Origin: Algisphaera agarilytica
GTDB lineage: Bacteria > Planctomycetota > Phycisphaerae > Phycisphaerales > Phycisphaeraceae
Length of the DNA stretch: 64,000 bases
Assembly: GCF_014207595.1 (NCBI RefSeq)
Contig: NZ_JACHGY010000001.1
Coordinates: 3,478,836 to 3,542,835, forward strand
Reading direction: 5' to 3'
Shown here piece after piece: positions 1 through 64,000 of this stretch. A model generated the notes under the pieces. That model had not been told where the DNA came from and made no database searches. It saw only the letters and a program-made list of their open reading frames with translations. Made by a program: the position numbers and the translations under genes. Within the stretch, counting starts at the first letter, position 1. The number at the start of each line of letters is the position of its first letter.

Positions 1-417
1 CGAGACGATGTACCACGACTCGCTCTTGAGAAACGCGTCGTCGTGCGCCTCGGCGTAGGCGGGCGAGGGGTGGACCTGGACCGAGAGGTTTTCGTTGGCG
101 TCCAGATACTTGAGCAGGATCGGGAACCCGCCGTCGTCCGAGAGCGGCAGGTTGCCCAGGACGTCGCTTCCGTGATCGGCGATCACCTGGGCGAGCGTTT
201 GCCCGGCGAGGGGGCCGTTGGTGATGACCGACCGCTCGGACCCGCCGCCGCCGCCGGAGACCGAGGTCGTGGCGAGGTCGACCAGCTCCCACGATTCGCC
301 CACCATGGCCTCCGGGGTGGGAAGGCTGCGGCCCAGGTTTTCGAGGGTGCGTCCGCCCCAGACTTTTTCTTTGTAAACGGGGGTGAACAAAAGCGGGTAC
401 ATAGGCGTCTTAGTCAT
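1..417 (-). CDS. manA: Mannose-6-phosphate isomerase, class I (partial, C-terminus beyond window)
   Basis: Reading the minus strand from the ATG at 417 gives 139 codons that stay open to the window edge. The protein begins MTKTPMYPLLFTPVYKEKVW, then has GGRTLENLG, GESWEL and, near the edge, LKYLDANENLSVQVHPSPAYA. That last stretch is the zinc-binding region of type I phosphomannose isomerases (the QVHP motif), which interconvert mannose-6-P and fructose-6-P in the cytoplasm. A second in-frame ATG lies at 402. It is divergent from ispG. A TATGAT box lies on the minus strand at 427-432, 9 nt from the ATG. The remaining metal ligands and the stop codon lie outside the window. Family assignment is by recognised motif only. 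Confidence 0.85.
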   Translation of the reverse strand, partial: MTKTPMYPLLFTPVYKEKVWGGRTLENLGRSLPTPEAMVGESWELVDLATTSVSGGGGGSERSVITNGPLAGQTLAQVIADHGSDVLGNLPLSDDGGFPILLKYLDANENLSVQVHPSPAYAEAHDDAFLKSESWYIVS

Positions 418-474
418 GGTCAGGGCATCATATCGATTTGTCCGTGGCGAGCGGTCGCCCGGGTGGGTGGCCCT

Positions 475-480
475 TATAAT
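475..480 (+). promoter_or_regulatory. -10 box of ispG, probable leaderless promoter
   Basis: TATAAT is followed by exactly 6 nt (ctgagc) and then the ispG ATG. A transcription start 6-7 nt after the box would fall on the start codon, so the mRNA would lack a leader and a Shine-Dalgarno site. No good -35 is visible 16-18 nt upstream. Confidence 0.6.
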
Positions 481-486
481 CTGAGC

Positions 487-1740
487 ATGATTGAGCGACG
501 TAAAACCCGGCAGGTCCAGCTCGGCGACGAACGCGTGGGCATCGTGAAGATCGGTGGCGACGCCCCGGTGTCTGTGCAGACCATGACCTCGGGGTACACC
601 TACGAGATCAATTCCTGCGTGGCCGAGATCAACCGCATGGCCGCGGCCGGGGCCGACATCGTCCGGGTCGCGGTGCCCGGCAAGAAGGACACCGCCGCGC
701 TCAAAGAGATCATCCCGCAGGTCAGCGTGCCGCTGGTCGCAGACGTGCACTTCCACTTCGGCCGGGCCCTCGAATCCGTCGAAGCGGGCATCCACAAGAT
801 CCGCCTGAACCCCGGCAACATCAACGACCGCAAGCAGGTCGAAGAGGTCATCGCCGCCTGCAAAGAAAAGAAGCTGCCCATCCGCATCGGCGTGAACGAA
901 GGCTCGATCATCGAACGCAAGGACAAGCAGAAACGCCTCAAAGAGCTCGGCGGCGTCTTCTCCGACAACAAGCACGGCCACTTCCTCGCGATCATGATCA
1001 CCAAGCTCGAGGAATACCTCGACATCTTCTACGAGAACGATTTCTACGACATCACCATCAGCGCCAAGTCGCCCGACCCGACGCTGGTCATCGCCGCTTA
1101 CACCGAGATCAGCAAACGCTTCGACCACCCGCTGCACCTGGGCGTGACCCACGCCGGGCCGAAAGAGACCGGCACGATCCGCAGCGTGGTCCCGCTCGGG
1201 CACCTGCTCGCGGCGGGCATCGGCGACACGGTGCGCATCAGCTACGCCAACGACCCGGTGTACGAAGTCGAGGACGCGCTGGAGATGCTCTATTGCCTGG
1301 GCCTGCGGGAACGCAAAGGGGTGGACCTGATCGCTTGTCCCACATGTGGGAGGATCGAGGTGGACTTGTTCACCCTCGTTCAGCAGGTCCGTGAGATCAT
1401 GGCGGACGAAATCGAGTTGCCGATCAAGGTCGCGGTGATGGGCTGCATCGTCAACGGTCCCGGCGAGGCCGAGGGGGCGGATGTCGCGGTCTTTGCGGGC
1501 AAGCAGCGAGGAATCATCTATGTCCAAGGCGAAAAAGTCGCGACGGTGCCCGAGGCCGAGATCCTCACCGCCTTGCTCGAAGAGTGCAAGAAGTTCGAGG
1601 CCCGGGTGAAGGCTGGAGAGGCGAGCCTGGGCGAAAAGGTTGTCGATATCGTCCCGCCGGACCCCATCGGGGAGCTGGGCAGCGGGATCGAAAAGATCGC
1701 GGCGGGCCAGGTCGCCACGCTGACGGTCGAAGGAAAATAG
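487..1740 (+). CDS. ispG: 4-hydroxy-3-methylbut-2-en-1-yl diphosphate synthase (IspG/GcpE)
   Basis: A 417-residue protein that converts MEcPP to HMBPP, the penultimate step of the MEP isoprenoid pathway, using a 4Fe-4S cluster. Seen: an N-terminal TIM-barrel part with RRKTRQVQLG, PVSVQTMTS, ADIVRVAVP and LVADVHFHF. The C-terminal cluster-binding part has ACPTCGR and MGCIVNGPGEA, giving the expected three cysteines. Length is normal for the short bacterial form. The frame is open upstream to position 43, but the ATG at 487 matches the usual family start and lies 6 nt after a TATAAT box. The extra upstream frame overlaps manA and is not a real extension. Confidence 0.96.
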   Translation: MIERRKTRQVQLGDERVGIVKIGGDAPVSVQTMTSGYTYEINSCVAEINRMAAAGADIVRVAVPGKKDTAALKEIIPQVSVPLVADVHFHFGRALESVEAGIHKIRLNPGNINDRKQVEEVIAACKEKKLPIRIGVNEGSIIERKDKQKRLKELGGVFSDNKHGHFLAIMITKLEEYLDIFYENDFYDITISAKSPDPTLVIAAYTEISKRFDHPLHLGVTHAGPKETGTIRSVVPLGHLLAAGIGDTVRISYANDPVYEVEDALEMLYCLGLRERKGVDLIACPTCGRIEVDLFTLVQQVREIMADEIELPIKVAVMGCIVNGPGEAEGADVAVFAGKQRGIIYVQGEKVATVPEAEILTALLEECKKFEARVKAGEASLGEKVVDIVPPDPIGELGSGIEKIAAGQVATLTVEGK

Positions 1741-1860
1741 ACCGATTGGTCGCTAAATCTTGTAAACTGTTCCAAGATGATTGGGTTGACGTAATTCTTT
1801 TTGGGGGCGCTTTTTCGGGCTCGTCTGGCTTGGAAGTACTTTTTTTGGGGTATCGGTTAA

Positions 1861-3414
1861 ATGATTACATTCGATTGCCAGGGTTGCGGACGCACCATGT
1901 CGGTGCCGGATAAGTACGCGGGTAAGCGGGTGCGTTGTCCCGCGTGTCAGACCGCGCAGCGTGTGCCGATTTCCGAGCCCTCGCTGGACGGGGACGACGA
2001 TCAGTATCAGAGTCAGCCGCTCGCGGACCTTTCGGGCCTACAAGACACCAGCATGGGGTCGGGCGTCCGTCGACTCCGCCAGATCCTCATCGGCTGCGGC
2101 GCGTGCCAGAAAACCATCAAAGTCCCCGAGGCCAGGCTCGGCAAGACGACGCCTTGTAATTTCTGCGGCACCGTACTCAAGGTCGATGCGTTCAACCTGT
2201 CCAAGGCCAAGGGCGACCTCATCGACATGACCCACCTCGAGTTGGAGAAGGCCGACCTTCTGGCCGAAGGCGGTTCTCACGGCTCGACCCTGGGTGGCTC
2301 GTCCATCCAACTCGACGGGACCGGCAGCGGGGGTACCGGTTACCAGATGAACATGCCGCCCGCCGGTTCGATGTCTGGCGTCTCGATGAACAACAGCCAG
2401 ACCCAGATGCGCGAGCTCCGCGAGCTCAACGACCTGAAGCACAGCGGGCAGATCAGTGCCGAGGAGTACCGCGAACGCAAGAAGGAAATCTACTCCGGGA
2501 AAACGCTGGCGATTCAGGCCATGTCGCGCTCGGCCGACGGCACGGGTGGGCGTCCGGTGATCAAGCGGGACGATCGGCCCGGCCTGTTGCCGAAGCCGGT
2601 GATGGCTTTGATTGTTGTGCTGATCATCGGCGGAGCCGGTTACGCCGCTTTCATGGCGATCTCCGGGTCGCCTTCATCGTCCACCGAAGTCGCGGAGACC
2701 CCCAAGCCCACCGCTCCCGTCGAAGCCGAGAACGCGGCCGAGGAAGTGGCCGTTGAGGAAGCGGTTCCCGAGGAAACGACGGAAGTCGAAGCACCCGTCG
2801 AGGCTGAGGTGGTGGAGATGCCGCCGGAACAGCCGGTCGAAGAGACCGCCGAAGCCGACCCGTACGGCGGGTTGCCCGTGACGATGTTCGAGATCGATGA
2901 GTCGATCGCATCGATGGAAGATGCGAAGGCGTCGGGCTCGGGGCAGGCCGCGGTGACCATGGTGGTCAAAGATTGGCAGACGGGCTGGCCCGACCAGAAC
3001 GACCCCGAAGCGCGGAACCGCGCGATCGGCAAAGCCTGCGACGTCCTGCAACGCATTTCGGTCCGGGACGACCGTGCCACCATCGGTGTCGCGGTGGGGC
3101 CGGCGGCCACGGGTTTGGATAGCCCGGAATACCTCGACTTCCGTCAAGAGATGCACGACATCCTGACCCAAACCGCCCGGGCCAACGGCGTCTTCGATGA
3201 CTTGGTGCTGCGTTCGAGCGATCGTGCGGCAAGCATGGGAGGTTTGGAATCCCATCGCATGCACGTCACGTCGAGAAGCAACCGCAACGTTCGGGCCACC
3301 ATCCTGACGGGCGTGCAGGACGGCTACTGTGTGAGCTACTGGTTTGCCGGCGCCAAGAACTTGTACGACGAGTTCCTGGACACGGTGGGCCAGGCCGAGC
3401 TTGGTCCCCGATAA
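1861..3414 (+). CDS. Double zinc-ribbon, SHOCT-like, single-pass membrane protein of unknown function
   Basis: 517 residues with a modular layout. Two zinc ribbons come first: Cys6/Cys9/Cys26/Cys29, then CGAC...CNFC near residues 80-102. A SHOCT-like short helical segment follows (RELNDLKHSGQISAEEY, about residues 185-210), with a single membrane helix near 247-268 (VMALIVVLIIGGAGYAAFMA). A Glu/Pro/Ala-rich acidic linker (about 275-335) leads to a C-terminal domain of about 180 residues that I do not recognise. The order suggests cytoplasmic ribbons and an exported C-terminal domain. It is convergent with bioF and 120 bp after ispG. No function is assigned. Confidence 0.85.
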   Translation: MITFDCQGCGRTMSVPDKYAGKRVRCPACQTAQRVPISEPSLDGDDDQYQSQPLADLSGLQDTSMGSGVRRLRQILIGCGACQKTIKVPEARLGKTTPCNFCGTVLKVDAFNLSKAKGDLIDMTHLELEKADLLAEGGSHGSTLGGSSIQLDGTGSGGTGYQMNMPPAGSMSGVSMNNSQTQMRELRELNDLKHSGQISAEEYRERKKEIYSGKTLAIQAMSRSADGTGGRPVIKRDDRPGLLPKPVMALIVVLIIGGAGYAAFMAISGSPSSSTEVAETPKPTAPVEAENAAEEVAVEEAVPEETTEVEAPVEAEVVEMPPEQPVEETAEADPYGGLPVTMFEIDESIASMEDAKASGSGQAAVTMVVKDWQTGWPDQNDPEARNRAIGKACDVLQRISVRDDRATIGVAVGPAATGLDSPEYLDFRQEMHDILTQTARANGVFDDLVLRSSDRAASMGGLESHRMHVTSRSNRNVRATILTGVQDGYCVSYWFAGAKNLYDEFLDTVGQAELGPR

Positions 3415-3433
3415 GGCGTCAGCCGCTTTGAGG

Positions 3434-4666
3434 TTAATAGTGCATAGACGGGCCGACGGCAGCCACGACCGCGGCGAGGTCTTCGTCGGTCAGGTCGGCG
3501 CGGAGGCTGAGCCGAACCCGAGTCTGGCCGGGAGCAACCGTGGGGGGGCGGATGGCCACGGCCAGTACTCCGTGCTGTTCGAGACGTTGTTGCAGAGCCA
3601 GGGCCGCATCGATCTCGCCGGTCATCAACGGCACGATCGGCGTGGGGATGGCTTGCTGCAGGCTTGGCCAGCCTAACTCGCTCAGCCGGTCGCGCAGCGC
3701 TTGGCTTAATTCATGCAGCCGGAGGCGGAGGTCGGGCTCGTCGGCGATCACCTGCATCGCCGCACCGATCGAGGCGGCCTGAGCGGGCGGAACCGCGGTG
3801 CTGTAGATCAGCGGACGGGCTCGGTTGATCAGGGTTTCGATCACGGCCCGGTCGCCGGTCACGATCCCGCCCAGGCTTCCCATGGCTTTGCTCGCGGTGG
3901 AGATCGTGATCAGGATGTGTTCGGAAACGCCCAATTGCTCGGCGAGGCCCGATCCCGTTTCACCCAGCACACCGGTGCCGTGCGCTTCGTCGATGACGAC
4001 CAGGGCGTCGTAGCGTTGGGCCAGTTCGCACAGCCCGGGCAGGTCGGCCGTGTCGCCGTCCATGGAGAAAACCGAGTCGGTCACGATCCACCGCGTCGCT
4101 TCGGGGGACTCGGCGAGGTGGCGTTCGAGAAGACGGGCGAGTTTGCGGTGGTCGGGCGGGCCGTGGCTGTGTGGGTAGGTACGAACCTCAGCGGCGGAAT
4201 ACTTCGCGGCGTCGATCAGGCTCGCGTGGTTGAGCTTGTCCTGACAGATCAGGTCCCCGGGCTGCGGAAGCGCGGTGAGCACCGCAAGGTTGGCGGTGTA
4301 ACCGGTGGGAAAGATCAGCGCCGCCTCAGCGTGTTTGAACGCGGCGAAGGACGCTTCGGTCTGCTCGTGGATGTCCAGATGCCCGGCGACGAGTCGGCTG
4401 GCCCCGCTGCCCACGCCGTGTTGCTCGATGGCCTGCTTGGCCGCGGCTTTGAGATGGGGGTGGTCGGCGAGCGCAAGATAATCGTTGCCCGCGAGGTTGA
4501 GCATCGTCTTGCCACGCCAAAGCACACGCTTGCCGGCAGAGGGCAGTGCTCGTAACTCACGTCGGAGGGAGTTGGATTCGAGGTTGGCTAGATCGGCCTG
4601 GAGGCGTCGCCGCAGGTTCTCCGCCGCGTTACGGGGAGAAACGCCTTGCGCGTCGGGAGCGGTCAT
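3434..4666 (-). CDS. bioF: 8-amino-7-oxononanoate synthase (BioF-like alpha-oxoamine synthase)
   Basis: 410 residues. This is a PLP enzyme that condenses pimeloyl-ACP/CoA with alanine in biotin synthesis. Motifs in order: LNLAGNDYLALADHP, GSGASRLVAGHLDIH, FPTGYTANLAV, DKLNHASLIDAAK, TDSVFSMDGDTADL, VIDEAHGTGVLG (the PLP-binding Asp and His) and STASKAMGSLGG with the Schiff-base lysine. The ATG overlaps the stop of the upstream HU gene by 4 bp (ATGA), so the two are probably translationally coupled. Related enzymes (KBL, ALAS, serine palmitoyltransferase) share these motifs. BioF is the best fit by length and the LNLAGNDYL start, but other biotin genes are not nearby. Confidence 0.88.
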   Translation of the reverse strand: MTAPDAQGVSPRNAAENLRRRLQADLANLESNSLRRELRALPSAGKRVLWRGKTMLNLAGNDYLALADHPHLKAAAKQAIEQHGVGSGASRLVAGHLDIHEQTEASFAAFKHAEAALIFPTGYTANLAVLTALPQPGDLICQDKLNHASLIDAAKYSAAEVRTYPHSHGPPDHRKLARLLERHLAESPEATRWIVTDSVFSMDGDTADLPGLCELAQRYDALVVIDEAHGTGVLGETGSGLAEQLGVSEHILITISTASKAMGSLGGIVTGDRAVIETLINRARPLIYSTAVPPAQAASIGAAMQVIADEPDLRLRLHELSQALRDRLSELGWPSLQQAIPTPIVPLMTGEIDAALALQQRLEQHGVLAVAIRPPTVAPGQTRVRLSLRADLTDEDLAAVVAAVGPSMHY

Positions 4667-4998
4667 TCGTCGTCGGAGTCGAGATCGATCTCGATGTCAC
4701 CCATGTCCGAGCCGTTCTCGCTCAGGGTGAGTTTCATCAGTCGGCCGACCTTGAACTTCACCGTGCGTTTCGGGGGGACCTGAACGGGTTCCAGGGTCTT
4801 GGGGTTCTGGGCCATGCGGGCACGGCGTTGCTTGACCTCAAAGACACCGAAGTCGCGGAATTCCAAGCGGTTGCCTTTGCCCAATTCGAGGATGATCGAA
4901 TTGAGGAAGGTCTGGACGATGTTTTTCACGACCACCCGCTTTTGGCCGGTCGCCTCGGCAATCTGGTCGATCAATTCTTTCTTGGTGACGGTAGCCAT
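4663..4998 (-). CDS. HU/IHF-family DNA-binding protein with acidic C-terminal tail
   Basis: 111 residues; HU proteins are usually about 90. The core is typical: MATVTKKELIDQIAEATGQ, a helical dimerisation part, GNRLEFRDFGVFEVKQRRAR and the DNA-binding arm ending in the (R)NPKT motif. After the usual end (VPPKRTVKFKVGRLMK) there are about 20 extra residues ending DMGDIEIDLDSDDE, strongly acidic. The frame is open upstream to 5049. The ATG at 4998 is preferred because it starts the canonical core and has GAGG 10 nt upstream. It is the first gene of a two-gene unit with bioF (4-bp overlap). Confidence 0.9.
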   Translation of the reverse strand: MATVTKKELIDQIAEATGQKRVVVKNIVQTFLNSIILELGKGNRLEFRDFGVFEVKQRRARMAQNPKTLEPVQVPPKRTVKFKVGRLMKLTLSENGSDMGDIEIDLDSDDE

Positions 4999-5323
4999 GG
5001 ACGAAAACCTCGGGAGCGGCTCAGATAGGGCAGGCGGAATGGGCAACACACCTTGTCGGCGGGGTCGAGAGTGTTACGGTCGGGCCGGCTCTCGGTTGCC
5101 TTGAATAACCCCAAAGGACCTACGCAGTATGGCAACCCGACGCCCCGCGGTCAAGCCCCAAATCGTTTTCTGGACTAAGATTAACGATATGGAGGTCCGG
5201 TGTTGTTGCCCCGCGGGCAACCCCATAAGATGGCCGGAGGGGGGCCGGAAGCGGCCTGTTTAAACTGTTCCATCCGCTCCCGCTTTACCTATTCTGTCAC
5301 CGGACCATGCCCGGAATCGCCAA
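4999..5323. other. Intergenic region between HU and def with a short hairpin
   Basis: This 325-bp divergent spacer carries no convincing gene. At 5205-5221 there is a perfect inverted repeat, GTTGCCC-CGC-GGGCAAC, with no following T-run, so it is not a standard terminator. The HU promoter and the def promoter (possibly TATTCT near 5290) must lie here, but no strong -35/-10 pair was seen. Confidence 0.4.
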
Positions 5324-5863
5324 ATGCCCGTGACTCCCTTGCCTTCTGAAGTCGATCCCGCCGCCCTGCGCATCGTGTTGTACCCCCACCCGGTGCTCCG
5401 CGAGGTGGCTCAGCCGTTGGATGAAGTGGACGACCACGTCCGCGGGGTCGCAGACCGGATGATCGAACTGATGCACGAAGCCCGCGGCGTGGGCCTGGCC
5501 GCCCCGCAGGTCGGTCTGCCCTGGCGGATGTTTGTCATCAACCCCACCAACGAGCCCGGCGAAGACACCGTGATCATCAACCCACAGCTGTCCTCTCCCG
5601 GCTCGCACACCGAACCACGCGACGAAGGCTGCCTGAGCCTGCCGGGCATCACCGCCGAGGTCACCCGGCCCACCGAAATCACGCTGTCCGCGCTCGACCG
5701 TGATGGCAACCCCTTTACCCTCAGTAGCGACGATTTCCCCGCCCGCGTCTGGCAGCACGAGTACGACCACCTGGACGGCGTCCTGATCCTCGACAAGATG
5801 ACCCGCATCGATCGTATGGCCAACAAGCGTGCGATCGCCGAGCTCGAAGCCGGTGGGGCGTGA
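5324..5863 (+). CDS. def: Peptide deformylase
   Basis: 179 residues. The enzyme removes the formyl group from nascent N-terminal methionines and is metal dependent. All three signature motifs are present: GVGLAAPQVG, EGCLSLPG (metal Cys) and QHEYDHLDG (two metal His and the catalytic Glu). Length is normal. It lies 150 bp upstream of fmt on the same strand, the classical def-fmt pair that sets the formyl-Met cycle. There is no obvious Shine-Dalgarno site before the ATG. Confidence 0.96.
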   Translation: MPVTPLPSEVDPAALRIVLYPHPVLREVAQPLDEVDDHVRGVADRMIELMHEARGVGLAAPQVGLPWRMFVINPTNEPGEDTVIINPQLSSPGSHTEPRDEGCLSLPGITAEVTRPTEITLSALDRDGNPFTLSSDDFPARVWQHEYDHLDGVLILDKMTRIDRMANKRAIAELEAGGA

Positions 5864-5874
5864 GCGTTGTGGGA

Positions 5875-5902
5875 GTAGGCAGTAGGCAGTAGGCAGTAGG
5901 AT
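5875..5902. repeat. Tandem heptamer repeat (GTAGGCA)
   Basis: Three perfect copies of GTAGGCA followed by a degenerate GTAGGAT, just after the def stop codon. It resembles the short tandemly repeated heptamers known from cyanobacterial intergenic DNA. Confidence 0.75.
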
Positions 5903-5965
5903 GTTAGTTGGAAGTTCTTTTCAACGAGCCATGGAATTGGTGCCTCGGCCGTGTCATCGCTCGTT

Positions 5966-6013
5966 CCCCAATTCCTAACCCCCAACACCCAAGCCCCCAA
6001 CACCCCCACACCC
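5966..6013. repeat. Degenerate C-rich heptamer run abutting the fmt start codon
   Basis: Consecutive 7-8-mers of the type CCCAACA, CCCAAGC and CCTAACC run directly into the fmt ATG at 6014. The strand is almost free of G. It is different in sequence from the GTAGGCA run 65 bp upstream. Confidence 0.6.
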
Positions 6014-6964
6014 ATGAAACTCATCTACTTCGGTGCCGGCGCCTTCGGCCTGCCCACGCTTCAAGCCCTACACGCCTCGCTGGACCACGAAGTGATCGCG
6101 GTGGTGTCGCAGCCCGACAAGCCTGCGGGGCGCAAGCGTGTGCTTACGCCGACGCCGATCGCGCAGTGGTCGGCCGAGCAGGGCATCGACACGTTGAAAT
6201 CCGACGATGTGAATACGCCGGAGTTTGTCGCGCAGATTTCGGCGTTGTCGCCCGATGCGTCGGTGGTGATCGCGTTTGGCCAGAAGCTTTCGCCGGAGCT
6301 GCTCGGTGCGATGGGTAGGCTGGCGATCAACGTGCATTCCTCGCTGCTGCCCAAGTACCGCGGCGCGGCCCCGATCAACTGGGCGATGATCGAGAACGAA
6401 GCGGTCACCGGCGTCAGTGTGATCGGCCTGGCCCAGAAGATGGACGCGGGGGAGATCTACGCCACCGCCGAGACACCGATCGACCCCAATGAAACCGCGG
6501 GAGAACTCCACGACCGACTTGCCGAGCTCGGCCCCGGCTGCGTGGCGAAGGTGCTGGACGATCTGGCGAACGACACGCTCTCGCCGATCGTTCAGGACCA
6601 CACGCTGGCGACCAAGGCACGCAAGTTCACGAAGGCCGACGGCACCGTTGATTTCAATCAGCCCGGCGCACGGGTGCGATCGCGTATCCACGGCCTGACG
6701 CCTTGGCCGGGTTGCCGTGTCGTCTGGCGTAGCGACTCGACCGGCGAAGAACAGACGTTGATGCTCCGCCGTGTTTCGGATCATCCTTCAACGAAAGATT
6801 CGCAAGCCCCCGGCACCGTGTTAAACAACCTCGCGATTGCTTGCGAATCGGGAAGCATTGAATTGCTGGAGGTCCAAGCCCCCGGCGGCAAAGCGATGGC
6901 GTTCGCCGAGTTTTTGAAGGGGCACGGAATCAAGCCGGGCGACAAGCTTTCGCCTTTGTCTTGA
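6014..6964 (+). CDS. fmt: Methionyl-tRNA formyltransferase
   Basis: 316 residues. The enzyme transfers a formyl group from 10-formyl-THF to initiator Met-tRNA. Seen: MKLIYFGAGAFGLPTLQAL, VVSQPDKPAGRKRV, the active-site stretch INVHSSLLPKYRGAAPINWA (Asn and His; Ser replaces the frequent Gly after His), then TGVSVIGLAQKMDAGEIYA and the C-terminal RSRIHGLTPWPGC. Upstream in-frame starts would read through the C-rich repeat, so the ATG at 6014 is chosen because it begins the canonical first strand. It is downstream of def. Confidence 0.95.
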   Translation: MKLIYFGAGAFGLPTLQALHASLDHEVIAVVSQPDKPAGRKRVLTPTPIAQWSAEQGIDTLKSDDVNTPEFVAQISALSPDASVVIAFGQKLSPELLGAMGRLAINVHSSLLPKYRGAAPINWAMIENEAVTGVSVIGLAQKMDAGEIYATAETPIDPNETAGELHDRLAELGPGCVAKVLDDLANDTLSPIVQDHTLATKARKFTKADGTVDFNQPGARVRSRIHGLTPWPGCRVVWRSDSTGEEQTLMLRRVSDHPSTKDSQAPGTVLNNLAIACESGSIELLEVQAPGGKAMAFAEFLKGHGIKPGDKLSPLS

Positions 6965-7181
6965 GGCTTGCATCCGAAAATAGCAGATAAAAAAACAGCC
7001 CACGTAACGCTGCCCTTATTCCAGCCTAAGCCTTAGAAGTGGCTCTCGGGGTGCTTGTTGACAGGTCGTGAGCTACAACCAATATCGGGCAGGCGGGCTT
7101 AGGGGCCTAAAGAAATTCACGAAAATCTCAGAAAACCCGTTTCCAGGGCTCTGAGGCGTGTTTTAATCGCGGCCCTGGATA

Positions 7182-8192
7182 TCAATCCCCGAGGTAGGAC
7201 CCCAGCAGACGTAGCCGGTCGTAACGCTTCTTCACCAGGTTTTCTGGCTTGAATCGCTTGAGCTCGCGCAGCGACTGGATGATGAACTTCTCGAGTTGGT
7301 CGCAGGCCGCGGAGGGGCGGCGGTGGGCTGCGCCGAGGGGTTCTTCGAGGATCTCGTCGATGGTGCCGATCTTGAGGTTGTCCTGGGCGGTGACCTTCAT
7401 GGCCTCGGCGGCCTTGGCGTTGTTCTCGGGGTTGGCGGTCTTCCAGAGGATCGCGGCGCAGCCTTCGGGGCTGATGACCGAGTACCAGGAGTATTGGAGC
7501 ATCGCGAGCTTGTCGGCGACGCCGATGCCGATCGCGCCACCCGATCCGCCTTCGCCGATGACGACGCTGACAATGGGCACTTTCAGGCGTGACATCTCGC
7601 GCAGGTTCACGGCGATGGCTTCGGCCTGGCCGCGCTCTTCGCTGCCGATGCCGGGGTAGGCGCCGGGGGTATCCACGAAGGTCACGATGGGCAGGCCGAA
7701 CTTCTCGGCGAGCTTCATGCAACGCAGCGCCTTGCGGTAGCCTTCGGGGTGGGCGCAGCCGAAGTGGCAGGCGATCTTGTCTTTGACGGTCTTGCCCTTG
7801 TGGTGGCCGACGACGAGGCACTTGTGCGGGCCGATGCGTCCGAAGCCCGCGATGATGGCGGGGTCGTCACCGAAGTGGCGGTCGCCGTGCAGCTCGGTGA
7901 AGTCTTTGACAAAGGCGTCGATGTAGTCGGACGTCTGCGGCCGGCCGGGGTGGCGGGCGACCTGGACGGTGTGCCAGGCGTTGAGGTTCTTGTAGATCTT
8001 CTTGAGCATCGCCGTGTGGGATTGGCGGAGCTTGCGCAGGTCGGCGGAGAAGTCCACGGTGGGGTCGAGGCCTACGGCCGAGCGGTCGGGGTCGGCCTGG
8101 GCTTCAAGCTCGTTGATCTGGCGTTCGAGGGCGAGCAGGGGGCGCTCGAATTCGAGTTCGTAGTTGCCGGTGTATTCGGAGAGGGTGGTCAT
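7182..8192 (-). CDS. accA: Acetyl-CoA carboxylase carboxyltransferase subunit alpha
   Basis: 336 residues. With AccD it transfers CO2 from carboxybiotin to acetyl-CoA to make malonyl-CoA. Seen: FERPLLALERQINELEAQ, then ARHPGRPQTSDYI, ELHGDRHFGDDPAIIAG, GHHKGK, FVDTPGAYPGIGSEERGQA and the oxyanion region EGGSGGAIGIGVAD. Length is typical. The gene is convergent with fmt and divergent from tyrA. Its ATG is preceded directly by a run of GCGCCTA-like heptamers rather than a recognisable ribosome site. Confidence 0.96.
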   Translation of the reverse strand: MTTLSEYTGNYELEFERPLLALERQINELEAQADPDRSAVGLDPTVDFSADLRKLRQSHTAMLKKIYKNLNAWHTVQVARHPGRPQTSDYIDAFVKDFTELHGDRHFGDDPAIIAGFGRIGPHKCLVVGHHKGKTVKDKIACHFGCAHPEGYRKALRCMKLAEKFGLPIVTFVDTPGAYPGIGSEERGQAEAIAVNLREMSRLKVPIVSVVIGEGGSGGAIGIGVADKLAMLQYSWYSVISPEGCAAILWKTANPENNAKAAEAMKVTAQDNLKIGTIDEILEEPLGAAHRRPSAACDQLEKFIIQSLRELKRFKPENLVKKRYDRLRLLGSYLGD

Positions 8193-8197
8193 GGGGC

Positions 8198-8227
8198 AGG
8201 CGCTAGGGGTTGGGCGCTAGGCGCTGG
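8198..8227. repeat. Heptamer run (GCGCCTA type) abutting the accA start
   Basis: On the minus strand the sequence reads GCGCCTA-GCGCCCA-ACCCCTA-GCGCCTG-CCCC and then the accA ATG. The period is 7 with variation, as at the def-fmt locus but with a different unit. Confidence 0.55.
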
Positions 8228-8291
8228 TTTGGGGGCCGCGGGCACGGATTTTCGTGGCGGCTGGGGGGTCGTGATAAAGCGTAAACTGCAT

Positions 8292-8297
8292 TATAGT
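8292..8297 (+). promoter_or_regulatory. -10 box of tyrA
   Basis: TATAGT ends 8 nt before the tyrA ATG, which implies a leader of at most one or two bases. Confidence 0.5.
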
Positions 8298-8305
8298 TAG
8301 AACTC

Positions 8306-9175
8306 ATGCTGGATGAAATTCGCCGAGTCGTGATTGTGGGGGTGGGGCTTCTCGGGGCCAGCGTGGGGCTGGGGCTGAGGGCCAGAGGTTTCGCGGGTGA
8401 AATCATCGGCGTCGGGCGTCGTGAACAGACTCTGGAGACCGCCCGCCGGTTGGGGGCGATTGAGCGGGGCGAGACCAAGCTTGCAAAGGCGGTCTCGGAC
8501 TGCGACGGAGCGATGATCGTGGTCGTGGCGGTCCCGGTCAGTAAATTCGGCGAGGTTTTCAGCTCACTCTCGGGGCATCAGCGGCCCGGGATGGTCATTA
8601 CCGATGTAGGATCGACCAAGGGCAGCGTGGAGGCGGATGCTGCGAAGTTCCTATCCATGCCCCAGTTTTTCGTGCCGGCCCACCCCATGGCCGGGTCGGA
8701 GCAGTCGGGCCCCGAGGCGGGGCAAGCCGACCTCTTCGAGGGACGGCCTTGTGTGTTGTGTCCCAATGATCAGACATATGAAGGGGCGCTTGCCCATGTC
8801 ACGGCTTTGTGGGAGCTGCTGGGGGCGAAGCTGTTTACGATGTCGGCTGAGGATCACGACCGACAGGTCGCTGCGGTGTCGCACCTGCCTCACCTGATGG
8901 CGGTGATGCTGGCGATGACTGCGGGAGAGATGGGACCGTTGGACCTGGCATCGAGCGGCTTCCGTGACACGAGTCGGCTGGCCCTGAGCAATCCGCCGAT
9001 GCGGACGGATATTGTCATGGCCAATCGTCAACCGATCGGCGAAGCCTTGGATCGCTTGGTTGAAGTGCTTGGTGAGATACGCCAGATGATCCACGAGGGC
9101 GATGCCGATGGTCTGCTGGAACGGCTGACGGAAGTTCAGAAACGACGTGCGGATTGGGAGGATCAGCGGGGCTGA
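8306..9175 (+). CDS. tyrA: Prephenate/arogenate dehydrogenase
   Basis: 289 residues. It oxidatively decarboxylates prephenate (or arogenate) in tyrosine synthesis. The N-terminal Rossmann motif is VVIVGVGLLGASVGLGLRARG, followed by VVAVPVSKF, ITDVGSTKGSV, PAHPMAGSEQSGPEAG (catalytic His region) and HDRQVAAVSHLPHL. The C-terminal helical dimerisation part has ASSGFRDTSRLALSNPPM. It is a single-domain TyrA without a fused chorismate mutase or ACT domain; chorismate mutase is in pheA in this window. Substrate preference cannot be read from the sequence. Confidence 0.94.
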   Translation: MLDEIRRVVIVGVGLLGASVGLGLRARGFAGEIIGVGRREQTLETARRLGAIERGETKLAKAVSDCDGAMIVVVAVPVSKFGEVFSSLSGHQRPGMVITDVGSTKGSVEADAAKFLSMPQFFVPAHPMAGSEQSGPEAGQADLFEGRPCVLCPNDQTYEGALAHVTALWELLGAKLFTMSAEDHDRQVAAVSHLPHLMAVMLAMTAGEMGPLDLASSGFRDTSRLALSNPPMRTDIVMANRQPIGEALDRLVEVLGEIRQMIHEGDADGLLERLTEVQKRRADWEDQRG

Positions 9176-9181
9176 TTTTCT

Positions 9182-9209
9182 TTTACACGGGGGCGTACAG
9201 GCTTACAAT
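9182..9209 (+). promoter_or_regulatory. Sigma-70-type promoter of the 9248 gene
   Basis: TTTACA (9182-9187), a 16-nt spacer and TACAAT (9204-9209). The same hexamer pair and spacing occur before the agar cluster at 32632. Confidence 0.6.
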
Positions 9210-9247
9210 TTGATTCGAAATCTATCGCGACGAACCGGGAGTGTTAT

Positions 9248-10339
9248 ATGCAAGCCTACGGGATGAAGACTTTGCTGCTGCCTTTGTGTTGTTTGGTGGC
9301 CTTTCTGCCGACGGGGATATCCGCGCAGCCAAGTGTGGAAGAGCAGATGCTCGAAGAATTGAAGTTGTTACGAGCGGATGTGAAAGCCCTGAAGGCTCAG
9401 GTAGACAGTCTGGAAGAAAAACTTTCGGAGCAGCCGAAGCCCGTCGATGAAGTCGAAGACCTCGGGCCATGGGGCGACGCTTGGCAAGAGCGGAAGGCCG
9501 ACCCAGAAAAATTGGCGGAGATCGAAGCCAAAATCAACGGCCATCTCACCGAGGGCGAGGCGTTACAACTGGTCCAGGAAATCGATCTGCTAACCGCAGG
9601 TCAGAACAGCTTCAGCCCCCAGGACCCACAGACACGGTTGTTGGCCAAGATCGGCAATCTGCATCCACCGGTCATTATCGATGCAATGTCGCTGCACAAC
9701 CTTCACCACCACATCGATTACGGCTTGAACCGTATCAAGTGGCGTGACCACAAGGAACTGGTGTTGGATCAGCTTGCCCAACAGCCCGGGCTGGTTAAAG
9801 TCCTGATCAGCAACGGGTGGGTTGAGGAAGCAACGCCCACTCTGCTCGATGGGCTACGCGCTCGGGAGGACTTGCCGATCGAGTGGTTCCGGGCGGCTCT
9901 GGTGGTTGCGGAGCCTGGTGATCACGATGCGGTGGCTCGGTATTTCGCGGGGATGGAGGCCTGGGAGATCGATGAGGCCTACGACTTGTTACGGCTTGAG
10001 CGTGATTTTGATTTGGATCACGCGGTTGAACTGGCCTGGGAGATGAGCCGCTTCGATGATCAGCACGACCGCCTTGCGGTGGCTCAATTCGCAGCAGCGC
10101 ACGGCCACCTCGATGCATTGGGCGTGCTGTTCGGGGCTCTGCCGGATGATGAAGACCCAGAAGGCGAGCACGCCCATATGTTCTGGCATGGAGAAGACCC
10201 ACGGAGCATCATTATGCTGTTGACTCCGGCGCGTGGCAGCAATGCGGAGCTCAAAGAGTGGTTCGAGGCCAAGGAAAAGTTCTTGATCTTTGATCCCAAT
10301 CGATCGAAATGGTTTGTGCAGCAAGCCTCGGTCAGTTGA
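9248..10339 (+). CDS. Secreted coiled-coil protein of unknown function
   Basis: 363 residues. The N-terminus has a signal peptide (MKTLLLPLCCLVAFLPTGISAQ after a short MQAYG lead). A short coiled coil follows (VEEQMLEELKLLRADVKALK and the next 15 residues). The rest is an acidic, helix-rich body with Trp, His and Leu repeats that could form a HEAT/TPR-like solenoid. No catalytic motif was recognised. The ATG at 9248 has GGGAG 6 nt upstream; an in-frame ATG at 9263 is an alternative. It sits downstream of tyrA with its own promoter and probably acts in the periplasm. Confidence 0.75.
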   Translation: MQAYGMKTLLLPLCCLVAFLPTGISAQPSVEEQMLEELKLLRADVKALKAQVDSLEEKLSEQPKPVDEVEDLGPWGDAWQERKADPEKLAEIEAKINGHLTEGEALQLVQEIDLLTAGQNSFSPQDPQTRLLAKIGNLHPPVIIDAMSLHNLHHHIDYGLNRIKWRDHKELVLDQLAQQPGLVKVLISNGWVEEATPTLLDGLRAREDLPIEWFRAALVVAEPGDHDAVARYFAGMEAWEIDEAYDLLRLERDFDLDHAVELAWEMSRFDDQHDRLAVAQFAAAHGHLDALGVLFGALPDDEDPEGEHAHMFWHGEDPRSIIMLLTPARGSNAELKEWFEAKEKFLIFDPNRSKWFVQQASVS

Positions 10340-10395
10340 TTGTGTCCTCTTAGGCAACGGGGGCGTTGCTCAGTGCCTGTGGGCGCTTAGGCGGT

Positions 10396-10401
10396 TATGC
10401 T
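10396..10401 (+). promoter_or_regulatory. -10 box of proC, probable leaderless promoter
   Basis: TATGCT is followed by exactly 6 nt (gtgccg) and the proC ATG. There is no Shine-Dalgarno site and no clear -35. Confidence 0.55.
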
Positions 10402-10407
10402 GTGCCG

Positions 10408-11220
10408 ATGAGATATCCGCTGGGATTTATCGGCGCGGGGAACATGGCTGAAGCGATCGCCCGCGGTGCGGCCCGGACCGGTGTCATCCCGGCCGAGCAG
10501 ATGATCGCGGCCGACCCCAGCGAAGAACGCCTACAGGTGTTCGAGTCGTTCGGCGTGACCAGCGCTTCGGACAACCTCGGCCTAGTCAACGCGGCGGACA
10601 CGGTCGTGTTGGCGGTGAAGCCGCAGATGCTCTCGGCTCTCGGTGAGCCGGGGCAGGGGGCGTGGTGGGCGATCGACCCCGAACGGCACACCTTCATCTC
10701 GATCATGGCGGGGATCAGCAGCGCCAAGATCTGCGAGGCGATCGGCAAGCCGGTGCGGGTGGTCCGCGTGATGCCCAACACGCCGTTGATGGTCGGCAAG
10801 GGCATGGCGGGCGTCGCGCTCGGCGAGCACGCCCAGCCCGGAGACGACGAGTTGGCGATGCGGCTGTTCGGAGCTTGCGGCGAGGCGGTACGGGTCAGCG
10901 AGAAAGATCTGGATGCGGTCACGGCCGTCTCGGGCAGCGGCCCGGCCTACGTCTTCTACCTGGCCGAGGCGATGCAGGCGGCGGCGGACGAACTCGGCTT
11001 GTCCGAGCAGGCTCGACTTCTAGTGAACCAGACGATCCTGGGCAGCGCCGAATTGCTCTCGCAGTCTGACGACACCCCCGCGGAGCTGCGCCGTAAGGTC
11101 ACCAGCCCCGGCGGCACGACCGCCGCCGCCATTGGCCATCTCGAAGAACAGGGCGTCCGCGAGACCATTGTCGCGGCGCTCCGCGCTGCACGGGACCGCT
11201 CGATCGAGTTGGGCAAGTGA
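10408..11220 (+). CDS. proC: Pyrroline-5-carboxylate reductase
   Basis: 270 residues. The last step of proline synthesis (P5C + NAD(P)H to proline). Seen: YPLGFIGAGNMAEAIARG (Rossmann loop), VVLAVKPQML, ISIMAGISSAKI, RVVRVMPNTPLMVGKGM, the signature AVSGSGPAYVFYLAEAM, and RRKVTSPGGTTAAAIGHLEE. The frame is open to 10366. The ATG at 10408 is chosen because the Rossmann strand begins right after it and because of the TATGCT box 6 nt upstream. A strong hairpin follows the stop. Confidence 0.96.
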   Translation: MRYPLGFIGAGNMAEAIARGAARTGVIPAEQMIAADPSEERLQVFESFGVTSASDNLGLVNAADTVVLAVKPQMLSALGEPGQGAWWAIDPERHTFISIMAGISSAKICEAIGKPVRVVRVMPNTPLMVGKGMAGVALGEHAQPGDDELAMRLFGACGEAVRVSEKDLDAVTAVSGSGPAYVFYLAEAMQAAADELGLSEQARLLVNQTILGSAELLSQSDDTPAELRRKVTSPGGTTAAAIGHLEEQGVRETIVAALRAARDRSIELGK

Positions 11221-11241
11221 CACAAGCCTGAACCCATAAAA

Positions 11242-11274
11242 CATGGCCGTGGTGCTGAGTTCACCACGGCCATG
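11242..11274. terminator. Bidirectional terminator hairpin between proC and the DUF5060 gene
   Basis: Perfect 13-bp stem CATGGCCGTGGTG / CACCACGGCCATG with a 7-nt loop. AAAA precedes it (a T-run on the minus strand) and CTATTT follows. It lies between the converging stops at 11220 and 11348. Confidence 0.8.
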
Positions 11275-11347
11275 CTATTTAACGTATTCAGATTTTTATA
11301 GCGTGCAGTCAGCCGGACATTCTGATCCAGGCTGTTCGCCGCACGTC

Positions 11348-13273
11348 TTATTGCGATGCGCGGACCAGCACGAGCCAGTCCTGCTTGGGCTGCGAGGGAG
11401 CATTGCCGAGCTTGGCGGCCGCTCCGCCCTTAATCGACGTGACCGAGCCGTCGGTCAGTTCGCCGCCTTCGCGTGGGTTGAACCACTGCACGGAAAACTC
11501 GCCCTCGGCCTTGCTCAGGTCGAGCTCGGTCGATCCGCCCTTGGGCAGGTAAACAAGGTAGACCTCGCCGGGCTTGGCTAAGCAGTAGCGAGAGTTGTTG
11601 TTCTCGTTGTTGCCGATGAGTGCATTCGCATTGCTCATGTCCCAGAACGGAATTTCGTGGTCACGGAAGAAGTTGAGCGCGATCGCGCAGTACTTCCAAC
11701 TCGATGCCCGGCTACGCCAGTCTTCGGCCTTGAGGTCGTTTTCGGGAAGTTGATACCCGAAGTAGTACTCCACGCCCGCGCCGCCCGCCATGAGGTTGCC
11801 CCACAGCGTGTACTTGCGGACGTCTTCGGCGGTGTGGACCTTGTTGCCCTTAGCGTCTTTGCCGTCCCAGCCCTTGTAGCCGAGGTCCGGCGGGGCACCG
11901 GTGTTGGCGCCGCCTTGCTCGTCTTGGGCAACAACCCAGGGCTTGCCCGCTTCCGCAGACGCCTTGATCCAGCGGAGGCCGCGTTGGTGGGCATTGCTCC
12001 AGTTGTTCTGCAGCGAAGCGCCGGTCAGCGCCGACTTGTCACCCAGCAGGTGGGGGTAACGCTGTTCCTGCTGGTTGGGGTAGGTGTGGATCACACGCAG
12101 GTGCTGGTACGGGTCCATGTCCGCGATGTATTGGGCCATGTCCCGCTGTTCCTCGGGGGTTTGCGTGGTTTCTTCGCCGAGGTTCCAGTTGAGGGCGAGC
12201 AGGTAGCCGTAGCGGGCGATGAGCTCGCGGAGGTAGATCCGGCGTTCGGGGCCGAGCTTGCCGCCGTCGAGCGCAGCCTTGACGAAATCGGTGTTCTTCT
12301 TGCGGTGGTCGTCGATTTCGGTTTCCTGCAGCTTGAAGTGCAGGTACATGCCCTTGGTCTGGGCGTGGTCGAAGACGATGGCCCACTGGTCGAGCTTCGA
12401 GCAGTCGAAGCGCATCTTGTCGCGGGGATGGATGTACGGCCAGACGTTGCTGCCGTCGCCGTCGACGTTGTAGGTCAGGAACGAGAAGGCGTTGCACCCG
12501 GTGCCCGAGAGGTAGTTGATCGCACCGATCAGGCCCTTGCCCTTACCGCCTTGCCAGGTCGGGTCGCCGTCTTGCCAGTCCTTGAGGTGGGGCGACCAGG
12601 TCTTGATCGGCCCGGCCTTCTGCTTCAGCGTCCGGGTGTCGTCGAAGTCGGCGAAGGCCAGCAGCGTTTCGGGGGCGTCGGCCCCGGCCTTGAGGAAGTA
12701 GCGTCCGCTCCCGGCGAACTGCAAGTGGTGCTTGCCGACGTACTGCAGGCGTCCTTCGCCCCGGAAGTCACGATCGATCTTGTCCGTCAGCGTGACCTGA
12801 AAGTTGCCCGCGATGATATCGGGGTTGCGCTTGGCAAACGCCTGGGGGGCTTTGGGGTCGATCGCGATGTTGGGGCCCGAGAGCAGCTCGATGCTGTAGG
12901 ACCACATGCCGGTCTTGTCGGGGGACAGGTGCGCCCGCCAGACGTTGCCCGCCTTGGCCGATGTCTCACCGGCGTTGCCGTCCGCGGCGAAGTAGCCGGG
13001 CACGTCGTAGCTCGGCTCGCCCGACTCGTGGGTGAAGCGGACCGTCATGCGGTAGTCGGTGAACGGGTTGGGCGCGTCGGCGCGGTCGCCGTCCGCCTTC
13101 CCGTCGCTTTCGGTGGCGAACGGCCCGGCGAGCGACAGCGTGACTTTGTGCCACTGCTTGAGCTCACCGTCGATGGTGACCGACCGGTCGCCATCCTCTC
13201 CCGCCCATGCGGAACCAAGGAATGATGAAGTGATTAACCCGGCGAGCAGAAAAATAGATGCGATGCGGACCAT
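11348..13273 (-). CDS. Secreted DUF5060-type, glycoside-hydrolase-like protein
   Basis: 641 residues. A signal peptide (MVRIASIFLLAGLITSSFLGSAWA) leads to a DUF5060-like beta-sandwich (LKQWHKVTLSLAGPFA, NPFTDYRMTVRFTH, GNVWRAHLSPDKTGMWSYSI). A large domain follows with TIM-barrel character (LQYVGKHHLQFAGSGRYFLKAG, AINYLSGTGCNAFSFLTYNV, MYLHFKLQETE, YLLALNWNLGEE, HTYPNQQE). WNLGEE is a possible catalytic-acid motif. DUF5060 proteins are often found with polysaccharide utilisation genes. The ATG at 13273 has AGGAG 8 nt upstream; the longer frame (to 13360) lacks a signal-peptide start. The precise substrate is unknown. Confidence 0.82.
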   Translation of the reverse strand: MVRIASIFLLAGLITSSFLGSAWAGEDGDRSVTIDGELKQWHKVTLSLAGPFATESDGKADGDRADAPNPFTDYRMTVRFTHESGEPSYDVPGYFAADGNAGETSAKAGNVWRAHLSPDKTGMWSYSIELLSGPNIAIDPKAPQAFAKRNPDIIAGNFQVTLTDKIDRDFRGEGRLQYVGKHHLQFAGSGRYFLKAGADAPETLLAFADFDDTRTLKQKAGPIKTWSPHLKDWQDGDPTWQGGKGKGLIGAINYLSGTGCNAFSFLTYNVDGDGSNVWPYIHPRDKMRFDCSKLDQWAIVFDHAQTKGMYLHFKLQETEIDDHRKKNTDFVKAALDGGKLGPERRIYLRELIARYGYLLALNWNLGEETTQTPEEQRDMAQYIADMDPYQHLRVIHTYPNQQEQRYPHLLGDKSALTGASLQNNWSNAHQRGLRWIKASAEAGKPWVVAQDEQGGANTGAPPDLGYKGWDGKDAKGNKVHTAEDVRKYTLWGNLMAGGAGVEYYFGYQLPENDLKAEDWRSRASSWKYCAIALNFFRDHEIPFWDMSNANALIGNNENNNSRYCLAKPGEVYLVYLPKGGSTELDLSKAEGEFSVQWFNPREGGELTDGSVTSIKGGAAAKLGNAPSQPKQDWLVLVRASQ

Positions 13274-13363
13274 GTGGTACTCCTGAATGGCGCAAAGAGA
13301 GAAAAGAGATACGACACGAGACAGGTGGGCAGCACCCCGGAGGGAGACATAAGATAGCACACA

Positions 13364-15088
13364 ATGACCTATTCGAACCTGCGAACGTTTGTTGAAGCCC
13401 TGGAATCGGCCGGTGAGCTACGCCGGATTTCCGTACCCGTGTCCTCGATGCTGGAGATCACCGAGATCGCCGACCGGGTGAGCAAGTCCCCCGCGGCATC
13501 GGTTTCTGAGTTTGCGAAGGACTTCGATCCGCACCACGCCGATCTCGGCGGGAGCGCGTTGCTGTTTGAGAACGTCCAGACCCCCGAGGGGCAGGCGAAG
13601 TTCCCGCTGCTCATCAACGCCTTCGGCAGCTACCGCCGGATGGAGATGGCGATGGGTTGTGCCGAGGCGTCGGGGGCCTCGGGAGGGGGGTTCGATGGTC
13701 TGGCGGAGAGGGTGGCGTCGCTGGTGAAGCCCGAGCCGCCATCGTCGCTGATGGAGAAGGTGAAGAAGGGCGTCGAACTCGCCAAGGTGGCGGGGCAGGT
13801 CCCGCCCAAAGTGGTGAAGTCGGGGCTCTGCCAAGAGGTGGTGAAGGTGGGCGATGAGATCAACCTGTTTGATCTGCCGATCATCAAGTGCTGGCCGGAC
13901 GACGGCGACCCGCGCACCTGTGGCTACGGGCTCTCGCCCGAGAAGGCGGGGACCGCGCAAGGCCAAGGCCGATACATCACCCTCGCAGGGATGTACACCA
14001 TCCACCCCGACGACGCGGGCAAGCCGGATGGCGATCCCCGCCCCTCACGCAACGTCGGCATGTACCGCGCCCAACTGCTCGACCGCAACCACACCGCCAT
14101 GCACTGGCACATGCACCACGACGGCGCGAGCCACTGGCGGGCGTGGAAGAAACACAACACCGCCAAGGGTGATCACACCGGCGGCATGCCCTGCGCCATC
14201 GTGCTCGGCGGAGAGAGCGTGCTGCCGTACAGCGCGACCGCGCCGCTCCCGCCGGGCATCAGCGAGCTCATGTTCGCCGGGTTCCTCAACCAGGGCAGCA
14301 TCAAGCTGGTCAAGTGCAAGACCGTCGACATGCACGTCCCGGCCAACGCCGAGATCGTCATCGAGGGATACGTCAGCACCGAAGCGGGGCCCATCGGCTA
14401 CGACCCTCGGCCACGCTACGGCGAAGCGCCGCCCGACCTGGGGCCCGGCGCCGTCTTCGAGGGCCCGTTCGGCGACCACACCGGCTTCTACTCGCTGCCC
14501 GACCGTTACCCTGTCTTCACGGTCACTGCGATTACGCACCGCGAGAAACCCATCTACCCCACAACCATCGTCGGCCGGCCGCCGCAGGAAGACTACTACC
14601 TCGGCAAGGCAACCGAGCGTGTCTTCCTGCCGCTGCTCAAGACGCTCATCCCCGACATCATCGACTACGACCTGCCGATGTTCGGCTGCTTCCACAACTG
14701 CGCCTTCATCAAGATCAAGAAGGAGTACCCCCTCCAGGCAAGGCGGGTGATGCACGCGGTTTGGGGTGCGGGCCAGATGGCGTGGACCAAGTCGATCGTG
14801 GTGGTGGACGACGACGTGAATGTGCACGACCACGAAGAGGTCTTGTTCCATTTGTTGGCCAACGCCGATCCCGGCCGCGACATTGAGTTCGCCAACGGCC
14901 CGCTGGATATCCTCGACCACGCCGCGCCTCGACTCGGCGCGGGCACCAAGATCGGCCTCGACGCCACCCGGAAAATCCCCGGCGAAGAGGTCAACGGCAA
15001 CCCCGTTCGCGATTGGCCCACCATCCTCAACATGAGCGACGACATCCGGCAACGCGTCTCCGAGCGTTGGTCCGAGTACGGCTTGTAA
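13364..15088 (+). CDS. UbiD-family prenylated-FMN-dependent decarboxylase
   Basis: 574 residues. UbiD enzymes decarboxylate aromatic or alpha,beta-unsaturated acids with prenylated FMN, for example in quinone synthesis. Seen: NLRTFVEALESAGELRRISV, GSALLFENVQ, FPLLINAFGSYRRM, then RNVGMYRAQLLDRN, HWHMHHDG, GGMPCAIVLGGE, FAGFLNQ, EIVIEGYV, YGEAPPDLGPGAVFEGPFGDHTG, FHNCAFIKIKKEYPLQA and KSIVVVDDDVNVHD. It is a long form with an inserted stretch near residues 100-150. It is divergent from the DUF5060 gene. Substrate not determinable; a role in menaquinone synthesis is plausible for a planctomycete. Confidence 0.9.
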   Translation: MTYSNLRTFVEALESAGELRRISVPVSSMLEITEIADRVSKSPAASVSEFAKDFDPHHADLGGSALLFENVQTPEGQAKFPLLINAFGSYRRMEMAMGCAEASGASGGGFDGLAERVASLVKPEPPSSLMEKVKKGVELAKVAGQVPPKVVKSGLCQEVVKVGDEINLFDLPIIKCWPDDGDPRTCGYGLSPEKAGTAQGQGRYITLAGMYTIHPDDAGKPDGDPRPSRNVGMYRAQLLDRNHTAMHWHMHHDGASHWRAWKKHNTAKGDHTGGMPCAIVLGGESVLPYSATAPLPPGISELMFAGFLNQGSIKLVKCKTVDMHVPANAEIVIEGYVSTEAGPIGYDPRPRYGEAPPDLGPGAVFEGPFGDHTGFYSLPDRYPVFTVTAITHREKPIYPTTIVGRPPQEDYYLGKATERVFLPLLKTLIPDIIDYDLPMFGCFHNCAFIKIKKEYPLQARRVMHAVWGAGQMAWTKSIVVVDDDVNVHDHEEVLFHLLANADPGRDIEFANGPLDILDHAAPRLGAGTKIGLDATRKIPGEEVNGNPVRDWPTILNMSDDIRQRVSERWSEYGL

Positions 15089-15138
15089 TCTCCGACGCTA
15101 TTGCTTACATCTCACCTCGCCCACAAGGTTCGACTCAC

Positions 15139-16053
15139 ATGGCTCAAACTCCTGTCCGCTCCAAGACCTGGCTAACGATTCTGATGATTGTCGGCATGAC
15201 CGTACTGACGGGGTGTCAAAGTAAGTCCGTCGAACAAGCGGAACGCTACAAGGGTTGGGACCAGGCGGTCATTCTGCGCAACTCGGTTGCCGAGGCGGTG
15301 ATCGTCCCGCCGATCGGGCGGGTGTTGTCGTTCCGGCTGCTCGGCGGCGAGAACGTGCTGTGGACCGATCCCGATCTGTATGGCCAACTCGCCTCCGAAG
15401 AACGCCCGGGGTGGGAGAACTTCGGCGGCGACCGTCTCTGGCCCTGGCCCCAAGCCGACTGGGAAAAGAACGCCGAGGGCCACGCCCTGAACCCCGATAC
15501 GTTCGACCAGACCCCGCTGGACCGTACGATCGAGGGGTTTACGGTGATCCTTGAGGGCAGTGCGGGGGCCTACGGCGAACGCTTCGAACGTCGCATTTCT
15601 CTCGAGCCCAACGAGGCCAGCCTCCGTATCGAAAACCGCATCACCAATCCGCGTCCCGGCACCTCGGCGTGGCAGATCGCCCAGATCCCCATCTCCGATC
15701 GCGTTGTCGCGGTGGTCGATCCCGGGGCCGAGCTGGACAACCTTCAGGAACACATGTTCGGCGACCTCGATTTCACCGAGCTCATGGAGCGGCCACGGCC
15801 CGATCAGCTCATCGTGAACATCCCCGAGCAGCGCATGACCAAGACCGGCGTCGCCACCGACCACCTCACCGCCGAATACGCTGGCCACCGGGTGAGCCTG
15901 ATTGCCGAGGAACCCGAAGCCCTCCCGGTCCGCACCGACCGCGGCCAACTCTGGTTCTCCCCCGACTTCATGGAGCTCGAGCTGATCGGCCAACCGTCAC
16001 ACCACGGCGAAGACGCGGTTCTGGTGACACGGCTCGTTATCGAAACGCCGTAG
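15139..16053 (+). CDS. Lipoprotein with DUF4380/aldose-mutarotase-like fold
   Basis: 304 residues. The N-terminus MAQTPVRSKTWLTILMIVGM leads to VLTGC, a lipobox with Cys as the anchored residue. The mature part reads as a galactose-mutarotase-like beta-sandwich (AVIVPPIGRVLSFRLLGGEN, WENFGGDRLWPWPQADW, RRISLEPNEASLRIENRI), as in DUF4380 proteins. These sugar-binding folds are common near glycan genes. The upstream frame overlaps ubiD, so the ATG that begins the signal sequence is used. No catalytic residues can be assigned. Confidence 0.75.
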   Translation: MAQTPVRSKTWLTILMIVGMTVLTGCQSKSVEQAERYKGWDQAVILRNSVAEAVIVPPIGRVLSFRLLGGENVLWTDPDLYGQLASEERPGWENFGGDRLWPWPQADWEKNAEGHALNPDTFDQTPLDRTIEGFTVILEGSAGAYGERFERRISLEPNEASLRIENRITNPRPGTSAWQIAQIPISDRVVAVVDPGAELDNLQEHMFGDLDFTELMERPRPDQLIVNIPEQRMTKTGVATDHLTAEYAGHRVSLIAEEPEALPVRTDRGQLWFSPDFMELELIGQPSHHGEDAVLVTRLVIETP

Positions 16054-16193
16054 CTCATCCACTGCGAAGGGTTGACTCCCCGCCGCAATTGGGAACTCGG
16101 ACTTGGCTTGGGCATGAATCTATTTCCAGATTCTTATCTGGGAACAGGCAGGGGTTTGGGGTACATTCTGGTTTATTACTTCTCGGAGGTTTC

Positions 16194-17333
16194 ATGCGAT
16201 ATCAAGTTTTATGTTCGGCGTTGCTGTGGTGTGTTGGGTTGGGCGTGACATCGGCCTTGGCCGAGGACTTGCCGGAACCCGAGGTGCTAGCGCAGTGGGG
16301 CGCTGTGGAATGGGCGGAGGCCGCAGAACGTGTTGCACCAATTATCGAGGACGAGTTCGATCGCGAAGATGTGCTGACCAATATCTTGTTCGCGCTCTGC
16401 CAGGTTCCCGGCCAGGAAGAACGCGTCGAGGCGTTGGCCGATGCCTCGGTCCAGCGGATACAAGCACTGGGCGGCGATCCGTTGGACGCGGATTACCAGT
16501 ATCCATCGTCGGTGTATGCGTATGCCCGTATCGGCAAGCTGGACAAGGCACGCCAAACCCATGCCTTGATCCAGGACCCCTCGGAATCCACCTGGGGCCT
16601 GCTCCAGTTGGCGTGGGGTACCGCTGAGCGTCAGGAGATCGAGGCGACTGCCGAGTTGTTTGAACAGATTGAAGCGGGGATGGCGGACCTCGACGAATTC
16701 ACACGGGGGTGGTACGAAGCCGAAGTCCCCATGTTGATGTGGCTGGTGGGGCAGCAAGAGGCCGCGATGGCCAAGGCCGAAGCGATTGTCCCCGAGGATG
16801 CGAGCGCGGACGCTTTGCTCTACCTCGGCGACCTGGCGATGGATTTCGGAGACGAAGCGCTGGCTGAAAAATGCCTGAACCAAGCCCAGGCCATTATGAA
16901 ACGCTTGCCGGATCGTGGGCTTTGGCAAGTGGCCTCGGCGGCTTCGTTGAAGGCCCGCCTGGGCGCACCGGATGAGGCGGCGATCATGATGCTGCGGCTG
17001 AATGAACCCTATGAAATAGTCCAGGTCGGCGGCGAGGTGGCCCGGGCGTATCAGGCCGCGGGTAATGCGCAGGGCGCTGAGCAGATGTTGACCCGACTCC
17101 AGCGGGTGGTCGAATCGGTGCGGCCCGAGCCGGGGTTTATGGAGGCCGGGGACATTGCGTATCTGTGGTCGGATTGGGCGGTGGCGGCACACGACTGTGG
17201 CCGAGTGGATATGGTCGCCGAGGCGTGGGCCCAGTCGGACAGTTCGCTTACCCAAGGCATGATCGCAACCGGCATCGCGATTGAGATCGCGTGGGTCCAA
17301 TGGATCGAGCAGCATAAAGATCAGGTTGAATGA
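16194..17333 (+). CDS. Secreted TPR-like helical repeat protein
   Basis: 379 residues. The signal peptide is MRYQVLCSALLWCVGLGVTSALA, followed by helix-turn-helix units rich in Ala/Glu/Leu (for example YAYARIGKLDKARQTHALIQ, LYLGDLAMDFGDEALAEKCLNQ and VGGEVARAYQAAGNAQGAEQ) that look like tetratricopeptide repeats. A clear CGGAGG site lies before the ATG at 16194; the much longer upstream frame overlaps the lipoprotein gene. A weak inverted repeat GAATCT/AGATTC lies at 16116-16133 in the leader. Probably a periplasmic scaffold; no function known. Confidence 0.78.
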   Translation: MRYQVLCSALLWCVGLGVTSALAEDLPEPEVLAQWGAVEWAEAAERVAPIIEDEFDREDVLTNILFALCQVPGQEERVEALADASVQRIQALGGDPLDADYQYPSSVYAYARIGKLDKARQTHALIQDPSESTWGLLQLAWGTAERQEIEATAELFEQIEAGMADLDEFTRGWYEAEVPMLMWLVGQQEAAMAKAEAIVPEDASADALLYLGDLAMDFGDEALAEKCLNQAQAIMKRLPDRGLWQVASAASLKARLGAPDEAAIMMLRLNEPYEIVQVGGEVARAYQAAGNAQGAEQMLTRLQRVVESVRPEPGFMEAGDIAYLWSDWAVAAHDCGRVDMVAEAWAQSDSSLTQGMIATGIAIEIAWVQWIEQHKDQVE

Positions 17334-17363
17334 CCCCAGCCGTTTCGCATCCAGCGGCCGGAT

Positions 17364-18380
17364 TCAGGGAAGCTCGGGCACCCAGAGGTAATACATCCCC
17401 GAGTCCGCCGCGTGGACGGTCGACAGCGCGTCGTCCAGGTTGATCTGCAACAGATTGATCTGCGTGGAAGAATCGCTTCTCGCCGTGGCCGGGGCTTGGG
17501 AGTAGGGGCCGCTGACGTAGTCGAGCGGGCGGTGGGCGACGAAGACGTCGGCGGTGCTCGCGCCCGAGAGTTCTTTCGCCTTGGAGATCCCGTCTCGGAT
17601 GTCGCCGAGCTGATCGACGAGGCCGAGCTCGTACGCACGTCGGCCGGTGAAGACACGGCCGTCGGTAATCATGTCCCAGGTGTCGGCGTCCACGTCCGTC
17701 CGGTTCTCCCGGACCACGGTGACAAAGTCGGCGTAGAAGCGATCGACCAGCCCCTGCAGAATTTCGCGCTGGCTGTCTTCAAGGGTTTCCAGGGGCGAGC
17801 CCGCCGCTTTGTTGGGCCCACTGACCAGCGCCTCGGCCTCGACGCCGATACGGCTGAGCGCGGGCTTGACGCTGACGGTCTGGAAGATGACCCCGATGCT
17901 GCCGGTCACGGTGGAGGGGTAGGCGATGATGTGGTCCCCGGCACAAGCGAGGTAGTAGCCCCCGCTGGCGGCGACATCCATCATCACCATCACGACGGGC
18001 TTGCCGGTTTTGGTTTTGAACCGCTGGACCTCGCGGTACATCATGTCGCTGGCGGTGACGGTCCCGCCCGGGGTGTTGAGCCGGAGGACGACCGCCGACA
18101 CCCGGTTGTCGTTGGCGGCCAAGCGCAGCCCCTCGGTCAGCCGGGCGACGGGGTTGTCGCCCGCAGAAAGCAGGCCGCCCTGATCGGCGTTGGCGATCAT
18201 GCCCGTGACGTCGATGATCATGATGTGTTGGCTGCCCCAGCGCCCGTCGCGTTCGATGGGGGTGGTGGTCATCGATTGCCCGCCCGGCGCGACGCCGACG
18301 ACGAATGTGGCGGGGCCGCAGCCGACCAGGGGGAGCAGCGCCAAGGCGATCAGCAACACGAATCGATACAGGGTTTGCAT
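17364..18380 (-). CDS. sppA: Signal peptide peptidase SppA-type serine protease (S49), lipoprotein
   Basis: 338 residues. MQTLYRFVLLIALALLPLVGC gives a lipobox and Cys anchor. The S49 core follows: GMIANADQGG, VVLRLNTPGGTVTASD, KPVVMVMMDVAASGGYYLAC (nucleophile Ser in the ASGGYY motif), ADHIIAYPSTVTGSIGVI, and a downstream Lys region. S49 peptidases degrade cleaved signal peptides. The size is that of the half-length SppA form. AAGG lies about 9 nt before the ATG at 18380; a start at 18401 is possible but would put seven residues before the lipoprotein signal. It is divergent from the tRNA. Confidence 0.88.
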   Translation of the reverse strand: MQTLYRFVLLIALALLPLVGCGPATFVVGVAPGGQSMTTTPIERDGRWGSQHIMIIDVTGMIANADQGGLLSAGDNPVARLTEGLRLAANDNRVSAVVLRLNTPGGTVTASDMMYREVQRFKTKTGKPVVMVMMDVAASGGYYLACAGDHIIAYPSTVTGSIGVIFQTVSVKPALSRIGVEAEALVSGPNKAAGSPLETLEDSQREILQGLVDRFYADFVTVVRENRTDVDADTWDMITDGRVFTGRRAYELGLVDQLGDIRDGISKAKELSGASTADVFVAHRPLDYVSGPYSQAPATARSDSSTQINLLQINLDDALSTVHAADSGMYYLWVPELP

Positions 18381-18427
18381 GGGCAAGCCTTTCGGGGGCA
18401 ATAGCTAGCGATATACTAGCGGCCCCA

Positions 18428-18500
18428 GGGAGTGTAGCTCAGTGGTTAGAGCAGGCCACTCATAATGGCTAGGTCGCGGGTTCGAATCCTGCCACTCCTA
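18428..18500 (+). tRNA. tRNA with CAU anticodon (elongator Met or Ile2)
   Basis: A complete cloverleaf. Acceptor GGGAGTG/CACTCCT (one G-U at the tip), D stem GCTC/GAGC, anticodon stem GGCCA/TGGCT with loop CTCATAA (anticodon CAT), T stem GCGGG/CCTGC with loop TTCGAAT, and discriminator A at 18500. CCA is not encoded. It is not initiator tRNA because the first acceptor pair is formed and the anticodon stem lacks three G-C pairs. The D-loop through variable-loop sequence closely resembles lysidine-type tRNA-Ile2 (E. coli ileX), but the acceptor stem does not settle it. Confidence 0.93.
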
Positions 18501-18564
18501 TTGCGGTCAGGCGACGTTTATAAAATGGGGGTCCGAAATTCTGGTCCGGTGGGGCGGAACCTGC

Positions 18565-18570
18565 GATAAT
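18565..18570 (+). promoter_or_regulatory. -10-like box of the NfeD gene, probable leaderless promoter
   Basis: GATAAT is followed by exactly 6 nt (tcgggt) and the ATG. No Shine-Dalgarno site is visible. Confidence 0.45.
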
Positions 18571-18576
18571 TCGGGT

Positions 18577-19155
18577 ATGGGTTTAGCGTTCAATCTTCTT
18601 GCTCAGACGGCCACGCAGCCCGCGGCTGCTTCTCAAACCCCTTGGTTGGTTTGGGGCATCGTTTTGCTGGCGATCGCGGTGGCGTTGTTTTTCGTGGAGG
18701 TCTTCCTGCCGACGGGCGGGGTCGTCGGCGCGGCTGCGGGGTTGGCTGCGGCAGGTGGGGTCGTCTGCTTGTTTTGGCGTGACTCCACGCTCGGCTTACT
18801 CGCGGCGACCGGGGTGATCCTGGCACTGCCTTTTGCGATTGCGTTTGCGATGAAGGTCGCGCCGGACACGCCGTTTGCCCGATGGATCACGCTGAAGGAT
18901 GCGCAGGAGCCGCTCACGCCGCAGAATCGGATGGAACCGGGGCGGCCCGTTTCACCCGAAGCCGACAACCACCGCATCAAGGTCGGCGCCAAGGGGCAGA
19001 CGTTGACGCCGTTGTTCCCCGTCGGCACTTGTCTCATCAACGGGAAACGCGAAGAGTGTCTGGCCCGGCACGGCACGATCGAAAAAGGCACCGACGTCCG
19101 AGTCGTGGCCGTCGATGGCACCGAGGTCTACGTCGCGCCGGTGGAAGCCGGTTGA
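18577..19155 (+). CDS. NfeD-like membrane protein
   Basis: 192 residues. Two or three membrane segments (about residues 22-43, 47-65 and 70-90: WLVWGIVLLAIAVALFFVEV, GVVGAAAGLAAAGGVVCLF, LGLLAATGVILALPFAIAFA). A small C-terminal beta-barrel (OB-like) domain of the NfeD family follows: GAKGQTLTPLFPVGTCLING, GTDVRVVAVDGTEVYVAPV. NfeD proteins associate with stomatin/flotillin-type membrane proteins; none is in the window. The neighbouring S49 protease gene is notable because NfeD and S49-like proteases are often linked or fused. The stop is one base from the converging speA stop. Confidence 0.85.
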   Translation: MGLAFNLLAQTATQPAAASQTPWLVWGIVLLAIAVALFFVEVFLPTGGVVGAAAGLAAAGGVVCLFWRDSTLGLLAATGVILALPFAIAFAMKVAPDTPFARWITLKDAQEPLTPQNRMEPGRPVSPEADNHRIKVGAKGQTLTPLFPVGTCLINGKREECLARHGTIEKGTDVRVVAVDGTEVYVAPVEAG

Positions 19156-19156
19156 C

Positions 19157-21124
19157 CTACGTCAGATAGGTGTAGCCCGACAAGCCCTGCTCGTAGAACC
19201 GGCGGAGCACGCCCGACTCGGCCACCGTGATCTTTCCTTCGCGTACGGCCTGCTCCAGGGTCTTGCGGAAAGTTCGGCGGAGTTCTTCGGGTTCAAACTG
19301 CACATACCGCAACACCTCGGCCACGGTATCGCCTTCCACGATCTCGTCGATCTGGACCTGGCCTTGTTCATCGAGCGTCACGTGGACCGCGTTGGTGTCG
19401 CCAAAGAGGTTGTGCAGGTCGCCGAGAGTTTCCTGGTAGGCCCCGACGAGGAACACGCCCAGGAAGTAATCGCCGCCGGTGTAGGGGTGGAGGGGGAGAA
19501 CCGGGACGCTGGTCTTACCGCTTTCGGGCGGGGCGGCGAACCGGTCGATCTTGCCGTCCGAGTCGCAGGTGATGTCGGCCAACACGCCCCGGCAGGTCGG
19601 CTTCTCGTCCAGTTGTTGGATCGGCATCACCGGGAAGAGCTGATCGATCGCCCAGCAATCGGGCAAGGATTGAAAGACTGAGCCGTTGCAGAAGTAGATG
19701 TCGCTCAGCAGGGTTTCAAGGGCGGCGAACTCCTGAGGCACCGGGTCAAGGGATTGCGCGAGTCGGTACACGTTCGAGCAGATGCCATAGAACAACCGCT
19801 CGGCCAGTCCGCGGTGCTCCAGCGAGCAGTAGCCGAGGCTGAACAGGCTCAGCGTCTGCTCACGCGCTACCTGGGCGTCGTGGAAGTACTCGCGGAGGTT
19901 CGCATTGGACAACGCCTCGTGGGTTTCATAGAGCGTGCGAACCGGCTCGGGCAACTCGGCGAGCGCCTCGGCGTCGAATCGGGGGATCGGCTCAAAGCGG
20001 TCGAAGCCCGACCAGCCCAGGACGTCCATGACCAGCACGCTGTGGTGGGCCGCCATCGCCCGGCCCGACTCGGTGATGATGGTCGGTGCGGGGATCTCGG
20101 CTTGCTGGCAGACTTCGCCGATGTGATAGACGACGTTGTTGGCGTACTCGGTGAGGGTGTAGTTGGGGCTGGACTCGTTGCCGCTCTTGCTGCCGTCGTA
20201 GTCGATGCCCAGTCCGCCACCAACGTCCAGGTATTTCAGACCTGCGCCGAGTTTGGCCAGCTCGACGTACATCCGTGCCGATTCCACGAGCGCGGATTTC
20301 AGCGCCCGCATGTCGCTGATCTGGCTGCCCAGGTGGAAGTGGACCAGCTCGAGGCAGTCGAGCATCCCCTCGTCCTTGAGCAACCGCACCGCGTCGAGGA
20401 CTTCGCTGATGAAGAGCCCGAACTTGCTGCGTTCTCCGCCCGAGCCGTGCCAGCGTCCCGAGCCCGAGCTGGCGAGCTTGATCCGCAAACCGATCGCGGG
20501 GCGGACGTCGTGGGCCTTGGCCTGCTCGATGATGAGCTGGAGCTCGCTGAATTTCTCGACCACCGGGATGACGTTCTTCCCCAGCTTGCGGGAGAGGATG
20601 ACTGCCTCGATAAATTTCTGGTCTTTGAATCCGTTGCAGATCACCAGCGAGTCCGGGTCCTTGGCCAGGGCCATCACCGCCAGGAGCTCCGGCTTGCTGC
20701 CCGCCTCCAGGCCGAACCCGAGGCCGCTGCCGTAGTTCAATAGCTCTTCAACGATGTGCCGCTGCTGATTGACCTTGATCGGGTACACCCCGCGGTATTG
20801 GCCGGCGTAGTCGAACTCCTCGATCGCGCGTCGGAATGCGTCGGCGATCTGCTTGAGGCGGTCTTCCAGAATCCCCGGAAACCGCAGAAGCATCGGCGTG
20901 GACACGTCGCGTTGGCGTAGGTCCTGCACCAGCTGCCAGAGGTCCAGGCTGGGGCCAGAGTCCCGTCCTGGGCGGATCGTGACGTGGCCCGTCTCCGAGA
21001 CCCCGAAGTAGCCGTTACCCCATCGGTTGGGGCCGTAGAAATCGATCGCGTCCTGGACCGTCCATGCCGCGGCATCGTCCTGTTCGGAGTGATCAAATAC
21101 GCTGTCGGTGAGGGATTTGTCCAT
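19157..21124 (-). CDS. speA: Biosynthetic arginine decarboxylase
   Basis: 655 residues. Converts arginine to agmatine for polyamine synthesis; PLP dependent, cytoplasmic. Seen: GYFGVSETGHVTIRP, LRFPGILEDRLKQIADAF, YRGVYPIKVNQQRHIVEELL (the PLP lysine), GFGLEAGSKPEL, HFHLGSQISDMRALKSA, LDVGGGLGIDYDGSKS, ITESGRAMAAHHSVLVMDVL, FYGICSNVY, and the C-terminal FNxSxFQSxPD-like stretch CNGSVFQSLPDCWAIDQLFP. Length is typical of SpeA. Agmatinase/agmatine deiminase genes are not in the window. Confidence 0.96.
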   Translation of the reverse strand: MDKSLTDSVFDHSEQDDAAAWTVQDAIDFYGPNRWGNGYFGVSETGHVTIRPGRDSGPSLDLWQLVQDLRQRDVSTPMLLRFPGILEDRLKQIADAFRRAIEEFDYAGQYRGVYPIKVNQQRHIVEELLNYGSGLGFGLEAGSKPELLAVMALAKDPDSLVICNGFKDQKFIEAVILSRKLGKNVIPVVEKFSELQLIIEQAKAHDVRPAIGLRIKLASSGSGRWHGSGGERSKFGLFISEVLDAVRLLKDEGMLDCLELVHFHLGSQISDMRALKSALVESARMYVELAKLGAGLKYLDVGGGLGIDYDGSKSGNESSPNYTLTEYANNVVYHIGEVCQQAEIPAPTIITESGRAMAAHHSVLVMDVLGWSGFDRFEPIPRFDAEALAELPEPVRTLYETHEALSNANLREYFHDAQVAREQTLSLFSLGYCSLEHRGLAERLFYGICSNVYRLAQSLDPVPQEFAALETLLSDIYFCNGSVFQSLPDCWAIDQLFPVMPIQQLDEKPTCRGVLADITCDSDGKIDRFAAPPESGKTSVPVLPLHPYTGGDYFLGVFLVGAYQETLGDLHNLFGDTNAVHVTLDEQGQVQIDEIVEGDTVAEVLRYVQFEPEELRRTFRKTLEQAVREGKITVAESGVLRRFYEQGLSGYTYLT

Positions 21125-21201
21125 GGCACTTTCGGCTAATGGCGATAGGGTCGACCTGGCCGCAAAGTTTAGCCGGTGGCAGGGAGAAACGGGTAAAGAA
21201 A

Positions 21202-21224
21202 AACCACCCCGAATTGGGGTGGTT
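21202..21224 (-). terminator. Intrinsic terminator of the PEP-CTERM gene
   Basis: On the minus strand: AACCACCCC-aattc-GGGGTGGTT followed by TTTCTTT, about 45 bp after the stop at 21268. Confidence 0.85.
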
Positions 21225-21267
21225 TCAGTTTGGTTGTGATGTCGAGCCGAGGGGTCGGCGGTCGGGC

Positions 21268-22011
21268 TTAGGCTTCGCGGCGACGCATCATCAGGAGAGC
21301 ACCGCCCGAGAGGAACAGCACCACGGTGCCGGGCTCGGGGATCTGGATGAAGGTCTGGGTGAAGCGGCTCAGGTGAGCAGCGCTGGGGCTCTGGCCGTCC
21401 GAGAGGTCGCGGACGGTGATGTCCTTGCTGACGTAAAGCTTGCTCTGCGGGCCAGGCACGACGGTGGCGGTGTCGAGGTTGACCAGGGTACCGCTGTTGC
21501 CTTCGTAGAAGGTGTTGAGGAACGGCGGAGCGATGCCGATGATGGTTTCATCTTCATCGAGGAAGATGTTTTCAGCGATGTTGACTTGGCCTTGGCCGAA
21601 GGCGGCGAAGTTCTGCATGCTCAGCTCAACCGCTTCGATCAGGAAGGGGGAGTCGGCGGTCACGCAGAATTCGATGGTGCTGTTGATCAGTTCGTTGGTG
21701 CCAGCAACCCAGCCGCCGAAGAACTCCAGCTCGATGTTGCCTTCCGAGTCGACGCCACCCTTCACTTTGACGCTGTCAGCGTCGGGAAGCGTGATGCCGG
21801 TGGTGCCGGTGCTGACGATTTCGAATTCGTCAAAGACCTTGTCACCCACGCGGAGGCCACCACCATCGATGATTTCCTGGATGGTGTAGTCCATCGGGTT
21901 GTTGATGTCGACAACAAGCTGGGCTTGAGCGGAGCCAAACAAACCAACGGCTGCCGCTGAGGCAGCGGCGAAAAGAAGATTACGAAGATCAGATTTCAGA
22001 AATGAGTGCAT
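21268..22011 (-). CDS. PEP-CTERM sorting-domain protein, secreted
   Basis: 247 residues. A signal peptide (LRNLLFAAASAAAVGLFGSA, cleaved near AQA) leads to a beta-rich body with many Asp/Gly/Thr residues and no recognised catalytic motif. The C-terminus is a PEP-CTERM signal: IPEPGTVVLFLSGGALLMM and a basic RRREA end. Such proteins are cleaved and anchored or released by an exosortase; no exosortase gene is in the window. It is a single gene with its own terminator. The upstream region (22012-22235) is AT-rich. Confidence 0.88.
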   Translation of the reverse strand: MHSFLKSDLRNLLFAAASAAAVGLFGSAQAQLVVDINNPMDYTIQEIIDGGGLRVGDKVFDEFEIVSTGTTGITLPDADSVKVKGGVDSEGNIELEFFGGWVAGTNELINSTIEFCVTADSPFLIEAVELSMQNFAAFGQGQVNIAENIFLDEDETIIGIAPPFLNTFYEGNSGTLVNLDTATVVPGPQSKLYVSKDITVRDLSDGQSPSAAHLSRFTQTFIQIPEPGTVVLFLSGGALLMMRRREA

Positions 22012-22235
22012 TTTTCCCTCGCGGCTTTCTCTCCAGCAGCCCCGGTATGCCTGATACGCACGTCCATGTGAGCGATAACAGGCTATTGGGCTTAATTCAT
22101 AGACACCATATTGTAGTTCGGCATCTTGGGTGTTGCAACGTATTTCTGGTGATAAACATGAAAATTCAGGGCCAGTTAAAACAGGTAAGGGTTGAGTGGG
22201 GTGAGTTTTAATGACTTTTAATTTATGGATTTAAA

Positions 22236-23468
22236 TTAAATCTGGTTGCGTTGACGCTGGGCGTTGTCCATCGCCGCGGCGTCGGGGCTGGATCCGGTTC
22301 TCATCATCTCGACAAAACAGTCAAATAAATACCGGCTGTCGTGCGGCCCGGGGCTGGCTTCGGGGTGGTATTGGACCGCGAAGATGGGTTCCTGGGTGTG
22401 GCGGAAGCCCTCGAGGGTCTTGTCGTTGAGGTTGAGGTGGGTGGGCTCCCCGCCGACCTTGGCCAGGCTGTCGGGATCGACCGCGAAGCCGTGGTTCTGG
22501 CTGGTGATCTCCACCTTCTGGGTGCCCAGGTTCTGCACGGGTTGGTTGCCCCCGCGGTGGCCGAACTTGAGCTTGAAGGTGTCCGCTCCCATCGCCCGGC
22601 TGAGCAGCTGGTGCCCGAGGCAGATGCCGAAGATCGGGAGCTTGCCGATGAGTTGCTTGAGGTGGTCGATGGTGGGCTGGACCGCCGAGGGGTCGCCGGG
22701 GCCGTTCGAGACGAATAATCCATCCGGGGCGTGCTCGGCGATCTGCTCGGGCGTGGTGTCGTAGGGCAGGACGGTGGCATCGCAGCCCGAGTCGGTGAGG
22801 TTCCGCAGGATGTTCAGCTTCGCCCCGCAGTCCAGGGCCACGACCTTGAACCGGTTGTCAACCGCGGGGATCGAGCCTTGCAGGGGCAACCAGTCGCCGA
22901 GGTCTTCGCTCCACGCCAGGGGCTGGGTTCGGCTAACCGTGGCGACGAGGTTTCGGCCCACCAGTCCCGCCGAGGCCTTGGCCTGGGCCACGAGTTGTTC
23001 GTCGCTGACCGATGCGTCGGTGCAGAGCACGCCGCGCAGTGCCCCCTCGATGCGGAGCCGACGGGTCAGCGCCCGGGTGTCGATGCCTGCGATCCCCGTC
23101 ACGCCTTCCTCGGCCAGCCACTGCTCGAGCTTGGCGGTCGCCCGGTAGTTGCTTGCGGTGTTGGCCAATTCGCGGACCACGAAGCCGCTGACCTGGGCCT
23201 TGGCGGATTCGAGGTCGCCGGGGTTGACGCCGTAGTTGCCGATGAGCGGGCAGGTCATCGTGACGATCTGCCCGGCGTACGACGGGTCGGTGACCACTTC
23301 CTGGTAGCCCGACAACGAGGTGTTGAAGCAGACCTCGCCCTCGACCGATTTGGGGGAGGTGTCACCGAAAGCCCGCCCGACAAAAACGCTTCCATCCTCG
23401 AGAGCGAGGCGAGCGGAGCCGGGTTTGGATACGGCGGCGGAGGAGGCCGAGTTGGGATCGCAAGTCAT
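22236..23468 (-). CDS. carA: Carbamoyl-phosphate synthase small subunit
   Basis: 410 residues. The glutaminase subunit that supplies ammonia to CarB for arginine and pyrimidine synthesis. Seen: ARLALEDGSVFVGRAFG, GEVCFNTSLSGYQEVVTDPS, MTCPLIGNYGVN, IAGIDTRALTRRLR, DCGAKLNILRNL, LFVSNGPGDPSAVQ, IFGICLGHQLLSRAMG (nucleophile Cys) and VQYHPEASPGPHDS (catalytic His and Glu). The frame continues upstream to 23597 into psd. The ATG at 23468 is preferred because the protein then begins at the usual position and a TACACT box sits 7 nt upstream. Confidence 0.95.
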   Translation of the reverse strand: MTCDPNSASSAAVSKPGSARLALEDGSVFVGRAFGDTSPKSVEGEVCFNTSLSGYQEVVTDPSYAGQIVTMTCPLIGNYGVNPGDLESAKAQVSGFVVRELANTASNYRATAKLEQWLAEEGVTGIAGIDTRALTRRLRIEGALRGVLCTDASVSDEQLVAQAKASAGLVGRNLVATVSRTQPLAWSEDLGDWLPLQGSIPAVDNRFKVVALDCGAKLNILRNLTDSGCDATVLPYDTTPEQIAEHAPDGLFVSNGPGDPSAVQPTIDHLKQLIGKLPIFGICLGHQLLSRAMGADTFKLKFGHRGGNQPVQNLGTQKVEITSQNHGFAVDPDSLAKVGGEPTHLNLNDKTLEGFRHTQEPIFAVQYHPEASPGPHDSRYLFDCFVEMMRTGSSPDAAAMDNAQRQRNQI

Positions 23469-23475
23469 GGGCGGG

Positions 23476-23481
23476 AGTGTA
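23476..23481 (-). promoter_or_regulatory. -10 box of carA, probable leaderless promoter
   Basis: On the minus strand TACACT is followed by 7 nt (cccgccc) and the carA ATG. Confidence 0.45.
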
Positions 23482-23538
23482 ATCCAGACCGGCCCACACA
23501 GCCAAACGGCCAAGGAGAAATCGCGTGTGGTCTGACCG

Positions 23539-24378
23539 CTAAAGCGAGGAGGGCGTCGGATCGTCCTCGGCAAAAACCGATGGCTCGCCGTCTTCATCCA
23601 CCGCCGGGGCAGACGAGCTGAACAACTTGATCTGCGGCGGCAGGCTTTCGGTGGGGTCGATGGGGGTGACGTTGGCGAGAATGGTCATGCCCGCCAGGAC
23701 TTTTTGCCCCTGCTGCACCTTGACCTCGGGGCGGAGCGTGGCGGGCAGATAGAGCTCGGTGGTGGAGCCGAGTTTGATGATGCCCATGCGTTGGCCGCGC
23801 TGGACGACCTGCTCGTCACGCAGGTGGTTGTAGATCGTTCTGGCGAGCAAACCCGCGACCTGACGGACCGCGGCGATGGGGTGGTCTTTCACCGGGTGGA
23901 CGAACAGCGTGGTCATCGACTCGTTGTCTTCGATCGATTCGGGGTTGAGCGTGTTGCCGTGGTTGCCGGGCTGGTGGGTGATGGACGCGACCTTGCCGTG
24001 GCAGGGGCAGCGGTTGACGTGCACATCAAACACCGACATGAAGATGCGGATGCAGACAGCGGGCCCATCGAAGGGAGGGAATTGTTCGACTTCGTGGATC
24101 GACGAGATCTTGCCGTCCGACGGGGCGACCACGATGTTGCGGGGGCTGGGCACCCGGCGTTCGGGGTCGCGGAAGAAGGTCAGGATCGCGATCGTGGCGA
24201 TGCCGACCAGGACGCTCCCCGGCCAATAGCCCAGGAGCACCAGCGACAGCCCGACACACAACCCCACCGCGATGATGGTCAGCCATTCGTTCTTGGCGTA
24301 GGGGCTTAGCATGGTGGGTTCAGTCGGCCCGTTGAGCGGGACGGGGTCTCTCGGCGTGGCAGGCTCGTACCGGGCCAT
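23539..24378 (-). CDS. psd: Phosphatidylserine decarboxylase proenzyme
   Basis: 279 residues. Makes phosphatidylethanolamine. The membrane part is near residues 33-65 (WLTIIAVGLCVGLSLVLLGY, then VLVGIATIAILTFF), followed by FFRDPERRVPSP, VVAPSDGKISSI, IFMSVFDVHVNRCPCHGKV and GIIKLGSTTELYLP. The Ser of LGST is the expected self-cleavage site that becomes the pyruvoyl cofactor. The C-terminal tail is acidic and variable. The start at 24378 gives about 22 residues before an alternative ATG at 24312. The usual neighbour pssA is not seen. Confidence 0.92.
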   Translation of the reverse strand: MARYEPATPRDPVPLNGPTEPTMLSPYAKNEWLTIIAVGLCVGLSLVLLGYWPGSVLVGIATIAILTFFRDPERRVPSPRNIVVAPSDGKISSIHEVEQFPPFDGPAVCIRIFMSVFDVHVNRCPCHGKVASITHQPGNHGNTLNPESIEDNESMTTLFVHPVKDHPIAAVRQVAGLLARTIYNHLRDEQVVQRGQRMGIIKLGSTTELYLPATLRPEVKVQQGQKVLAGMTILANVTPIDPTESLPPQIKLFSSSAPAVDEDGEPSVFAEDDPTPSSL

Positions 24379-24475
24379 CCTAACACACGCAACAGCATGA
24401 AAGCCGGTGAGCTTTCGGCAGGCTTAGGAAATTATTTCAACTCGGGGGCGATCCCTTAGTGGGCCGGGCGAAGAC

Positions 24476-25423
24476 TTAGGCCGACTTCTTGCCGATCACG
24501 AATCCCACGCCGCCGAGCACGGCACTGAGTGCCGCCAAGCCGATGCACAGGAACATGACGTTGCTGGCTTTGCCACCTTCTTCGACCAGCATGCTGGTCA
24601 GAGCGCTGCGGCTGCCCGCGAGCGCCGCAGCGATCACGATCAGGCCGATGAACAACGCGGCGGTCGCACCGATCAGCAGGCCCGCACCCAAGGCGCTTCC
24701 CGCGGGATCGGATTCTTCGGCAGCGGCGTAGGAAACCGCGGCAACTGCGCCAGCCGAGGCGGTCACGCCAGCGCCGGGCAGGTCCATCGAACCGGGGTCG
24801 GCTTCAACGAGGTTGTCCAGGCCCGACGGGCCGGAGGTCCCGGTGTCCATCGCCAACGCGCCTTCGAAGACGCCCGACGAGCCCACCGAAGATTCGAGGC
24901 CGAAGTCGGCCGAGGACGCGCCGGTGCCGGTGTCGCCACCGCCGGGGTAGATTTCGTCGAGCAGCTCCGCACCGAGGCTGGTGTCGTCGGATTCGCGGGT
25001 GAGGTCGAGCAGGCCCGAGCCGGAGCCGACGGATTCGAGGGCGAGCTCTTCGTCGTCGATTTGGGGCTGGGTGACCTGGGTCTGAGCCATGGGGTCGGCG
25101 GGTTCGACTTCACCGGCGTCGAACACGCTGATGCCGGTGCCTTCACGCGGGTCGTCGGGCTCACCGCCGCCAGCCATGGAGTCGGCCAGGCTGATGGCAT
25201 CGGTGTCGTCCGGTCCGGGGTCGGCCAGCGGAATGCCGAGGCTCGATCCGTCTGTGCTTTCGCCCACGCTGGCCATCGAGTCGACCTGCTCACGCTTGAA
25301 CATCAGCTTGTCGCGGTCGCGGAACTGTTGGAGCTTGCCGCTGGCGGCCATTTCCTTCACCGCTTCGGCATCGAGACCGAGTCGGGCAGAAGCCTCTTCC
25401 AACGTGTAAAACATCTTGGCCAT
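24476..25423 (-). CDS. HTH (MerR/excisionase-like) protein with C-terminal membrane helices
   Basis: 315 residues. The N-terminal 60 residues form a winged-helix, excisionase-like module (MFYTLEEASARLGLDAEAVK, GKLQQFRDRDKLMFKREQVD). A long acidic, low-complexity Asp/Ser/Gly-rich linker follows (about 60-220), then two hydrophobic helices near the C-terminus (LGAGLLIGATAALFIGLIVI and VMFLCIGLAALSAVLGGVGF). It looks like a membrane-tethered DNA-binding or scaffold protein of a type seen in planctomycetes. GGAG lies before the ATG. Function unknown. Confidence 0.8.
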   Translation of the reverse strand: MAKMFYTLEEASARLGLDAEAVKEMAASGKLQQFRDRDKLMFKREQVDSMASVGESTDGSSLGIPLADPGPDDTDAISLADSMAGGGEPDDPREGTGISVFDAGEVEPADPMAQTQVTQPQIDDEELALESVGSGSGLLDLTRESDDTSLGAELLDEIYPGGGDTGTGASSADFGLESSVGSSGVFEGALAMDTGTSGPSGLDNLVEADPGSMDLPGAGVTASAGAVAAVSYAAAEESDPAGSALGAGLLIGATAALFIGLIVIAAALAGSRSALTSMLVEEGGKASNVMFLCIGLAALSAVLGGVGFVIGKKSA

Positions 25424-25630
25424 GGGGGTGAAGCTCCGTAAATCGGGAGAACCGGGGAGTCCGGCGGGGAATCAGGGGACGAGAGGGCCTCGTAGAACTA
25501 GATCCATAAGATAAGCCCAAGCCGAGTGCCTGACAAGGATTGGGCGCAGTCCAGGAACTATCGGGCCCCGAGGGGCCGCCCCCGAGCCCCGAGCCGTGAT
25601 TCGGGGGCCTGCGATCGTGGAAACTCCGCT

Positions 25631-26446
25631 ATGACGCGTCGTCCGATCCTTCAGTTACTGGACCTGCCGCTCCGGCATCTGCCCGAGGAGTTGGACGGCG
25701 TTCGTCTGGCGCACATCAGCGACCTGCACGTCCGCAAAGACCGGGCCCGATTCCGGCAGCTAATTGAAGAGTTAGCGGATGCCGACCTCGACCTGGCGTG
25801 CTACACCGGCGACTACATGACCTGGCCGGGCGATGAAGAGGTGGCGCTGCAGGTGATGGGGCGGGTGATCGAGGCGGCATCCCCTAGGCTTGGTCAATTC
25901 GGCATCTTCGGCAACCACGACTCGGCCGAGTTGGCCCGAAGGTTTGAGGAACTCCCCGTGCATTGGCTTATCAACGACGCGGTCGAATTGAAGGGCTTGC
26001 CGTTGGAGGTGTCGGGTCTCTCGCGTGAGCGACACCGCATGTTCGATGCGGCACGCGTGGCGGCCCGGATGTCTGGCGTCGCTGAGAGCAATCAGGGCGG
26101 AACGCCTTTCCGGATCCTGCTCAGCCACCATCCCTACACATTGATCCACGCGGCCGACCTGGGCGCTGATCTCATGTTGGCCGGCCACAGCCACGGTGGA
26201 CAATGTCGCCTGCCCGGCGCCCGCGCATTGGCGAACTCTTCACGCTTGCCACGCCACCTCACCGCCGGACGTTTCCGGTACCGGGGGACGGAAGCGATGG
26301 TCTGCCGCGGTCTGGGGGAAGTCCACCTGCCGCTCCGGTTGAACTGCCCACCGCACGTTCCGATTTATGTCTTGCGTCGCGACCCATCCGGACCCAAAAA
26401 AACAAACCCGCCGATCAGCGGGTTCGAGTCGGTTTGGTCGTGGTGA
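25631..26446 (+). CDS. Calcineurin-like metallophosphoesterase
   Basis: 271 residues. Motif order of the family: RLAHISDLHVRKD (D-x-H), LDLACYTGDYMTWPG (GD), FGIFGNHDSAELARR (GNHD), ILLSHHPYTL (H) and LMLAGHSHGGQCRLPG (GHxHGGQ). This is the YkuE/YaeI-type subgroup that acts on phosphoesters, in some members lipid A precursors. The ATG at 25631 starts just before the catalytic domain; the upstream frame to 25526 has no ribosome site. About 20 C-terminal residues after YVLRR are encoded by what also looks like the pheA terminator. Confidence 0.88.
   Translation: MTRRPILQLLDLPLRHLPEELDGVRLAHISDLHVRKDRARFRQLIEELADADLDLACYTGDYMTWPGDEEVALQVMGRVIEAASPRLGQFGIFGNHDSAELARRFEELPVHWLINDAVELKGLPLEVSGLSRERHRMFDAARVAARMSGVAESNQGGTPFRILLSHHPYTLIHAADLGADLMLAGHSHGGQCRLPGARALANSSRLPRHLTAGRFRYRGTEAMVCRGLGEVHLPLRLNCPPHVPIYVLRRDPSGPKKTNPPISGFESVWSW
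26405..26424 (-). terminator. Terminator of pheA embedded in the end of the metallophosphoesterase gene
   Basis: On the minus strand AACCCGC-tgatcg-GCGGGTT is followed by TGTTTTTTTGGG (T-run at about 26394-26404). It lies 65 bp after the pheA stop, inside the 3' coding end of the converging gene. Confidence 0.7.
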
Positions 26447-26489
26447 GGAAAACGCAGTCTGCGTTGTCAAAGGGACGTGAAGCCAGAAC

Positions 26490-27617
26490 TTAAAGCACTT
26501 CGCGAGCCCGGGGGAAGGAGCCGAGCACGGTGAGTTGCAGGCAGTGCTTCTTCGCTTCAGACAAGGCTTTCTGCATGTGGGGTTCGTCGGCGTGTCCTTC
26601 GACATCGACGAAGAAGTAGTACTCCCAGTTCATGCGTTGGCTGGGCCGTTCGGCGAGCCGGGTGAGGTTGAGCCCGTGGTCGCGGAAGACGTTGAGCACG
26701 TCGGTGAGTGCCCCGGCCTTGTGCTCGGTGGTGAACAGGATCGAGGTCTTGTCGTCGCCGCTGGGCTTGGCGTTCTGTCGGGCGATGACGAAGAAACGGG
26801 TCTCGTTGTTGGGGTTGTCTTCGATGTTATCGAAGAGGATGGGCACGTCGTTGAGCTGGGCCGCGAGGGTCGAGCCGATCGCGGCGGCCCCGGGTTCCTC
26901 GGCGGCGAGTGCAGCGGCCTGCGATGTCGAGACGGTGGCGATCTGCTCGGCGTTGGGCAGTTGAGCCGAGAGCCAGCGGCGACATTGGCCCAGCGCCTGC
27001 TGGTGCGAATACACGCGGGTGATCTGGTCGAGCGGTTGACGCGAGAGCAGGTTGTGATGGATCGCGATACGCACTTCGGCCGCGATCTTGACGGGGGTGT
27101 CGAGGAAGCAGTCGAGGCTCGCGGTGACGCCGCCGTGGGTCGAGTTCTCGATGGGGATGAGCCCGTAGTCGACGTGGCCGCGGGCGACTTCATCGAAGAT
27201 CGCAGGGAAGTCGGTCAGCTCGTCGTAGTCGACCGAGGCTCCGAACTTCTTGCGGGCCGCGAGGTGCGAGAAGCTGCCCGCCGGGCCGAGGTAGCCGATG
27301 CGAAGCGGACGCTCCAGGGCGAAGCTGCCGGACATGAGCTCACGCCAGATCGCCTGCACGCACGCATCGGGCAGCGGCCCGGCGTTGGCGTTGCGGATCT
27401 TCTGCATCACCGCTTGCTCGCGGTCGGGGGCGTAGATCGGCACAGCCTCGCCTGCCGCCCGCTTGATGTGCCCGACCTCGATCACGATGTCCGCCCGCTC
27501 GTTGAGCAGCTTGACGATTTTTTCGTCGAGCTCATCGATACGGGAACGCAGGGGGGCGAGTTGGCGCTGGGCCTCGTCGCGGGCATCGGTGTCGGGGGTG
27601 GTGGGGTCCTGAGACAT
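26490..27617 (-). CDS. pheA: Bifunctional chorismate mutase / prephenate dehydratase (P-protein)
   Basis: 375 residues. An N-terminal chorismate mutase helix bundle (APLRSRIDELDEKIVKLLNE, VGHIKR). The prephenate dehydratase domain is RIGYLGPAGSFSHLAARKKF, VDYGLIPIENSTHGGV, IAAEVRIAIHHNLLSRQPL and NETRFFVIARQ. The C-terminal ACT domain binds phenylalanine (KAGALTDVLNVFRDHGLNLT, ERPSQRMNWEYYFFVDVEGH). Converts chorismate to phenylpyruvate and is probably feedback inhibited through the ESRP-type ACT motif. TACAAT lies 8 nt before the ATG. Confidence 0.96.
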   Translation of the reverse strand: MSQDPTTPDTDARDEAQRQLAPLRSRIDELDEKIVKLLNERADIVIEVGHIKRAAGEAVPIYAPDREQAVMQKIRNANAGPLPDACVQAIWRELMSGSFALERPLRIGYLGPAGSFSHLAARKKFGASVDYDELTDFPAIFDEVARGHVDYGLIPIENSTHGGVTASLDCFLDTPVKIAAEVRIAIHHNLLSRQPLDQITRVYSHQQALGQCRRWLSAQLPNAEQIATVSTSQAAALAAEEPGAAAIGSTLAAQLNDVPILFDNIEDNPNNETRFFVIARQNAKPSGDDKTSILFTTEHKAGALTDVLNVFRDHGLNLTRLAERPSQRMNWEYYFFVDVEGHADEPHMQKALSEAKKHCLQLTVLGSFPRAREVL

Positions 27618-27625
27618 CAGGCGAG

Positions 27626-27631
27626 ATTGTA
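27626..27631 (-). promoter_or_regulatory. -10 box of pheA
   Basis: On the minus strand TACAAT is followed by 8 nt and the pheA ATG, so the leader would be about one base. Confidence 0.45.
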
Positions 27632-27757
27632 CCGAGTGCGGCTGGTCGGGCCGAGGGGCGGGTGTGATAATGCGCGTAACCCGGTTCCGAGCTTCTGGAA
27701 TCGCCGGGGATGATGTAGGGTGGTCGGTTGTATTGGGAGAAAGATGAGGTGTACATC

Positions 27758-28741
27758 ATGCTGGCTAGCGAAATCGATACCGCGATAGAGCCGCAGAATT
27801 TTGCGGAGTTGCTCCAGTCCATGCCCGCGGCCTGGACGATCCTGCTGGGTCTGGCCTTGGTGCTGGGGCTGGTGCTCTGGGTCTTCGGCGGACGGTTGGC
27901 GGAAAAGGGGGCGATGCTGACCGGCTTTGTGCTGGGCGGACTCGGCGCCGCGGCGTTGGCTGCGGGCCTGAGCAGCGGGGTGGTCCCGGCCGAGGGCGCG
28001 GCCGAAGAAGTCGTCCAACAAACCTCCAACAACGGCCTGTGGGTGCTGGCGATCGGTATCGGCGGGGCGTTGGCGGGCGTGTTGCTGGCGTGGCTGCTTT
28101 TCCGCTTCTGGATGGCGGCGACGGCGGCGGTCTTGCTCGCCTTGGTCGTTCCGATTGTGGCGATGATCTGGACCGGCAACCCGCCGCCGATGAGCTCGAT
28201 CCAGGGGGCCCAGGAAGTGACCCTCGACGCGATGGGGGCCGGAGAATCCGACCCCGAAGCCGAGCGCATCCGAGAGCGGGCTAACGAGGAAGCCTCCAAG
28301 GCGGCCGAAGACGAGTCGTCGGAGGAAGACTCGGGGATCACCAAGGAAGAGGTCATCGCCAAGGCCGCCTTGTTCGATCGCGAGCAGTTCAGCTCTGACC
28401 TCCAGGCGGTCTGGCAGCAGCAGGTGGATGAGGTCAAGCTGTGGTGGCAGGAGATGGCTCCGGGGTCACGACGATTCCTATTGGCTGGCGCAGGCGTCGG
28501 GGCGGTGGTCGGGCTGGTGCTCGGCCTGATCCTGCCCTCGGTGGCGGCTTCGTTGCAGACCGCGATGGTCGGGGCGTTGTTGATCCTGTTCGCGGGTCGG
28601 ACGCTATTGCTGAAGTATGTGCCGGGCAGCGAAGGGTTTATGCCGGGGTCTTGGCGTGCGGTGCTGTTGTCGCTGGGTCTGATAACGCTGCTGGGCGTGC
28701 TGATTCAGTGGACGCTGCGCAAGAAGAAGGACGATGACTAA
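27758..28741 (+). CDS. Multi-spanning membrane protein of unknown function (paralogue 1)
   Basis: 327 residues with about six hydrophobic helices: three in the first 100 residues (AAWTILLGLALVLGLVLWVF, MLTGFVLGGLGAAALAAG, GLWVLAIGIGGALAGVLLAW) and more after residue 230. A charged Glu/Lys-rich cytoplasmic or periplasmic segment of about 90 residues separates them (EAERIRERANEEASKAAED). GAGG precedes the ATG at 27758; a TTG at 27728 is a less likely start. The next gene has the same organisation, so the pair probably arose by duplication or works together. No known family could be named securely. Confidence 0.78.
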   Translation: MLASEIDTAIEPQNFAELLQSMPAAWTILLGLALVLGLVLWVFGGRLAEKGAMLTGFVLGGLGAAALAAGLSSGVVPAEGAAEEVVQQTSNNGLWVLAIGIGGALAGVLLAWLLFRFWMAATAAVLLALVVPIVAMIWTGNPPPMSSIQGAQEVTLDAMGAGESDPEAERIRERANEEASKAAEDESSEEDSGITKEEVIAKAALFDREQFSSDLQAVWQQQVDEVKLWWQEMAPGSRRFLLAGAGVGAVVGLVLGLILPSVAASLQTAMVGALLILFAGRTLLLKYVPGSEGFMPGSWRAVLLSLGLITLLGVLIQWTLRKKKDDD

Positions 28742-28816
28742 TGCAGCAACCGGTGCGCCCGGAGTCTCGCAACGGCGAGGCCGGGGCGGCCGAGTGATCC
28801 GGCCTGGAGCTGCATA

Positions 28817-29656
28817 ATGATTCACGGACTATCTCAGGTAAGCACGCTGGCTCAAGCCGGCGCTCCCACGACGACCGCCCCCGCGGCAACGGTTCCCGGC
28901 CCCGGGGCCGAGCCGCAGAGCTTCGCTCAAGCTTTGGCGAACTTTTTTGAAACCGTCGCGGGCATGTTCTCGCGTGGCGACGCGTTGGCCCAGCCCGAGC
29001 ACGTCATCGAACACCTGCAAGCCTTGGGCGCGGTCTGGGCGGTGGTGTTCGTCATCGTCGGTGTGCTCTGCATGTTTAACGGCTACAAGTTCTACAAACT
29101 CGCCACCATCAGCATCGCACTGCTGCTGGGCATGTTTGCCGGTTACTGGTTCGGCGGAAAGATCGGGGCGCCCTACATCGTCGCGGGTTGCCTCGGCGTG
29201 TTGCTGGCGACTTTGGCCTTCCCATTGATGAAGTACGCGGTTTCGGTATTTGGCGGTTTGGCGGGCGCGTTTGTCGGCGCGAACTTGTGGGCGGGCATGG
29301 CCCATGCCGTGAATAAGATTGCTTCCGAAGATGGTCAGGTACGAAGCATCGTCCCCGCAGAGGAGTACTGGCTCGGCGCATTGTTGGGGCTGCTGATCTG
29401 CGGCATGCTGGCCTTCATCCTTTTCAAGCTTTCGGTGGTGATGTTCACCTCCGTCAGCGGCTCGACCATTGCGATGATGGGTGTGCTGGCTTTGTTGTTG
29501 AGCTTCGAGCCCTGGCGTCAGACGGTTTCGGATGGCCTGACTTCCAGCCAGCTCGTGATCCCGCTGCTGGTGTTCGTGCCCGCGGCCATCGGGTTGATCC
29601 TTCAAGAGGTCAATAGCGGCGGCGTGATGGCCGGCGAGGGACGGCCCGAGGACTGA
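28817..29656 (+). CDS. Multi-spanning membrane protein of unknown function (paralogue 2)
   Basis: 279 residues. An N-terminal Ala/Pro/Thr-rich stretch is followed by about seven hydrophobic helices (AVWAVVFVIVGVLCMFNGYK, ISIALLLGMFAGYWFGGKIG, YIVAGCLGVLLATLAFPLMK, YAVSVFGGLAGAFVGANLWA, LGALLGLLICGMLAFILFKL, then two more). It resembles DUF4203-type membrane proteins and the upstream gene in layout, 75 bp away. The stop is followed by a strong bidirectional terminator. Confidence 0.78.
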   Translation: MIHGLSQVSTLAQAGAPTTTAPAATVPGPGAEPQSFAQALANFFETVAGMFSRGDALAQPEHVIEHLQALGAVWAVVFVIVGVLCMFNGYKFYKLATISIALLLGMFAGYWFGGKIGAPYIVAGCLGVLLATLAFPLMKYAVSVFGGLAGAFVGANLWAGMAHAVNKIASEDGQVRSIVPAEEYWLGALLGLLICGMLAFILFKLSVVMFTSVSGSTIAMMGVLALLLSFEPWRQTVSDGLTSSQLVIPLLVFVPAAIGLILQEVNSGGVMAGEGRPED

Positions 29657-29685
29657 GTTTCCCAAAGGCAACTCGTGTAATACGA

Positions 29686-29714
29686 AACAACCCCGCCTGA
29701 CAGGCGGGGTTGTT
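29686..29714. terminator. Bidirectional terminator between the membrane-protein gene and a PEP-CTERM gene
   Basis: Near-perfect 14-bp inverted repeat AACAACCCCGCCTG / CAGGCGGGGTTGTT separated by one A. The inner pairs must open to form the loop. It is between stops at 29656 (+) and 29740 (-). Confidence 0.8.
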
Positions 29715-29739
29715 GTTATATGGAGGCGAGTTGTGGGGC

Positions 29740-30636
29740 TTAGCGACGGCGACGCAGGGCCGCAGCACCCACCAGCAGGAGCAGTCCCGTGGCGGGCTCG
29801 GGAATGGCCTGGAGGCCATCGACGTCGAAGAAGCCGTAGTTGTTGCGGACGACCTGCCAGCCCTGGTTAACGGTCGGGCCTGCCACCCCGTGTTCGAGGA
29901 AGCCGGCTTCCGGGCCGTTCTCGATGTAGTCGGGGTTGATGTTGTTGAACGGGTGGAACCAGATGCCGATCATCTGGGCGAAGCCGATGCCCTGCCAGGT
30001 GAGGGGCTGGTTGTCCATCACGTCGAACGGAGATTGCAGCGGGGTGTGGTTGTTGATGTCGGTCGCATCGAGCTCGATACGCATCAGGCGTTTTTTCTTG
30101 CCGGCGTCATCGAAGTCGTTGAGGGTTGAGTTGAAAGCGAAGCCGTTGATCGAGGAAACTATCTGATCGGGTGCCGCGGGCGTGGGGCTCTGCACATCAC
30201 GGAAGTCGGAGGTGCGGTGAGCGCTGGCGGAGCTGCCGCCGTTGTAGGCGTACGCGGTCAGGGTGGGGGTGCCCGTTGCACCGTTGGTTTCGATCAGCTC
30301 TTCCGCTTCGAAGTAAAGCACCGCCAGGTTGCCCAGGTGGGTCTTGGGCATCGGTCCGTCGTTGACCACGAGCGTGAAGCCGGTGGGCAGATCCGAAACA
30401 GAGTCACCCGAGTAAACGGCTTCCCAAACGAACTGGTTGTTGCTGTCATCAAACGAGGTGTAGATCGATTCGATGATCGCGGTCGTTTCAGAGATGGCGG
30501 GGGTGCCAACGCTGTTGTTGATGTATTCGAACACGGTGGCTTCGGCAGACTGGAAGCCGAGGCACACAGCAAGACCGGCGGCCATTGCGGCACGCTTTCG
30601 AAGGTTTAAACAGATGCTTGAGCGAAACAAATTCAT
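29740..30636 (-). CDS. PEP-CTERM sorting-domain protein, secreted
   Basis: 298 residues. The signal region (NLRKRAAMAAGLAVCLGFQS, cleaved near AEA) is followed by a beta-rich body (YINNSVGTPAISETTAIIES, FTLVVNDGPMPKTHLGN, IDATDINNH-like segments). The C-terminus is IPEPATGLLLLVGAAAL and a tail of four arginines, a PEP-CTERM signal. GGAG lies 9 nt before the ATG at 30636; a start seven codons upstream (30657) is weaker. No enzymatic motif seen. Confidence 0.87.
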   Translation of the reverse strand: MNLFRSSICLNLRKRAAMAAGLAVCLGFQSAEATVFEYINNSVGTPAISETTAIIESIYTSFDDSNNQFVWEAVYSGDSVSDLPTGFTLVVNDGPMPKTHLGNLAVLYFEAEELIETNGATGTPTLTAYAYNGGSSASAHRTSDFRDVQSPTPAAPDQIVSSINGFAFNSTLNDFDDAGKKKRLMRIELDATDINNHTPLQSPFDVMDNQPLTWQGIGFAQMIGIWFHPFNNINPDYIENGPEAGFLEHGVAGPTVNQGWQVVRNNYGFFDVDGLQAIPEPATGLLLLVGAAALRRRR

Positions 30637-31066
30637 TGACAGATTCTCCATCCCCAATGCGCTAGACGAGGCTCGAACTACGGAATTAAATAATTCAGAT
30701 GATAAATGGCGTTGCTTAGATTGCTTTCAATGGCCTCAGAATTGAAACAAACTCATATCCCCAGATGGAGCTGACCCCGCTCCAAAGGATCGATACCCAG
30801 ACGCACCCAGCAGGCATTCTGCTAAGTGGGCAATGTGGCTCGACTTGAAACGAGCGTTATCGCCAAATCTAAGTCTATCACCTAATTGGTTTTTGTCTAG
30901 AATCAAAATAAACATTAAATATATCATAAAAATATGTAAATATTACATTTAAAAAATTGTTGACAAAAATAAACCCCAATCCGGACATAATTCAGGGTAG
31001 ACCTGAGGTCCTTGTGGGCAAGGCGGTTAGACTCACGTCCCCGTTCAGCCAATCGATTGGAAATGG
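30637..31066. other. AT-rich intergenic region between a PEP-CTERM gene and exodeoxyribonuclease III
   Basis: About 430 bp, far more AT-rich than the rest of the window between about 30860 and 30990. It has no convincing gene or structured RNA. It contains TTGACA at 30960-30965 and CATAAT at 30986-30991, 20 nt apart, which is long for a promoter but the best pair before the downstream gene. The decamer ATTGTTGACA at 30956-30965 recurs near the agar cluster. Confidence 0.5.
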
Positions 31067-31840
31067 ATGCGAATTACCACATGGAACGTGAATGGCCTAC
31101 GGGCTGCATTGCGCAAAGGGCTGCCCGAGCGGCTCGATGCCATCAAGCCCGATGTGCTTTTACTGCAGGAAATCCGGGTCAAGCCCGAGCAATTGGACCC
31201 CGAGTGGTCGGCCCCGTCGGGCTGGCATGTCACCTGGCATCCCGCCGAACGGCCGGGCTATGCCGGGACCGCGGTCTGGTCACGTTCGCCGCACAAGGTG
31301 GTCGAGACCGGCTTGGGAGACGGGGTGGCCGACGATGAAGGGCGGGTGCTTCGGGTTAAGGTGGAGGGGGTTCAGGTGGTGAGTTTGTACCTGCCTTCGG
31401 GCTCGTCGTCCCCCCAGCGTCAGGTGGCAAAGGAAGCCTGGATGGCGAGGTTCCATCCGTGGGCGGAAAAGCTCAAGCGAGCCCGCACGCCCACCGTGAT
31501 GGGCGGGGATTTCAACATCGCCCACACCGAGCGCGATATTTTCTACGCCAAGTCCAACCAGAATCAGTCTGGTTTTCTGCCCCACGAGCGGGAGTGGTTC
31601 GGTGGGGTGCTGGGTCTGGGGTGGCGAGATGTGGTGCGGGAAGATGCGGGGGATGTCGACGGGCCATATTCGTGGTGGTCCAACCGGGGCCAGGCGAGGG
31701 CGCTCGATCGGGGTTGGCGGATCGACTATCTGCTGGCCAACCCCGCGGCTTCCAAGCTTGCGGGCTCCACTCAGACCCACCGCGAAGCGGGGCTTCAGTG
31801 TTCGGACCACGCGCCGGTTTCGGTGGATTTGAAGGTATAG
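31067..31840 (+). CDS. xth: Exodeoxyribonuclease III / AP endonuclease
   Basis: 257 residues of the exonuclease-endonuclease-phosphatase fold. Seen: MRITTWNVNGLRAALRKG, DVLLLQEIRVKPEQL (metal Glu), GYAGTAVWSR, YLPSGSS, VMGGDFNIAHTERD (catalytic Asp and Asn), WSNRGQARALDRGWRIDYLL and CSDHAPVSVDL (catalytic Asp and His). Repairs abasic sites and trims 3' ends. Length and motifs are complete. It probably forms a unit with the membrane protein downstream. Confidence 0.94.
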   Translation: MRITTWNVNGLRAALRKGLPERLDAIKPDVLLLQEIRVKPEQLDPEWSAPSGWHVTWHPAERPGYAGTAVWSRSPHKVVETGLGDGVADDEGRVLRVKVEGVQVVSLYLPSGSSSPQRQVAKEAWMARFHPWAEKLKRARTPTVMGGDFNIAHTERDIFYAKSNQNQSGFLPHEREWFGGVLGLGWRDVVREDAGDVDGPYSWWSNRGQARALDRGWRIDYLLANPAASKLAGSTQTHREAGLQCSDHAPVSVDLKV

Positions 31841-31894
31841 TTGGCCGTGTTGGTAAGGCCATTTCTTTGAACGTGACGATGCCCAATTTGGTCA

Positions 31895-32599
31895 TTGGGG
31901 GGTGCTCTGGACCACACGCAACCATCTCGCGCCCCGGCGACGACTTCTGGATCTGATGAAGCGGGCGCAACTGTTGCATCGGCAGTCCCGCGTGGGGCAG
32001 GCCCGGCGCTTTCGGCCGAGCAATACGCCCAGCTGGCTGCGGCGCATGTGGCCTATGGTCCGATCCGCCGCGCGATCCGTGTGGCGGGTATCAGTGGGGT
32101 GACTCTGGCGCTGGCGGCGCTGGTGTCACTTTCGTTTGCACTATTTAGTTTCAAAGGGCTCGTCGCCGCGGTGGGCCTGAGCGCGGCGGCGTGGTTCGAG
32201 TTCAGGGGCTACGCCAAGCTCCGGCGGCTCGACCCACAAGGGGTAACCATCCTCACCCGCAATCAGGTGGGGCTGACGGTCCTGATCGTGGGGTACTGCC
32301 TCTGGTGTCTGGCGGACGCCTGGTTCGGCCCCGACCCCTACGAAAAGGTGGTGTCTTTGCGCCCCGAGCTAGCGCAGCCGCTTGAGCCTTATGCAGGAAT
32401 TTTCCGGCAAATGGTAGTGATGATTTATGTCATCGTGCTTGCGGTGAGCCTTCCCGTGCAAGCTTTGGTCATCCGGTACTACGCGACCCGTAGGGGCAAT
32501 TTCCGGGCCTACCTGGATCAAACCCCGGGATGGGTCTTGCGGTGGAATCGGGCCGAGTTGAAGGGGGAGGTGGGGGAGGAAAGTGAATTTCGCCCGTGA
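31895..32599 (+). CDS. Four-helix membrane protein of unknown function
   Basis: About 234 residues if translation starts at the TTG at 31895. There is no ATG in frame before the membrane part, and no Shine-Dalgarno site supports this TTG, so the true start is uncertain. Hydrophobic helices: ISGVTLALAALVSLSFALFS, LVAAVGLSAAAWFEF, VGLTVLIVGYCLWCLADAWF and MVVMIYVIVLAVSLPVQALV. The C-terminus is polar. The frame has coding character typical of the window and ends just before the agar-cluster promoter. Confidence 0.65.
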   Translation: MGGALDHTQPSRAPATTSGSDEAGATVASAVPRGAGPALSAEQYAQLAAAHVAYGPIRRAIRVAGISGVTLALAALVSLSFALFSFKGLVAAVGLSAAAWFEFRGYAKLRRLDPQGVTILTRNQVGLTVLIVGYCLWCLADAWFGPDPYEKVVSLRPELAQPLEPYAGIFRQMVVMIYVIVLAVSLPVQALVIRYYATRRGNFRAYLDQTPGWVLRWNRAELKGEVGEESEFRP

Positions 32600-32622
32600 A
32601 AATTTATTTTCAAAAAAAGCCC

Positions 32623-32632
32623 TGTCAACAAT
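32623..32632 (-). promoter_or_regulatory. Candidate GntR operator overlapping the -35 of the agar-cluster promoter
   Basis: TGTCAACAAT on the plus strand (ATTGTTGACA on the minus strand). The identical decamer lies at 45324-45333 and 30956-30965, and ATTGTTAACA lies at 43006-43015. The core TGT-NN-ACA is symmetric, as expected for a dimeric GntR/FadR-type regulator. Confidence 0.4.
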
Positions 32633-32659
32633 TTACAGCATGGGTTTCATTGCTACAAT
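32632..32659 (+). promoter_or_regulatory. Promoter of the agar/anhydrogalactose cluster
   Basis: TTTACA (32632-32637), 16-nt spacer, TACAAT (32654-32659), ending about 65 nt before the GH117 start. The -35 overlaps the candidate operator by one base. Confidence 0.65.
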
Positions 32660-32725
32660 CTGCGCCCTTGGCCGTTGTGCGCCTGGGCATTCTGCCTCCC
32701 TTTTCTTGAAGTGCATCCCCACACC

Positions 32726-33790
32726 ATGACCGAATCTTCAAAGCCCCTGAGCGCCGCTTCGATCCGAGCCTTGAACTACACCCGTGGCCCGGAGTGGTAC
32801 ACCGAATTCAAGGAGATCGACCTCAAAGGCGACTTTGCCTACGAAGAAGGCATCGTCCGCCGCGACCCCAGCGCGGTGCTGAAGGTCGATGGTCTTTATT
32901 ACTGCTGGTACACCCGGGGCGAGGGCGAATCCAACTTCGCCAAGTTCGACTTTGACAACCCCTCAAGCAAGACCTTTCCCTGGGACCTCTGCGAGGTCTG
33001 GTACGCAACCTCGGAAGACGGCATCACCTGGAAGGAAGAAGGTCTCGCGGTCGGCCGCGGTCCGGATGGCGCTTACGACGACCGTTCGATCTTCACCCCC
33101 GAGATCATGGCCCACGACGGCAAGTACTACCTGGTTTATCAGGTGGTGCAATCGCCTTACGTCATGCGGGTGAAGGAGCACATCTCGATGGCTGTCGCCG
33201 ACTCGCCGCGCGGCCCGTGGACCAAGGTGGATGGCCCGATCGTCTCGCCCGCCGACAACGGCGTGTGGAAGGGCGAAGAAGACGATCGCTTTGCGATCAT
33301 CGAGCAGGGCGACTTCGACAGCCACAAGACCCACGACCCTTGCCTTGTTCATTACAAAGACAAGTTCTACCTGTACTACAAAGGCGAGCGTATGGGCGAA
33401 GGCATGACCTTCGGCGGACGCGAGATCAACTGGGGCGTCGCCATCGCCGACAACCCCACCGGCCCGTACGTGAAGTCGCCTTACAACCCAATCACCAACA
33501 GCGGCCACGAGGTCTGTGTCTGGCCGTACAAAGAAGGTATGGCGGCGCTGCTGACCACCGACGGCCCCGAACGCAACACCTTCCAATACGCCGAGGACGG
33601 CATCAACTTCGAGATTATGGCCCACATCAAGGGCGCTCCCCAAGCGCTGGGCCTGTTCCGGGACGTTGAAGACCCCCACGGCCACCCGCTGAACCAGATC
33701 ACCTGGGGCCTTTGCCACCGCTACTACGGGCCCAATCCCCAGTACCAATACATCAAGGGCTTCACCAGCGCGAAGCCGCGTCGGGTCTGA
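32726..33790 (+). CDS. GH117 alpha-1,3-L-neoagarobiose / neoagaro-oligosaccharide hydrolase
   Basis: 354 residues. GH117 enzymes release 3,6-anhydro-L-galactose from the non-reducing end of neoagaro-oligosaccharides. The whole chain follows the family: an N-terminal helical swap segment (SAASIRAL), [20 protein letters not shown] (Asp47), [94 protein letters not shown] and [20 protein letters not shown]. It resembles the Saccharophagus enzyme as I recall it. No signal peptide, so it is cytoplasmic and works on imported oligomers. First gene after the cluster promoter. Confidence 0.93.
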
Positions 33791-33822
33791 ATCCGGCGTA
33801 TTCACCGAACACGGAGCACACC

Positions 33823-34284
33823 ATGTCTGAATCAACACGCAGCGAAGTGATGGAAGCGGTCAACCGCCTGGGCTTCTCCATGGATACCGGCAACTGGGCG
33901 GGTGTGCGTGGATGCCTCGCTGACACGCTCTACACCGACTACACCTCGCTGGTCGGCGGCGATCCCGCCGACGTGGCGGCAGACGATCTGGTGGCGGCCT
34001 GGAAGCAGGCGATCGTTCCGCTCGACGCCATTCAGCACGTCGTGGGCAGCCACATCGTGACGCTCGGCTCGGACGAAGCGGTCTGCACCGCTCAGGTGAT
34101 CTGCACCCACCGTTTCGGTGAGCGCGAGCCCGGCGTCGCGGACCTTTGGTCGGTGGCCGGCCACTACGAATACAAACTTTCGCTGGTCGACGGCGTCTGG
34201 AAGATCCACTCCGCTGTCTTCACTCTCCTCTGGGAGACCGGCGACCGCGGCGTCATGGAGCGTGCCGCCAACGCCGCTTCTTGA
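33823..34284 (+). CDS. SnoaL/NTF2-like protein in the agar cluster
   Basis: 153 residues. An alpha-helical start (RSEVMEAVNRLGFSMDTGNW) then the curved beta-sheet pattern of the NTF2/SnoaL fold (VVGSHIVTLGSDEAVCTAQV, ADLWSVAGHYEYKLSLVDGV, WKIHSAVFTLLW). Such folds include dehydratases, isomerases, hydrolases and mere binding proteins. CGGAG lies 7 nt before the ATG, 32 bp after GH117, so it is co-transcribed. It has no signal peptide and no assigned role in agar sugar metabolism. Confidence 0.85.
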   Translation: MSESTRSEVMEAVNRLGFSMDTGNWAGVRGCLADTLYTDYTSLVGGDPADVAADDLVAAWKQAIVPLDAIQHVVGSHIVTLGSDEAVCTAQVICTHRFGEREPGVADLWSVAGHYEYKLSLVDGVWKIHSAVFTLLWETGDRGVMERAANAAS

Positions 34285-34374
34285 AATCAACCGTTACTGG
34301 CGTGGATCGCTCCGAGCGATCGCGCAAATCAATACGTGAATCACTCCGCTTCACACCCCGCCTGAGATCCCCCC

Positions 34375-36888
<2,514 letters not shown>

Positions 36889-36993
36889 TCTATCATTGAA
36901 GACCCGGCGAATCCTACGCCCGGTCGATAAGGACCCTCCGCTGTTCTGTCGAGTCACAACTTCTTCTTCGCTTCCCCTTCTCAAGGACCGACC

Positions 36994-38460
36994 ATGACGA
37001 CCGCCGCCACACAAGTTGATGCCTACCGCTGCTACATCCACGGCCAATGGGTCGAGTCCGAGACCGGGCAAACCATCGAGGTGAAGAGCCCCGCGACCGG
37101 ACAGGTGTGGGCGACCGTCCCCGCCTGCTCTAAGGCCCAGGCCCAGCAAGCACTGGAGTCGTCGCAGGAAGCCCAGCCCGCGTGGGCGGCGCTACCCGCG
37201 CAAGACCGCGCGGTTCACCTGCTGAACATCGCCAAAGCACTTGAGGCGGAACACGAGCACTTCTCCAAGCTGTTGGTGATGGAGCAAGGCAAGACCCTGC
37301 CCCAGGCCCGCGGCGAGGTCACCGACACCATCCGTTACATCACCTACAACGCCGAGGCCGCCCGCCGCATCCAGGGCGAAATCTTCCCCTCGGACATGGC
37401 CGACGAGTCGCTGTGGATCACCCGCGTGCCGTTCGGCGTGACCGTGGGCCTGTGCGCGTTCAACTACCCGCTCGCGCTCATCGGCCGCAAGCTCGCGCCC
37501 GCGCTGGTCACCGGCAACACCATGGTGCTCAAGCCCCACGACGAAACCCCCGTGACCGCGTCGGAGTTCATGCGTCTCGTTCACGACGCGGGCCTCCCCG
37601 CAGGTGTCGTGAACATGGTGTCTGGCGGCGTTCAGGACGTGGGCAGCACGCTGGTCGAGAGCCCGATCACCAAGCTCGTTTCGGTCACCGGCAGCATCCC
37701 CGCGGGCCGCGCGATCTACGCCGGTGGCGCGAAGAACCTCACCCAGATGACCCTCGAGCTCGGCGGCAAGGCTCCGTTCATCATCCTTGACGATGTGGAC
37801 GATCTTGATGCGATCGTCGATGCCGCCGTCATCGCCCGCTACGCCAACTGTGGTCAGGTCTGCATCTGCAACGAGATGGCCCTGGTCCACGAGAAGATCG
37901 CCGACGAATTCACCGAGAAGTTCATCAAGAAGGCCAAGGAAGTCACCGTCGGCGACCCGATGGACGAGTCGATCGGCATGGGCCCGTACACCACCAAGGG
38001 CGGCATGGACCGCTTCCACGGCATCGTTCAGGAAAGCATCAAGCAAGGTGCCGAACTCGCGCTCGGCGGCGACTACGCCGAGGTCCCCGGCTTCGAGGGC
38101 GGCAACTGGTACCAGCCCACCGTGCTGACCAACGCCACCAAAGACACCGCCGCGGTGGCCCAGGAAGTTTTCGGCCCGGTGCTTCCGATCGTCAAGATCT
38201 CGGGCTACGAAGAAGCCGCGGAGATGGTCAACAGCCGTGACGAAGGTTTGTCGGCCTACCTCTGGACCACGAACCACAAGACCATCATGCACGCCACCCG
38301 CACCCTCGAAGTCGGCACCGTCTTCGTCAACAAGGGCATCTGTGGCTACATCCAGGGCTACCACACCGGCCACAAGCACTCGGGCATCGGCGGCGAAGAC
38401 GGCGTCCACGGCATCGAGGGCTTCCTGCAAAAACGCACCATCTATCTCGGCAACGGCTGA
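36994..38460 (+). CDS. Aldehyde dehydrogenase, probable 3,6-anhydro-L-galactose dehydrogenase
   Basis: 488 residues of the NAD(P)-dependent aldehyde dehydrogenase superfamily. Seen: [108 protein letters not shown] (Glu255), [10 protein letters not shown] (nucleophile Cys290) and [12 protein letters not shown]. In context with GH117 and the cycloisomerase it most likely oxidises 3,6-anhydro-L-galactose to 3,6-anhydro-L-galactonate, the entry step of the pathway. Family is certain, substrate is inferred. Confidence 0.9.
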
Positions 38461-38502
38461 GAAACAACAAGCTAATTACTCCCAATCACACAGGATCTTG
38501 TT

Positions 38503-40959
<2,457 letters not shown>

Positions 40960-40985
40960 ACCCGCCCCCAAATTACGCAAGAACC

Positions 40986-42005
40986 ATGAACACCGCACTG
41001 CTTAACGCCGACAAGACCTTCACCTTGGAATCCAAGGACGCCCAACCCCTCGAAGAAGGGCAGGTCCGCCTCGATGTCGCCTGGTGCGGCATCTGTGGCA
41101 CCGACCTTCACATCTACCGCGGTCACATGGATAAGCGGCTGAACTTCCCCGAAGTCATCGGCCACGAAGCCAGTGCGACCGTCGCCGAGGTTGGCCCCGG
41201 TGTCACGGAATACGCCGTGGGTGATGCCGTTGTGGTTCGGCCGTTGGATGCCTGTGGCGAATGCCCCGCGTGTGAGCGTGGCTTCGGACACGTCTGCAAC
41301 AACCTGAACTTCATCGGCATCGACTCCAGCGGCGCTTTCCAGCAGTCTTGGAACGTGCCCGCGAAGTTGTTGCACCGTCTGCCCGAAGGCATGAACCTCG
41401 AGCTCGCGGCGTTTGTCGAGCCCTTGGCGGTGGCCTGTCACGACGTGCGGATGGCTGGCCTCAAGGCCGACGAGTTCTCGGTGGTGCTGGGCGGCGGTCC
41501 GATCGGTCTGCTGATCGCGATGGCGGCCCGTGCTGTGGGCGCCCGTGTGGCGATTTCCGAGCTCAGTGAATCGCGTCTTGAGTTGGCCCAGAAGCTTGGC
41601 TTTGACACGATCAACGCGGGTTCGGACGACGTCGAAGCCGCGGTCATCGAGAAGAGCGGTGCCGACGGGGCGGATGTGGTGTTTGAGGTATCGGGGGCGG
41701 CCCCGCCGATCCGCCAGATGACCAAGCTGGCCCGCGTGCGTGGCCGGGTGGTGGTCGTGGCGATCGTTCCCGAGCCCACCCCGGTGGACCTGTTTCAGGT
41801 CTTCTGGAAGGAACTGCAGATCATCGGAACCCGCGTATACGAGCCCGAAGACTACGACCGCGCGATCGAGCTGCTGGCCAGCGGAGAGGTTGATCCTTCT
41901 ACCCTGGTGACCGGCCGGTTCGGCCTGTCGCAGATCGGCGAGGCGTTTCAATCGCTAGACACCGACAGCCAGCACATGAAGATCCTGGTCAACTGTCAGG
42001 ACTGA
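40986..42005 (+). CDS. Zinc-dependent MDR alcohol dehydrogenase, candidate 2-keto-3-deoxy-L-galactonate 5-dehydrogenase
   Basis: 339 residues of the medium-chain dehydrogenase family. Catalytic zinc ligands are in WCGICGTDLHIYRG and VIGHEASATVAEVG. The structural zinc lobe is CGECPACERGFGHVC. The Rossmann motif is VVLGGGPIGLLIAMAARAVG. It resembles sorbitol/threonine/galactitol dehydrogenases. Only 26 bp separate it from the GH2 gene and 54 bp from the SDR gene. In the known L-AHG route, C5 of 2-keto-3-deoxy-L-galactonate is oxidised and then re-reduced. This enzyme fits the oxidation, by context only. Confidence 0.87.
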   Translation: MNTALLNADKTFTLESKDAQPLEEGQVRLDVAWCGICGTDLHIYRGHMDKRLNFPEVIGHEASATVAEVGPGVTEYAVGDAVVVRPLDACGECPACERGFGHVCNNLNFIGIDSSGAFQQSWNVPAKLLHRLPEGMNLELAAFVEPLAVACHDVRMAGLKADEFSVVLGGGPIGLLIAMAARAVGARVAISELSESRLELAQKLGFDTINAGSDDVEAAVIEKSGADGADVVFEVSGAAPPIRQMTKLARVRGRVVVVAIVPEPTPVDLFQVFWKELQIIGTRVYEPEDYDRAIELLASGEVDPSTLVTGRFGLSQIGEAFQSLDTDSQHMKILVNCQD

Positions 42006-42059
42006 TCAATTACAAAACAACGCCTCGCCTCGGCCGGGCATAACCAGAAGGATAGAAGT

Positions 42060-42830
42060 ATGGGCGTCTTGGATGCGTTTAAGTTGGATGGAAAGACCGC
42101 GTTGGTGACCGGCTGCAAGCGCGGCATCGGGATGGCGATGGCGGTTGGTTTGGCGGAGGCCGGGGCCGATGTGATTGGTGTTAGCGCTTCGCTCGAAGCC
42201 GAGGGCAGCGATGTCGCCAAGGCGGTCGAGGCGACGGGGCGGAAGTTCACTGCTTATACCTGCGACTTCTCCGACCGCGATTCGCTGTACAAGTTCATCG
42301 AGCAGGTCAAGGCCGACACGCCGCAGATCGACATCCTGGTGAACAACGCCGGGACCATCCTCCGCAAGCCCGCCGCCGAGCACCCGGATGAATACTGGGA
42401 CAAGGTCATCGAGGTGAACCTCTCAGCTCAGTTCGTGCTGACCCGTGAGTTCGGCAAGGACATGGTCGAGCGCGGCTCGGGCAAGGTGATCTTCACCGCC
42501 TCGTTGCTGACCTTCCAGGGCGGCATCACCGTGCCGGGTTATGCGGCGAGCAAGGGCGGCATCGGCCAGCTGACCATGGCGTTTGCCAACGAGTGGGCTG
42601 GCAAGGGCGTGAACGTGAACGCGATCGCCCCGGGCTACATCAGCACCGACAACACCGAAGCCCTGCGCAACGACCCCACCCGCAGCGAGCAGATCCTGGC
42701 GCGCATCCCGGCGGGTCGCTGGGGGCTTGCCGAAGACTTCGCGGGCCCCGCGGTGTTCCTGGCGTCGGAAGCCGCGTCATACATGCACGGCACGACCATG
42801 CTGGTCGATGGCGGCTGGATGGGGCGGTAG
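42060..42830 (+). CDS. KduD-like short-chain dehydrogenase, candidate 2,5-diketo-3-deoxygluconate 5-reductase
   Basis: 256 residues of the classical SDR family. Seen: GKTALVTGCKRGIGMAMAVG (cofactor loop), DILVNNAGTILRKPA, VIEVNLSAQFVLTREFG, VIFTASLLTFQGG, catalytic YAASKGG, and VNAIAPGYISTDNTEALRND, a stretch typical of KduD (2-dehydro-3-deoxy-D-gluconate 5-dehydrogenase). In the direction needed here it would reduce the 2,5-diketo-3-deoxy acid to 2-keto-3-deoxy-D-gluconate, completing inversion at C5. Last gene before the cycloisomerase promoter. The reaction is inferred from family plus context. Confidence 0.9.
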   Translation: MGVLDAFKLDGKTALVTGCKRGIGMAMAVGLAEAGADVIGVSASLEAEGSDVAKAVEATGRKFTAYTCDFSDRDSLYKFIEQVKADTPQIDILVNNAGTILRKPAAEHPDEYWDKVIEVNLSAQFVLTREFGKDMVERGSGKVIFTASLLTFQGGITVPGYAASKGGIGQLTMAFANEWAGKGVNVNAIAPGYISTDNTEALRNDPTRSEQILARIPAGRWGLAEDFAGPAVFLASEAASYMHGTTMLVDGGWMGR

Positions 42831-42979
42831 TCTCCCGACTCGTCTGAATGGTTAGTTCAAACTTTTGGGTAGGCGTTGCAGATGGCCGATGAGGCATGCA
42901 GCCGCCTGCTTTTTCGTGGTTATTTGGACAAAAAACGCGGTCTAAAGTAATTGCACGCGGCGAGTTAGCGCTATTGTCA

Positions 42980-43007
42980 TTGCAATTGCCCAGACACCGC
43001 GTATAAT
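42980..43007 (+). promoter_or_regulatory. Promoter of the cycloisomerase gene
   Basis: TTGCAA (42980-42985), 16-nt spacer, TATAAT (43002-43007). The expected start site is near 43014. Confidence 0.7.
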
Positions 43008-43015
43008 TGTTAACA
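43006..43015 (+). promoter_or_regulatory. Candidate GntR operator at the -10/+1 of the cycloisomerase promoter
   Basis: ATTGTTAACA overlaps the -10 end and the start site and differs by one base from the decamer at 32623 and 45324. A weaker relative, ATTGTTAAAG, lies at 44457-44466 upstream of the GntR gene. Confidence 0.4.
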
Positions 43016-43205
43016 CTTGACTGAACCCACCGGTTCCTCTCGTTTCTGAATAGCGATGGTGCTTAAATAAGTAAACCAAGATTCTTAAGGCGTGACTTTG
43101 CAGAAAAACGGCGCGACACAATCTCCAGCCTCGGTGTCGGTTGAGGCTTCACCGGCATTCCGCGGGGCTTCCTTGGCGCGTCCCGCGATGCCGAAGGCCA
43201 CCGCC

Positions 43206-44324
43206 ATGTCCACATTGATCCGTGATGTTGATGTCCGGAACTACCGCGTTCCGTTGCCGAAAGTGCTCTGTGACGCCAAACACGGAACCCACACGCACTT
43301 TGAGATCGTGACCGTCACCGTACGCCTGGCTGACGGTTCAACCGGGACCGGCTACACCTACACCGGCGGCCGGGGCGGCCAATCCATCGCCACGCTGATC
43401 GAGCTTGACCTCGCGCCCGGCCTCGTCGGTAAAGACGCGGCCGACATCGAAGGCATCTACGACTGGATGGAGTGGCACCTCCACTACGTCGGTCGTGGCG
43501 GCATCGTGGCTTTTGCCACCTCTGCTGTGGACATCGCGCTCTGGGATGCCAAAGCCAAGCGAGAGGGCTTGCCGCTCTGGAAACTGGTCGGCGGTGATTC
43601 CCCCGAGTGCAATGCGTACTACGGCGGCATCGATTTGGCTTATACCCTCGACGAGCTCGTCGACAGCATCAAACAGCGTCTGGACCTCGGGTTCCAAGGT
43701 GTCAAGATCAAGGTCGGCCAACCGACACTGGCTCAGGACCTGGAGCGTGTCGAAGCGATCCGGAATCTCGTCGGCCCCGACATCCGTTTCATGGTAGATG
43801 CGAACTACTCGATGAGTGTCGAGGGTGCGATCGAGGCGGCCAAGGCCTTCCGTGCTTACGACCTGATGTGGTTCGAGGAACCCACACTGCCCGACCTCTA
43901 TCATGCCTACGCCCGGATCGGCCGCGAGAGCGGGATGCCTCTGGCCATGGGTGAGAACCTGCACACCCTGCATGAGTTCGGCTACGCGTTCGAACAAGCC
44001 AACCTGTCCTTCATCCAGCCCGATGCGTCGAACTGTGGCGGCATCACCAGCTGGTTGCGCGTTGCGGAGATGTCGAAGGCTCACGACATCCCCGTCTGCT
44101 CCCACGGCATGCACGAACTGCACGTCAGCCTCGTGGCGAGCCAGCCCCACGGCGGATGGATGGAATGGCACAGCTTCCCGATCGACGAGTATTCGACGCT
44201 GCCGATCACACTGCGGGACGGCAAGGCGGTGGCTTCCGATGAGCCCGGGATCGGCGTGGCGTTTGACTGGAAAAAGTTGAAGCCCTACTTGGCCAGTCAA
44301 AAAGTGATTTCTGAGCCTTCTTGA
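43206..44324 (+). CDS. 3,6-anhydro-L-galactonate cycloisomerase (enolase superfamily)
   Basis: 372 residues. Opens the anhydro ring of 3,6-anhydro-L-galactonate to give 2-keto-3-deoxy-L-galactonate. Close in every block to the Vibrio sp. EJY3 enzyme as I recall it: DAKHGTHTHFEIVTVTVRLA, GYTYTGGRGGQSIATL, WHLHYVGRGGIVAFATSAVD, GVKIKVGQ (Lys167/Lys169), metal ligands Asp198, Glu224 and Glu250 (FMVDANYS, WFEEPTLP, AMGENLHT), and CSHGMHELH with His300. The ATG at 43206 aligns with the family start and has GAAGG 8 nt upstream. A longer in-frame start at GTG 43092 would add 38 low-complexity residues. Confidence 0.93.
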   Translation: MSTLIRDVDVRNYRVPLPKVLCDAKHGTHTHFEIVTVTVRLADGSTGTGYTYTGGRGGQSIATLIELDLAPGLVGKDAADIEGIYDWMEWHLHYVGRGGIVAFATSAVDIALWDAKAKREGLPLWKLVGGDSPECNAYYGGIDLAYTLDELVDSIKQRLDLGFQGVKIKVGQPTLAQDLERVEAIRNLVGPDIRFMVDANYSMSVEGAIEAAKAFRAYDLMWFEEPTLPDLYHAYARIGRESGMPLAMGENLHTLHEFGYAFEQANLSFIQPDASNCGGITSWLRVAEMSKAHDIPVCSHGMHELHVSLVASQPHGGWMEWHSFPIDEYSTLPITLRDGKAVASDEPGIGVAFDWKKLKPYLASQKVISEPS

Positions 44325-44535
44325 TTCCTTTTCGGATCGATTCCGATCGACTTTGGGTTCGATGACCTCTCCGGGAGCTATGCATTTTTACGGATCGTGT
44401 CACTGTCTTTAAGGTTGTGTTTTTCTGTCACATCGGTCAGAATCAAACGCGGTGCGATTGTTAAAGTGCTTTGCTTGTCTTGACTTGGCATTTCGCCTCT
44501 GGTAATGAAATAGCACAAGTCCAACGGTTCTCGGC

Positions 44536-45159
44536 GTGACCGGAATACAGTTTGATAGGATTTTGCAGTTGAAAACGGTTCGAGAACAAGTAACGACCAA
44601 GCTTCGGGATGAATTGGTGGCGGGCCAGTACGAAGGCGGCAAAGTCCTTCGTGAGGCGGAGTTGGCTGCCCGCATGGGCGTCAGCCGCGGCCCGGTCCGC
44701 GACGCCATCCTCCAATTAGCCAACGAGGGCTTCCTGGCTTATCAAGCCAACCGCGGCGTGACCGTGAAGCACCCGCCGAACTCGCGCAACCGTGCGTTCA
44801 TTGTCTCCCTGCGGATCCAGATTGAGGTCTTTGCGATCGAGACGGGGCTCGAGACCATTACCGACGAGGATATGGAGAAGATCGAGCACGCGATGGACGA
44901 TCTGAAGCGTGCGTGCGTCGGCGACGACGCTGCGATGGTCGCCCGCTACGACATGGCCTTCCACGAAGCGATCCTGATGAGCTGTGGCGGAGAAGATTTC
45001 ATCAACGCTTGGCGGCAGCTGTGCGCCAAGATGCTCATGAACTACTCCCGTCTCGACGACTACGCCGAGGTGTTCAACGAGCACGTCCATATCCTGGAGC
45101 ATCTCCGCGAGCGTGACGCCAAGCAGGTCATCCAGGCCATCCGCGACAACATCCAGTAA
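44536..45159 (+). CDS. GntR-family (FadR/FCD-type) transcriptional regulator
   Basis: 207 residues from a GTG start, as no ATG is available. The N-terminal winged helix is VREQVTTKLRDELVAGQYEG, EAELAARMGVSRGPVRDAIL and LANEGFLAYQANRGVTV. The C-terminal all-helical FCD-type ligand domain has RIQIEVFAIETGL, ARYDMAFHEAILMS (the Asp/His metal-ligand region) and EHVHILEHLRERD. FadR-type GntR proteins often repress sugar-acid operons until a pathway acid binds. Being next to the cycloisomerase it is the likely regulator of the agar cluster; candidate sites are ATTGTTRACA. Confidence 0.9.
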   Translation: MTGIQFDRILQLKTVREQVTTKLRDELVAGQYEGGKVLREAELAARMGVSRGPVRDAILQLANEGFLAYQANRGVTVKHPPNSRNRAFIVSLRIQIEVFAIETGLETITDEDMEKIEHAMDDLKRACVGDDAAMVARYDMAFHEAILMSCGGEDFINAWRQLCAKMLMNYSRLDDYAEVFNEHVHILEHLRERDAKQVIQAIRDNIQ

Positions 45160-45197
45160 GTAACCCTTTTCGGTGGGTTGAGTGTTTTTCCGCAGAC

Positions 45198-45323
45198 ATG
45201 TGCGGGTATGCCATGCCTGAATCGCTGTTGCTCTGGCTTATGCCACTGGTCTTCTTGGCTTGGGCCGGACTTTGGATGCGCGCGGTTTTGAGCGAAGGAT
45301 TGGTACGGCCTCGGGAGGTATAG
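45198..45323 (+). CDS. Small single-helix membrane protein (putative)
   Basis: 41 codons from ATG 45198, or 36 from ATG 45213: a short start, then PESLLLWLMPLVFLAWAGLW as one membrane helix and MRAVLSEGLVRPREV as a positively charged tail. It lies between the GntR and enoyl-CoA hydratase genes on the same strand. The Shine-Dalgarno site is weak and no homologue could be recalled, so it is only a candidate. Confidence 0.35.
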   Translation: MCGYAMPESLLLWLMPLVFLAWAGLWMRAVLSEGLVRPREV

Positions 45324-45333
45324 TGTCAACAAT
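45324..45333 (-). promoter_or_regulatory. Candidate GntR operator before the enoyl-CoA hydratase gene
   Basis: TGTCAACAAT on the plus strand, identical to the site at 32623-32632. It begins directly after the stop of the small putative gene and 48 bp before the hydratase ATG. Confidence 0.35.
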
Positions 45334-45381
45334 CAACCGCCGGGCGGAACTGTCGTTCGGCCCCCAGCAGGACCCGAGACC

Positions 45382-46161
45382 ATGGATCAGATGATTGATG
45401 TGCAGGAAGCGTCGGGCGTGTGCCGGATCACGCTCAACCGCCCCAAAGCCAACGCCTACAACCAGGACTTCCTGGACCTATTTGTGGAAGTCCTTGAGCA
45501 GGTGGATGCCTCCGGCAACGCCCGGGTCGCGGTGATTCAGAGCGCCAGCGAGCGTTTTTTCTGTGCCGGTGCGGACATCGAAGCTTTTGCCAAATCGGAT
45601 GCCGATGGTCAGAAGAAGATCGCGGCGACCGCACGGCGGGTCACCGCCATGATCGAGTCCAGCGACAAGGTTTTCGTGGCGTCCATCAACGGCCACGCGC
45701 TGGGCGGCGGGCTCGAGCTGGCGATGGCGTGTGACATCCGACTCGCATGCGATCGTGATTACCTGCTGGGCCTGCCCGAAGTGAAGTTGGGCCAGATGCC
45801 CGGCAACGGCGGGTCCCAGCGTCTGCCTCGCCTCGTGGGGTTCGCCAAGGGGTTGGAACTGACCATCACGGGTGACAACATCTCCCCGCAGGAGGCCTAT
45901 CGGATCGGGCTGGTGAATCACCTCTATCCGGCGGATGGATTTACCGAACGGGTCGAAGCCTATGTCCAAGCTCTGGCGGGCGGGCCGCCGTTGGCGATCG
46001 CGGCGATCAAGCGGGCGGTCCGGCAGGGCTGGCAGAAATCCCTGGAAGATGGGCTGGCGGTTGAGGCGTCGTGTGGCGAGTCCATCTACGACACCCAGGA
46101 CGCCAAGGAAGGGTTCCAGGCGTTTCTCGACAAGCGGCCGCCGATCTTTACAGGCCAATAG
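45382..46161 (+). CDS. Enoyl-CoA hydratase/isomerase family protein
   Basis: 259 residues of the crotonase fold. Seen: GVCRITLNRPKANAYNQDF, FFCAGADIEAF (oxyanion), INGHALGGGLELAMACDIRL (first catalytic Glu), LGLPEVKLGQMPGNGGSQRL (second catalytic Glu) and EAYRIGLVNHLYP. Both glutamates needed for hydration are present, so true hydratase activity is plausible. The CoA substrate is unknown. It sits after the GntR gene, but no other fatty-acid or CoA genes are nearby. Confidence 0.9.
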   Translation: MDQMIDVQEASGVCRITLNRPKANAYNQDFLDLFVEVLEQVDASGNARVAVIQSASERFFCAGADIEAFAKSDADGQKKIAATARRVTAMIESSDKVFVASINGHALGGGLELAMACDIRLACDRDYLLGLPEVKLGQMPGNGGSQRLPRLVGFAKGLELTITGDNISPQEAYRIGLVNHLYPADGFTERVEAYVQALAGGPPLAIAAIKRAVRQGWQKSLEDGLAVEASCGESIYDTQDAKEGFQAFLDKRPPIFTGQ

Positions 46162-46421
46162 AGTAAGATCCGCGCAAAAAAAGGCCTCGGCAGGGGAGGC
46201 GTCCTGCACGAGACCCGATCCAGGGCAAGGGGATGTCGTCGGCCGAGGCCGGTGGCGGGGCGGCGTTGTTGTCCGCGTCCGCGTTGAACACCAGAAGAGT
46301 CCAATTCAACCCCTTCAGTGTCCAATCCGTGGTTTGGATTTCGTCGGGAGGCCGTCCGTTTGTAACGGTTAGGCAGGCCGTGAGTGTGGCGGGCCGGCCA
46401 GCGTCCCACGCACTGGACAGG

Positions 46422-46427
46422 TATACT
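46422..46427 (+). promoter_or_regulatory. -10 box of coaD, probable leaderless promoter
   Basis: TATACT is followed by exactly 6 nt (cccgcg) and the coaD ATG. No Shine-Dalgarno site. Confidence 0.55.
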
Positions 46428-46433
46428 CCCGCG

Positions 46434-46991
46434 ATGGGCGATCACGTAGCCAAAACCAAAAAAATCGGACTGTTTCCGGGTACGTTCGACCCGCTGACCA
46501 ATGGGCACCTGGATGTCATCCGACGCGGGCAAGACCTGTTTGATCAGCTGATCGTCGCGATCGGCCACAACCCCGCCAAGCGGGCAATCTTCTCGATCGA
46601 CGAACGCATCGACATGATCACTCAGATCCTCCGCGAGGAATGCGGCGACCACGTCGAGGCCCGGAGCTTCTCCGGCCTGACCGTCGACTTCGCCCGTGAG
46701 GCCCAGGCCACCGCGATCCTCCGTGGTATCCGCAACGTGACCGACCTGAACTTCGAGTTCCAGCTCGCCCTGACCAACCGGGCGATCGCCGACATCGAAA
46801 CCGTCTTCATCATGACCGGCGAGTCCACCGCGTTCACCAGCTCGACCCTGATCAAACAGATCGCTTCGGCGGGCGACATCGATCGGCTCTCGACGCTGCT
46901 CCCGGGAGTTGTGTTGGACCGGCTCAAAGAGAAGAAGCAGGCCTTTGGCGGCAAACTCCCCTGGGCCCACGTCGACCACCTCAAAGACTAA
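46434..46991 (+). CDS. coaD: Phosphopantetheine adenylyltransferase
   Basis: 185 residues. Adds AMP to 4'-phosphopantetheine, the fourth step of coenzyme A synthesis. Seen: IGLFPGTFDPLTNGHLDVIR (the nucleotidyltransferase TxGH motif), VAIGHNPAKRAIFSIDERI, ATAILRGIRNVTDLNFEFQL and AFTSSTLIKQIASAGDI. It is slightly longer than E. coli CoaD because of about 20 extra C-terminal residues (KKQAFGGKLPWAHVDHLKD). The frame is open far upstream, but the ATG at 46434 follows a TATACT box and begins the canonical domain. Confidence 0.96.
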   Translation: MGDHVAKTKKIGLFPGTFDPLTNGHLDVIRRGQDLFDQLIVAIGHNPAKRAIFSIDERIDMITQILREECGDHVEARSFSGLTVDFAREAQATAILRGIRNVTDLNFEFQLALTNRAIADIETVFIMTGESTAFTSSTLIKQIASAGDIDRLSTLLPGVVLDRLKEKKQAFGGKLPWAHVDHLKD

Positions 46992-47048
46992 ACCGCGAAA
47001 CCGCTCGGCCTGCGTGTGCAATTCCCGTCGAGCGATCAGGAAACCCGT

Positions 47049-47735
47049 ATGTCTCCAGCTTCTGTCACCTATCGCATCATCAGTATCGGCGCGTTGTCGG
47101 TCCACGAGCACTGGCCCACCAGCCAGACGCCCCGCACGCCGCACGCGACCACCACGCTGGTCAGCAGCGGCGACCGGCACATCCTGGTCGACCCCGGCCT
47201 TCCCCCGCAGGTGATTTCGGCCCGGCTCACCGAGCGTTCGGGCTTGCAGCCCAGCGACATCACCGATGTGTTTCTGACCAACTTCCGCCCCGCGCACCGC
47301 GGCGGGCTGGAGGCGTTTGAGTCGGCCGAGTGGTGGGTGTTCGAGAATGAACGCGAACGCATCGGCCGGTCGTTGCTCGCTCGGTTCGAGCAGGAAGAAG
47401 ACAACGCGGTCCGACGGTTGTTGGATGCCGAGATCGCACTGCTCAAGCGTTGTATGGCTGCGCCCGACAAGCTCGCCCCGCAGGTTGATCTTTTCCCCTT
47501 GCCGGGGTTCACGCCCGGCACCTGCGGGCTGTTGCTGGCCCACTCCACCTCGACCACGGTGATCGCGGGCGACGCGGTGGCGACCAGTGAACACCTTGAA
47601 CGCGGTCAGGTGCTTAAGGGGGCGTTCGACATCGAGGGGGCACAGGAAAGCCTGGTTGAGGTCCTGGAGATTGCCGACTACGTCGTGCCCGGACACGACA
47701 ACGTGATCCTCAACCCCGCCCGGCGTCGCACCTAG
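47049..47735 (+). CDS. Metallo-beta-lactamase-fold protein with degenerate metal site
   Basis: 228 residues. The fold is visible from HATTTLVSSGDRHILVDPGL, ITDVFLTNFRPAHRGGLEAF, STSTTVIAGDAVATSEHLER and IADYVVPGHDNVIL. The first metal motif HxHxDH is replaced by N78-F-R-P-A-H83, keeping only the last His. The later GDA Asp and PGHD His are retained. It is related to MBLAC1-like proteins. It could bind one metal or have lost hydrolase activity. AGGA lies 8 nt before the ATG. Confidence 0.82.
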   Translation: MSPASVTYRIISIGALSVHEHWPTSQTPRTPHATTTLVSSGDRHILVDPGLPPQVISARLTERSGLQPSDITDVFLTNFRPAHRGGLEAFESAEWWVFENERERIGRSLLARFEQEEDNAVRRLLDAEIALLKRCMAAPDKLAPQVDLFPLPGFTPGTCGLLLAHSTSTTVIAGDAVATSEHLERGQVLKGAFDIEGAQESLVEVLEIADYVVPGHDNVILNPARRRT

Positions 47736-47738
47736 AAC

Positions 47739-48416
47739 TCAATCGCCTTCATCCACACTGGGCCAACGCACAACGCGGTCGGGCGTCCGCCTCGCGGATA
47801 GCACCATTTCGGTGTTCAAGCGATCGTTGCGTTGGTACTTCGCCTCGGCCTCCTCGGGGCTTCGGCCGACGGCGAGGTCACGCTTCATGAGCCAGCCCCG
47901 AGCGGTCTCTGGAGCCAGGTCCAGCCACCAGCACTCATCCAGCACGTCATTCAGCCTAGCCCACGGCAAATCGGGGCAGAGCAGGTATTGCCCCTCGGTC
48001 ACGATGATTTGAGTCTGCGCGGTAACCTCGTCCTCAGCAGGGATCGGCTCGTGCGCTATCCGGCAGTAGACCGGGTAGCCGCCGACCGAATCTCGGGTGC
48101 GGTAGCGTTGGAGCAGCTCGACATAGGCTTCGCTGTCGTAGGTGAACGCGGCGCCTTTCCGGGGCTTCCAGCCCTGGGCGATCAACTCGGCGTTGCGCAG
48201 GTGGAAGCCGTCCATTGGGATGAACGCCGCCGCCCCGGGTTGGAGGCGGTTGACCTCGTCAACGAGCCGCTCGGCAAGCGTGCTCTTGCCCGAGCCGGCG
48301 ATCCCCGCAATCCCGATCAAGAAGCGATGCGGGTTCCCGGCGTGATCGTTCCGCCACGCCTGAGCGGTCTGGGTGATCGCCTCGTCGGTTAGCAGGAAAG
48401 GTTCGTCGGCATCCAT
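47739..48416 (-). CDS. P-loop nucleoside/nucleotide kinase-like protein
   Basis: 225 residues. Walker A is FLIGIAGIAGSGKSTLAERL. IPMDGFHLRNAELIAQGWKP is the DGFH motif shared by uridine kinase, pantothenate kinase and FrcK/YggC-like proteins. TQIIVTEGQYLLCPDLPWAR gives the Walker B-like strand, and MKRDLAVGRSPEEAEAKYQR the lid. A small-molecule kinase; substrate unknown. It is divergent from the M20 peptidase gene with only 17 bp between the two start codons. Confidence 0.85.
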   Translation of the reverse strand: MDADEPFLLTDEAITQTAQAWRNDHAGNPHRFLIGIAGIAGSGKSTLAERLVDEVNRLQPGAAAFIPMDGFHLRNAELIAQGWKPRKGAAFTYDSEAYVELLQRYRTRDSVGGYPVYCRIAHEPIPAEDEVTAQTQIIVTEGQYLLCPDLPWARLNDVLDECWWLDLAPETARGWLMKRDLAVGRSPEEAEAKYQRNDRLNTEMVLSARRTPDRVVRWPSVDEGD

Positions 48417-48421
48417 ACGGA

Positions 48422-48428
48422 TATGCTA
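48422..48428. promoter_or_regulatory. Overlapping divergent -10 boxes in a 17-bp intergenic region
   Basis: Plus strand: TATGCT (48422-48427) lies 6 nt before the ATG at 48434. Minus strand: TAGCAT (48428-48423) lies 6 nt before the ATG at 48416. Both fit the TANNNT-6-ATG pattern of leaderless genes. Confidence 0.5.
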
Positions 48429-48433
48429 TCGAC

Positions 48434-49624
48434 ATGGCTGATCCGGTCCCGCAGAGTGTTGTTGAGTTGCTCCAGTTGATGGTGCGTGTGAACACGGTCA
48501 ACCGCGCGTTGCCCGGGTCGGTCGGCGGCGAAGCGGCATTGGTGGAGGCGTTGGAATCTCTGGCTGATGCCTGGGGTTTGGCGACCACGCGACTCCCGGT
48601 CAAGGGGCAGGCCGATCAGCTGCTGGTGACGCACGTCGTGGGTGATGATCTGCCATGGATACTGTTCGATAGCCATCTGGATACGGTGGCGGTCGAAGGC
48701 ATGACGATCGATCCGTTTTCGGGGGACGTGGGCGACGGTAAAGTCTGGGGGCGGGGCAGCTGCGACACCAAGGGCACCGGCGCTGCGATGTTGTGGGCGA
48801 TGAAGCAAGCGGTGGCGGGGCAAGGTGATCGGGCGTTGCCGCACAACCTCGCGTTGCTGTTCAGCGTGGACGAAGAGGTGTCGATGCAGGGTGTTGCGTC
48901 GTTTGTGAAGAACGATCTGCCCTCGCTCGGTTGGTGGCCTGCCGCGGTGATCGTCGGTGAGCCCACCGAGCACCGGCCCGTCATCGCGCACAACGGATGT
49001 CTGCGTTGGACACTGACCACCCACGGCAAGGCCTGCCATTCTTCCGTGCCGCACGAGGGCGTCTCGGCGATCAGCGCGATGGTCCGCGTGATCGATCTGA
49101 TCGAGAGCCGTTACATCCCGTCGCTCTCGGCCGAGCACCCGTTGACGGGGACGGCGGTGTGCTCGATCAACATGATCCGCGGCGGCAGTGCCCCCAACAT
49201 CATCCCCGACCGTTGCACGATCCAGATCGACCGTCGGGTCGTGCCGGGCGAGGATTCGGCCCAAGCGATCGCAGACATCCACGCGTTGCTCGAGCCGCTC
49301 GGGGACAGCCATCCGCCGATAGATTTCACCCAAGACGTCGTCGTGGACCACCCGCCGTTTGGCACGGAGCACAACGGGGCGTTGATCGACCATCTGGTTC
49401 CGGTGCTCGAAAGTCTGGGCCTGCCCAAGCTCACCCTCGGTGCTCCGTTCGCCACGCACGCCTCGTATTTCGATCAGGCGGGTATCCCCGCCGTGGTCCT
49501 CGGTCCCGGCTCGCCCCACACGGCCCACACGAAAGACGAATGGGTGGCCGTCGATCAGATCGAGCGGGGCGTCGAGGTGTACCGCGCGATCATGCAGACC
49601 CCGCTCGCCGCGATCAGCAGCTAA
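48434..49624 (+). CDS. M20-family metallopeptidase (ArgE/DapE-like deacylase)
   Basis: 396 residues. Two-zinc amidohydrolase: [16 protein letters not shown] (His and catalytic Asp), [16 protein letters not shown] (bridging Asp), [17 protein letters not shown] (catalytic Glu-Glu pair), [37 protein letters not shown] in the dimerisation domain, and [13 protein letters not shown] / [20 protein letters not shown] with the last His. Acetylornithine deacetylase is possible given argB and argF in the window, but succinyl-diaminopimelate desuccinylase or another deacylase cannot be excluded. TATGCT lies 6 nt before the ATG. Confidence 0.88.
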
Positions 49625-49683
49625 ACTATCCGGCCCGGCGTTGTATGCGATCAACGCTTGCTTCCCCCCATTGGACCGAACTC

Positions 49684-51402
49684 ATGACCGCCGACCTCAA
49701 CCGCTACTCCAAGACCGTCACCCAGCCCGCCCGCCAGGGCGCTTCCCAGGCCATGCTCCACGCCACCGGCCTGACCCGTGAAGACCTCAAGAAGCCCCAG
49801 GTCGGCATCGCCAGCGTCTGGTACGAAGGCAACTCCTGCAACATGCACCTCAACGACCTCGCCGCCGAGGTCCGGAAGGGTGTCACCGCCGCCGACTGTG
49901 TGGGCATGCGGTTCAACACCATCGGCGTGTCCGACGGCATCAGCATGGGCACCGACGGCATGGGCTACTCGCTCCAGTCGCGCGACCTGATTGCCGACTC
50001 GATCGAAACCGTGATGAGCGCCCAGTGGTACGACGCCCTGGTCACGATCCCCGGCTGCGACAAGAACATGCCCGGCTGCATCATGGCGATGGGGCGGCTC
50101 AACCGTCCGTCGCTGATGGTCTACGGCGGCACGATCAAGCCCGGCTGCGCTACCATCAAAGGTGAGGAGCTCAAGCTCGACATCGTCAGCGCGTTCCAGT
50201 CCTACGGCCAATCGCTGGCGGGAACCATCACCGAAGAAGAACGCCGCACCATCGTCGAAAGCTCCTGCCCCGGCGCGGGCGCGTGCGGCGGCATGTACAC
50301 CGCCAACACCATGGCTAGCGCGATCGAGTGCATGGGCCTGAGCCTGCCGTACTCGTCCTGCACCCCGGCGGTGGACCAGGAGAAGACCGACGAATGCATC
50401 CGGGCCGGCCACGCCGCGCGGAAGCTGCTCGAGCTCGACCTCAAGCCGCGTGACATCGTGACCAAACAGAGCCTGCTCAACGCGATGCGGCTGATCATCG
50501 TCACCGGCGGCTCGACCAACGCGGTGCTGCACCTGCTGGCGATCGCCCGGGCGTTCGACATCGAGTTGACCATCGACGAGTGGCAGCAGATGAGCGACGA
50601 CACGCCGCTGATCTGTGACCTCAAGCCGTCGGGCCGATACGTCATGGAGGAGCTGCACGCGATGGGCGGCACGCCCGCGCTGATCAAGTTCCTGATCGCC
50701 GAAGGCATGATCGACGGAAGCCAGATGACCGTGACCGGCAAGACGCTTGCCGAGAACGTCGCCGACCTGGCCGGCCTGCCGCCGTTCGGCGACCCGGCCA
50801 CCACGCCCGGCACCCAGGACATGGTCCGCCCGCTGTCCGATCCGCTCAAGCCCACCGGCCACCTACAGATCATGCGCGGCAACCTCGCCCCCGGCGGATG
50901 TGTGGGCAAGATCACCGGCAAGGAAGGCACTGTGTTTAAGGGCACCGCCCGCGTCTACGACTGCGAAGAAGACATGCTCGACGGCCTCGAGCGCGGCGAG
51001 ATCGTCAAGGGCGACGTCATCATCATCCGCTACGAAGGCCCCAAGGGCGGCCCCGGCATGCCCGAGATGCTCACGCCCACCAGCGCTGTCGCGGGTGCGG
51101 GCCTGATCAAAGACGTAGCGCTCATGACCGACGGCCGTTTCTCCGGCGGCAGCCACGGCTTCATCATCGGCCACGTCGTCCCCGAAGCTCAGGAGGGCGG
51201 CCCCATCGCGCTGGTCAAGACCGGCGACGCCGTGACGATCGACACCGACTACGGCGAGATCAACATGGACGTCTCGGATGAAGAACTCGAAGAACGCCGC
51301 AAAGCTTGGTCCGCACCCCAGCTCAAAGCCCGCCGCGGCACGTTGTATAAATACATCAAGAACGTGAAGACCGCGTCTGAGGGTTGTGTAACAGACGAAT
51401 AG
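49684..51402 (+). CDS. ilvD: Dihydroxy-acid dehydratase
   Basis: 572 residues. Dehydrates dihydroxy acids in isoleucine and valine synthesis with an Fe-S cluster. Seen: [39 protein letters not shown] (Cys), [40 protein letters not shown] (Cys), [20 protein letters not shown] (Cys), [17 protein letters not shown], and [20 protein letters not shown] near the C-terminus. The ATG at 49684 is favoured; an ATG at 49645 would add 13 residues. A long open frame upstream overlaps the M20 gene and is not coding. Confidence 0.96.
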
Positions 51403-51417
51403 CGTAATATTGATTGG

Positions 51418-52083
51418 ATGAGGTATGCCGTTGCCATGCCTGTGTTAGGCGTAGTCGCTGCGTTTGCAGGCGTCCGCTTCTGGCCGTACGGGATTATTCT
51501 CATCTGGTTTGGTTTGTGCTGCATTGTGCTTGGCTTTGCCTATTTACGCCCAGGCCTCAATCTTTTTTGTAAGACGGATACTGGTCGGATTCCTTTGTAC
51601 ATGTCTGTGATTGCTTTCCCGTACTTGGCTTTCACTTATGTGGTTTGGCGAGTGAATGTTGGCTTGGTGTCTGAGTCAGCCTTAATTGTGATTGATGACA
51701 ATTTGATCGTCGGACGACGCTTGTTTCCGCATGAACTGCCTCGGCAGGTAACACACGTTGTTGATTTGACTACCGAGTTTTCTGAGCCATCTGGAGTTGT
51801 CGAGCGAGTGGCTTACCAACATCTTCCGATTATGGACGGACACGTCCCCCTACGAGATCGATTGTTGCAGACATTGGAAGAGCTACCTGAAGATGCTGTG
51901 GTATACATCCATTGCGCGCAAGGGCATGGTCGCACTGGGTTGGTGGCTATGGCGCTACTGTTCCTTCGTGGCGAGATAGCTTCGGTTTCAGAGGGGATTT
52001 CGCTGCTGCAATCAAAACGGCCAGGCATTCGATTGAATTCGGCTCAAACCGGTTTTATCGAAACGGTTATGGGGAGGGGCTAA
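51418..52083 (+). CDS. Membrane-anchored dual-specificity/tyrosine phosphatase-like protein
   Basis: 221 residues. Three N-terminal hydrophobic helices (VLGVVAAFAGVRFWPYGIIL, then LIWFGLCCIVLGFAYL, and IPLYMSVIAFPYLAFTYVVW) precede a cytoplasmic phosphatase domain. HCAQGHGRTGLVAMALL holds the CX5R loop with Cys166 and Arg172, and the general acid may lie in LPIMDGHVPL. Base composition is clearly more AT-rich than its neighbours, which hints at a different origin. TAATAT lies 7 nt before the ATG. It is 3 bp upstream of recG. Confidence 0.85.
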   Translation: MRYAVAMPVLGVVAAFAGVRFWPYGIILIWFGLCCIVLGFAYLRPGLNLFCKTDTGRIPLYMSVIAFPYLAFTYVVWRVNVGLVSESALIVIDDNLIVGRRLFPHELPRQVTHVVDLTTEFSEPSGVVERVAYQHLPIMDGHVPLRDRLLQTLEELPEDAVVYIHCAQGHGRTGLVAMALLFLRGEIASVSEGISLLQSKRPGIRLNSAQTGFIETVMGRG

Positions 52084-52085
52084 GT

Positions 52086-54254
52086 TTGGCCAACCGTTCA
52101 GAACCTAAAGCCAGTAAACGCCTGTCCATGCGGGTTGATGACCTGCCCGGCATCGGTAAAGGGCGGGCGGCGGCGCTTCGGCGGTTGGATATCTATACGG
52201 TGACGGACCTGCTGCGGCACACGCCGATGCGGTACGAGAAGGAGGCGGCCGAGGGGATCATCGCGGACCTGCCGACCGATGGGAAGACGGTGGGCTCGGC
52301 CCGGGGGCAGGTGGTGGCGTGTCGGTGGGTGCCCTCGATGGGCTACGGCAAGAAGGGGCGGTTCGAGGCGACGCTGCGGGACGACTCGGATCAGGTGGGC
52401 GGGCGCACATTGATGTTGGTGTGGTTCAACGCGGGCTACCTCCGCGAGAAGATCATGCCCGGGCTGATGCTGCGGGTGCAGGGCAAGGCCAAGATGTTTG
52501 GCGACTACCCGCAGATGGTCTCGGCCAAGTGGGAAGTGCTCGACGAAGTCGATGCGCCCGAGGCGTCCACGGAGCGGCTGCGGCCGGTGTACCCGGCGAC
52601 GGAGCGGTTCTCGTCGGTCAAGATCGAGCAGCTATTGGACACGGTGTTGCCGTGGGCGTTGCCGATGGTGACCGACCCGCTGCCCGAGGATTTGCTGCAG
52701 CACCACAACATGCCCGCCTTGGCTGAGGCGCTTCGGATGATGCACCGGCCCGAGGACCTCGACGAGCCCAAGGCGGCCCGGCGTCGGCTGGCGTTCAACG
52801 AGTTGCTTCTCCTTCAACTGGGTATTGCGATGCGAGCGGCGGAGGTCGAGCGGATGTTCGTCGCCCCGGCCCTCAATCACTCCGAGGCGATCGATCAGCA
52901 CATCCGTAGCCGATTCCCGTTTGAGCTGACCGACACGCAGTCCGCGGCGGTGTTGGAGATCGCGAAAGACCTCTCGCAAGACAAGCCAATGAACCGTATG
53001 CTGCAGGGCGATGTCGGCGCGGGCAAGACGGTGGTGGCGTTGTACGCGATGCTCATGGCCGTGGCCGACCGCAAGCAGGCGGCGCTGATGGCTCCGACCG
53101 AACTGCTCGCCGAGCAACACCACCTCTCGATCTCGCGCACCCTCGAAGGCAGCAACGTCCGCGTGGCGCTGCTCACCGGCAACCAGCGTGACGACCTCGA
53201 CGCGGTCGCCAGCGGCGAGGCGGACCTGGTCGTCGGCACCCACGCATTGCTGTCCGAATCGGTGAAGTTCAACGACCTGGCCGTCGTCGTGATCGATGAG
53301 CAGCACCGCTTCGGCGTGATGCAGCGGGCGACGCTGCGGCAGTCGGCCGAGGCAGACGAGAAGGGCCGGGAGCGGATGCCGCACACGCTGGTGATGACCG
53401 CGACACCGATCCCGCGGACGCTGAGCCTGACGCTGCTGGGCGACCTGGACAACACGACGCTGACCGGTCTGCCGCCCGGGCGGACGCCGATCCAGAACCG
53501 CGTCGTCGGCCCAGAGCAGGCGGACGAGGTGTACCGCTACATGCGGACGCGGCTGGAGCGGGGCGAACAAGCCTACGTGGTCGTGCCCGCCATCGACGCG
53601 GCCGGGGGGAGCGGTGGCGGCTCGGGCGAGAACGCCAAGACGCTGAAGTCGGTGAACGCCCTGGCCAAGACGCTGCAGCAGAAGTTCCTGGATGGCTACA
53701 CGGTGGGCACCGTGCACGGCCGACTCAAGCGCGAGACCCGTCAGAAAGTCATGGAGAAGTTCCGGGAGGGCGAGATCGACGTGCTGGTCGCCACCACGGT
53801 GATCGAGGTCGGCGTGGATGTGCCCAACGCCACGGTGATGGTGATCGAACACGCCGAGCGTTTCGGGTTGGCACAGCTCCACCAGCTCCGCGGCCGGGTG
53901 GGGCGGGGGGATCACGGGCGGCGGTCGCTGTGCGTGTTCATCGCTGAGCCCACGACCGACGATGCGCTGTCACGGATGGATGCGATCGCCTCGACCAACG
54001 ACGGGTTCAAGGTCGCGGAACTCGACCTGCAGATCCGGGGCATGGGCGAGATCCTCGGCACCAAGCAGTCGGGCCTGCCCCCGATGAAGCAGGCACGTAT
54101 CCCCGAAGACATCGAGCTGCTGCAGCTGGCCAAGCGAGATGCCCGCGGGATCGTCGCGGACGATCCCGAATTGAGAGCGGCCGAGCACGCTAACCTGCGG
54201 AAGGTGCTGATGCTCCAGTACGGCTCGGCGCTGGGCTTGGTCGACGTGGGATGA
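52086..54254 (+). CDS. recG: ATP-dependent DNA helicase RecG
   Basis: 722 residues from TTG at 52086, which has GGAGG 8 nt upstream and follows the phosphatase stop by 2 bp. An ATG at 52128 (14 codons in) is the alternative. RecG rescues stalled replication forks. Wedge/OB region DLPGIGKGRAAALRRL, RYEKEA, then MLQGDVGAGKTVVALYAMLM (Walker A), VVIDEQHRFGVMQRATLR (DEQH), VMTATPIPRTLSLTLLGDLD, VHGRLKRETRQKVMEKFREG, LVATTVIEVGVDVPNATVMV and QLRGRVGRGDHGRRSLCVFI. A Gly/Ser-rich insert (DAAGGSGGGSGENAK) lies between the two helicase lobes. Confidence 0.96.
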   Translation: MANRSEPKASKRLSMRVDDLPGIGKGRAAALRRLDIYTVTDLLRHTPMRYEKEAAEGIIADLPTDGKTVGSARGQVVACRWVPSMGYGKKGRFEATLRDDSDQVGGRTLMLVWFNAGYLREKIMPGLMLRVQGKAKMFGDYPQMVSAKWEVLDEVDAPEASTERLRPVYPATERFSSVKIEQLLDTVLPWALPMVTDPLPEDLLQHHNMPALAEALRMMHRPEDLDEPKAARRRLAFNELLLLQLGIAMRAAEVERMFVAPALNHSEAIDQHIRSRFPFELTDTQSAAVLEIAKDLSQDKPMNRMLQGDVGAGKTVVALYAMLMAVADRKQAALMAPTELLAEQHHLSISRTLEGSNVRVALLTGNQRDDLDAVASGEADLVVGTHALLSESVKFNDLAVVVIDEQHRFGVMQRATLRQSAEADEKGRERMPHTLVMTATPIPRTLSLTLLGDLDNTTLTGLPPGRTPIQNRVVGPEQADEVYRYMRTRLERGEQAYVVVPAIDAAGGSGGGSGENAKTLKSVNALAKTLQQKFLDGYTVGTVHGRLKRETRQKVMEKFREGEIDVLVATTVIEVGVDVPNATVMVIEHAERFGLAQLHQLRGRVGRGDHGRRSLCVFIAEPTTDDALSRMDAIASTNDGFKVAELDLQIRGMGEILGTKQSGLPPMKQARIPEDIELLQLAKRDARGIVADDPELRAAEHANLRKVLMLQYGSALGLVDVG

Positions 54255-54274
54255 ACCGGGCGGTGTGAACGGCT

Positions 54275-54814
54275 TTACGTTGAAGCGTTTGCTTGCGACA
54301 GGGCGGAAGTCATCCGCACCGTCTCTTCGGCCAGCTCGGCGATCCGCTCCTGGATCAGTGACGACAGCTCGCCGTCGTCGAAATCGCTGTCGTCGGCGTA
54401 GACGAATCGCGGCACGATCACGCAGCGGAAGTCCAGCATCAGGCTGTTGGCCATGGGCATGATCGACATGAAACTTCCCCGGCCGCCCGCCGAGCAGATG
54501 AAGCTCACGGTTTTGTTGAGCCAGGCGGGTTTGCCGGTAAGTTCAATGAGGTTTTTAGCGGCGGCGTTGGCGTCGTAGTTGTAGATCGGCAGCGCCAGGA
54601 TCACGCCGTCGGCGGCTCGCACACGCTCGCCCATTGCTTGCACCTCGGGCTGCCCGTAAACGGTCGAGCCATCACACATCGGCAGCGGGTGGTCGCGTAG
54701 ATCGATCCAGTCGACCTCGATCTCCGCACGGCTCAAAGGCTCTCGCAGGTATTCCGCCATGGCGGCGGAGCGGCTTTCGGGATTCAGAGAACAACAAATG
54801 ACAGCAATTCGCAT
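54275..54814 (-). CDS. NADPH-dependent FMN reductase family protein
   Basis: 179 residues of the flavodoxin-like fold. The FMN-binding loop is MRIAVICCSLNPESRSAAMA, then VDWIDLRDHPLPMCDGS, ADGVILALPIYNYDANAAAK, LTGKPAWLNKTVSFICSAGG and a C-terminal helix. Such enzymes reduce flavins, quinones or metals. The ATG at 54814 starts right before the first strand; the longer frame to 54844 lacks support. It is convergent with recG and 47 bp downstream of the efflux adaptor gene. Confidence 0.88.
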   Translation of the reverse strand: MRIAVICCSLNPESRSAAMAEYLREPLSRAEIEVDWIDLRDHPLPMCDGSTVYGQPEVQAMGERVRAADGVILALPIYNYDANAAAKNLIELTGKPAWLNKTVSFICSAGGRGSFMSIMPMANSLMLDFRCVIVPRFVYADDSDFDDGELSSLIQERIAELAEETVRMTSALSQANAST

Positions 54815-54861
54815 AGCAGAGCTTAGGCGCGGGAGTGGCTCCATGAGCCACGGGGGTGAGA

Positions 54862-56406
54862 TTAGTCGGATTCGAGCAGTTCGCCGGGCAGAGGGTTGCG
54901 GAGTAGGACGCGGTCGCCGCTGACCAGGCCGGTGGTGACCTCGACGAGGGTTTCCGAGGCCCGGCCGATGTCGATGATCTGTTTCTTGACCCGGCCGCTG
55001 CCCGCGGGCACGTAGCAGAAGTGCTCATCCCCTTCGGTGAAGACGGCTTGGACGGGGATGGACAACGCGTTATCGACCTGTCCGACCTTGATCTCGCCGG
55101 TGCAGCGCATGGCCGGTTTGAGCTCGGCTTCGAGGTCGGCGGGGAGCATGACGCGTGCTGTGAACTCCCGTTGTCCGGGGTTGAGCCAGCCGCCCGATTC
55201 GGTGAGCGGGGTGGTTCGATCGATCACGCCCTCGTACACCTCGCCGGGGCGGGCATCAACGGTCACCCGCACGGTTTGCCCGACCTTCACCAGGGGTTCG
55301 TACGCCTCGGCGATGGCGAGGTTGGCGACCATCTGACGGATGTCGGGCAGGAAGAGGATGGTTTCATTGAACCGCACCTCGCGCCCTTCAGCCATCGGGT
55401 CGCTTCGGTAGCGGGCGCGTCCCACCGAGGTGCCGTAAACGACCAGGCCGTCCTGCGGGGAGATGATGGTGCTGGCGCTGAGCTGATCTTTGAGCTTGTC
55501 GAGTTTCTCCTGACGGATCATCAGGGTCTGGGTCTTGCTGGAAAGGTCGGCCTCCTGCCGCGCGATTTCGCTTTCGTTCTTGGCGATCTCGCGTTCGAGG
55601 TTGGACTCGGCCTGCTCGACGTCTGAGAGCTTTTGCTGCTGCTCGGTCTGGAACGTGTACTGGTCGTACACAGACAGGTTCAACTCGGCGGTGAGCAGGG
55701 CATCGGCGGCTTCGAGTTCGGCGATCTCGCTGTCTTCGAGGTCGTTTTGGCTGATGAACTTCTGGGCGAAGAGGGCTTTGCTGATCTCGTGGTCACGCTT
55801 GGTCCGTTCGACCTGACGCTGGGCCTTCTGGAGTTCCAGGTCCAACTCGCGGCGTTTCTGCGGGACGTCGCCCTTCTGCCAGCGGGCGAGCTCCAGCTTG
55901 GCCAACGCCAACTCGACATCCGCCGCGGATTGACGCGATCGGGCCTCGTTGCGTTCGATCTCCAGGCCACGGCGGGCGAAGATTTCGTCGGTGCGGGCTT
56001 TCTCAACCGCCAGCGCGGCTTCTTCGATTTTGGTTCGGAGTTCGTCGCTGTCGAGGGTGACCAGCACGTCGCCTTCTTTCACCTCGCTGCCTTCCTCGAC
56101 CAGGGTGATGATCTGGGGGCGACCTTCCACCTTGCTCTTGATTTCGATCCGCTCGGCCGCATCGAGGTCTCCCGACTCCGTCACCGTGAGTTCGAAACTG
56201 CGGGGTTTGACGTGGTACCAATCGATCTCGCCTTCGCGCCCGGCGGCGACAGCGTTGTCGGCGTCGGACCCGGCGAACCAGACCGAAGTCAGTACGACAA
56301 TCCCCACCAGGGCCGCCAGGCCGATCAGCCAGCCCACCCGGGCGGCTCCCCATCGCCAAGTCGGTGCAGCAAACGAAGGAGGAGAATGGTGTGGGCGGGG
56401 ATTCAT
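54862..56406 (-). CDS. HlyD-family efflux periplasmic adaptor protein
   Basis: 514 residues. One N-terminal membrane helix (VGWLIGLAALVGIVVLTSVW), then a barrel-sandwich/lipoyl-like half (SFELTVTESGDLDAAERIEI, VKEGDVLVTLDSDELRTKIE). A very long alpha-helical coiled-coil hairpin of about 200 residues follows (ELALAKLELARWQKGDVPQK, EQQQKLSDVEQAESNLEREI), then the second lipoyl half and a C-terminal beta-barrel (FTARVMLPADLEAELKPAMR). It bridges an inner-membrane pump to an outer-membrane channel. The next gene upstream in the operon encodes a TolC-type channel; no pump subunit is in the window. Confidence 0.9.
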   Translation of the reverse strand: MNPRPHHSPPSFAAPTWRWGAARVGWLIGLAALVGIVVLTSVWFAGSDADNAVAAGREGEIDWYHVKPRSFELTVTESGDLDAAERIEIKSKVEGRPQIITLVEEGSEVKEGDVLVTLDSDELRTKIEEAALAVEKARTDEIFARRGLEIERNEARSRQSAADVELALAKLELARWQKGDVPQKRRELDLELQKAQRQVERTKRDHEISKALFAQKFISQNDLEDSEIAELEAADALLTAELNLSVYDQYTFQTEQQQKLSDVEQAESNLEREIAKNESEIARQEADLSSKTQTLMIRQEKLDKLKDQLSASTIISPQDGLVVYGTSVGRARYRSDPMAEGREVRFNETILFLPDIRQMVANLAIAEAYEPLVKVGQTVRVTVDARPGEVYEGVIDRTTPLTESGGWLNPGQREFTARVMLPADLEAELKPAMRCTGEIKVGQVDNALSIPVQAVFTEGDEHFCYVPAGSGRVKKQIIDIGRASETLVEVTTGLVSGDRVLLRNPLPGELLESD

Positions 56407-56464
56407 GGTGTCTCGCGAAAATGAAGTACTTAAATTATTTTAGCGGTCGCCGCCGTGGATGTCG

Positions 56465-58285
56465 TCAGGAAGTCGATGGAGTTTCATCGAGCCCCGGGTC
56501 TTCAGTCGCATTGGGCTTGATCAGCTCGCCCGGGGCCATCCACCGCCCGTCGGAGCCGATCCGCATCTGCCCGGTGGCCAGCAAATATTGAAGGATGCTG
56601 ATACGCAGGTCAGATTCCGCCTCGTCGCGGTCGTTTTTGGCATCCAACAGGTCTTCCTGCACATCGATCACTTCACGGGGCCCCAGAGATCGCTCGTTGA
56701 TCTCGATCTGCTCGGCACGGCGTTCGTTGATCTCCACGGCGCGTTCCTGCAGCTGCAGGATGAAGCGGGCCTGCTCGATGGCACGGACCGCCCGGCGGAC
56801 TTCCAATGCGATGCGGTCTTGCTCGACCTGGTACTCACGTTGTTCCCGCTCCAGGCGGATCAGGGCAGCGCGGTAGTCGGTGTATTCGATCTTGCGGTCC
56901 AGTGGAACCCCGAACGTTAGGCCCACGGTGTAGTCGCCGTCGCCGGGCTCGAAGTCCAGGCCGCCGCGGGCGAGGTTCTCGTCGGTCGGGAGGTTCAGGT
57001 CGGCGTTCAGGTCGAGATCGGGGAGCAGCTGGTTCTTGGCGATCAACACGCTACGCACCGCGTCTTCGACCAGGTCGCCTTCGGTTTGGAGGTCCAGCCG
57101 TTCGGTGAGGGCGATCGTCACCGAACGATCGGTATCGAGCAGGATCTCGGGGACATCAATCGTCACGGGGATGATTTCAACCGGGCGTGTCGTCTCGATC
57201 CCGATGCGGAGCTTGAGTGCATCGATGGCGCGGACGTAGTTTTCCTGTTGCCGAACGAGTGAATTGCGGGCACGCAGCACGCGTTGCTCCGCACGCTGGG
57301 CCTGGAAGTACGGCTCGCGGCCTGCCTCGGCGAGTGCAGTGAACAACTCGGCGGAACTTTCGAAGTTGCGGAGCTGAACCTCCTGGTTGGTGAGCTGCCC
57401 CTGGCGACGGAGCAAGTCGAAGTAAGCGGTTGAGAGGTCGACGAAAAACTCACGGCGGAAACGCTCGAATCCACGAACCGCATAGATCAGGTCACGCTCG
57501 GCCTGGATGCGGGTTTCGACCGTCGCTGCGGTCTTGCCCGCTCCGCGGAGGAGCGGCAGGTCCAACGAAAACTGGAGCTCGGCGGATTGGGATTCGCGGT
57601 TGTCGGTGCTGGTGGCGGCCTGTTCGAGGAAGCGTACGTAGTCGACCAAAGCGGCGGCCGAAATCGTGCCGCCGTAGGGCAGACGCTGCGTGGCGCCGAG
57701 CGAGCCGATCAGGCTGAGGGCGGTGTCGTTGTCTCCGGCCTCGGGGGTGCCGTCGACCTGGCCGGTGATGGTGGAGAAAAACCGCGGGCCCCATTCGTGA
57801 CGCTCGACGATGAGGCTGAGCGTGGTGAGGAAGAGGTCTTCCTTCTCCCGGCGGTAGTCCGGGGCGAACTCGATGGCCTGAGCGATGATGCCTTCGAGGT
57901 CGAGCCGTAGGGTGTCGGGTTGGGTGCCGTCGTCGAGGATGGTGGGGTAGGGCACGACCTCGACCGGGGGTGCGGCCTCCACATCCAGACTCCGGGCGGG
58001 CGTGTTCACCGTCGCGGGGTCGTAGGTGTACAGCGAATCTTTCGGCTGGGCGTCGGGGGTGGGGACCTGGGTATCCGACATCGCGGCCGGGCCGATGCTG
58101 CGGGACTGCTGGTCCTGGATGATGCGCTGGGCCTCGAGCTCCAGGCGATCCATTCGCTGCGACTGGTTGCAGCTCAACAGGGCCCCGAGACACAGCGTCA
58201 GGGCGACGTGGGGGGCGACGAAAAGGGCGGGGGCCAAGCCCTTGGAGAATCGACGGACCAAACGAGAAAAATGAACGCTGTACAC
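56465..58285 (-). CDS. TolC-family outer-membrane efflux lipoprotein
   Basis: 606 residues starting at GTG. The lipoprotein signal (LALTLCLGALLSC-like, Cys anchor near residue 39) is followed by about 100 linker residues and two outer-membrane efflux domains with long heptad helices (FFVDLSTAYFDLLRRQGQLT, QLRNFESSAELFTALAEAGR, FQAQRAEQRVLRARNSLV, ALIRLEREQREYQVEQDRIA). Works with the HlyD adaptor 58 bp downstream. Its start is only 22 bp from the divergent ArsR-type gene. The precise start codon is uncertain, with alternative GTG codons close by. Confidence 0.88.
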   Translation of the reverse strand: MYSVHFSRLVRRFSKGLAPALFVAPHVALTLCLGALLSCNQSQRMDRLELEAQRIIQDQQSRSIGPAAMSDTQVPTPDAQPKDSLYTYDPATVNTPARSLDVEAAPPVEVVPYPTILDDGTQPDTLRLDLEGIIAQAIEFAPDYRREKEDLFLTTLSLIVERHEWGPRFFSTITGQVDGTPEAGDNDTALSLIGSLGATQRLPYGGTISAAALVDYVRFLEQAATSTDNRESQSAELQFSLDLPLLRGAGKTAATVETRIQAERDLIYAVRGFERFRREFFVDLSTAYFDLLRRQGQLTNQEVQLRNFESSAELFTALAEAGREPYFQAQRAEQRVLRARNSLVRQQENYVRAIDALKLRIGIETTRPVEIIPVTIDVPEILLDTDRSVTIALTERLDLQTEGDLVEDAVRSVLIAKNQLLPDLDLNADLNLPTDENLARGGLDFEPGDGDYTVGLTFGVPLDRKIEYTDYRAALIRLEREQREYQVEQDRIALEVRRAVRAIEQARFILQLQERAVEINERRAEQIEINERSLGPREVIDVQEDLLDAKNDRDEAESDLRISILQYLLATGQMRIGSDGRWMAPGELIKPNATEDPGLDETPSTS

Positions 58286-58307
58286 AGCTCTACTCTTAAG
58301 TTAAAAC

Positions 58308-58610
58308 TTGTCCGTTGTGAGTCGCCCCCACTCTACCAAAACCGACGCTTTCATGGCATTTTCTCACCCGATCCGCCGCAAGGTGGTGGAGATGCTCGGC
58401 GAGAATGAATTGACCGTAGGCGAGCTGGCCGAGCCGTTCAAGGTCAGCATGCCCGCGATGTCGCAGCACCTGCAGGTCTTGCGGAAGGCCAAGGTGGTCC
58501 GCCAACGCCGTCTGGGCCGACAGCGGGTGTATCGGCTCAACCCCGGGCCGATCCGTGAAGTGGCGGAGTGGTCGATCAAGGTGGCCGAGGCGGCCGAGCA
58601 AGAAGACTAA
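58308..58610 (+). CDS. ArsR-family winged-helix transcriptional regulator
   Basis: About 100 residues. KTDAFMAFSHPIRRKVVEML, GENELTVGELAEPFKVSMPA, MSQHLQVLRKAKVVRQRRLG and QRVYRLNPGPIREVAEWSIK give the typical winged helix. The classical ELCVC-type metal motif is absent (GENELTVGEL instead), so metal sensing is not supported. The start is uncertain: TTG 58308, GTG 58317 or ATG 58353; the last would cut the first helix. It is divergent from the efflux genes and probably represses them. The palindrome CTTAAG lies in the 22-bp spacer. Confidence 0.87.
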   Translation: MSVVSRPHSTKTDAFMAFSHPIRRKVVEMLGENELTVGELAEPFKVSMPAMSQHLQVLRKAKVVRQRRLGRQRVYRLNPGPIREVAEWSIKVAEAAEQED

Positions 58611-58783
58611 CGCGTCAGCAGACACGCCTGGACCATCGGCGGCGGTTCCCTTGAGACGTTTGTGATGGGCCGTGGCGGGCGATAAACTGCTTGGCTCGAA
58701 ACTCTGGCTCGCTTGTTGCGTCGGTGTTTCCGTCATCCCCATAAGCCGGGCGGTTCCCCTGCCCCCCGAACCGGACCGTTCCC

Positions 58784-59656
58784 ATGCAGCACGCGATCGA
58801 CAAAGCCGCCGCCCTCGTCGAGGCCCACGCCTACATCCGCCAGTTCGCGGGTGCCGTGGTCGTCGTGAAAATCGGCGGCTCGATCATGGACGAGCCCGAC
58901 ACCCTCGCCTCTCTGGTGCAGGACGTCTGCTTCATGGCCAGCGTGGGCATGCGCCCCATCATGGTCCACGGCGGGGGCAAGGCGATCAACGCCGCGATGG
59001 GCCAGGCGGGGCTCGAAGCGCAGTTCGTGCAGGGGCGGCGCTACACGGATGACCGCACACTGGCGATCGCCGAGCACGTGCTCGTGAACCAGATCAACAA
59101 GGGCATCGTCGAGACCGTCGGAACCTACGGCGCCAAAGGCCTGGGGCTGCACAGCCTCTCGAGCTGCGTGGTGTTCGGCAAGGTGCTCAAGCTCGACGGC
59201 GAAGAGGGCCGTAAGATCGACATCGGCCTGGTCGGCGAGGTCGAACGGGTCAACGCCGAGGTGCTCAGCGCAGTGCTGGATGCGGGCATCATCCCCGTCA
59301 TCGCGCCGATCGCTCGGGATGCGGCGGGCGGGAAACTCAACATCAACGCCGACTCGGTGGCCGGTCACGTGGCCGCCGCGATCAACGCCGAGAAGCTCGT
59401 GCTGGTGTCCGACACCCACGGCATCCGCCGTAGCGAGGATGTCAACGACCTGGCCAGCCACCTGACCCGTGCGGAGATCGATGAACTGATCCAGTCCGGC
59501 ATCATCTCCGCGGGCATGCTGCCGAAGGTGGAGGCTAGCCTGACCGCGGTGGGCGCGGGCGTCCGTAAAGCCCACATCATCGACGGCCGTATCCCCCACT
59601 CGCTGCTGCTGGAGGTCTACACCGAAAGCGGCATCGGCACCGAAATCGTGCTCTGA
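58784..59656 (+). CDS. argB: Acetylglutamate kinase
   Basis: 290 residues. Phosphorylates N-acetylglutamate in arginine synthesis. Seen: FAGAVVVVKIGGSIMDEPDT, CFMASVGMRPIMVHGGGKAI, RYTDDRTLAIAEHVLVNQIN, IPVIAPIARDAAGGKLNINA, DSVAGHVAAAINAEKLVLVS and a C-terminal GTEIVL end. The N-terminal helix (HAIDKAAALVEAHAYIRQF) is like that of arginine-inhibited hexameric forms, so feedback control is plausible. It is followed by repeats and argF. Confidence 0.95.
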   Translation: MQHAIDKAAALVEAHAYIRQFAGAVVVVKIGGSIMDEPDTLASLVQDVCFMASVGMRPIMVHGGGKAINAAMGQAGLEAQFVQGRRYTDDRTLAIAEHVLVNQINKGIVETVGTYGAKGLGLHSLSSCVVFGKVLKLDGEEGRKIDIGLVGEVERVNAEVLSAVLDAGIIPVIAPIARDAAGGKLNINADSVAGHVAAAINAEKLVLVSDTHGIRRSEDVNDLASHLTRAEIDELIQSGIISAGMLPKVEASLTAVGAGVRKAHIIDGRIPHSLLLEVYTESGIGTEIVL

Positions 59657-59671
59657 GAATGTAATTCGCGA

Positions 59672-59711
59672 TTTGGTGATTTGGCGAATGAGTAAATGCC
59701 AAATCACCAAA
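59672..59711. other. Long perfect hairpin between argB and argF
   Basis: TTTGGTGATTTGGC / GCCAAATCACCAAA, a 14-bp perfect inverted repeat with a 12-nt loop, starting 15 bp after the argB stop. No T-run follows, so it may be an mRNA processing or stability element rather than a terminator. Confidence 0.65.
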
Positions 59712-59751
59712 CTGCTTTCATCTTGAGCAGCACTGACCACAAAAACGAATC

Positions 59752-59795
59752 CCTAAATCGCCCAATCACCAAATCACCCAATCGCTCAATACACC
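59752..59795. repeat. Octamer repeat run (AATCACC type) abutting the argF start codon
   Basis: Units such as AATCGCCC, AATCACCA, AATCACCC and AATCGCTC follow one another up to the argF ATG. The unit matches the right arm of the hairpin at 59698-59711. Confidence 0.6.
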
Positions 59796-60707
59796 ATGCG
59801 ACACTTCCTCACCATCGCGGATCAACACCCCGACACGATCAAGCACATGCTCGAAGTGGGCATCAGGCTCCGTGACGAGCGTCAGCGGGGCGTCGCCAAC
59901 GAGCCGGTGCTGGCGGGCAAGACGCTGGCGATGCTGTTTCAGAAGCCATCGCTGCGCACGCGGGTGAGTTTCGAGCAGGCGATGTACGAGCTGGGCGGAA
60001 ACGCCATCGTGCTCGGGCAGAACGAGGTCGGGCTCGGCACGCGCGAGTCCGTCGGCGACGTGACGCGTGTCCTCTGCGGGATGGTCCACGGCATCGCAGC
60101 CCGGGTGTTCAAGCACGAGCACCTCGTGGAGATGTCCAATTCCGCCACCGCTCCGATCGTCAACATGCTCTCGGACTTCTCCCACCCCGCTCAGGCGTTG
60201 GCGGATGCGATGACGATCATCGACGAGTTCTCGCCCTCGCCCGAGGTCGGCGGCGTTGACGTGTCGGGTAAGACCGTGGCTTTTGTTGGCGACGGGAACA
60301 ACGTCGCCCGCAGCCTGGCGGCCATCTGCAAAGTCCTGGGCATGAACTTTGTCCTCGCCAGCCCCGAGGGCTATGAGTTGCCCGATGACGGCTTTATCCA
60401 GTTGACCCGCGACCCCGAAGAAGCGGTGGAGGGGGCGGACGTGATTTACGCCGACACCTTCGTCTCGATGGGCGAAGAGGGCGAGAAAGACGAGAAGCTC
60501 AAGGCGTTCGAAGGCTTCCAGATCAACCGGCCGTTGGTCAACAAGGCGAGCGAACACGCGATCGTGCTGCACTGCCTGCCCGCCTACCGCGGGATCGAAA
60601 TCACCGATCAGGTGATGGACGGCCCACGCAGCCGGGTGTTCTCTCAGGCGCACAACCGGCTCCACGCCCAGAAGGGCTTGCTGGCAGTCTTGCTGGGCGG
60701 GGTCTGA
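59796..60707 (+). CDS. argF: Ornithine carbamoyltransferase
   Basis: 303 residues. Makes citrulline from ornithine and carbamoyl phosphate. Seen: MLFQKPSLRTRVSFEQAMYE (carbamoyl-phosphate loop; the usual S-T-R-T reads S-L-R-T), HGIAARVFKHEHLVEM, MLSDFSHPAQALADAMTIID (HPxQ), VAFVGDGNNVARSLAAICKV, DVIYADTFVSMGEEGEKDEK and IVLHCLPAYRGIEIT (ornithine Cys; YRG in place of the commoner HRG). N-acetylornithine carbamoyltransferase is less likely because HCLP is kept. It has no ribosome site but a repeat run before the ATG. Confidence 0.94.
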   Translation: MRHFLTIADQHPDTIKHMLEVGIRLRDERQRGVANEPVLAGKTLAMLFQKPSLRTRVSFEQAMYELGGNAIVLGQNEVGLGTRESVGDVTRVLCGMVHGIAARVFKHEHLVEMSNSATAPIVNMLSDFSHPAQALADAMTIIDEFSPSPEVGGVDVSGKTVAFVGDGNNVARSLAAICKVLGMNFVLASPEGYELPDDGFIQLTRDPEEAVEGADVIYADTFVSMGEEGEKDEKLKAFEGFQINRPLVNKASEHAIVLHCLPAYRGIEITDQVMDGPRSRVFSQAHNRLHAQKGLLAVLLGGV

Positions 60708-60753
60708 GTTCTCGTGATGTCCGACGGTGGGGCGTGGTAACCTTTGGGTAGCG

Positions 60754-61221
60754 ATGTCTGAGGAAACGCCCAACCAACCCGAACCGCCGCACCGCGTCAT
60801 GATCGTGGTGGGGTCGCACCTGCGTGCCGAGGAGGCCGACCGGCCGCTCGCGTACCGGATGGTTGAAGAGATCGAAGAGTGGAAAGAGCGGCATGAGGCG
60901 AAGCTCGGCGTTGAGATCGAGCCCATCGTCTGCACCGATCTCTGGTACCTGAATCACGAAGACCTGCGTTCCCTACCCACGATCTGCATCGGAGGGCCAG
61001 GAGTGAATGCTTTGTCGGCCTACCTCGCTCAGCACCTGTCCGATGAAAACCGCGAAGCGGATGTGCTGTTACAGATCGACCCCGATTTCACGGACTTGCA
61101 GGCGTGCATCTGGGGAACCGACCACGAACTCACGTCTCACGGCTTGCAGCTTTTTGTTGATCGGTATCTCGACGCCTATCTCCGTGCCGTGGCCACGCAG
61201 GTCGAGCCGCGGGCGGAGTGA
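60754..61221 (+). CDS. Conserved-looking cytoplasmic protein of unknown function
   Basis: 155 residues, alpha/beta pattern: RVMIVVGSHLRAEEADRPLA, YRMVEEIEEWKERHEAKLGV, IEPIVCTDLWYLNHEDLRSL, PTICIGGPGVNALSAYLAQH, EADVLLQIDPDFTDLQACIW, GTDHELTSHGLQLFVDRYLD. IGGPGVNA looks like a nucleotide- or phosphate-binding loop. No family was recognised. The ATG at 60754 follows argF by 46 bp, perhaps as the last gene of the arginine unit. Confidence 0.75.
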   Translation: MSEETPNQPEPPHRVMIVVGSHLRAEEADRPLAYRMVEEIEEWKERHEAKLGVEIEPIVCTDLWYLNHEDLRSLPTICIGGPGVNALSAYLAQHLSDENREADVLLQIDPDFTDLQACIWGTDHELTSHGLQLFVDRYLDAYLRAVATQVEPRAE

Positions 61222-61349
61222 GAAGCGGCCCGGCAAGCGGATGGATCCTGAAAGGGCGCGGCGTATCTGAGCCGACTCGGTGACGATAGGTTTTCAGTAC
61301 ACTACTCCAGCGATCGGGTCAGTTACCTCGACGCCTGGAGTTTTGAATC

Positions 61350-61778
61350 ATGGCACGCTTTCACCTGCTACTTGTCTGCACCGGCAACACCTGTCGCTCG
61401 CCGATGGCCGAGGTGTTGGCGAAGAAGATCCTCGAAGACCAGCCGGGTGTGGTGGTTGGCTCGGCGGGGGTTTTTGCGGGGCCTGGCCAACCCGCGAGCG
61501 CCGAAGCCGTCGAGGCCATGAAGGCGATGGGGCTCGACCTCAGCCAGCACCGCTCTCAGCCGTTAACGCCCGAACTCCTGGAACAGGTCGATCAGATCTA
61601 CACCATGACCGAGTCCCATCGTCAGGCGGTCTTGGCACAAGCCCCCGGGGCGATCGACAAGGTTCAACGGCTAGATCTGGACGGCGACATCAGCGACCCG
61701 TTCGGTGCAAGTCTTCCGGTGTATCAAGAAACCGCCGAGCAGATCAAGCGGGCTCTGGAAGCCAGACTCAAGCAGTAG
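61350..61778 (+). CDS. Low-molecular-weight protein tyrosine phosphatase
   Basis: 142 residues. The P-loop is FHLLLVCTGNTCRSPMAEVL with Cys10 and Arg16 (CX5R), followed by VGSAGVFAGPGQPASAEAVE and HRSQPLTPELLEQVDQIYTM. A C-terminal SDPFGASLPVYQE holds the general-acid Asp. LMW phosphatases of this type dephosphorylate tyrosine kinases or phosphoarginine; arsenate reductase activity is less likely given the CTGNTCRS loop. Size is normal. Confidence 0.92.
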   Translation: MARFHLLLVCTGNTCRSPMAEVLAKKILEDQPGVVVGSAGVFAGPGQPASAEAVEAMKAMGLDLSQHRSQPLTPELLEQVDQIYTMTESHRQAVLAQAPGAIDKVQRLDLDGDISDPFGASLPVYQETAEQIKRALEARLKQ

Positions 61779-61882
61779 CCGGGGCGGGAAAACCAGCGCA
61801 TCTTGTCGTCTCGATGGAATCGGGGTGCGGCTTTCGTCCTGCGCGTTTATGATGGAACCTTATTCCACGGAACCGCCTGACT

Positions 61883-63157
61883 ATGCCTGATTCTGCCCAC
61901 CGCGTCCGCCTCGAAGGCGTCGATTTCTCCACCGCATTCCCGACGCTGCGGCTGTTTGAATCTTTTCGGATGGCGCTGCAGCCTTCGAAAATTCTTTTGG
62001 GGCTGCTGATGCTCCTGCTGATTTATTTCGGCGGGGTGGGCCTGGACTTTATCTGGGGTGAACAGCAAGGCGACAACGGCCGGACCTACCGCATCTTCGA
62101 GTCCACGCTCAATCTGGAGCTGGCTTACTTCCACGCGTTAATCAACTCTGCGGCGAGCCTGGACCTTGGACTGGCTGCGCTGTCGAACCCCGCGTCGACC
62201 AGCCCGGGCATGATCGGGGCGCTCCACGGGATGATCGTGGATGCGCCCGCAAAAGTCTGGGCACAGCACCCCGCCTTCTTTGTGATCCTCGTCTCCTACG
62301 TCCTCACCATCAAGATGGTGCTTGGCGGAGCGATCGCCCGGCTCGCGGCGACTCAGGCCTGCGGCGGGATAAACGTGGGCCTCTTCGAAACGGCACGATT
62401 CACCGGTCCCCGCGTGGTCTGGTACGTGGTGTCTCCGCTGATCCCGCTTTTCGTCGCGGGGGTTATCTGGCTCGTGCTGGCGGTGTCGGGTTGGGTCTTG
62501 TTCAACCTGCCGGGGCTGAACGTGATCGGCGGATTGCTGTTCTGGCTGATGCTGTTTGGCGGGTTTGTGGCGGCGTGCTGCGTGGTGTTCGCCGCGTTGG
62601 GCTCGGGGATGTTGCCGTCGGCGCTCGCGGTCGAAGGCACCGATGCGTTTGACGTGGTGTCTCGAGTCTTCACCTTCCTGCTGTACCGCCCGGTGCGTTA
62701 CCTGATCCTCACGGCGGTCATGCTGGTCTACGGCGCTTTCACCTATCTCATCGTGGGCTTGATTGTGTTCCTGACCCTGTGGTTCACCCGCTCCGCCGCG
62801 GGCATCTGGGTGGACGGCTTTGATCAGCTGCTTCCGGTGGCTCAACTCGGCCAGCCTCTGGGGGCACTCGACACCGAAGGCCTGTCGACCTCCGAGAAAG
62901 CCACGTCGTGGCTGATCCGCGTCTGGTCGGCGCTCTTGTTTGGCGTCTCCATCGCTTACGCCGCCAGCTACTTCTTTACGGCTCAGACGTGGCTTTACCT
63001 GCTGCTCCGCCGTGATGTCGACGGCACCGACTTCGAGGAATACGCGGCGGAAGAAGATGCGGGGCGAACCGTCGTCCCGTCCTCGGCGACGGCCAGTGAA
63101 AAGATCGATCCCGATGGGCCCGGCGACACCGGCAGCCAAGACGATGCGGATGCATAA
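61883..63157 (+). CDS. Multi-spanning membrane protein of unknown function
   Basis: 424 residues with six to eight hydrophobic helices (KILLGLLMLLLIYFGGVGLD, AFFVILVSYVLTIKMVLGGA, VWYVVSPLIPLFVAGVIWLV, FNLPGLNVIGGLLFWLMLFG, YLILTAVMLVYGAFTYLIVG, AYAASYFFTAQTWLYLLLRR) and an acidic, polar C-terminus. No transport or enzyme motif was recognised. Its end overlaps the start of the next lipoprotein gene by 14 bp, suggesting co-expression. Confidence 0.82.
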   Translation: MPDSAHRVRLEGVDFSTAFPTLRLFESFRMALQPSKILLGLLMLLLIYFGGVGLDFIWGEQQGDNGRTYRIFESTLNLELAYFHALINSAASLDLGLAALSNPASTSPGMIGALHGMIVDAPAKVWAQHPAFFVILVSYVLTIKMVLGGAIARLAATQACGGINVGLFETARFTGPRVVWYVVSPLIPLFVAGVIWLVLAVSGWVLFNLPGLNVIGGLLFWLMLFGGFVAACCVVFAALGSGMLPSALAVEGTDAFDVVSRVFTFLLYRPVRYLILTAVMLVYGAFTYLIVGLIVFLTLWFTRSAAGIWVDGFDQLLPVAQLGQPLGALDTEGLSTSEKATSWLIRVWSALLFGVSIAYAASYFFTAQTWLYLLLRRDVDGTDFEEYAAEEDAGRTVVPSSATASEKIDPDGPGDTGSQDDADA

Positions 63158-64000
63158 CCCCACGCGCCGCGGTTTCCTGGCGGGTTGGTTGTTCCTTCTG
63201 GTCAGCCTTGGATTGATGTCCTGCGGCGAGCCGCGGGAAGCCGGTTTCTCCGACGATCAGCTCCGCATTGTTTCGCTTGCCCCCGCCATCACGCACACGC
63301 TCAATGAAATCGGCTTGCGCGACGCGATCGTCGCGGTGGGCGAGGGCGATGAACTGGCGGCTTTGGGGACGCCCAGCCTCGGCCGGTATGTCGATCTGGA
63401 CCTTGAGCGACTGGCCACGTTGGCTCCGACACATGTGCTTGCCATGACCGGGCAGGCCGGTCTGCCCGAAGGTGTGAATCGGATGGCCGGGCAGGGGCGT
63501 TTTGTGTTGGTGGACCTGGCGTATCCGGGTGGCGTGGAGAGCAGCATCGGATTTATCGATGAGGTCGGCGCAGCCATCGACCGGGAGGACCGCACGTCAC
63601 CGTTGACGCAGGGCATGCGAGAACGCCTGGCGGCGATCGCGGAGCTGACCGCGGAGCGTGAGCGTCCGAGGGCGCTAATGGTTTTTAATCTGGAACGCGT
63701 CATGGCGTCGGGGCCAAACACGGTCAACGACGCGTTGCTGCAGATCGCGGGAGGAGAAAACGCCGCTTCGGAAGCGACCGTGACCGCGCCGGTTTACGAC
63801 CGCGAGGCCTTGCGGGCGTTGGCCCCCGAAGTCATCTTCTTGCTCATGCCCGGCGAGCCGCCCCTCGACGGGGCGGACGATCCCCGGCTGTCGGGATTGC
63901 GTGGCTTGGGCATCCCGGCCGTGGAGAACGAACGGGTGTATCTGCTCAACGACCCGGCGGTGCTGATCCCCGGCCCGTCGATGGTCTATACGGCGGTGTC
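63144..64000 (+). CDS. ABC-type metal/cobalamin binding lipoprotein (BtuF/FepB-like), partial
   Basis: 285 complete codons before the window ends. MRMHNPTRRGFLAGWLFLLV and LGLMSC give a lipobox. The mature part is of the helical-backbone (type III) binding-protein class: LRIVSLAPAITHTLNEIGLR, IVAVGEGDELAALGTPSLGR, VDLDLERLATLAPTHVLAMT, FVLVDLAYPGGVESSIGFID, ALRALAPEVIFLLMPGEPPL. Such proteins deliver iron-siderophore, haem or vitamin B12. It starts 14 bp inside the preceding gene (second ATG at 63150). The permease and ATPase genes are presumably further on. Confidence 0.85.
   Translation, partial: MRMHNPTRRGFLAGWLFLLVSLGLMSCGEPREAGFSDDQLRIVSLAPAITHTLNEIGLRDAIVAVGEGDELAALGTPSLGRYVDLDLERLATLAPTHVLAMTGQAGLPEGVNRMAGQGRFVLVDLAYPGGVESSIGFIDEVGAAIDREDRTSPLTQGMRERLAAIAELTAERERPRALMVFNLERVMASGPNTVNDALLQIAGGENAASEATVTAPVYDREALRALAPEVIFLLMPGEPPLDGADDPRLSGLRGLGIPAVENERVYLLNDPAVLIPGPSMVYTAV

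What the first reader, a model, noticed from the sequence alone, without database searches (positions are those of the whole stretch)
32623..45159. Compact cluster covering terminal agar-oligomer breakdown and the anhydro-L-galactose pathway up to KDG
GH117, a GH2 beta-galactosidase, an aldehyde dehydrogenase, a Zn dehydrogenase, a KduD-like SDR, an enolase-superfamily cycloisomerase and a GntR regulator lie together on one strand. Seen: family motifs in each gene. Known: AHG dehydrogenase and anhydrogalactonate cycloisomerase are established in Vibrio sp. EJY3, and inversion at C5 leads to KDG. Inference: the MDR and SDR genes are the two-step oxidation/reduction at C5. The arrangement, with an SDR-MDR pair between glycosidases and the cycloisomerase, looks like a planctomycete version of the pathway that I have not seen described.
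Basis: partly seen in the sequence, partly recalled or inferred. Interest (0 to 1): 0.75.

Follow-up and report, generated by a model that had tools for sequence, protein, structure and literature searches.

The report
Agar-sugar gene cluster with predicted regulon
A marine-type bacterium, probably a planctomycete, carries the known pathway for eating anhydro-galactose, the odd sugar of red-algal agar, in a slightly altered form, and a shared DNA sign near its genes suggests that one switch protein controls them together with agar-cutting enzymes elsewhere on the chromosome.

Summary
One strand (32726-45159) carries GH117, an agarolytic-type GH2 beta-galactosidase, ALDH, MDR, KduD-like SDR, anhydrogalactonate cycloisomerase (ACI) and GntR.

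The pathway reading is well supported but not new: MDR+SDR inversion at C5 is published, and Aquimarina ERC-38 has GH2-GH117-MDR-SDR-ALDH-ACI in a row (PMC10163077). MDR+SDR lie within 6 kb of ACI in 45 of 80 loci.

What differs: the cluster ALDH is outside the clade of the usual AHG dehydrogenase, and a gene of that clade sits 440 kb away; a relative, G356, has only the cluster type. A GH2 subfamily with an altered acid/base motif lies in 7 of 80 loci.

The newest result is a motif, ATTGTTRACA, beside the cluster's transcription units and before GH16, GH86 and GH117-like genes elsewhere. In G356, 5 of 10 genome-wide TTGTTRACA sites lie in 12.3 kb at its cluster, and another overlaps the start of a KDPG aldolase gene followed by a kinase. 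I read this as a GntR agar regulon; binding is untested.

The parts
32623..32632 (-). operator-like motif ATTGTTGACA, 93 bp before the GH117 ATG; its last base is the first of a promoter-like -35 (32632-32659)
32726..33790 (+). GH117 alpha-1,3-(3,6-anhydro)-L-galactosidase, no signal peptide evident by eye
   Evidence: PDB 3r4y, 5ta7, 3p2n E < 1e-140; pairs with G356 100/100
33823..34284 (+). SnoaL_4-like protein, 153 aa, function unknown
   Evidence: Pfam 62.2 bits; relatives in 0 of 80 ACI loci
34375..36888 (+). GH2 agarolytic-type beta-galactosidase, no signal peptide evident by eye
   Evidence: PDB 5t9a E 4.6e-283
36994..38460 (+). aldehyde dehydrogenase, candidate AHG dehydrogenase of a separate clade
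38503..40959 (+). GH2, beta-mannosidase-like subfamily with GGEE in place of GNNE
   Evidence: in 7 of 80 ACI loci
40986..42005 (+). zinc MDR, predicted 2-keto-3-deoxy-L-galactonate 5-dehydrogenase
42060..42830 (+). KduD-like SDR, predicted 2,5-diketo-3-deoxy-L-galactonate reductase giving KDG
43006..43015 (+). operator-like motif ATTGTTAACA, overlapping a promoter-like TATAAT that ends at 43007
43206..44324 (+). 3,6-anhydro-L-galactonate cycloisomerase (ACI)
   Evidence: PDB 5xd7 E 1.1e-155; active-site motifs kept
44457..44468 (+). weaker motif copy ATTGTTAAAGTG before GntR
44536..45159 (+). GntR/FCD regulator, 64% identical to that of G356
45324..45333 (-). operator-like motif between GntR and a crotonase gene (48 bp before its ATG)
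30956..30965 (+). operator-like motif between a PEP-CTERM-like secreted gene (29740-30657, -; by eye, no Pfam match) and an exonuclease III-like gene (31067, +; by eye)

Best explanation
The cluster is the cytoplasmic end of an agar-utilisation system. GH117 and the GH2 beta-galactosidase cut imported neoagaro-oligosaccharides to D-galactose and L-AHG. An aldehyde dehydrogenase (the cluster ALDH, or the second one at 3.956 Mb, or both) oxidises L-AHG to anhydrogalactonate. ACI opens it to 2-keto-3-deoxy-L-galactonate. The MDR oxidises C5 and the KduD-like SDR reduces it with inversion to KDG, which unlinked kinase and aldolase genes turn into pyruvate and glyceraldehyde-3-phosphate. The GntR/FCD protein is proposed to repress these genes, and agarase genes elsewhere, by binding ATTGTTRACA-type operators, released by a sugar-acid intermediate. 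Shown: gene families, catalytic motifs, conserved neighbourhoods, motif clustering in two genera. Inferred: substrates, import, sign of regulation, inducer.
For: Family and PDB matches. ACI and GH117 active-site motifs. MDR and SDR within 6 kb of ACI in 45 of 80 loci, adjacent to each other in 43 of 80; SDR up to 84% identical. Same steps described for P. hydrolytica and Aquimarina (passages). G356 has GH117, MDR, SDR, ALDH, ACI and GntR within 20 kb and one ALDH match at 1e-60 to the AHGD query, the cluster type. Own genome has 4 KDPG aldolases, a PfkB/KDG-kinase-like gene, GH16 (1o4z E 1.6e-107), GH86 (5ta1 E 4.6e-151), GH50 (4bq2 E 3.3e-93). Motif: 4 of 12 distinct own-genome sites lie in 14.4 kb here; others stand before GH16, GH86 and a GH117-like gene. 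In G356 5 of 10 TTGTTRACA sites (3 of 5 strict) lie in 12.3 kb at its cluster, binomial 8e-11 (3e-7); one more overlaps the predicted start of a KDPG aldolase gene followed by a PfkB kinase.
Against: No expression or enzyme data. The ALDH is not in the usual AHGD clade and a member of that clade exists elsewhere. The motif was defined from three cluster sites; without them 1 of 9 own sites is local (p 0.03). Four of 12 own sites lie inside predicted ORFs or near genes of no evident link. The motif contains TTGACA, was itself scored as a minus-strand promoter at 32628-32601, and exceeds its reversed control also in family genomes without a strong ACI match, e.g. 30 v 10 in G352. Two sites abut or overlap start codons, an unusual place for an operator. 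No hit of 15 bits or more stands before the four own KDPG aldolases or in the GH2/GH16 locus at 1.107 Mb, so part of the own agar genes would lie outside the regulon.
Confidence: 0.82

Rival explanations
1. The cluster ALDH is not the AHG dehydrogenase of this organism; the enzyme of the usual clade at C1:3956250-3957689 does that step and the cluster ALDH oxidises another aldehyde.
For: That gene is 65% identical to a Bacteroidota AHGD-type ALDH; L033 carries both types in one agar locus. A weak motif (15.5 bits, within random expectation) lies about 60 bp before it.
Against: G356 has the pathway with only the cluster-type ALDH, divergent from ACI across a gap with two motif sites. In L070 the cluster type is the only close ALDH of the ACI locus (another there is 28% identical).
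Confidence: 0.27
2. ATTGTTRACA is not the GntR operator but a promoter element (-35 TTGACA) or the site of another regulator.
For: It contains TTGACA; excess over reversed control in family genomes without a strong ACI match, 30 v 10 in G352, 5 v 0 in G111.
Against: Orientation to the genes varies; TTGTTAACAA is a dyad; in the six other family genomes at most two strict sites fall within 15 kb, against 4 here and 3 in G356; the GntR winged-helix region is strongly conserved between the two genomes.
Confidence: 0.22
3. 2-keto-3-deoxy-L-galactonate goes straight to central metabolism as proposed for Vibrio EJY3, and MDR and SDR serve another sugar acid.
For: That fate is proposed for EJY3 (passages).
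Against: MDR and SDR lie within 6 kb of ACI in 45 of 80 loci; the SDR is often 70-84% identical where ACI is 57-66%.
Confidence: 0.07
4. The cluster serves another red-algal galactan (porphyran or carrageenan), not agar.
For: Other galactan-type loci with sulfatase-like genes (by eye) exist in the genome.
Against: GH117 and the first GH2 are closest to agar enzymes and the best PDB match of ACI is the L-form enzyme; the motif stands before a GH16 and a GH86 whose best PDB matches are beta-agarases or agar-PUL enzymes.
Confidence: 0.05

Closest known systems
L-AHG pathway of Pseudoalteromonas atlantica / Paraglaciecola hydrolytica S66 (PMC5943477, passages)
   Same: AHG, AHGA, L-KDGal, L-DDGal, KDG, KDPG; dehydrogenase plus reductase at C5
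   Different: here: GntR/FCD regulator, second GH2 and SnoaL gene in the cluster, no transporter, agarases unlinked
Aquimarina sp. ERC-38 PUL-a (PMC10163077, passages with part of Table 2)
   Same: GH2, GH117, MDR, SDR, ALDH, ACI under consecutive locus tags
   Different: Bacteroidota-type PUL; its ALDH is 69.3% identical to 6J75, while the one here scores higher with 3k2w (473 bits) than with 6j75 (426); agarases in the same PUL
Streptomyces coelicolor SCO3471-SCO3487 (PMC9706016, passages)
   Same: clustered GH117, ALDH, ACI; a divergent AHG dehydrogenase shown active
   Different: agarases in the cluster; MDR/SDR and the regulator not discussed in the passages seen
GntR/FCD sugar-acid repressors such as DgoR, UxuR (recalled)
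   Same: winged helix plus FCD domain; short dyad operators (recalled)
   Different: no NCBIfam model reached its cut-off (best phnR_burk 89.1 of 271.5 bits); predicted targets are agar genes

Membership tests
L-AHG catabolic pathway, C5-inversion branch | 3,6-anhydro-L-galactonate cycloisomerase | tested here: met
   5xd7 E 1.1e-155. Of eight active-site residues listed for SCO3480, seven fall by a +2 offset on K166, K168, D197, E223, E249, D272, H299; the eighth was not placed
L-AHG catabolic pathway, C5-inversion branch | MDR 5-dehydrogenase and KduD-like reductase together with ACI | tested here: met
   45 of 80 ACI loci share the pair within 6 kb; zinc and Rossmann motifs
L-AHG catabolic pathway, C5-inversion branch | KDG kinase and KDPG aldolase in the genome | tested here: met
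   4 aldolases over cut-off; kinase by PfkB and models below their cut-offs, so its substrate is inferred
Canonical AHG dehydrogenase (Bacteroidota clade, 6j75 type) | ALDH grouping with the ACI-linked Bacteroidota clade | tested here: not met
   cluster ALDH falls in a separate clade of 5 rows (4 distinct genes), 100/100; 3k2w 473 bits, 6j75 426. 6j75 itself was not in the tree
Canonical AHG dehydrogenase (Bacteroidota clade, 6j75 type) | activity on L-AHG | not testable with these tools
   needs assay
KduD equivalog (TIGR01832) | score over the curated cut-off | tested here: not met
   329.6 against 338.85 bits: KduD-like, not filed as KduD
GH117 neoagarobiose hydrolase | full-length match to solved enzymes and conserved YDDRS/SGHEV regions | tested here: met
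GH2 beta-mannosidase | Asn-Glu acid/base pair | tested here: not met
   GGEE where 9nfe has GNNE (5n6u reads GNNC); GGEE (4) or GSEE (2) in the 6 of 7 relatives that cover the site
GntR-controlled agar regulon | shared motif clustered at the AHG genes of two genera and before scattered agar genes | tested here: met
GntR-controlled agar regulon | physical binding and derepression by an inducer | not testable with these tools
   needs EMSA and RNA-seq

The most novel reading that the evidence does not exclude
In this family (probably Phycisphaeraceae) a single GntR/FCD repressor, encoded in the AHG cluster and sensing a sugar-acid intermediate, controls a chromosome-wide agar regulon through ATTGTTRACA operators: GH16 and GH86 agarases, more than one GH117-type gene, the AHG pathway and, in G356, an MFS sugar transporter and KDPG aldolase-kinase. 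Within the cluster sits an uncharacterised GH2 subfamily, shared with Bacteroidota agar loci, whose conserved Asn next to the acid/base is replaced by Glu, implying an unusual sugar at its -1 subsite.
Probability: 0.6. Interest if true: 0.5.

Novelty: new variant of a known kind. Interest (0 to 1): 0.4.

Why it matters
In the passages I saw, the L-AHG route is worked out in Bacteroidota, Pseudomonadota and Streptomyces. Here a complete version is traced in another lineage, with a different candidate AHG dehydrogenase and a testable regulator and operator. If the regulon holds, it gives a way to find agar genes that are dispersed over a chromosome, and it points to an unassigned GH2 subfamily in agar loci.

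Tried and rejected
Rejected: novelty of the SDR-MDR arrangement. Rejected: chance neighbours. Not supported: a general role of the SnoaL gene, since no relative was found in 80 ACI loci and none at 1e-12 in G356; its other relatives in the phylum sample were fetched (L100-L102) but their neighbours were not analysed beyond a search with the cluster proteins. Rfam gave only a tRNA at gathering scores. Promoter and terminator scans were at shuffle level (3 found v mean 2.5; 11 v 11.0), so only positions, not counts, are used. Agarase_CBM (PF17992) found nothing, but its controls did not ring either; a GH50 agarase-type gene is present all the same. A first ACI alignment used the wrong strand of L009 and was redone. 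An empty-site test of the insertion was considered and not done. Structure prediction and fold search were not used. In one search four relaxed forms of the motif were tried on L097; TTGTTRACA was carried on, and the strict form is reported beside it. Literature searches for a regulator or operator of agar genes (listings, plus passages of PMC3124978, whose GntR is placed with alginate) showed none; this covers only the held open library.
Full report
WHAT IS THERE. The window lies at C1:3478836-3542835 of a 4.17 Mb genome. Nine + strand genes run from 32726 to 45159: GH117, SnoaL_4, GH2 (beta-galactosidase), ALDH, second GH2, MDR, SDR, ACI, GntR/FCD. None of the glycosidases shows an evident signal peptide (by eye), so import and cytoplasmic hydrolysis are inferred. 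Flanking genes (exonuclease III-like, crotonase, CoaD-like, ilvD-like) look like housekeeping genes (by eye except the crotonase).

ORGANISM.

ENZYMES. ACI matches the solved L-form cycloisomerase 5xd7 at E 1.1e-155; seven of the eight active-site residues listed for SCO3480 (passage) fall, by a constant offset of two, on K166, K168, D197, E223, E249, D272 and H299; the eighth was not placed. GH117 matches six distinct PDB sequences at E below 1e-138, four of them named anhydro-alpha-L-galactosidase. The first GH2 matches 5t9a at 4.6e-283, which is also the closest characterised relative of the beta-galactosidase in the Aquimarina agar PUL (passage). The SDR reaches 329.6 bits with kduD, just under the cut-off of 338.85, so it is KduD-like only.

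PATHWAY. MDR (at least 45% identity) and SDR (at least 65%) both lie within 6 kb of ACI in 45 of 80; MDR and SDR are adjacent in 43 of 80; a close GH117 lies within the flank in 25 of 80; 24 of 80 have MDR and SDR without a close GH117, many of them alphaproteobacteria by title. This supports the two-step C5 inversion, which is already in print (EC 1.1.1.389 and 1.1.1.127; passages). In Aquimarina ERC-38 GH2, GH117, MDR, SDR, ALDH and ACI have consecutive locus tags. So 'not described' does not stand for the arrangement. I saw no paper on AHG catabolism in Phycisphaerae among the listings; PMC4807772 (passages) reports two GH16 beta-agarase genes and a beta-porphyranase gene in P. mikurensis.

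WHAT IS DIFFERENT. (a) ACI at E 1e-100 or better is rare in the phylum sample: 4 of 392 genomes, own included. G356 has GH117, MDR, SDR, ALDH, ACI and GntR within 20 kb in another order, beside a pyruvate-kinase-like gene (by eye). GH117, MDR and ALDH of the window pair with G356; the SDR instead groups, with moderate support (91/79), with a Bacteroidota row. No ACI tree was made. (b) ALDH tree of 45 rows: window, G356 (entered twice, as L009 and L097), L033 and L070 form one clade (100/100) apart from the other ACI-linked ALDHs of Bacteroidota and alphaproteobacteria. The own genome also has a gene 65% identical to a Bacteroidota-type one at C1:3956286; G356 has a single match at 1e-60, its cluster ALDH, 46%. 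The cluster ALDH is therefore probably an AHG dehydrogenase of another lineage, but in the window's own organism the step may be shared or done by the other enzyme. (c) The second GH2 is closest to beta-mannosidases (5n6u E 2.8e-47) but reads GGEE where 9nfe reads GNNE and 5n6u GNNC. Relatives at 37-42% lie in 7 of 80 loci, all Bacteroidota; six cover the acid/base site (GGEE in four, GSEE in two) and five cover the nucleophile site (PEL in four, PEF in one). That this Asn contacts the 2-OH at subsite -1 in clan GH-A is recalled. In 382 phylum genomes only own and one other (33%) match at 1e-90.

REGULON. Comparing intergenic DNA of the cluster showed ATTGTTRACA at 32623(-), 43006(+) and 45324(-), and a weaker ATTGTTAAAG at 44457 before GntR; 30956 came with the window scan (7 matches with up to one mismatch v mean 2.11, 0 of 100 shuffles with 7). 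At GH117 it touches a promoter-like -35, at ACI it overlaps a TATAAT; its own TTGACA was also scored as a minus-strand promoter. The own genome has 14 strict hits, 12 distinct sites, against 1 for the reversed control. Besides the four here: C1:1040797, 19 bp before a GH86 gene; C1:1254244, abutting the start codon of an AgaB-like GH16; C1:4018315, 67 bp before a GH117-like gene; C1:3943098, 43 bp before a 244-aa secreted-looking protein without Pfam match that faces a GH50 gene; C1:1570909, 210 bp before a secreted-looking ORF; C1:564231, near a Mur-ligase-like gene; C1:1831147 and C1:2037890 inside predicted ORFs. The chance of 4 of 12 in 14.4 kb is 7e-8, but three of these defined the motif; without them it is 1 of 9, p 0.03.

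TEST IN A SECOND GENOME. G356 (GC 71% at the locus) was not used to define the motif. TTGTTRACA has 11 hits, 10 distinct sites, in its genome (reversed control 2); 5 lie in 12.3 kb at the cluster (binomial 8e-11; Markov mean for the 20 kb locus 0.02, maximum 1 in 300 runs). They lie 52 bp or so before GH117, two in the divergent ACI/ALDH gap, about 120 bp before an MFS_2 sugar transporter, and at the start of a pilin-like ORF. Strict ATTGTTRACA has 5 distinct sites: 3 at the cluster, one overlapping the predicted start codon of a KDPG aldolase followed by a PfkB kinase, one before a PEP-CTERM protein. The remaining relaxed sites of G356 (C1:1121361, 1244273, 2268211) have no evident agar link. 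In six other family genomes, none of which matched ACI at 1e-100, strict counts v reversed control were 5/0, 4/3, 3/1, 0/0, 4/1 and 30/10, and none has three sites within 15 kb. So the mere genome-wide excess is not specific; the clustering is. Whether those genomes hold a like GntR was not tested. A weight matrix gave two further own candidates, before a GH117-like gene (19.2 bits) and before the second ALDH (15.5 bits); random sequence of the same 193 kb gave 0-3 hits at 15 or more and 0-1 at 18 or more in 6 runs, so the second is within chance. No hit of 15 bits stood before the four own KDPG aldolases or in the GH2/GH16 locus at 1.107 Mb.

MECHANISM. A GntR/FCD dimer binding a TTGTYRACAA-like dyad over promoter elements fits a repressor; FCD domains commonly bind carboxylates (recalled), so AHGA, L-KDGal or KDG are candidate inducers. 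The sign of regulation and the inducer are inference.

VERDICT. A real and well-supported instance of a known pathway, with a lineage-specific ALDH, an unassigned GH2 subfamily and a predicted regulon as the new parts. On checking, corrected facts (distance to GH86, counts of GH2 relatives, overlap of a site with a start codon, organism by recall) did not require changed odds.

Noticed in passing
e.g. L021 10001-12900 and other alphaproteobacterial loci: ACI, MDR and SDR without a close GH117 in the flank in 24 of 80 loci, many in alphaproteobacteria: possible scavengers of free AHG released by agar degraders.
   Followed up: partly
L124 4188-11397 (C1:1369188-1376397): Three GH117-like genes (37-40% identity) beside a KDPG aldolase and an alpha-L-fucosidase-family gene; one has a motif-like site (19.2 bits) about 75 bp upstream.
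   Followed up: partly
L122-L123 (C1:1105131-1131400): Another galactan-type locus: GH2 50% identical to the cluster GH2, three GH16s, sulfatase-like genes (by eye), an ACI-like enolase (26%), PfkB kinase, KDPG aldolase, ALDH (31%).
   Followed up: partly
window 29740-30657; L137 5159-5887: Secreted PEP-CTERM-type proteins (the first by eye, the second by Pfam) next to the motif in both genomes; role unknown.
   Followed up: no
window 45382-46161: Crotonase gene 48 bp after a strict motif site; no evident link to agar.
   Followed up: no
L120 17633 to L121 1646 (C1:3967633-3971646): A parallel set of GH43/GH117-like, MDR, ACI-like and SDR genes (25-35% identity), possibly for another anhydro or deoxy sugar.
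   Followed up: no
L022, L043, L076, L033: Aldose-epimerase-like and multi-membrane transporter-like ORFs recur in Bacteroidota agar loci that hold the second GH2 type (by eye).
   Followed up: no
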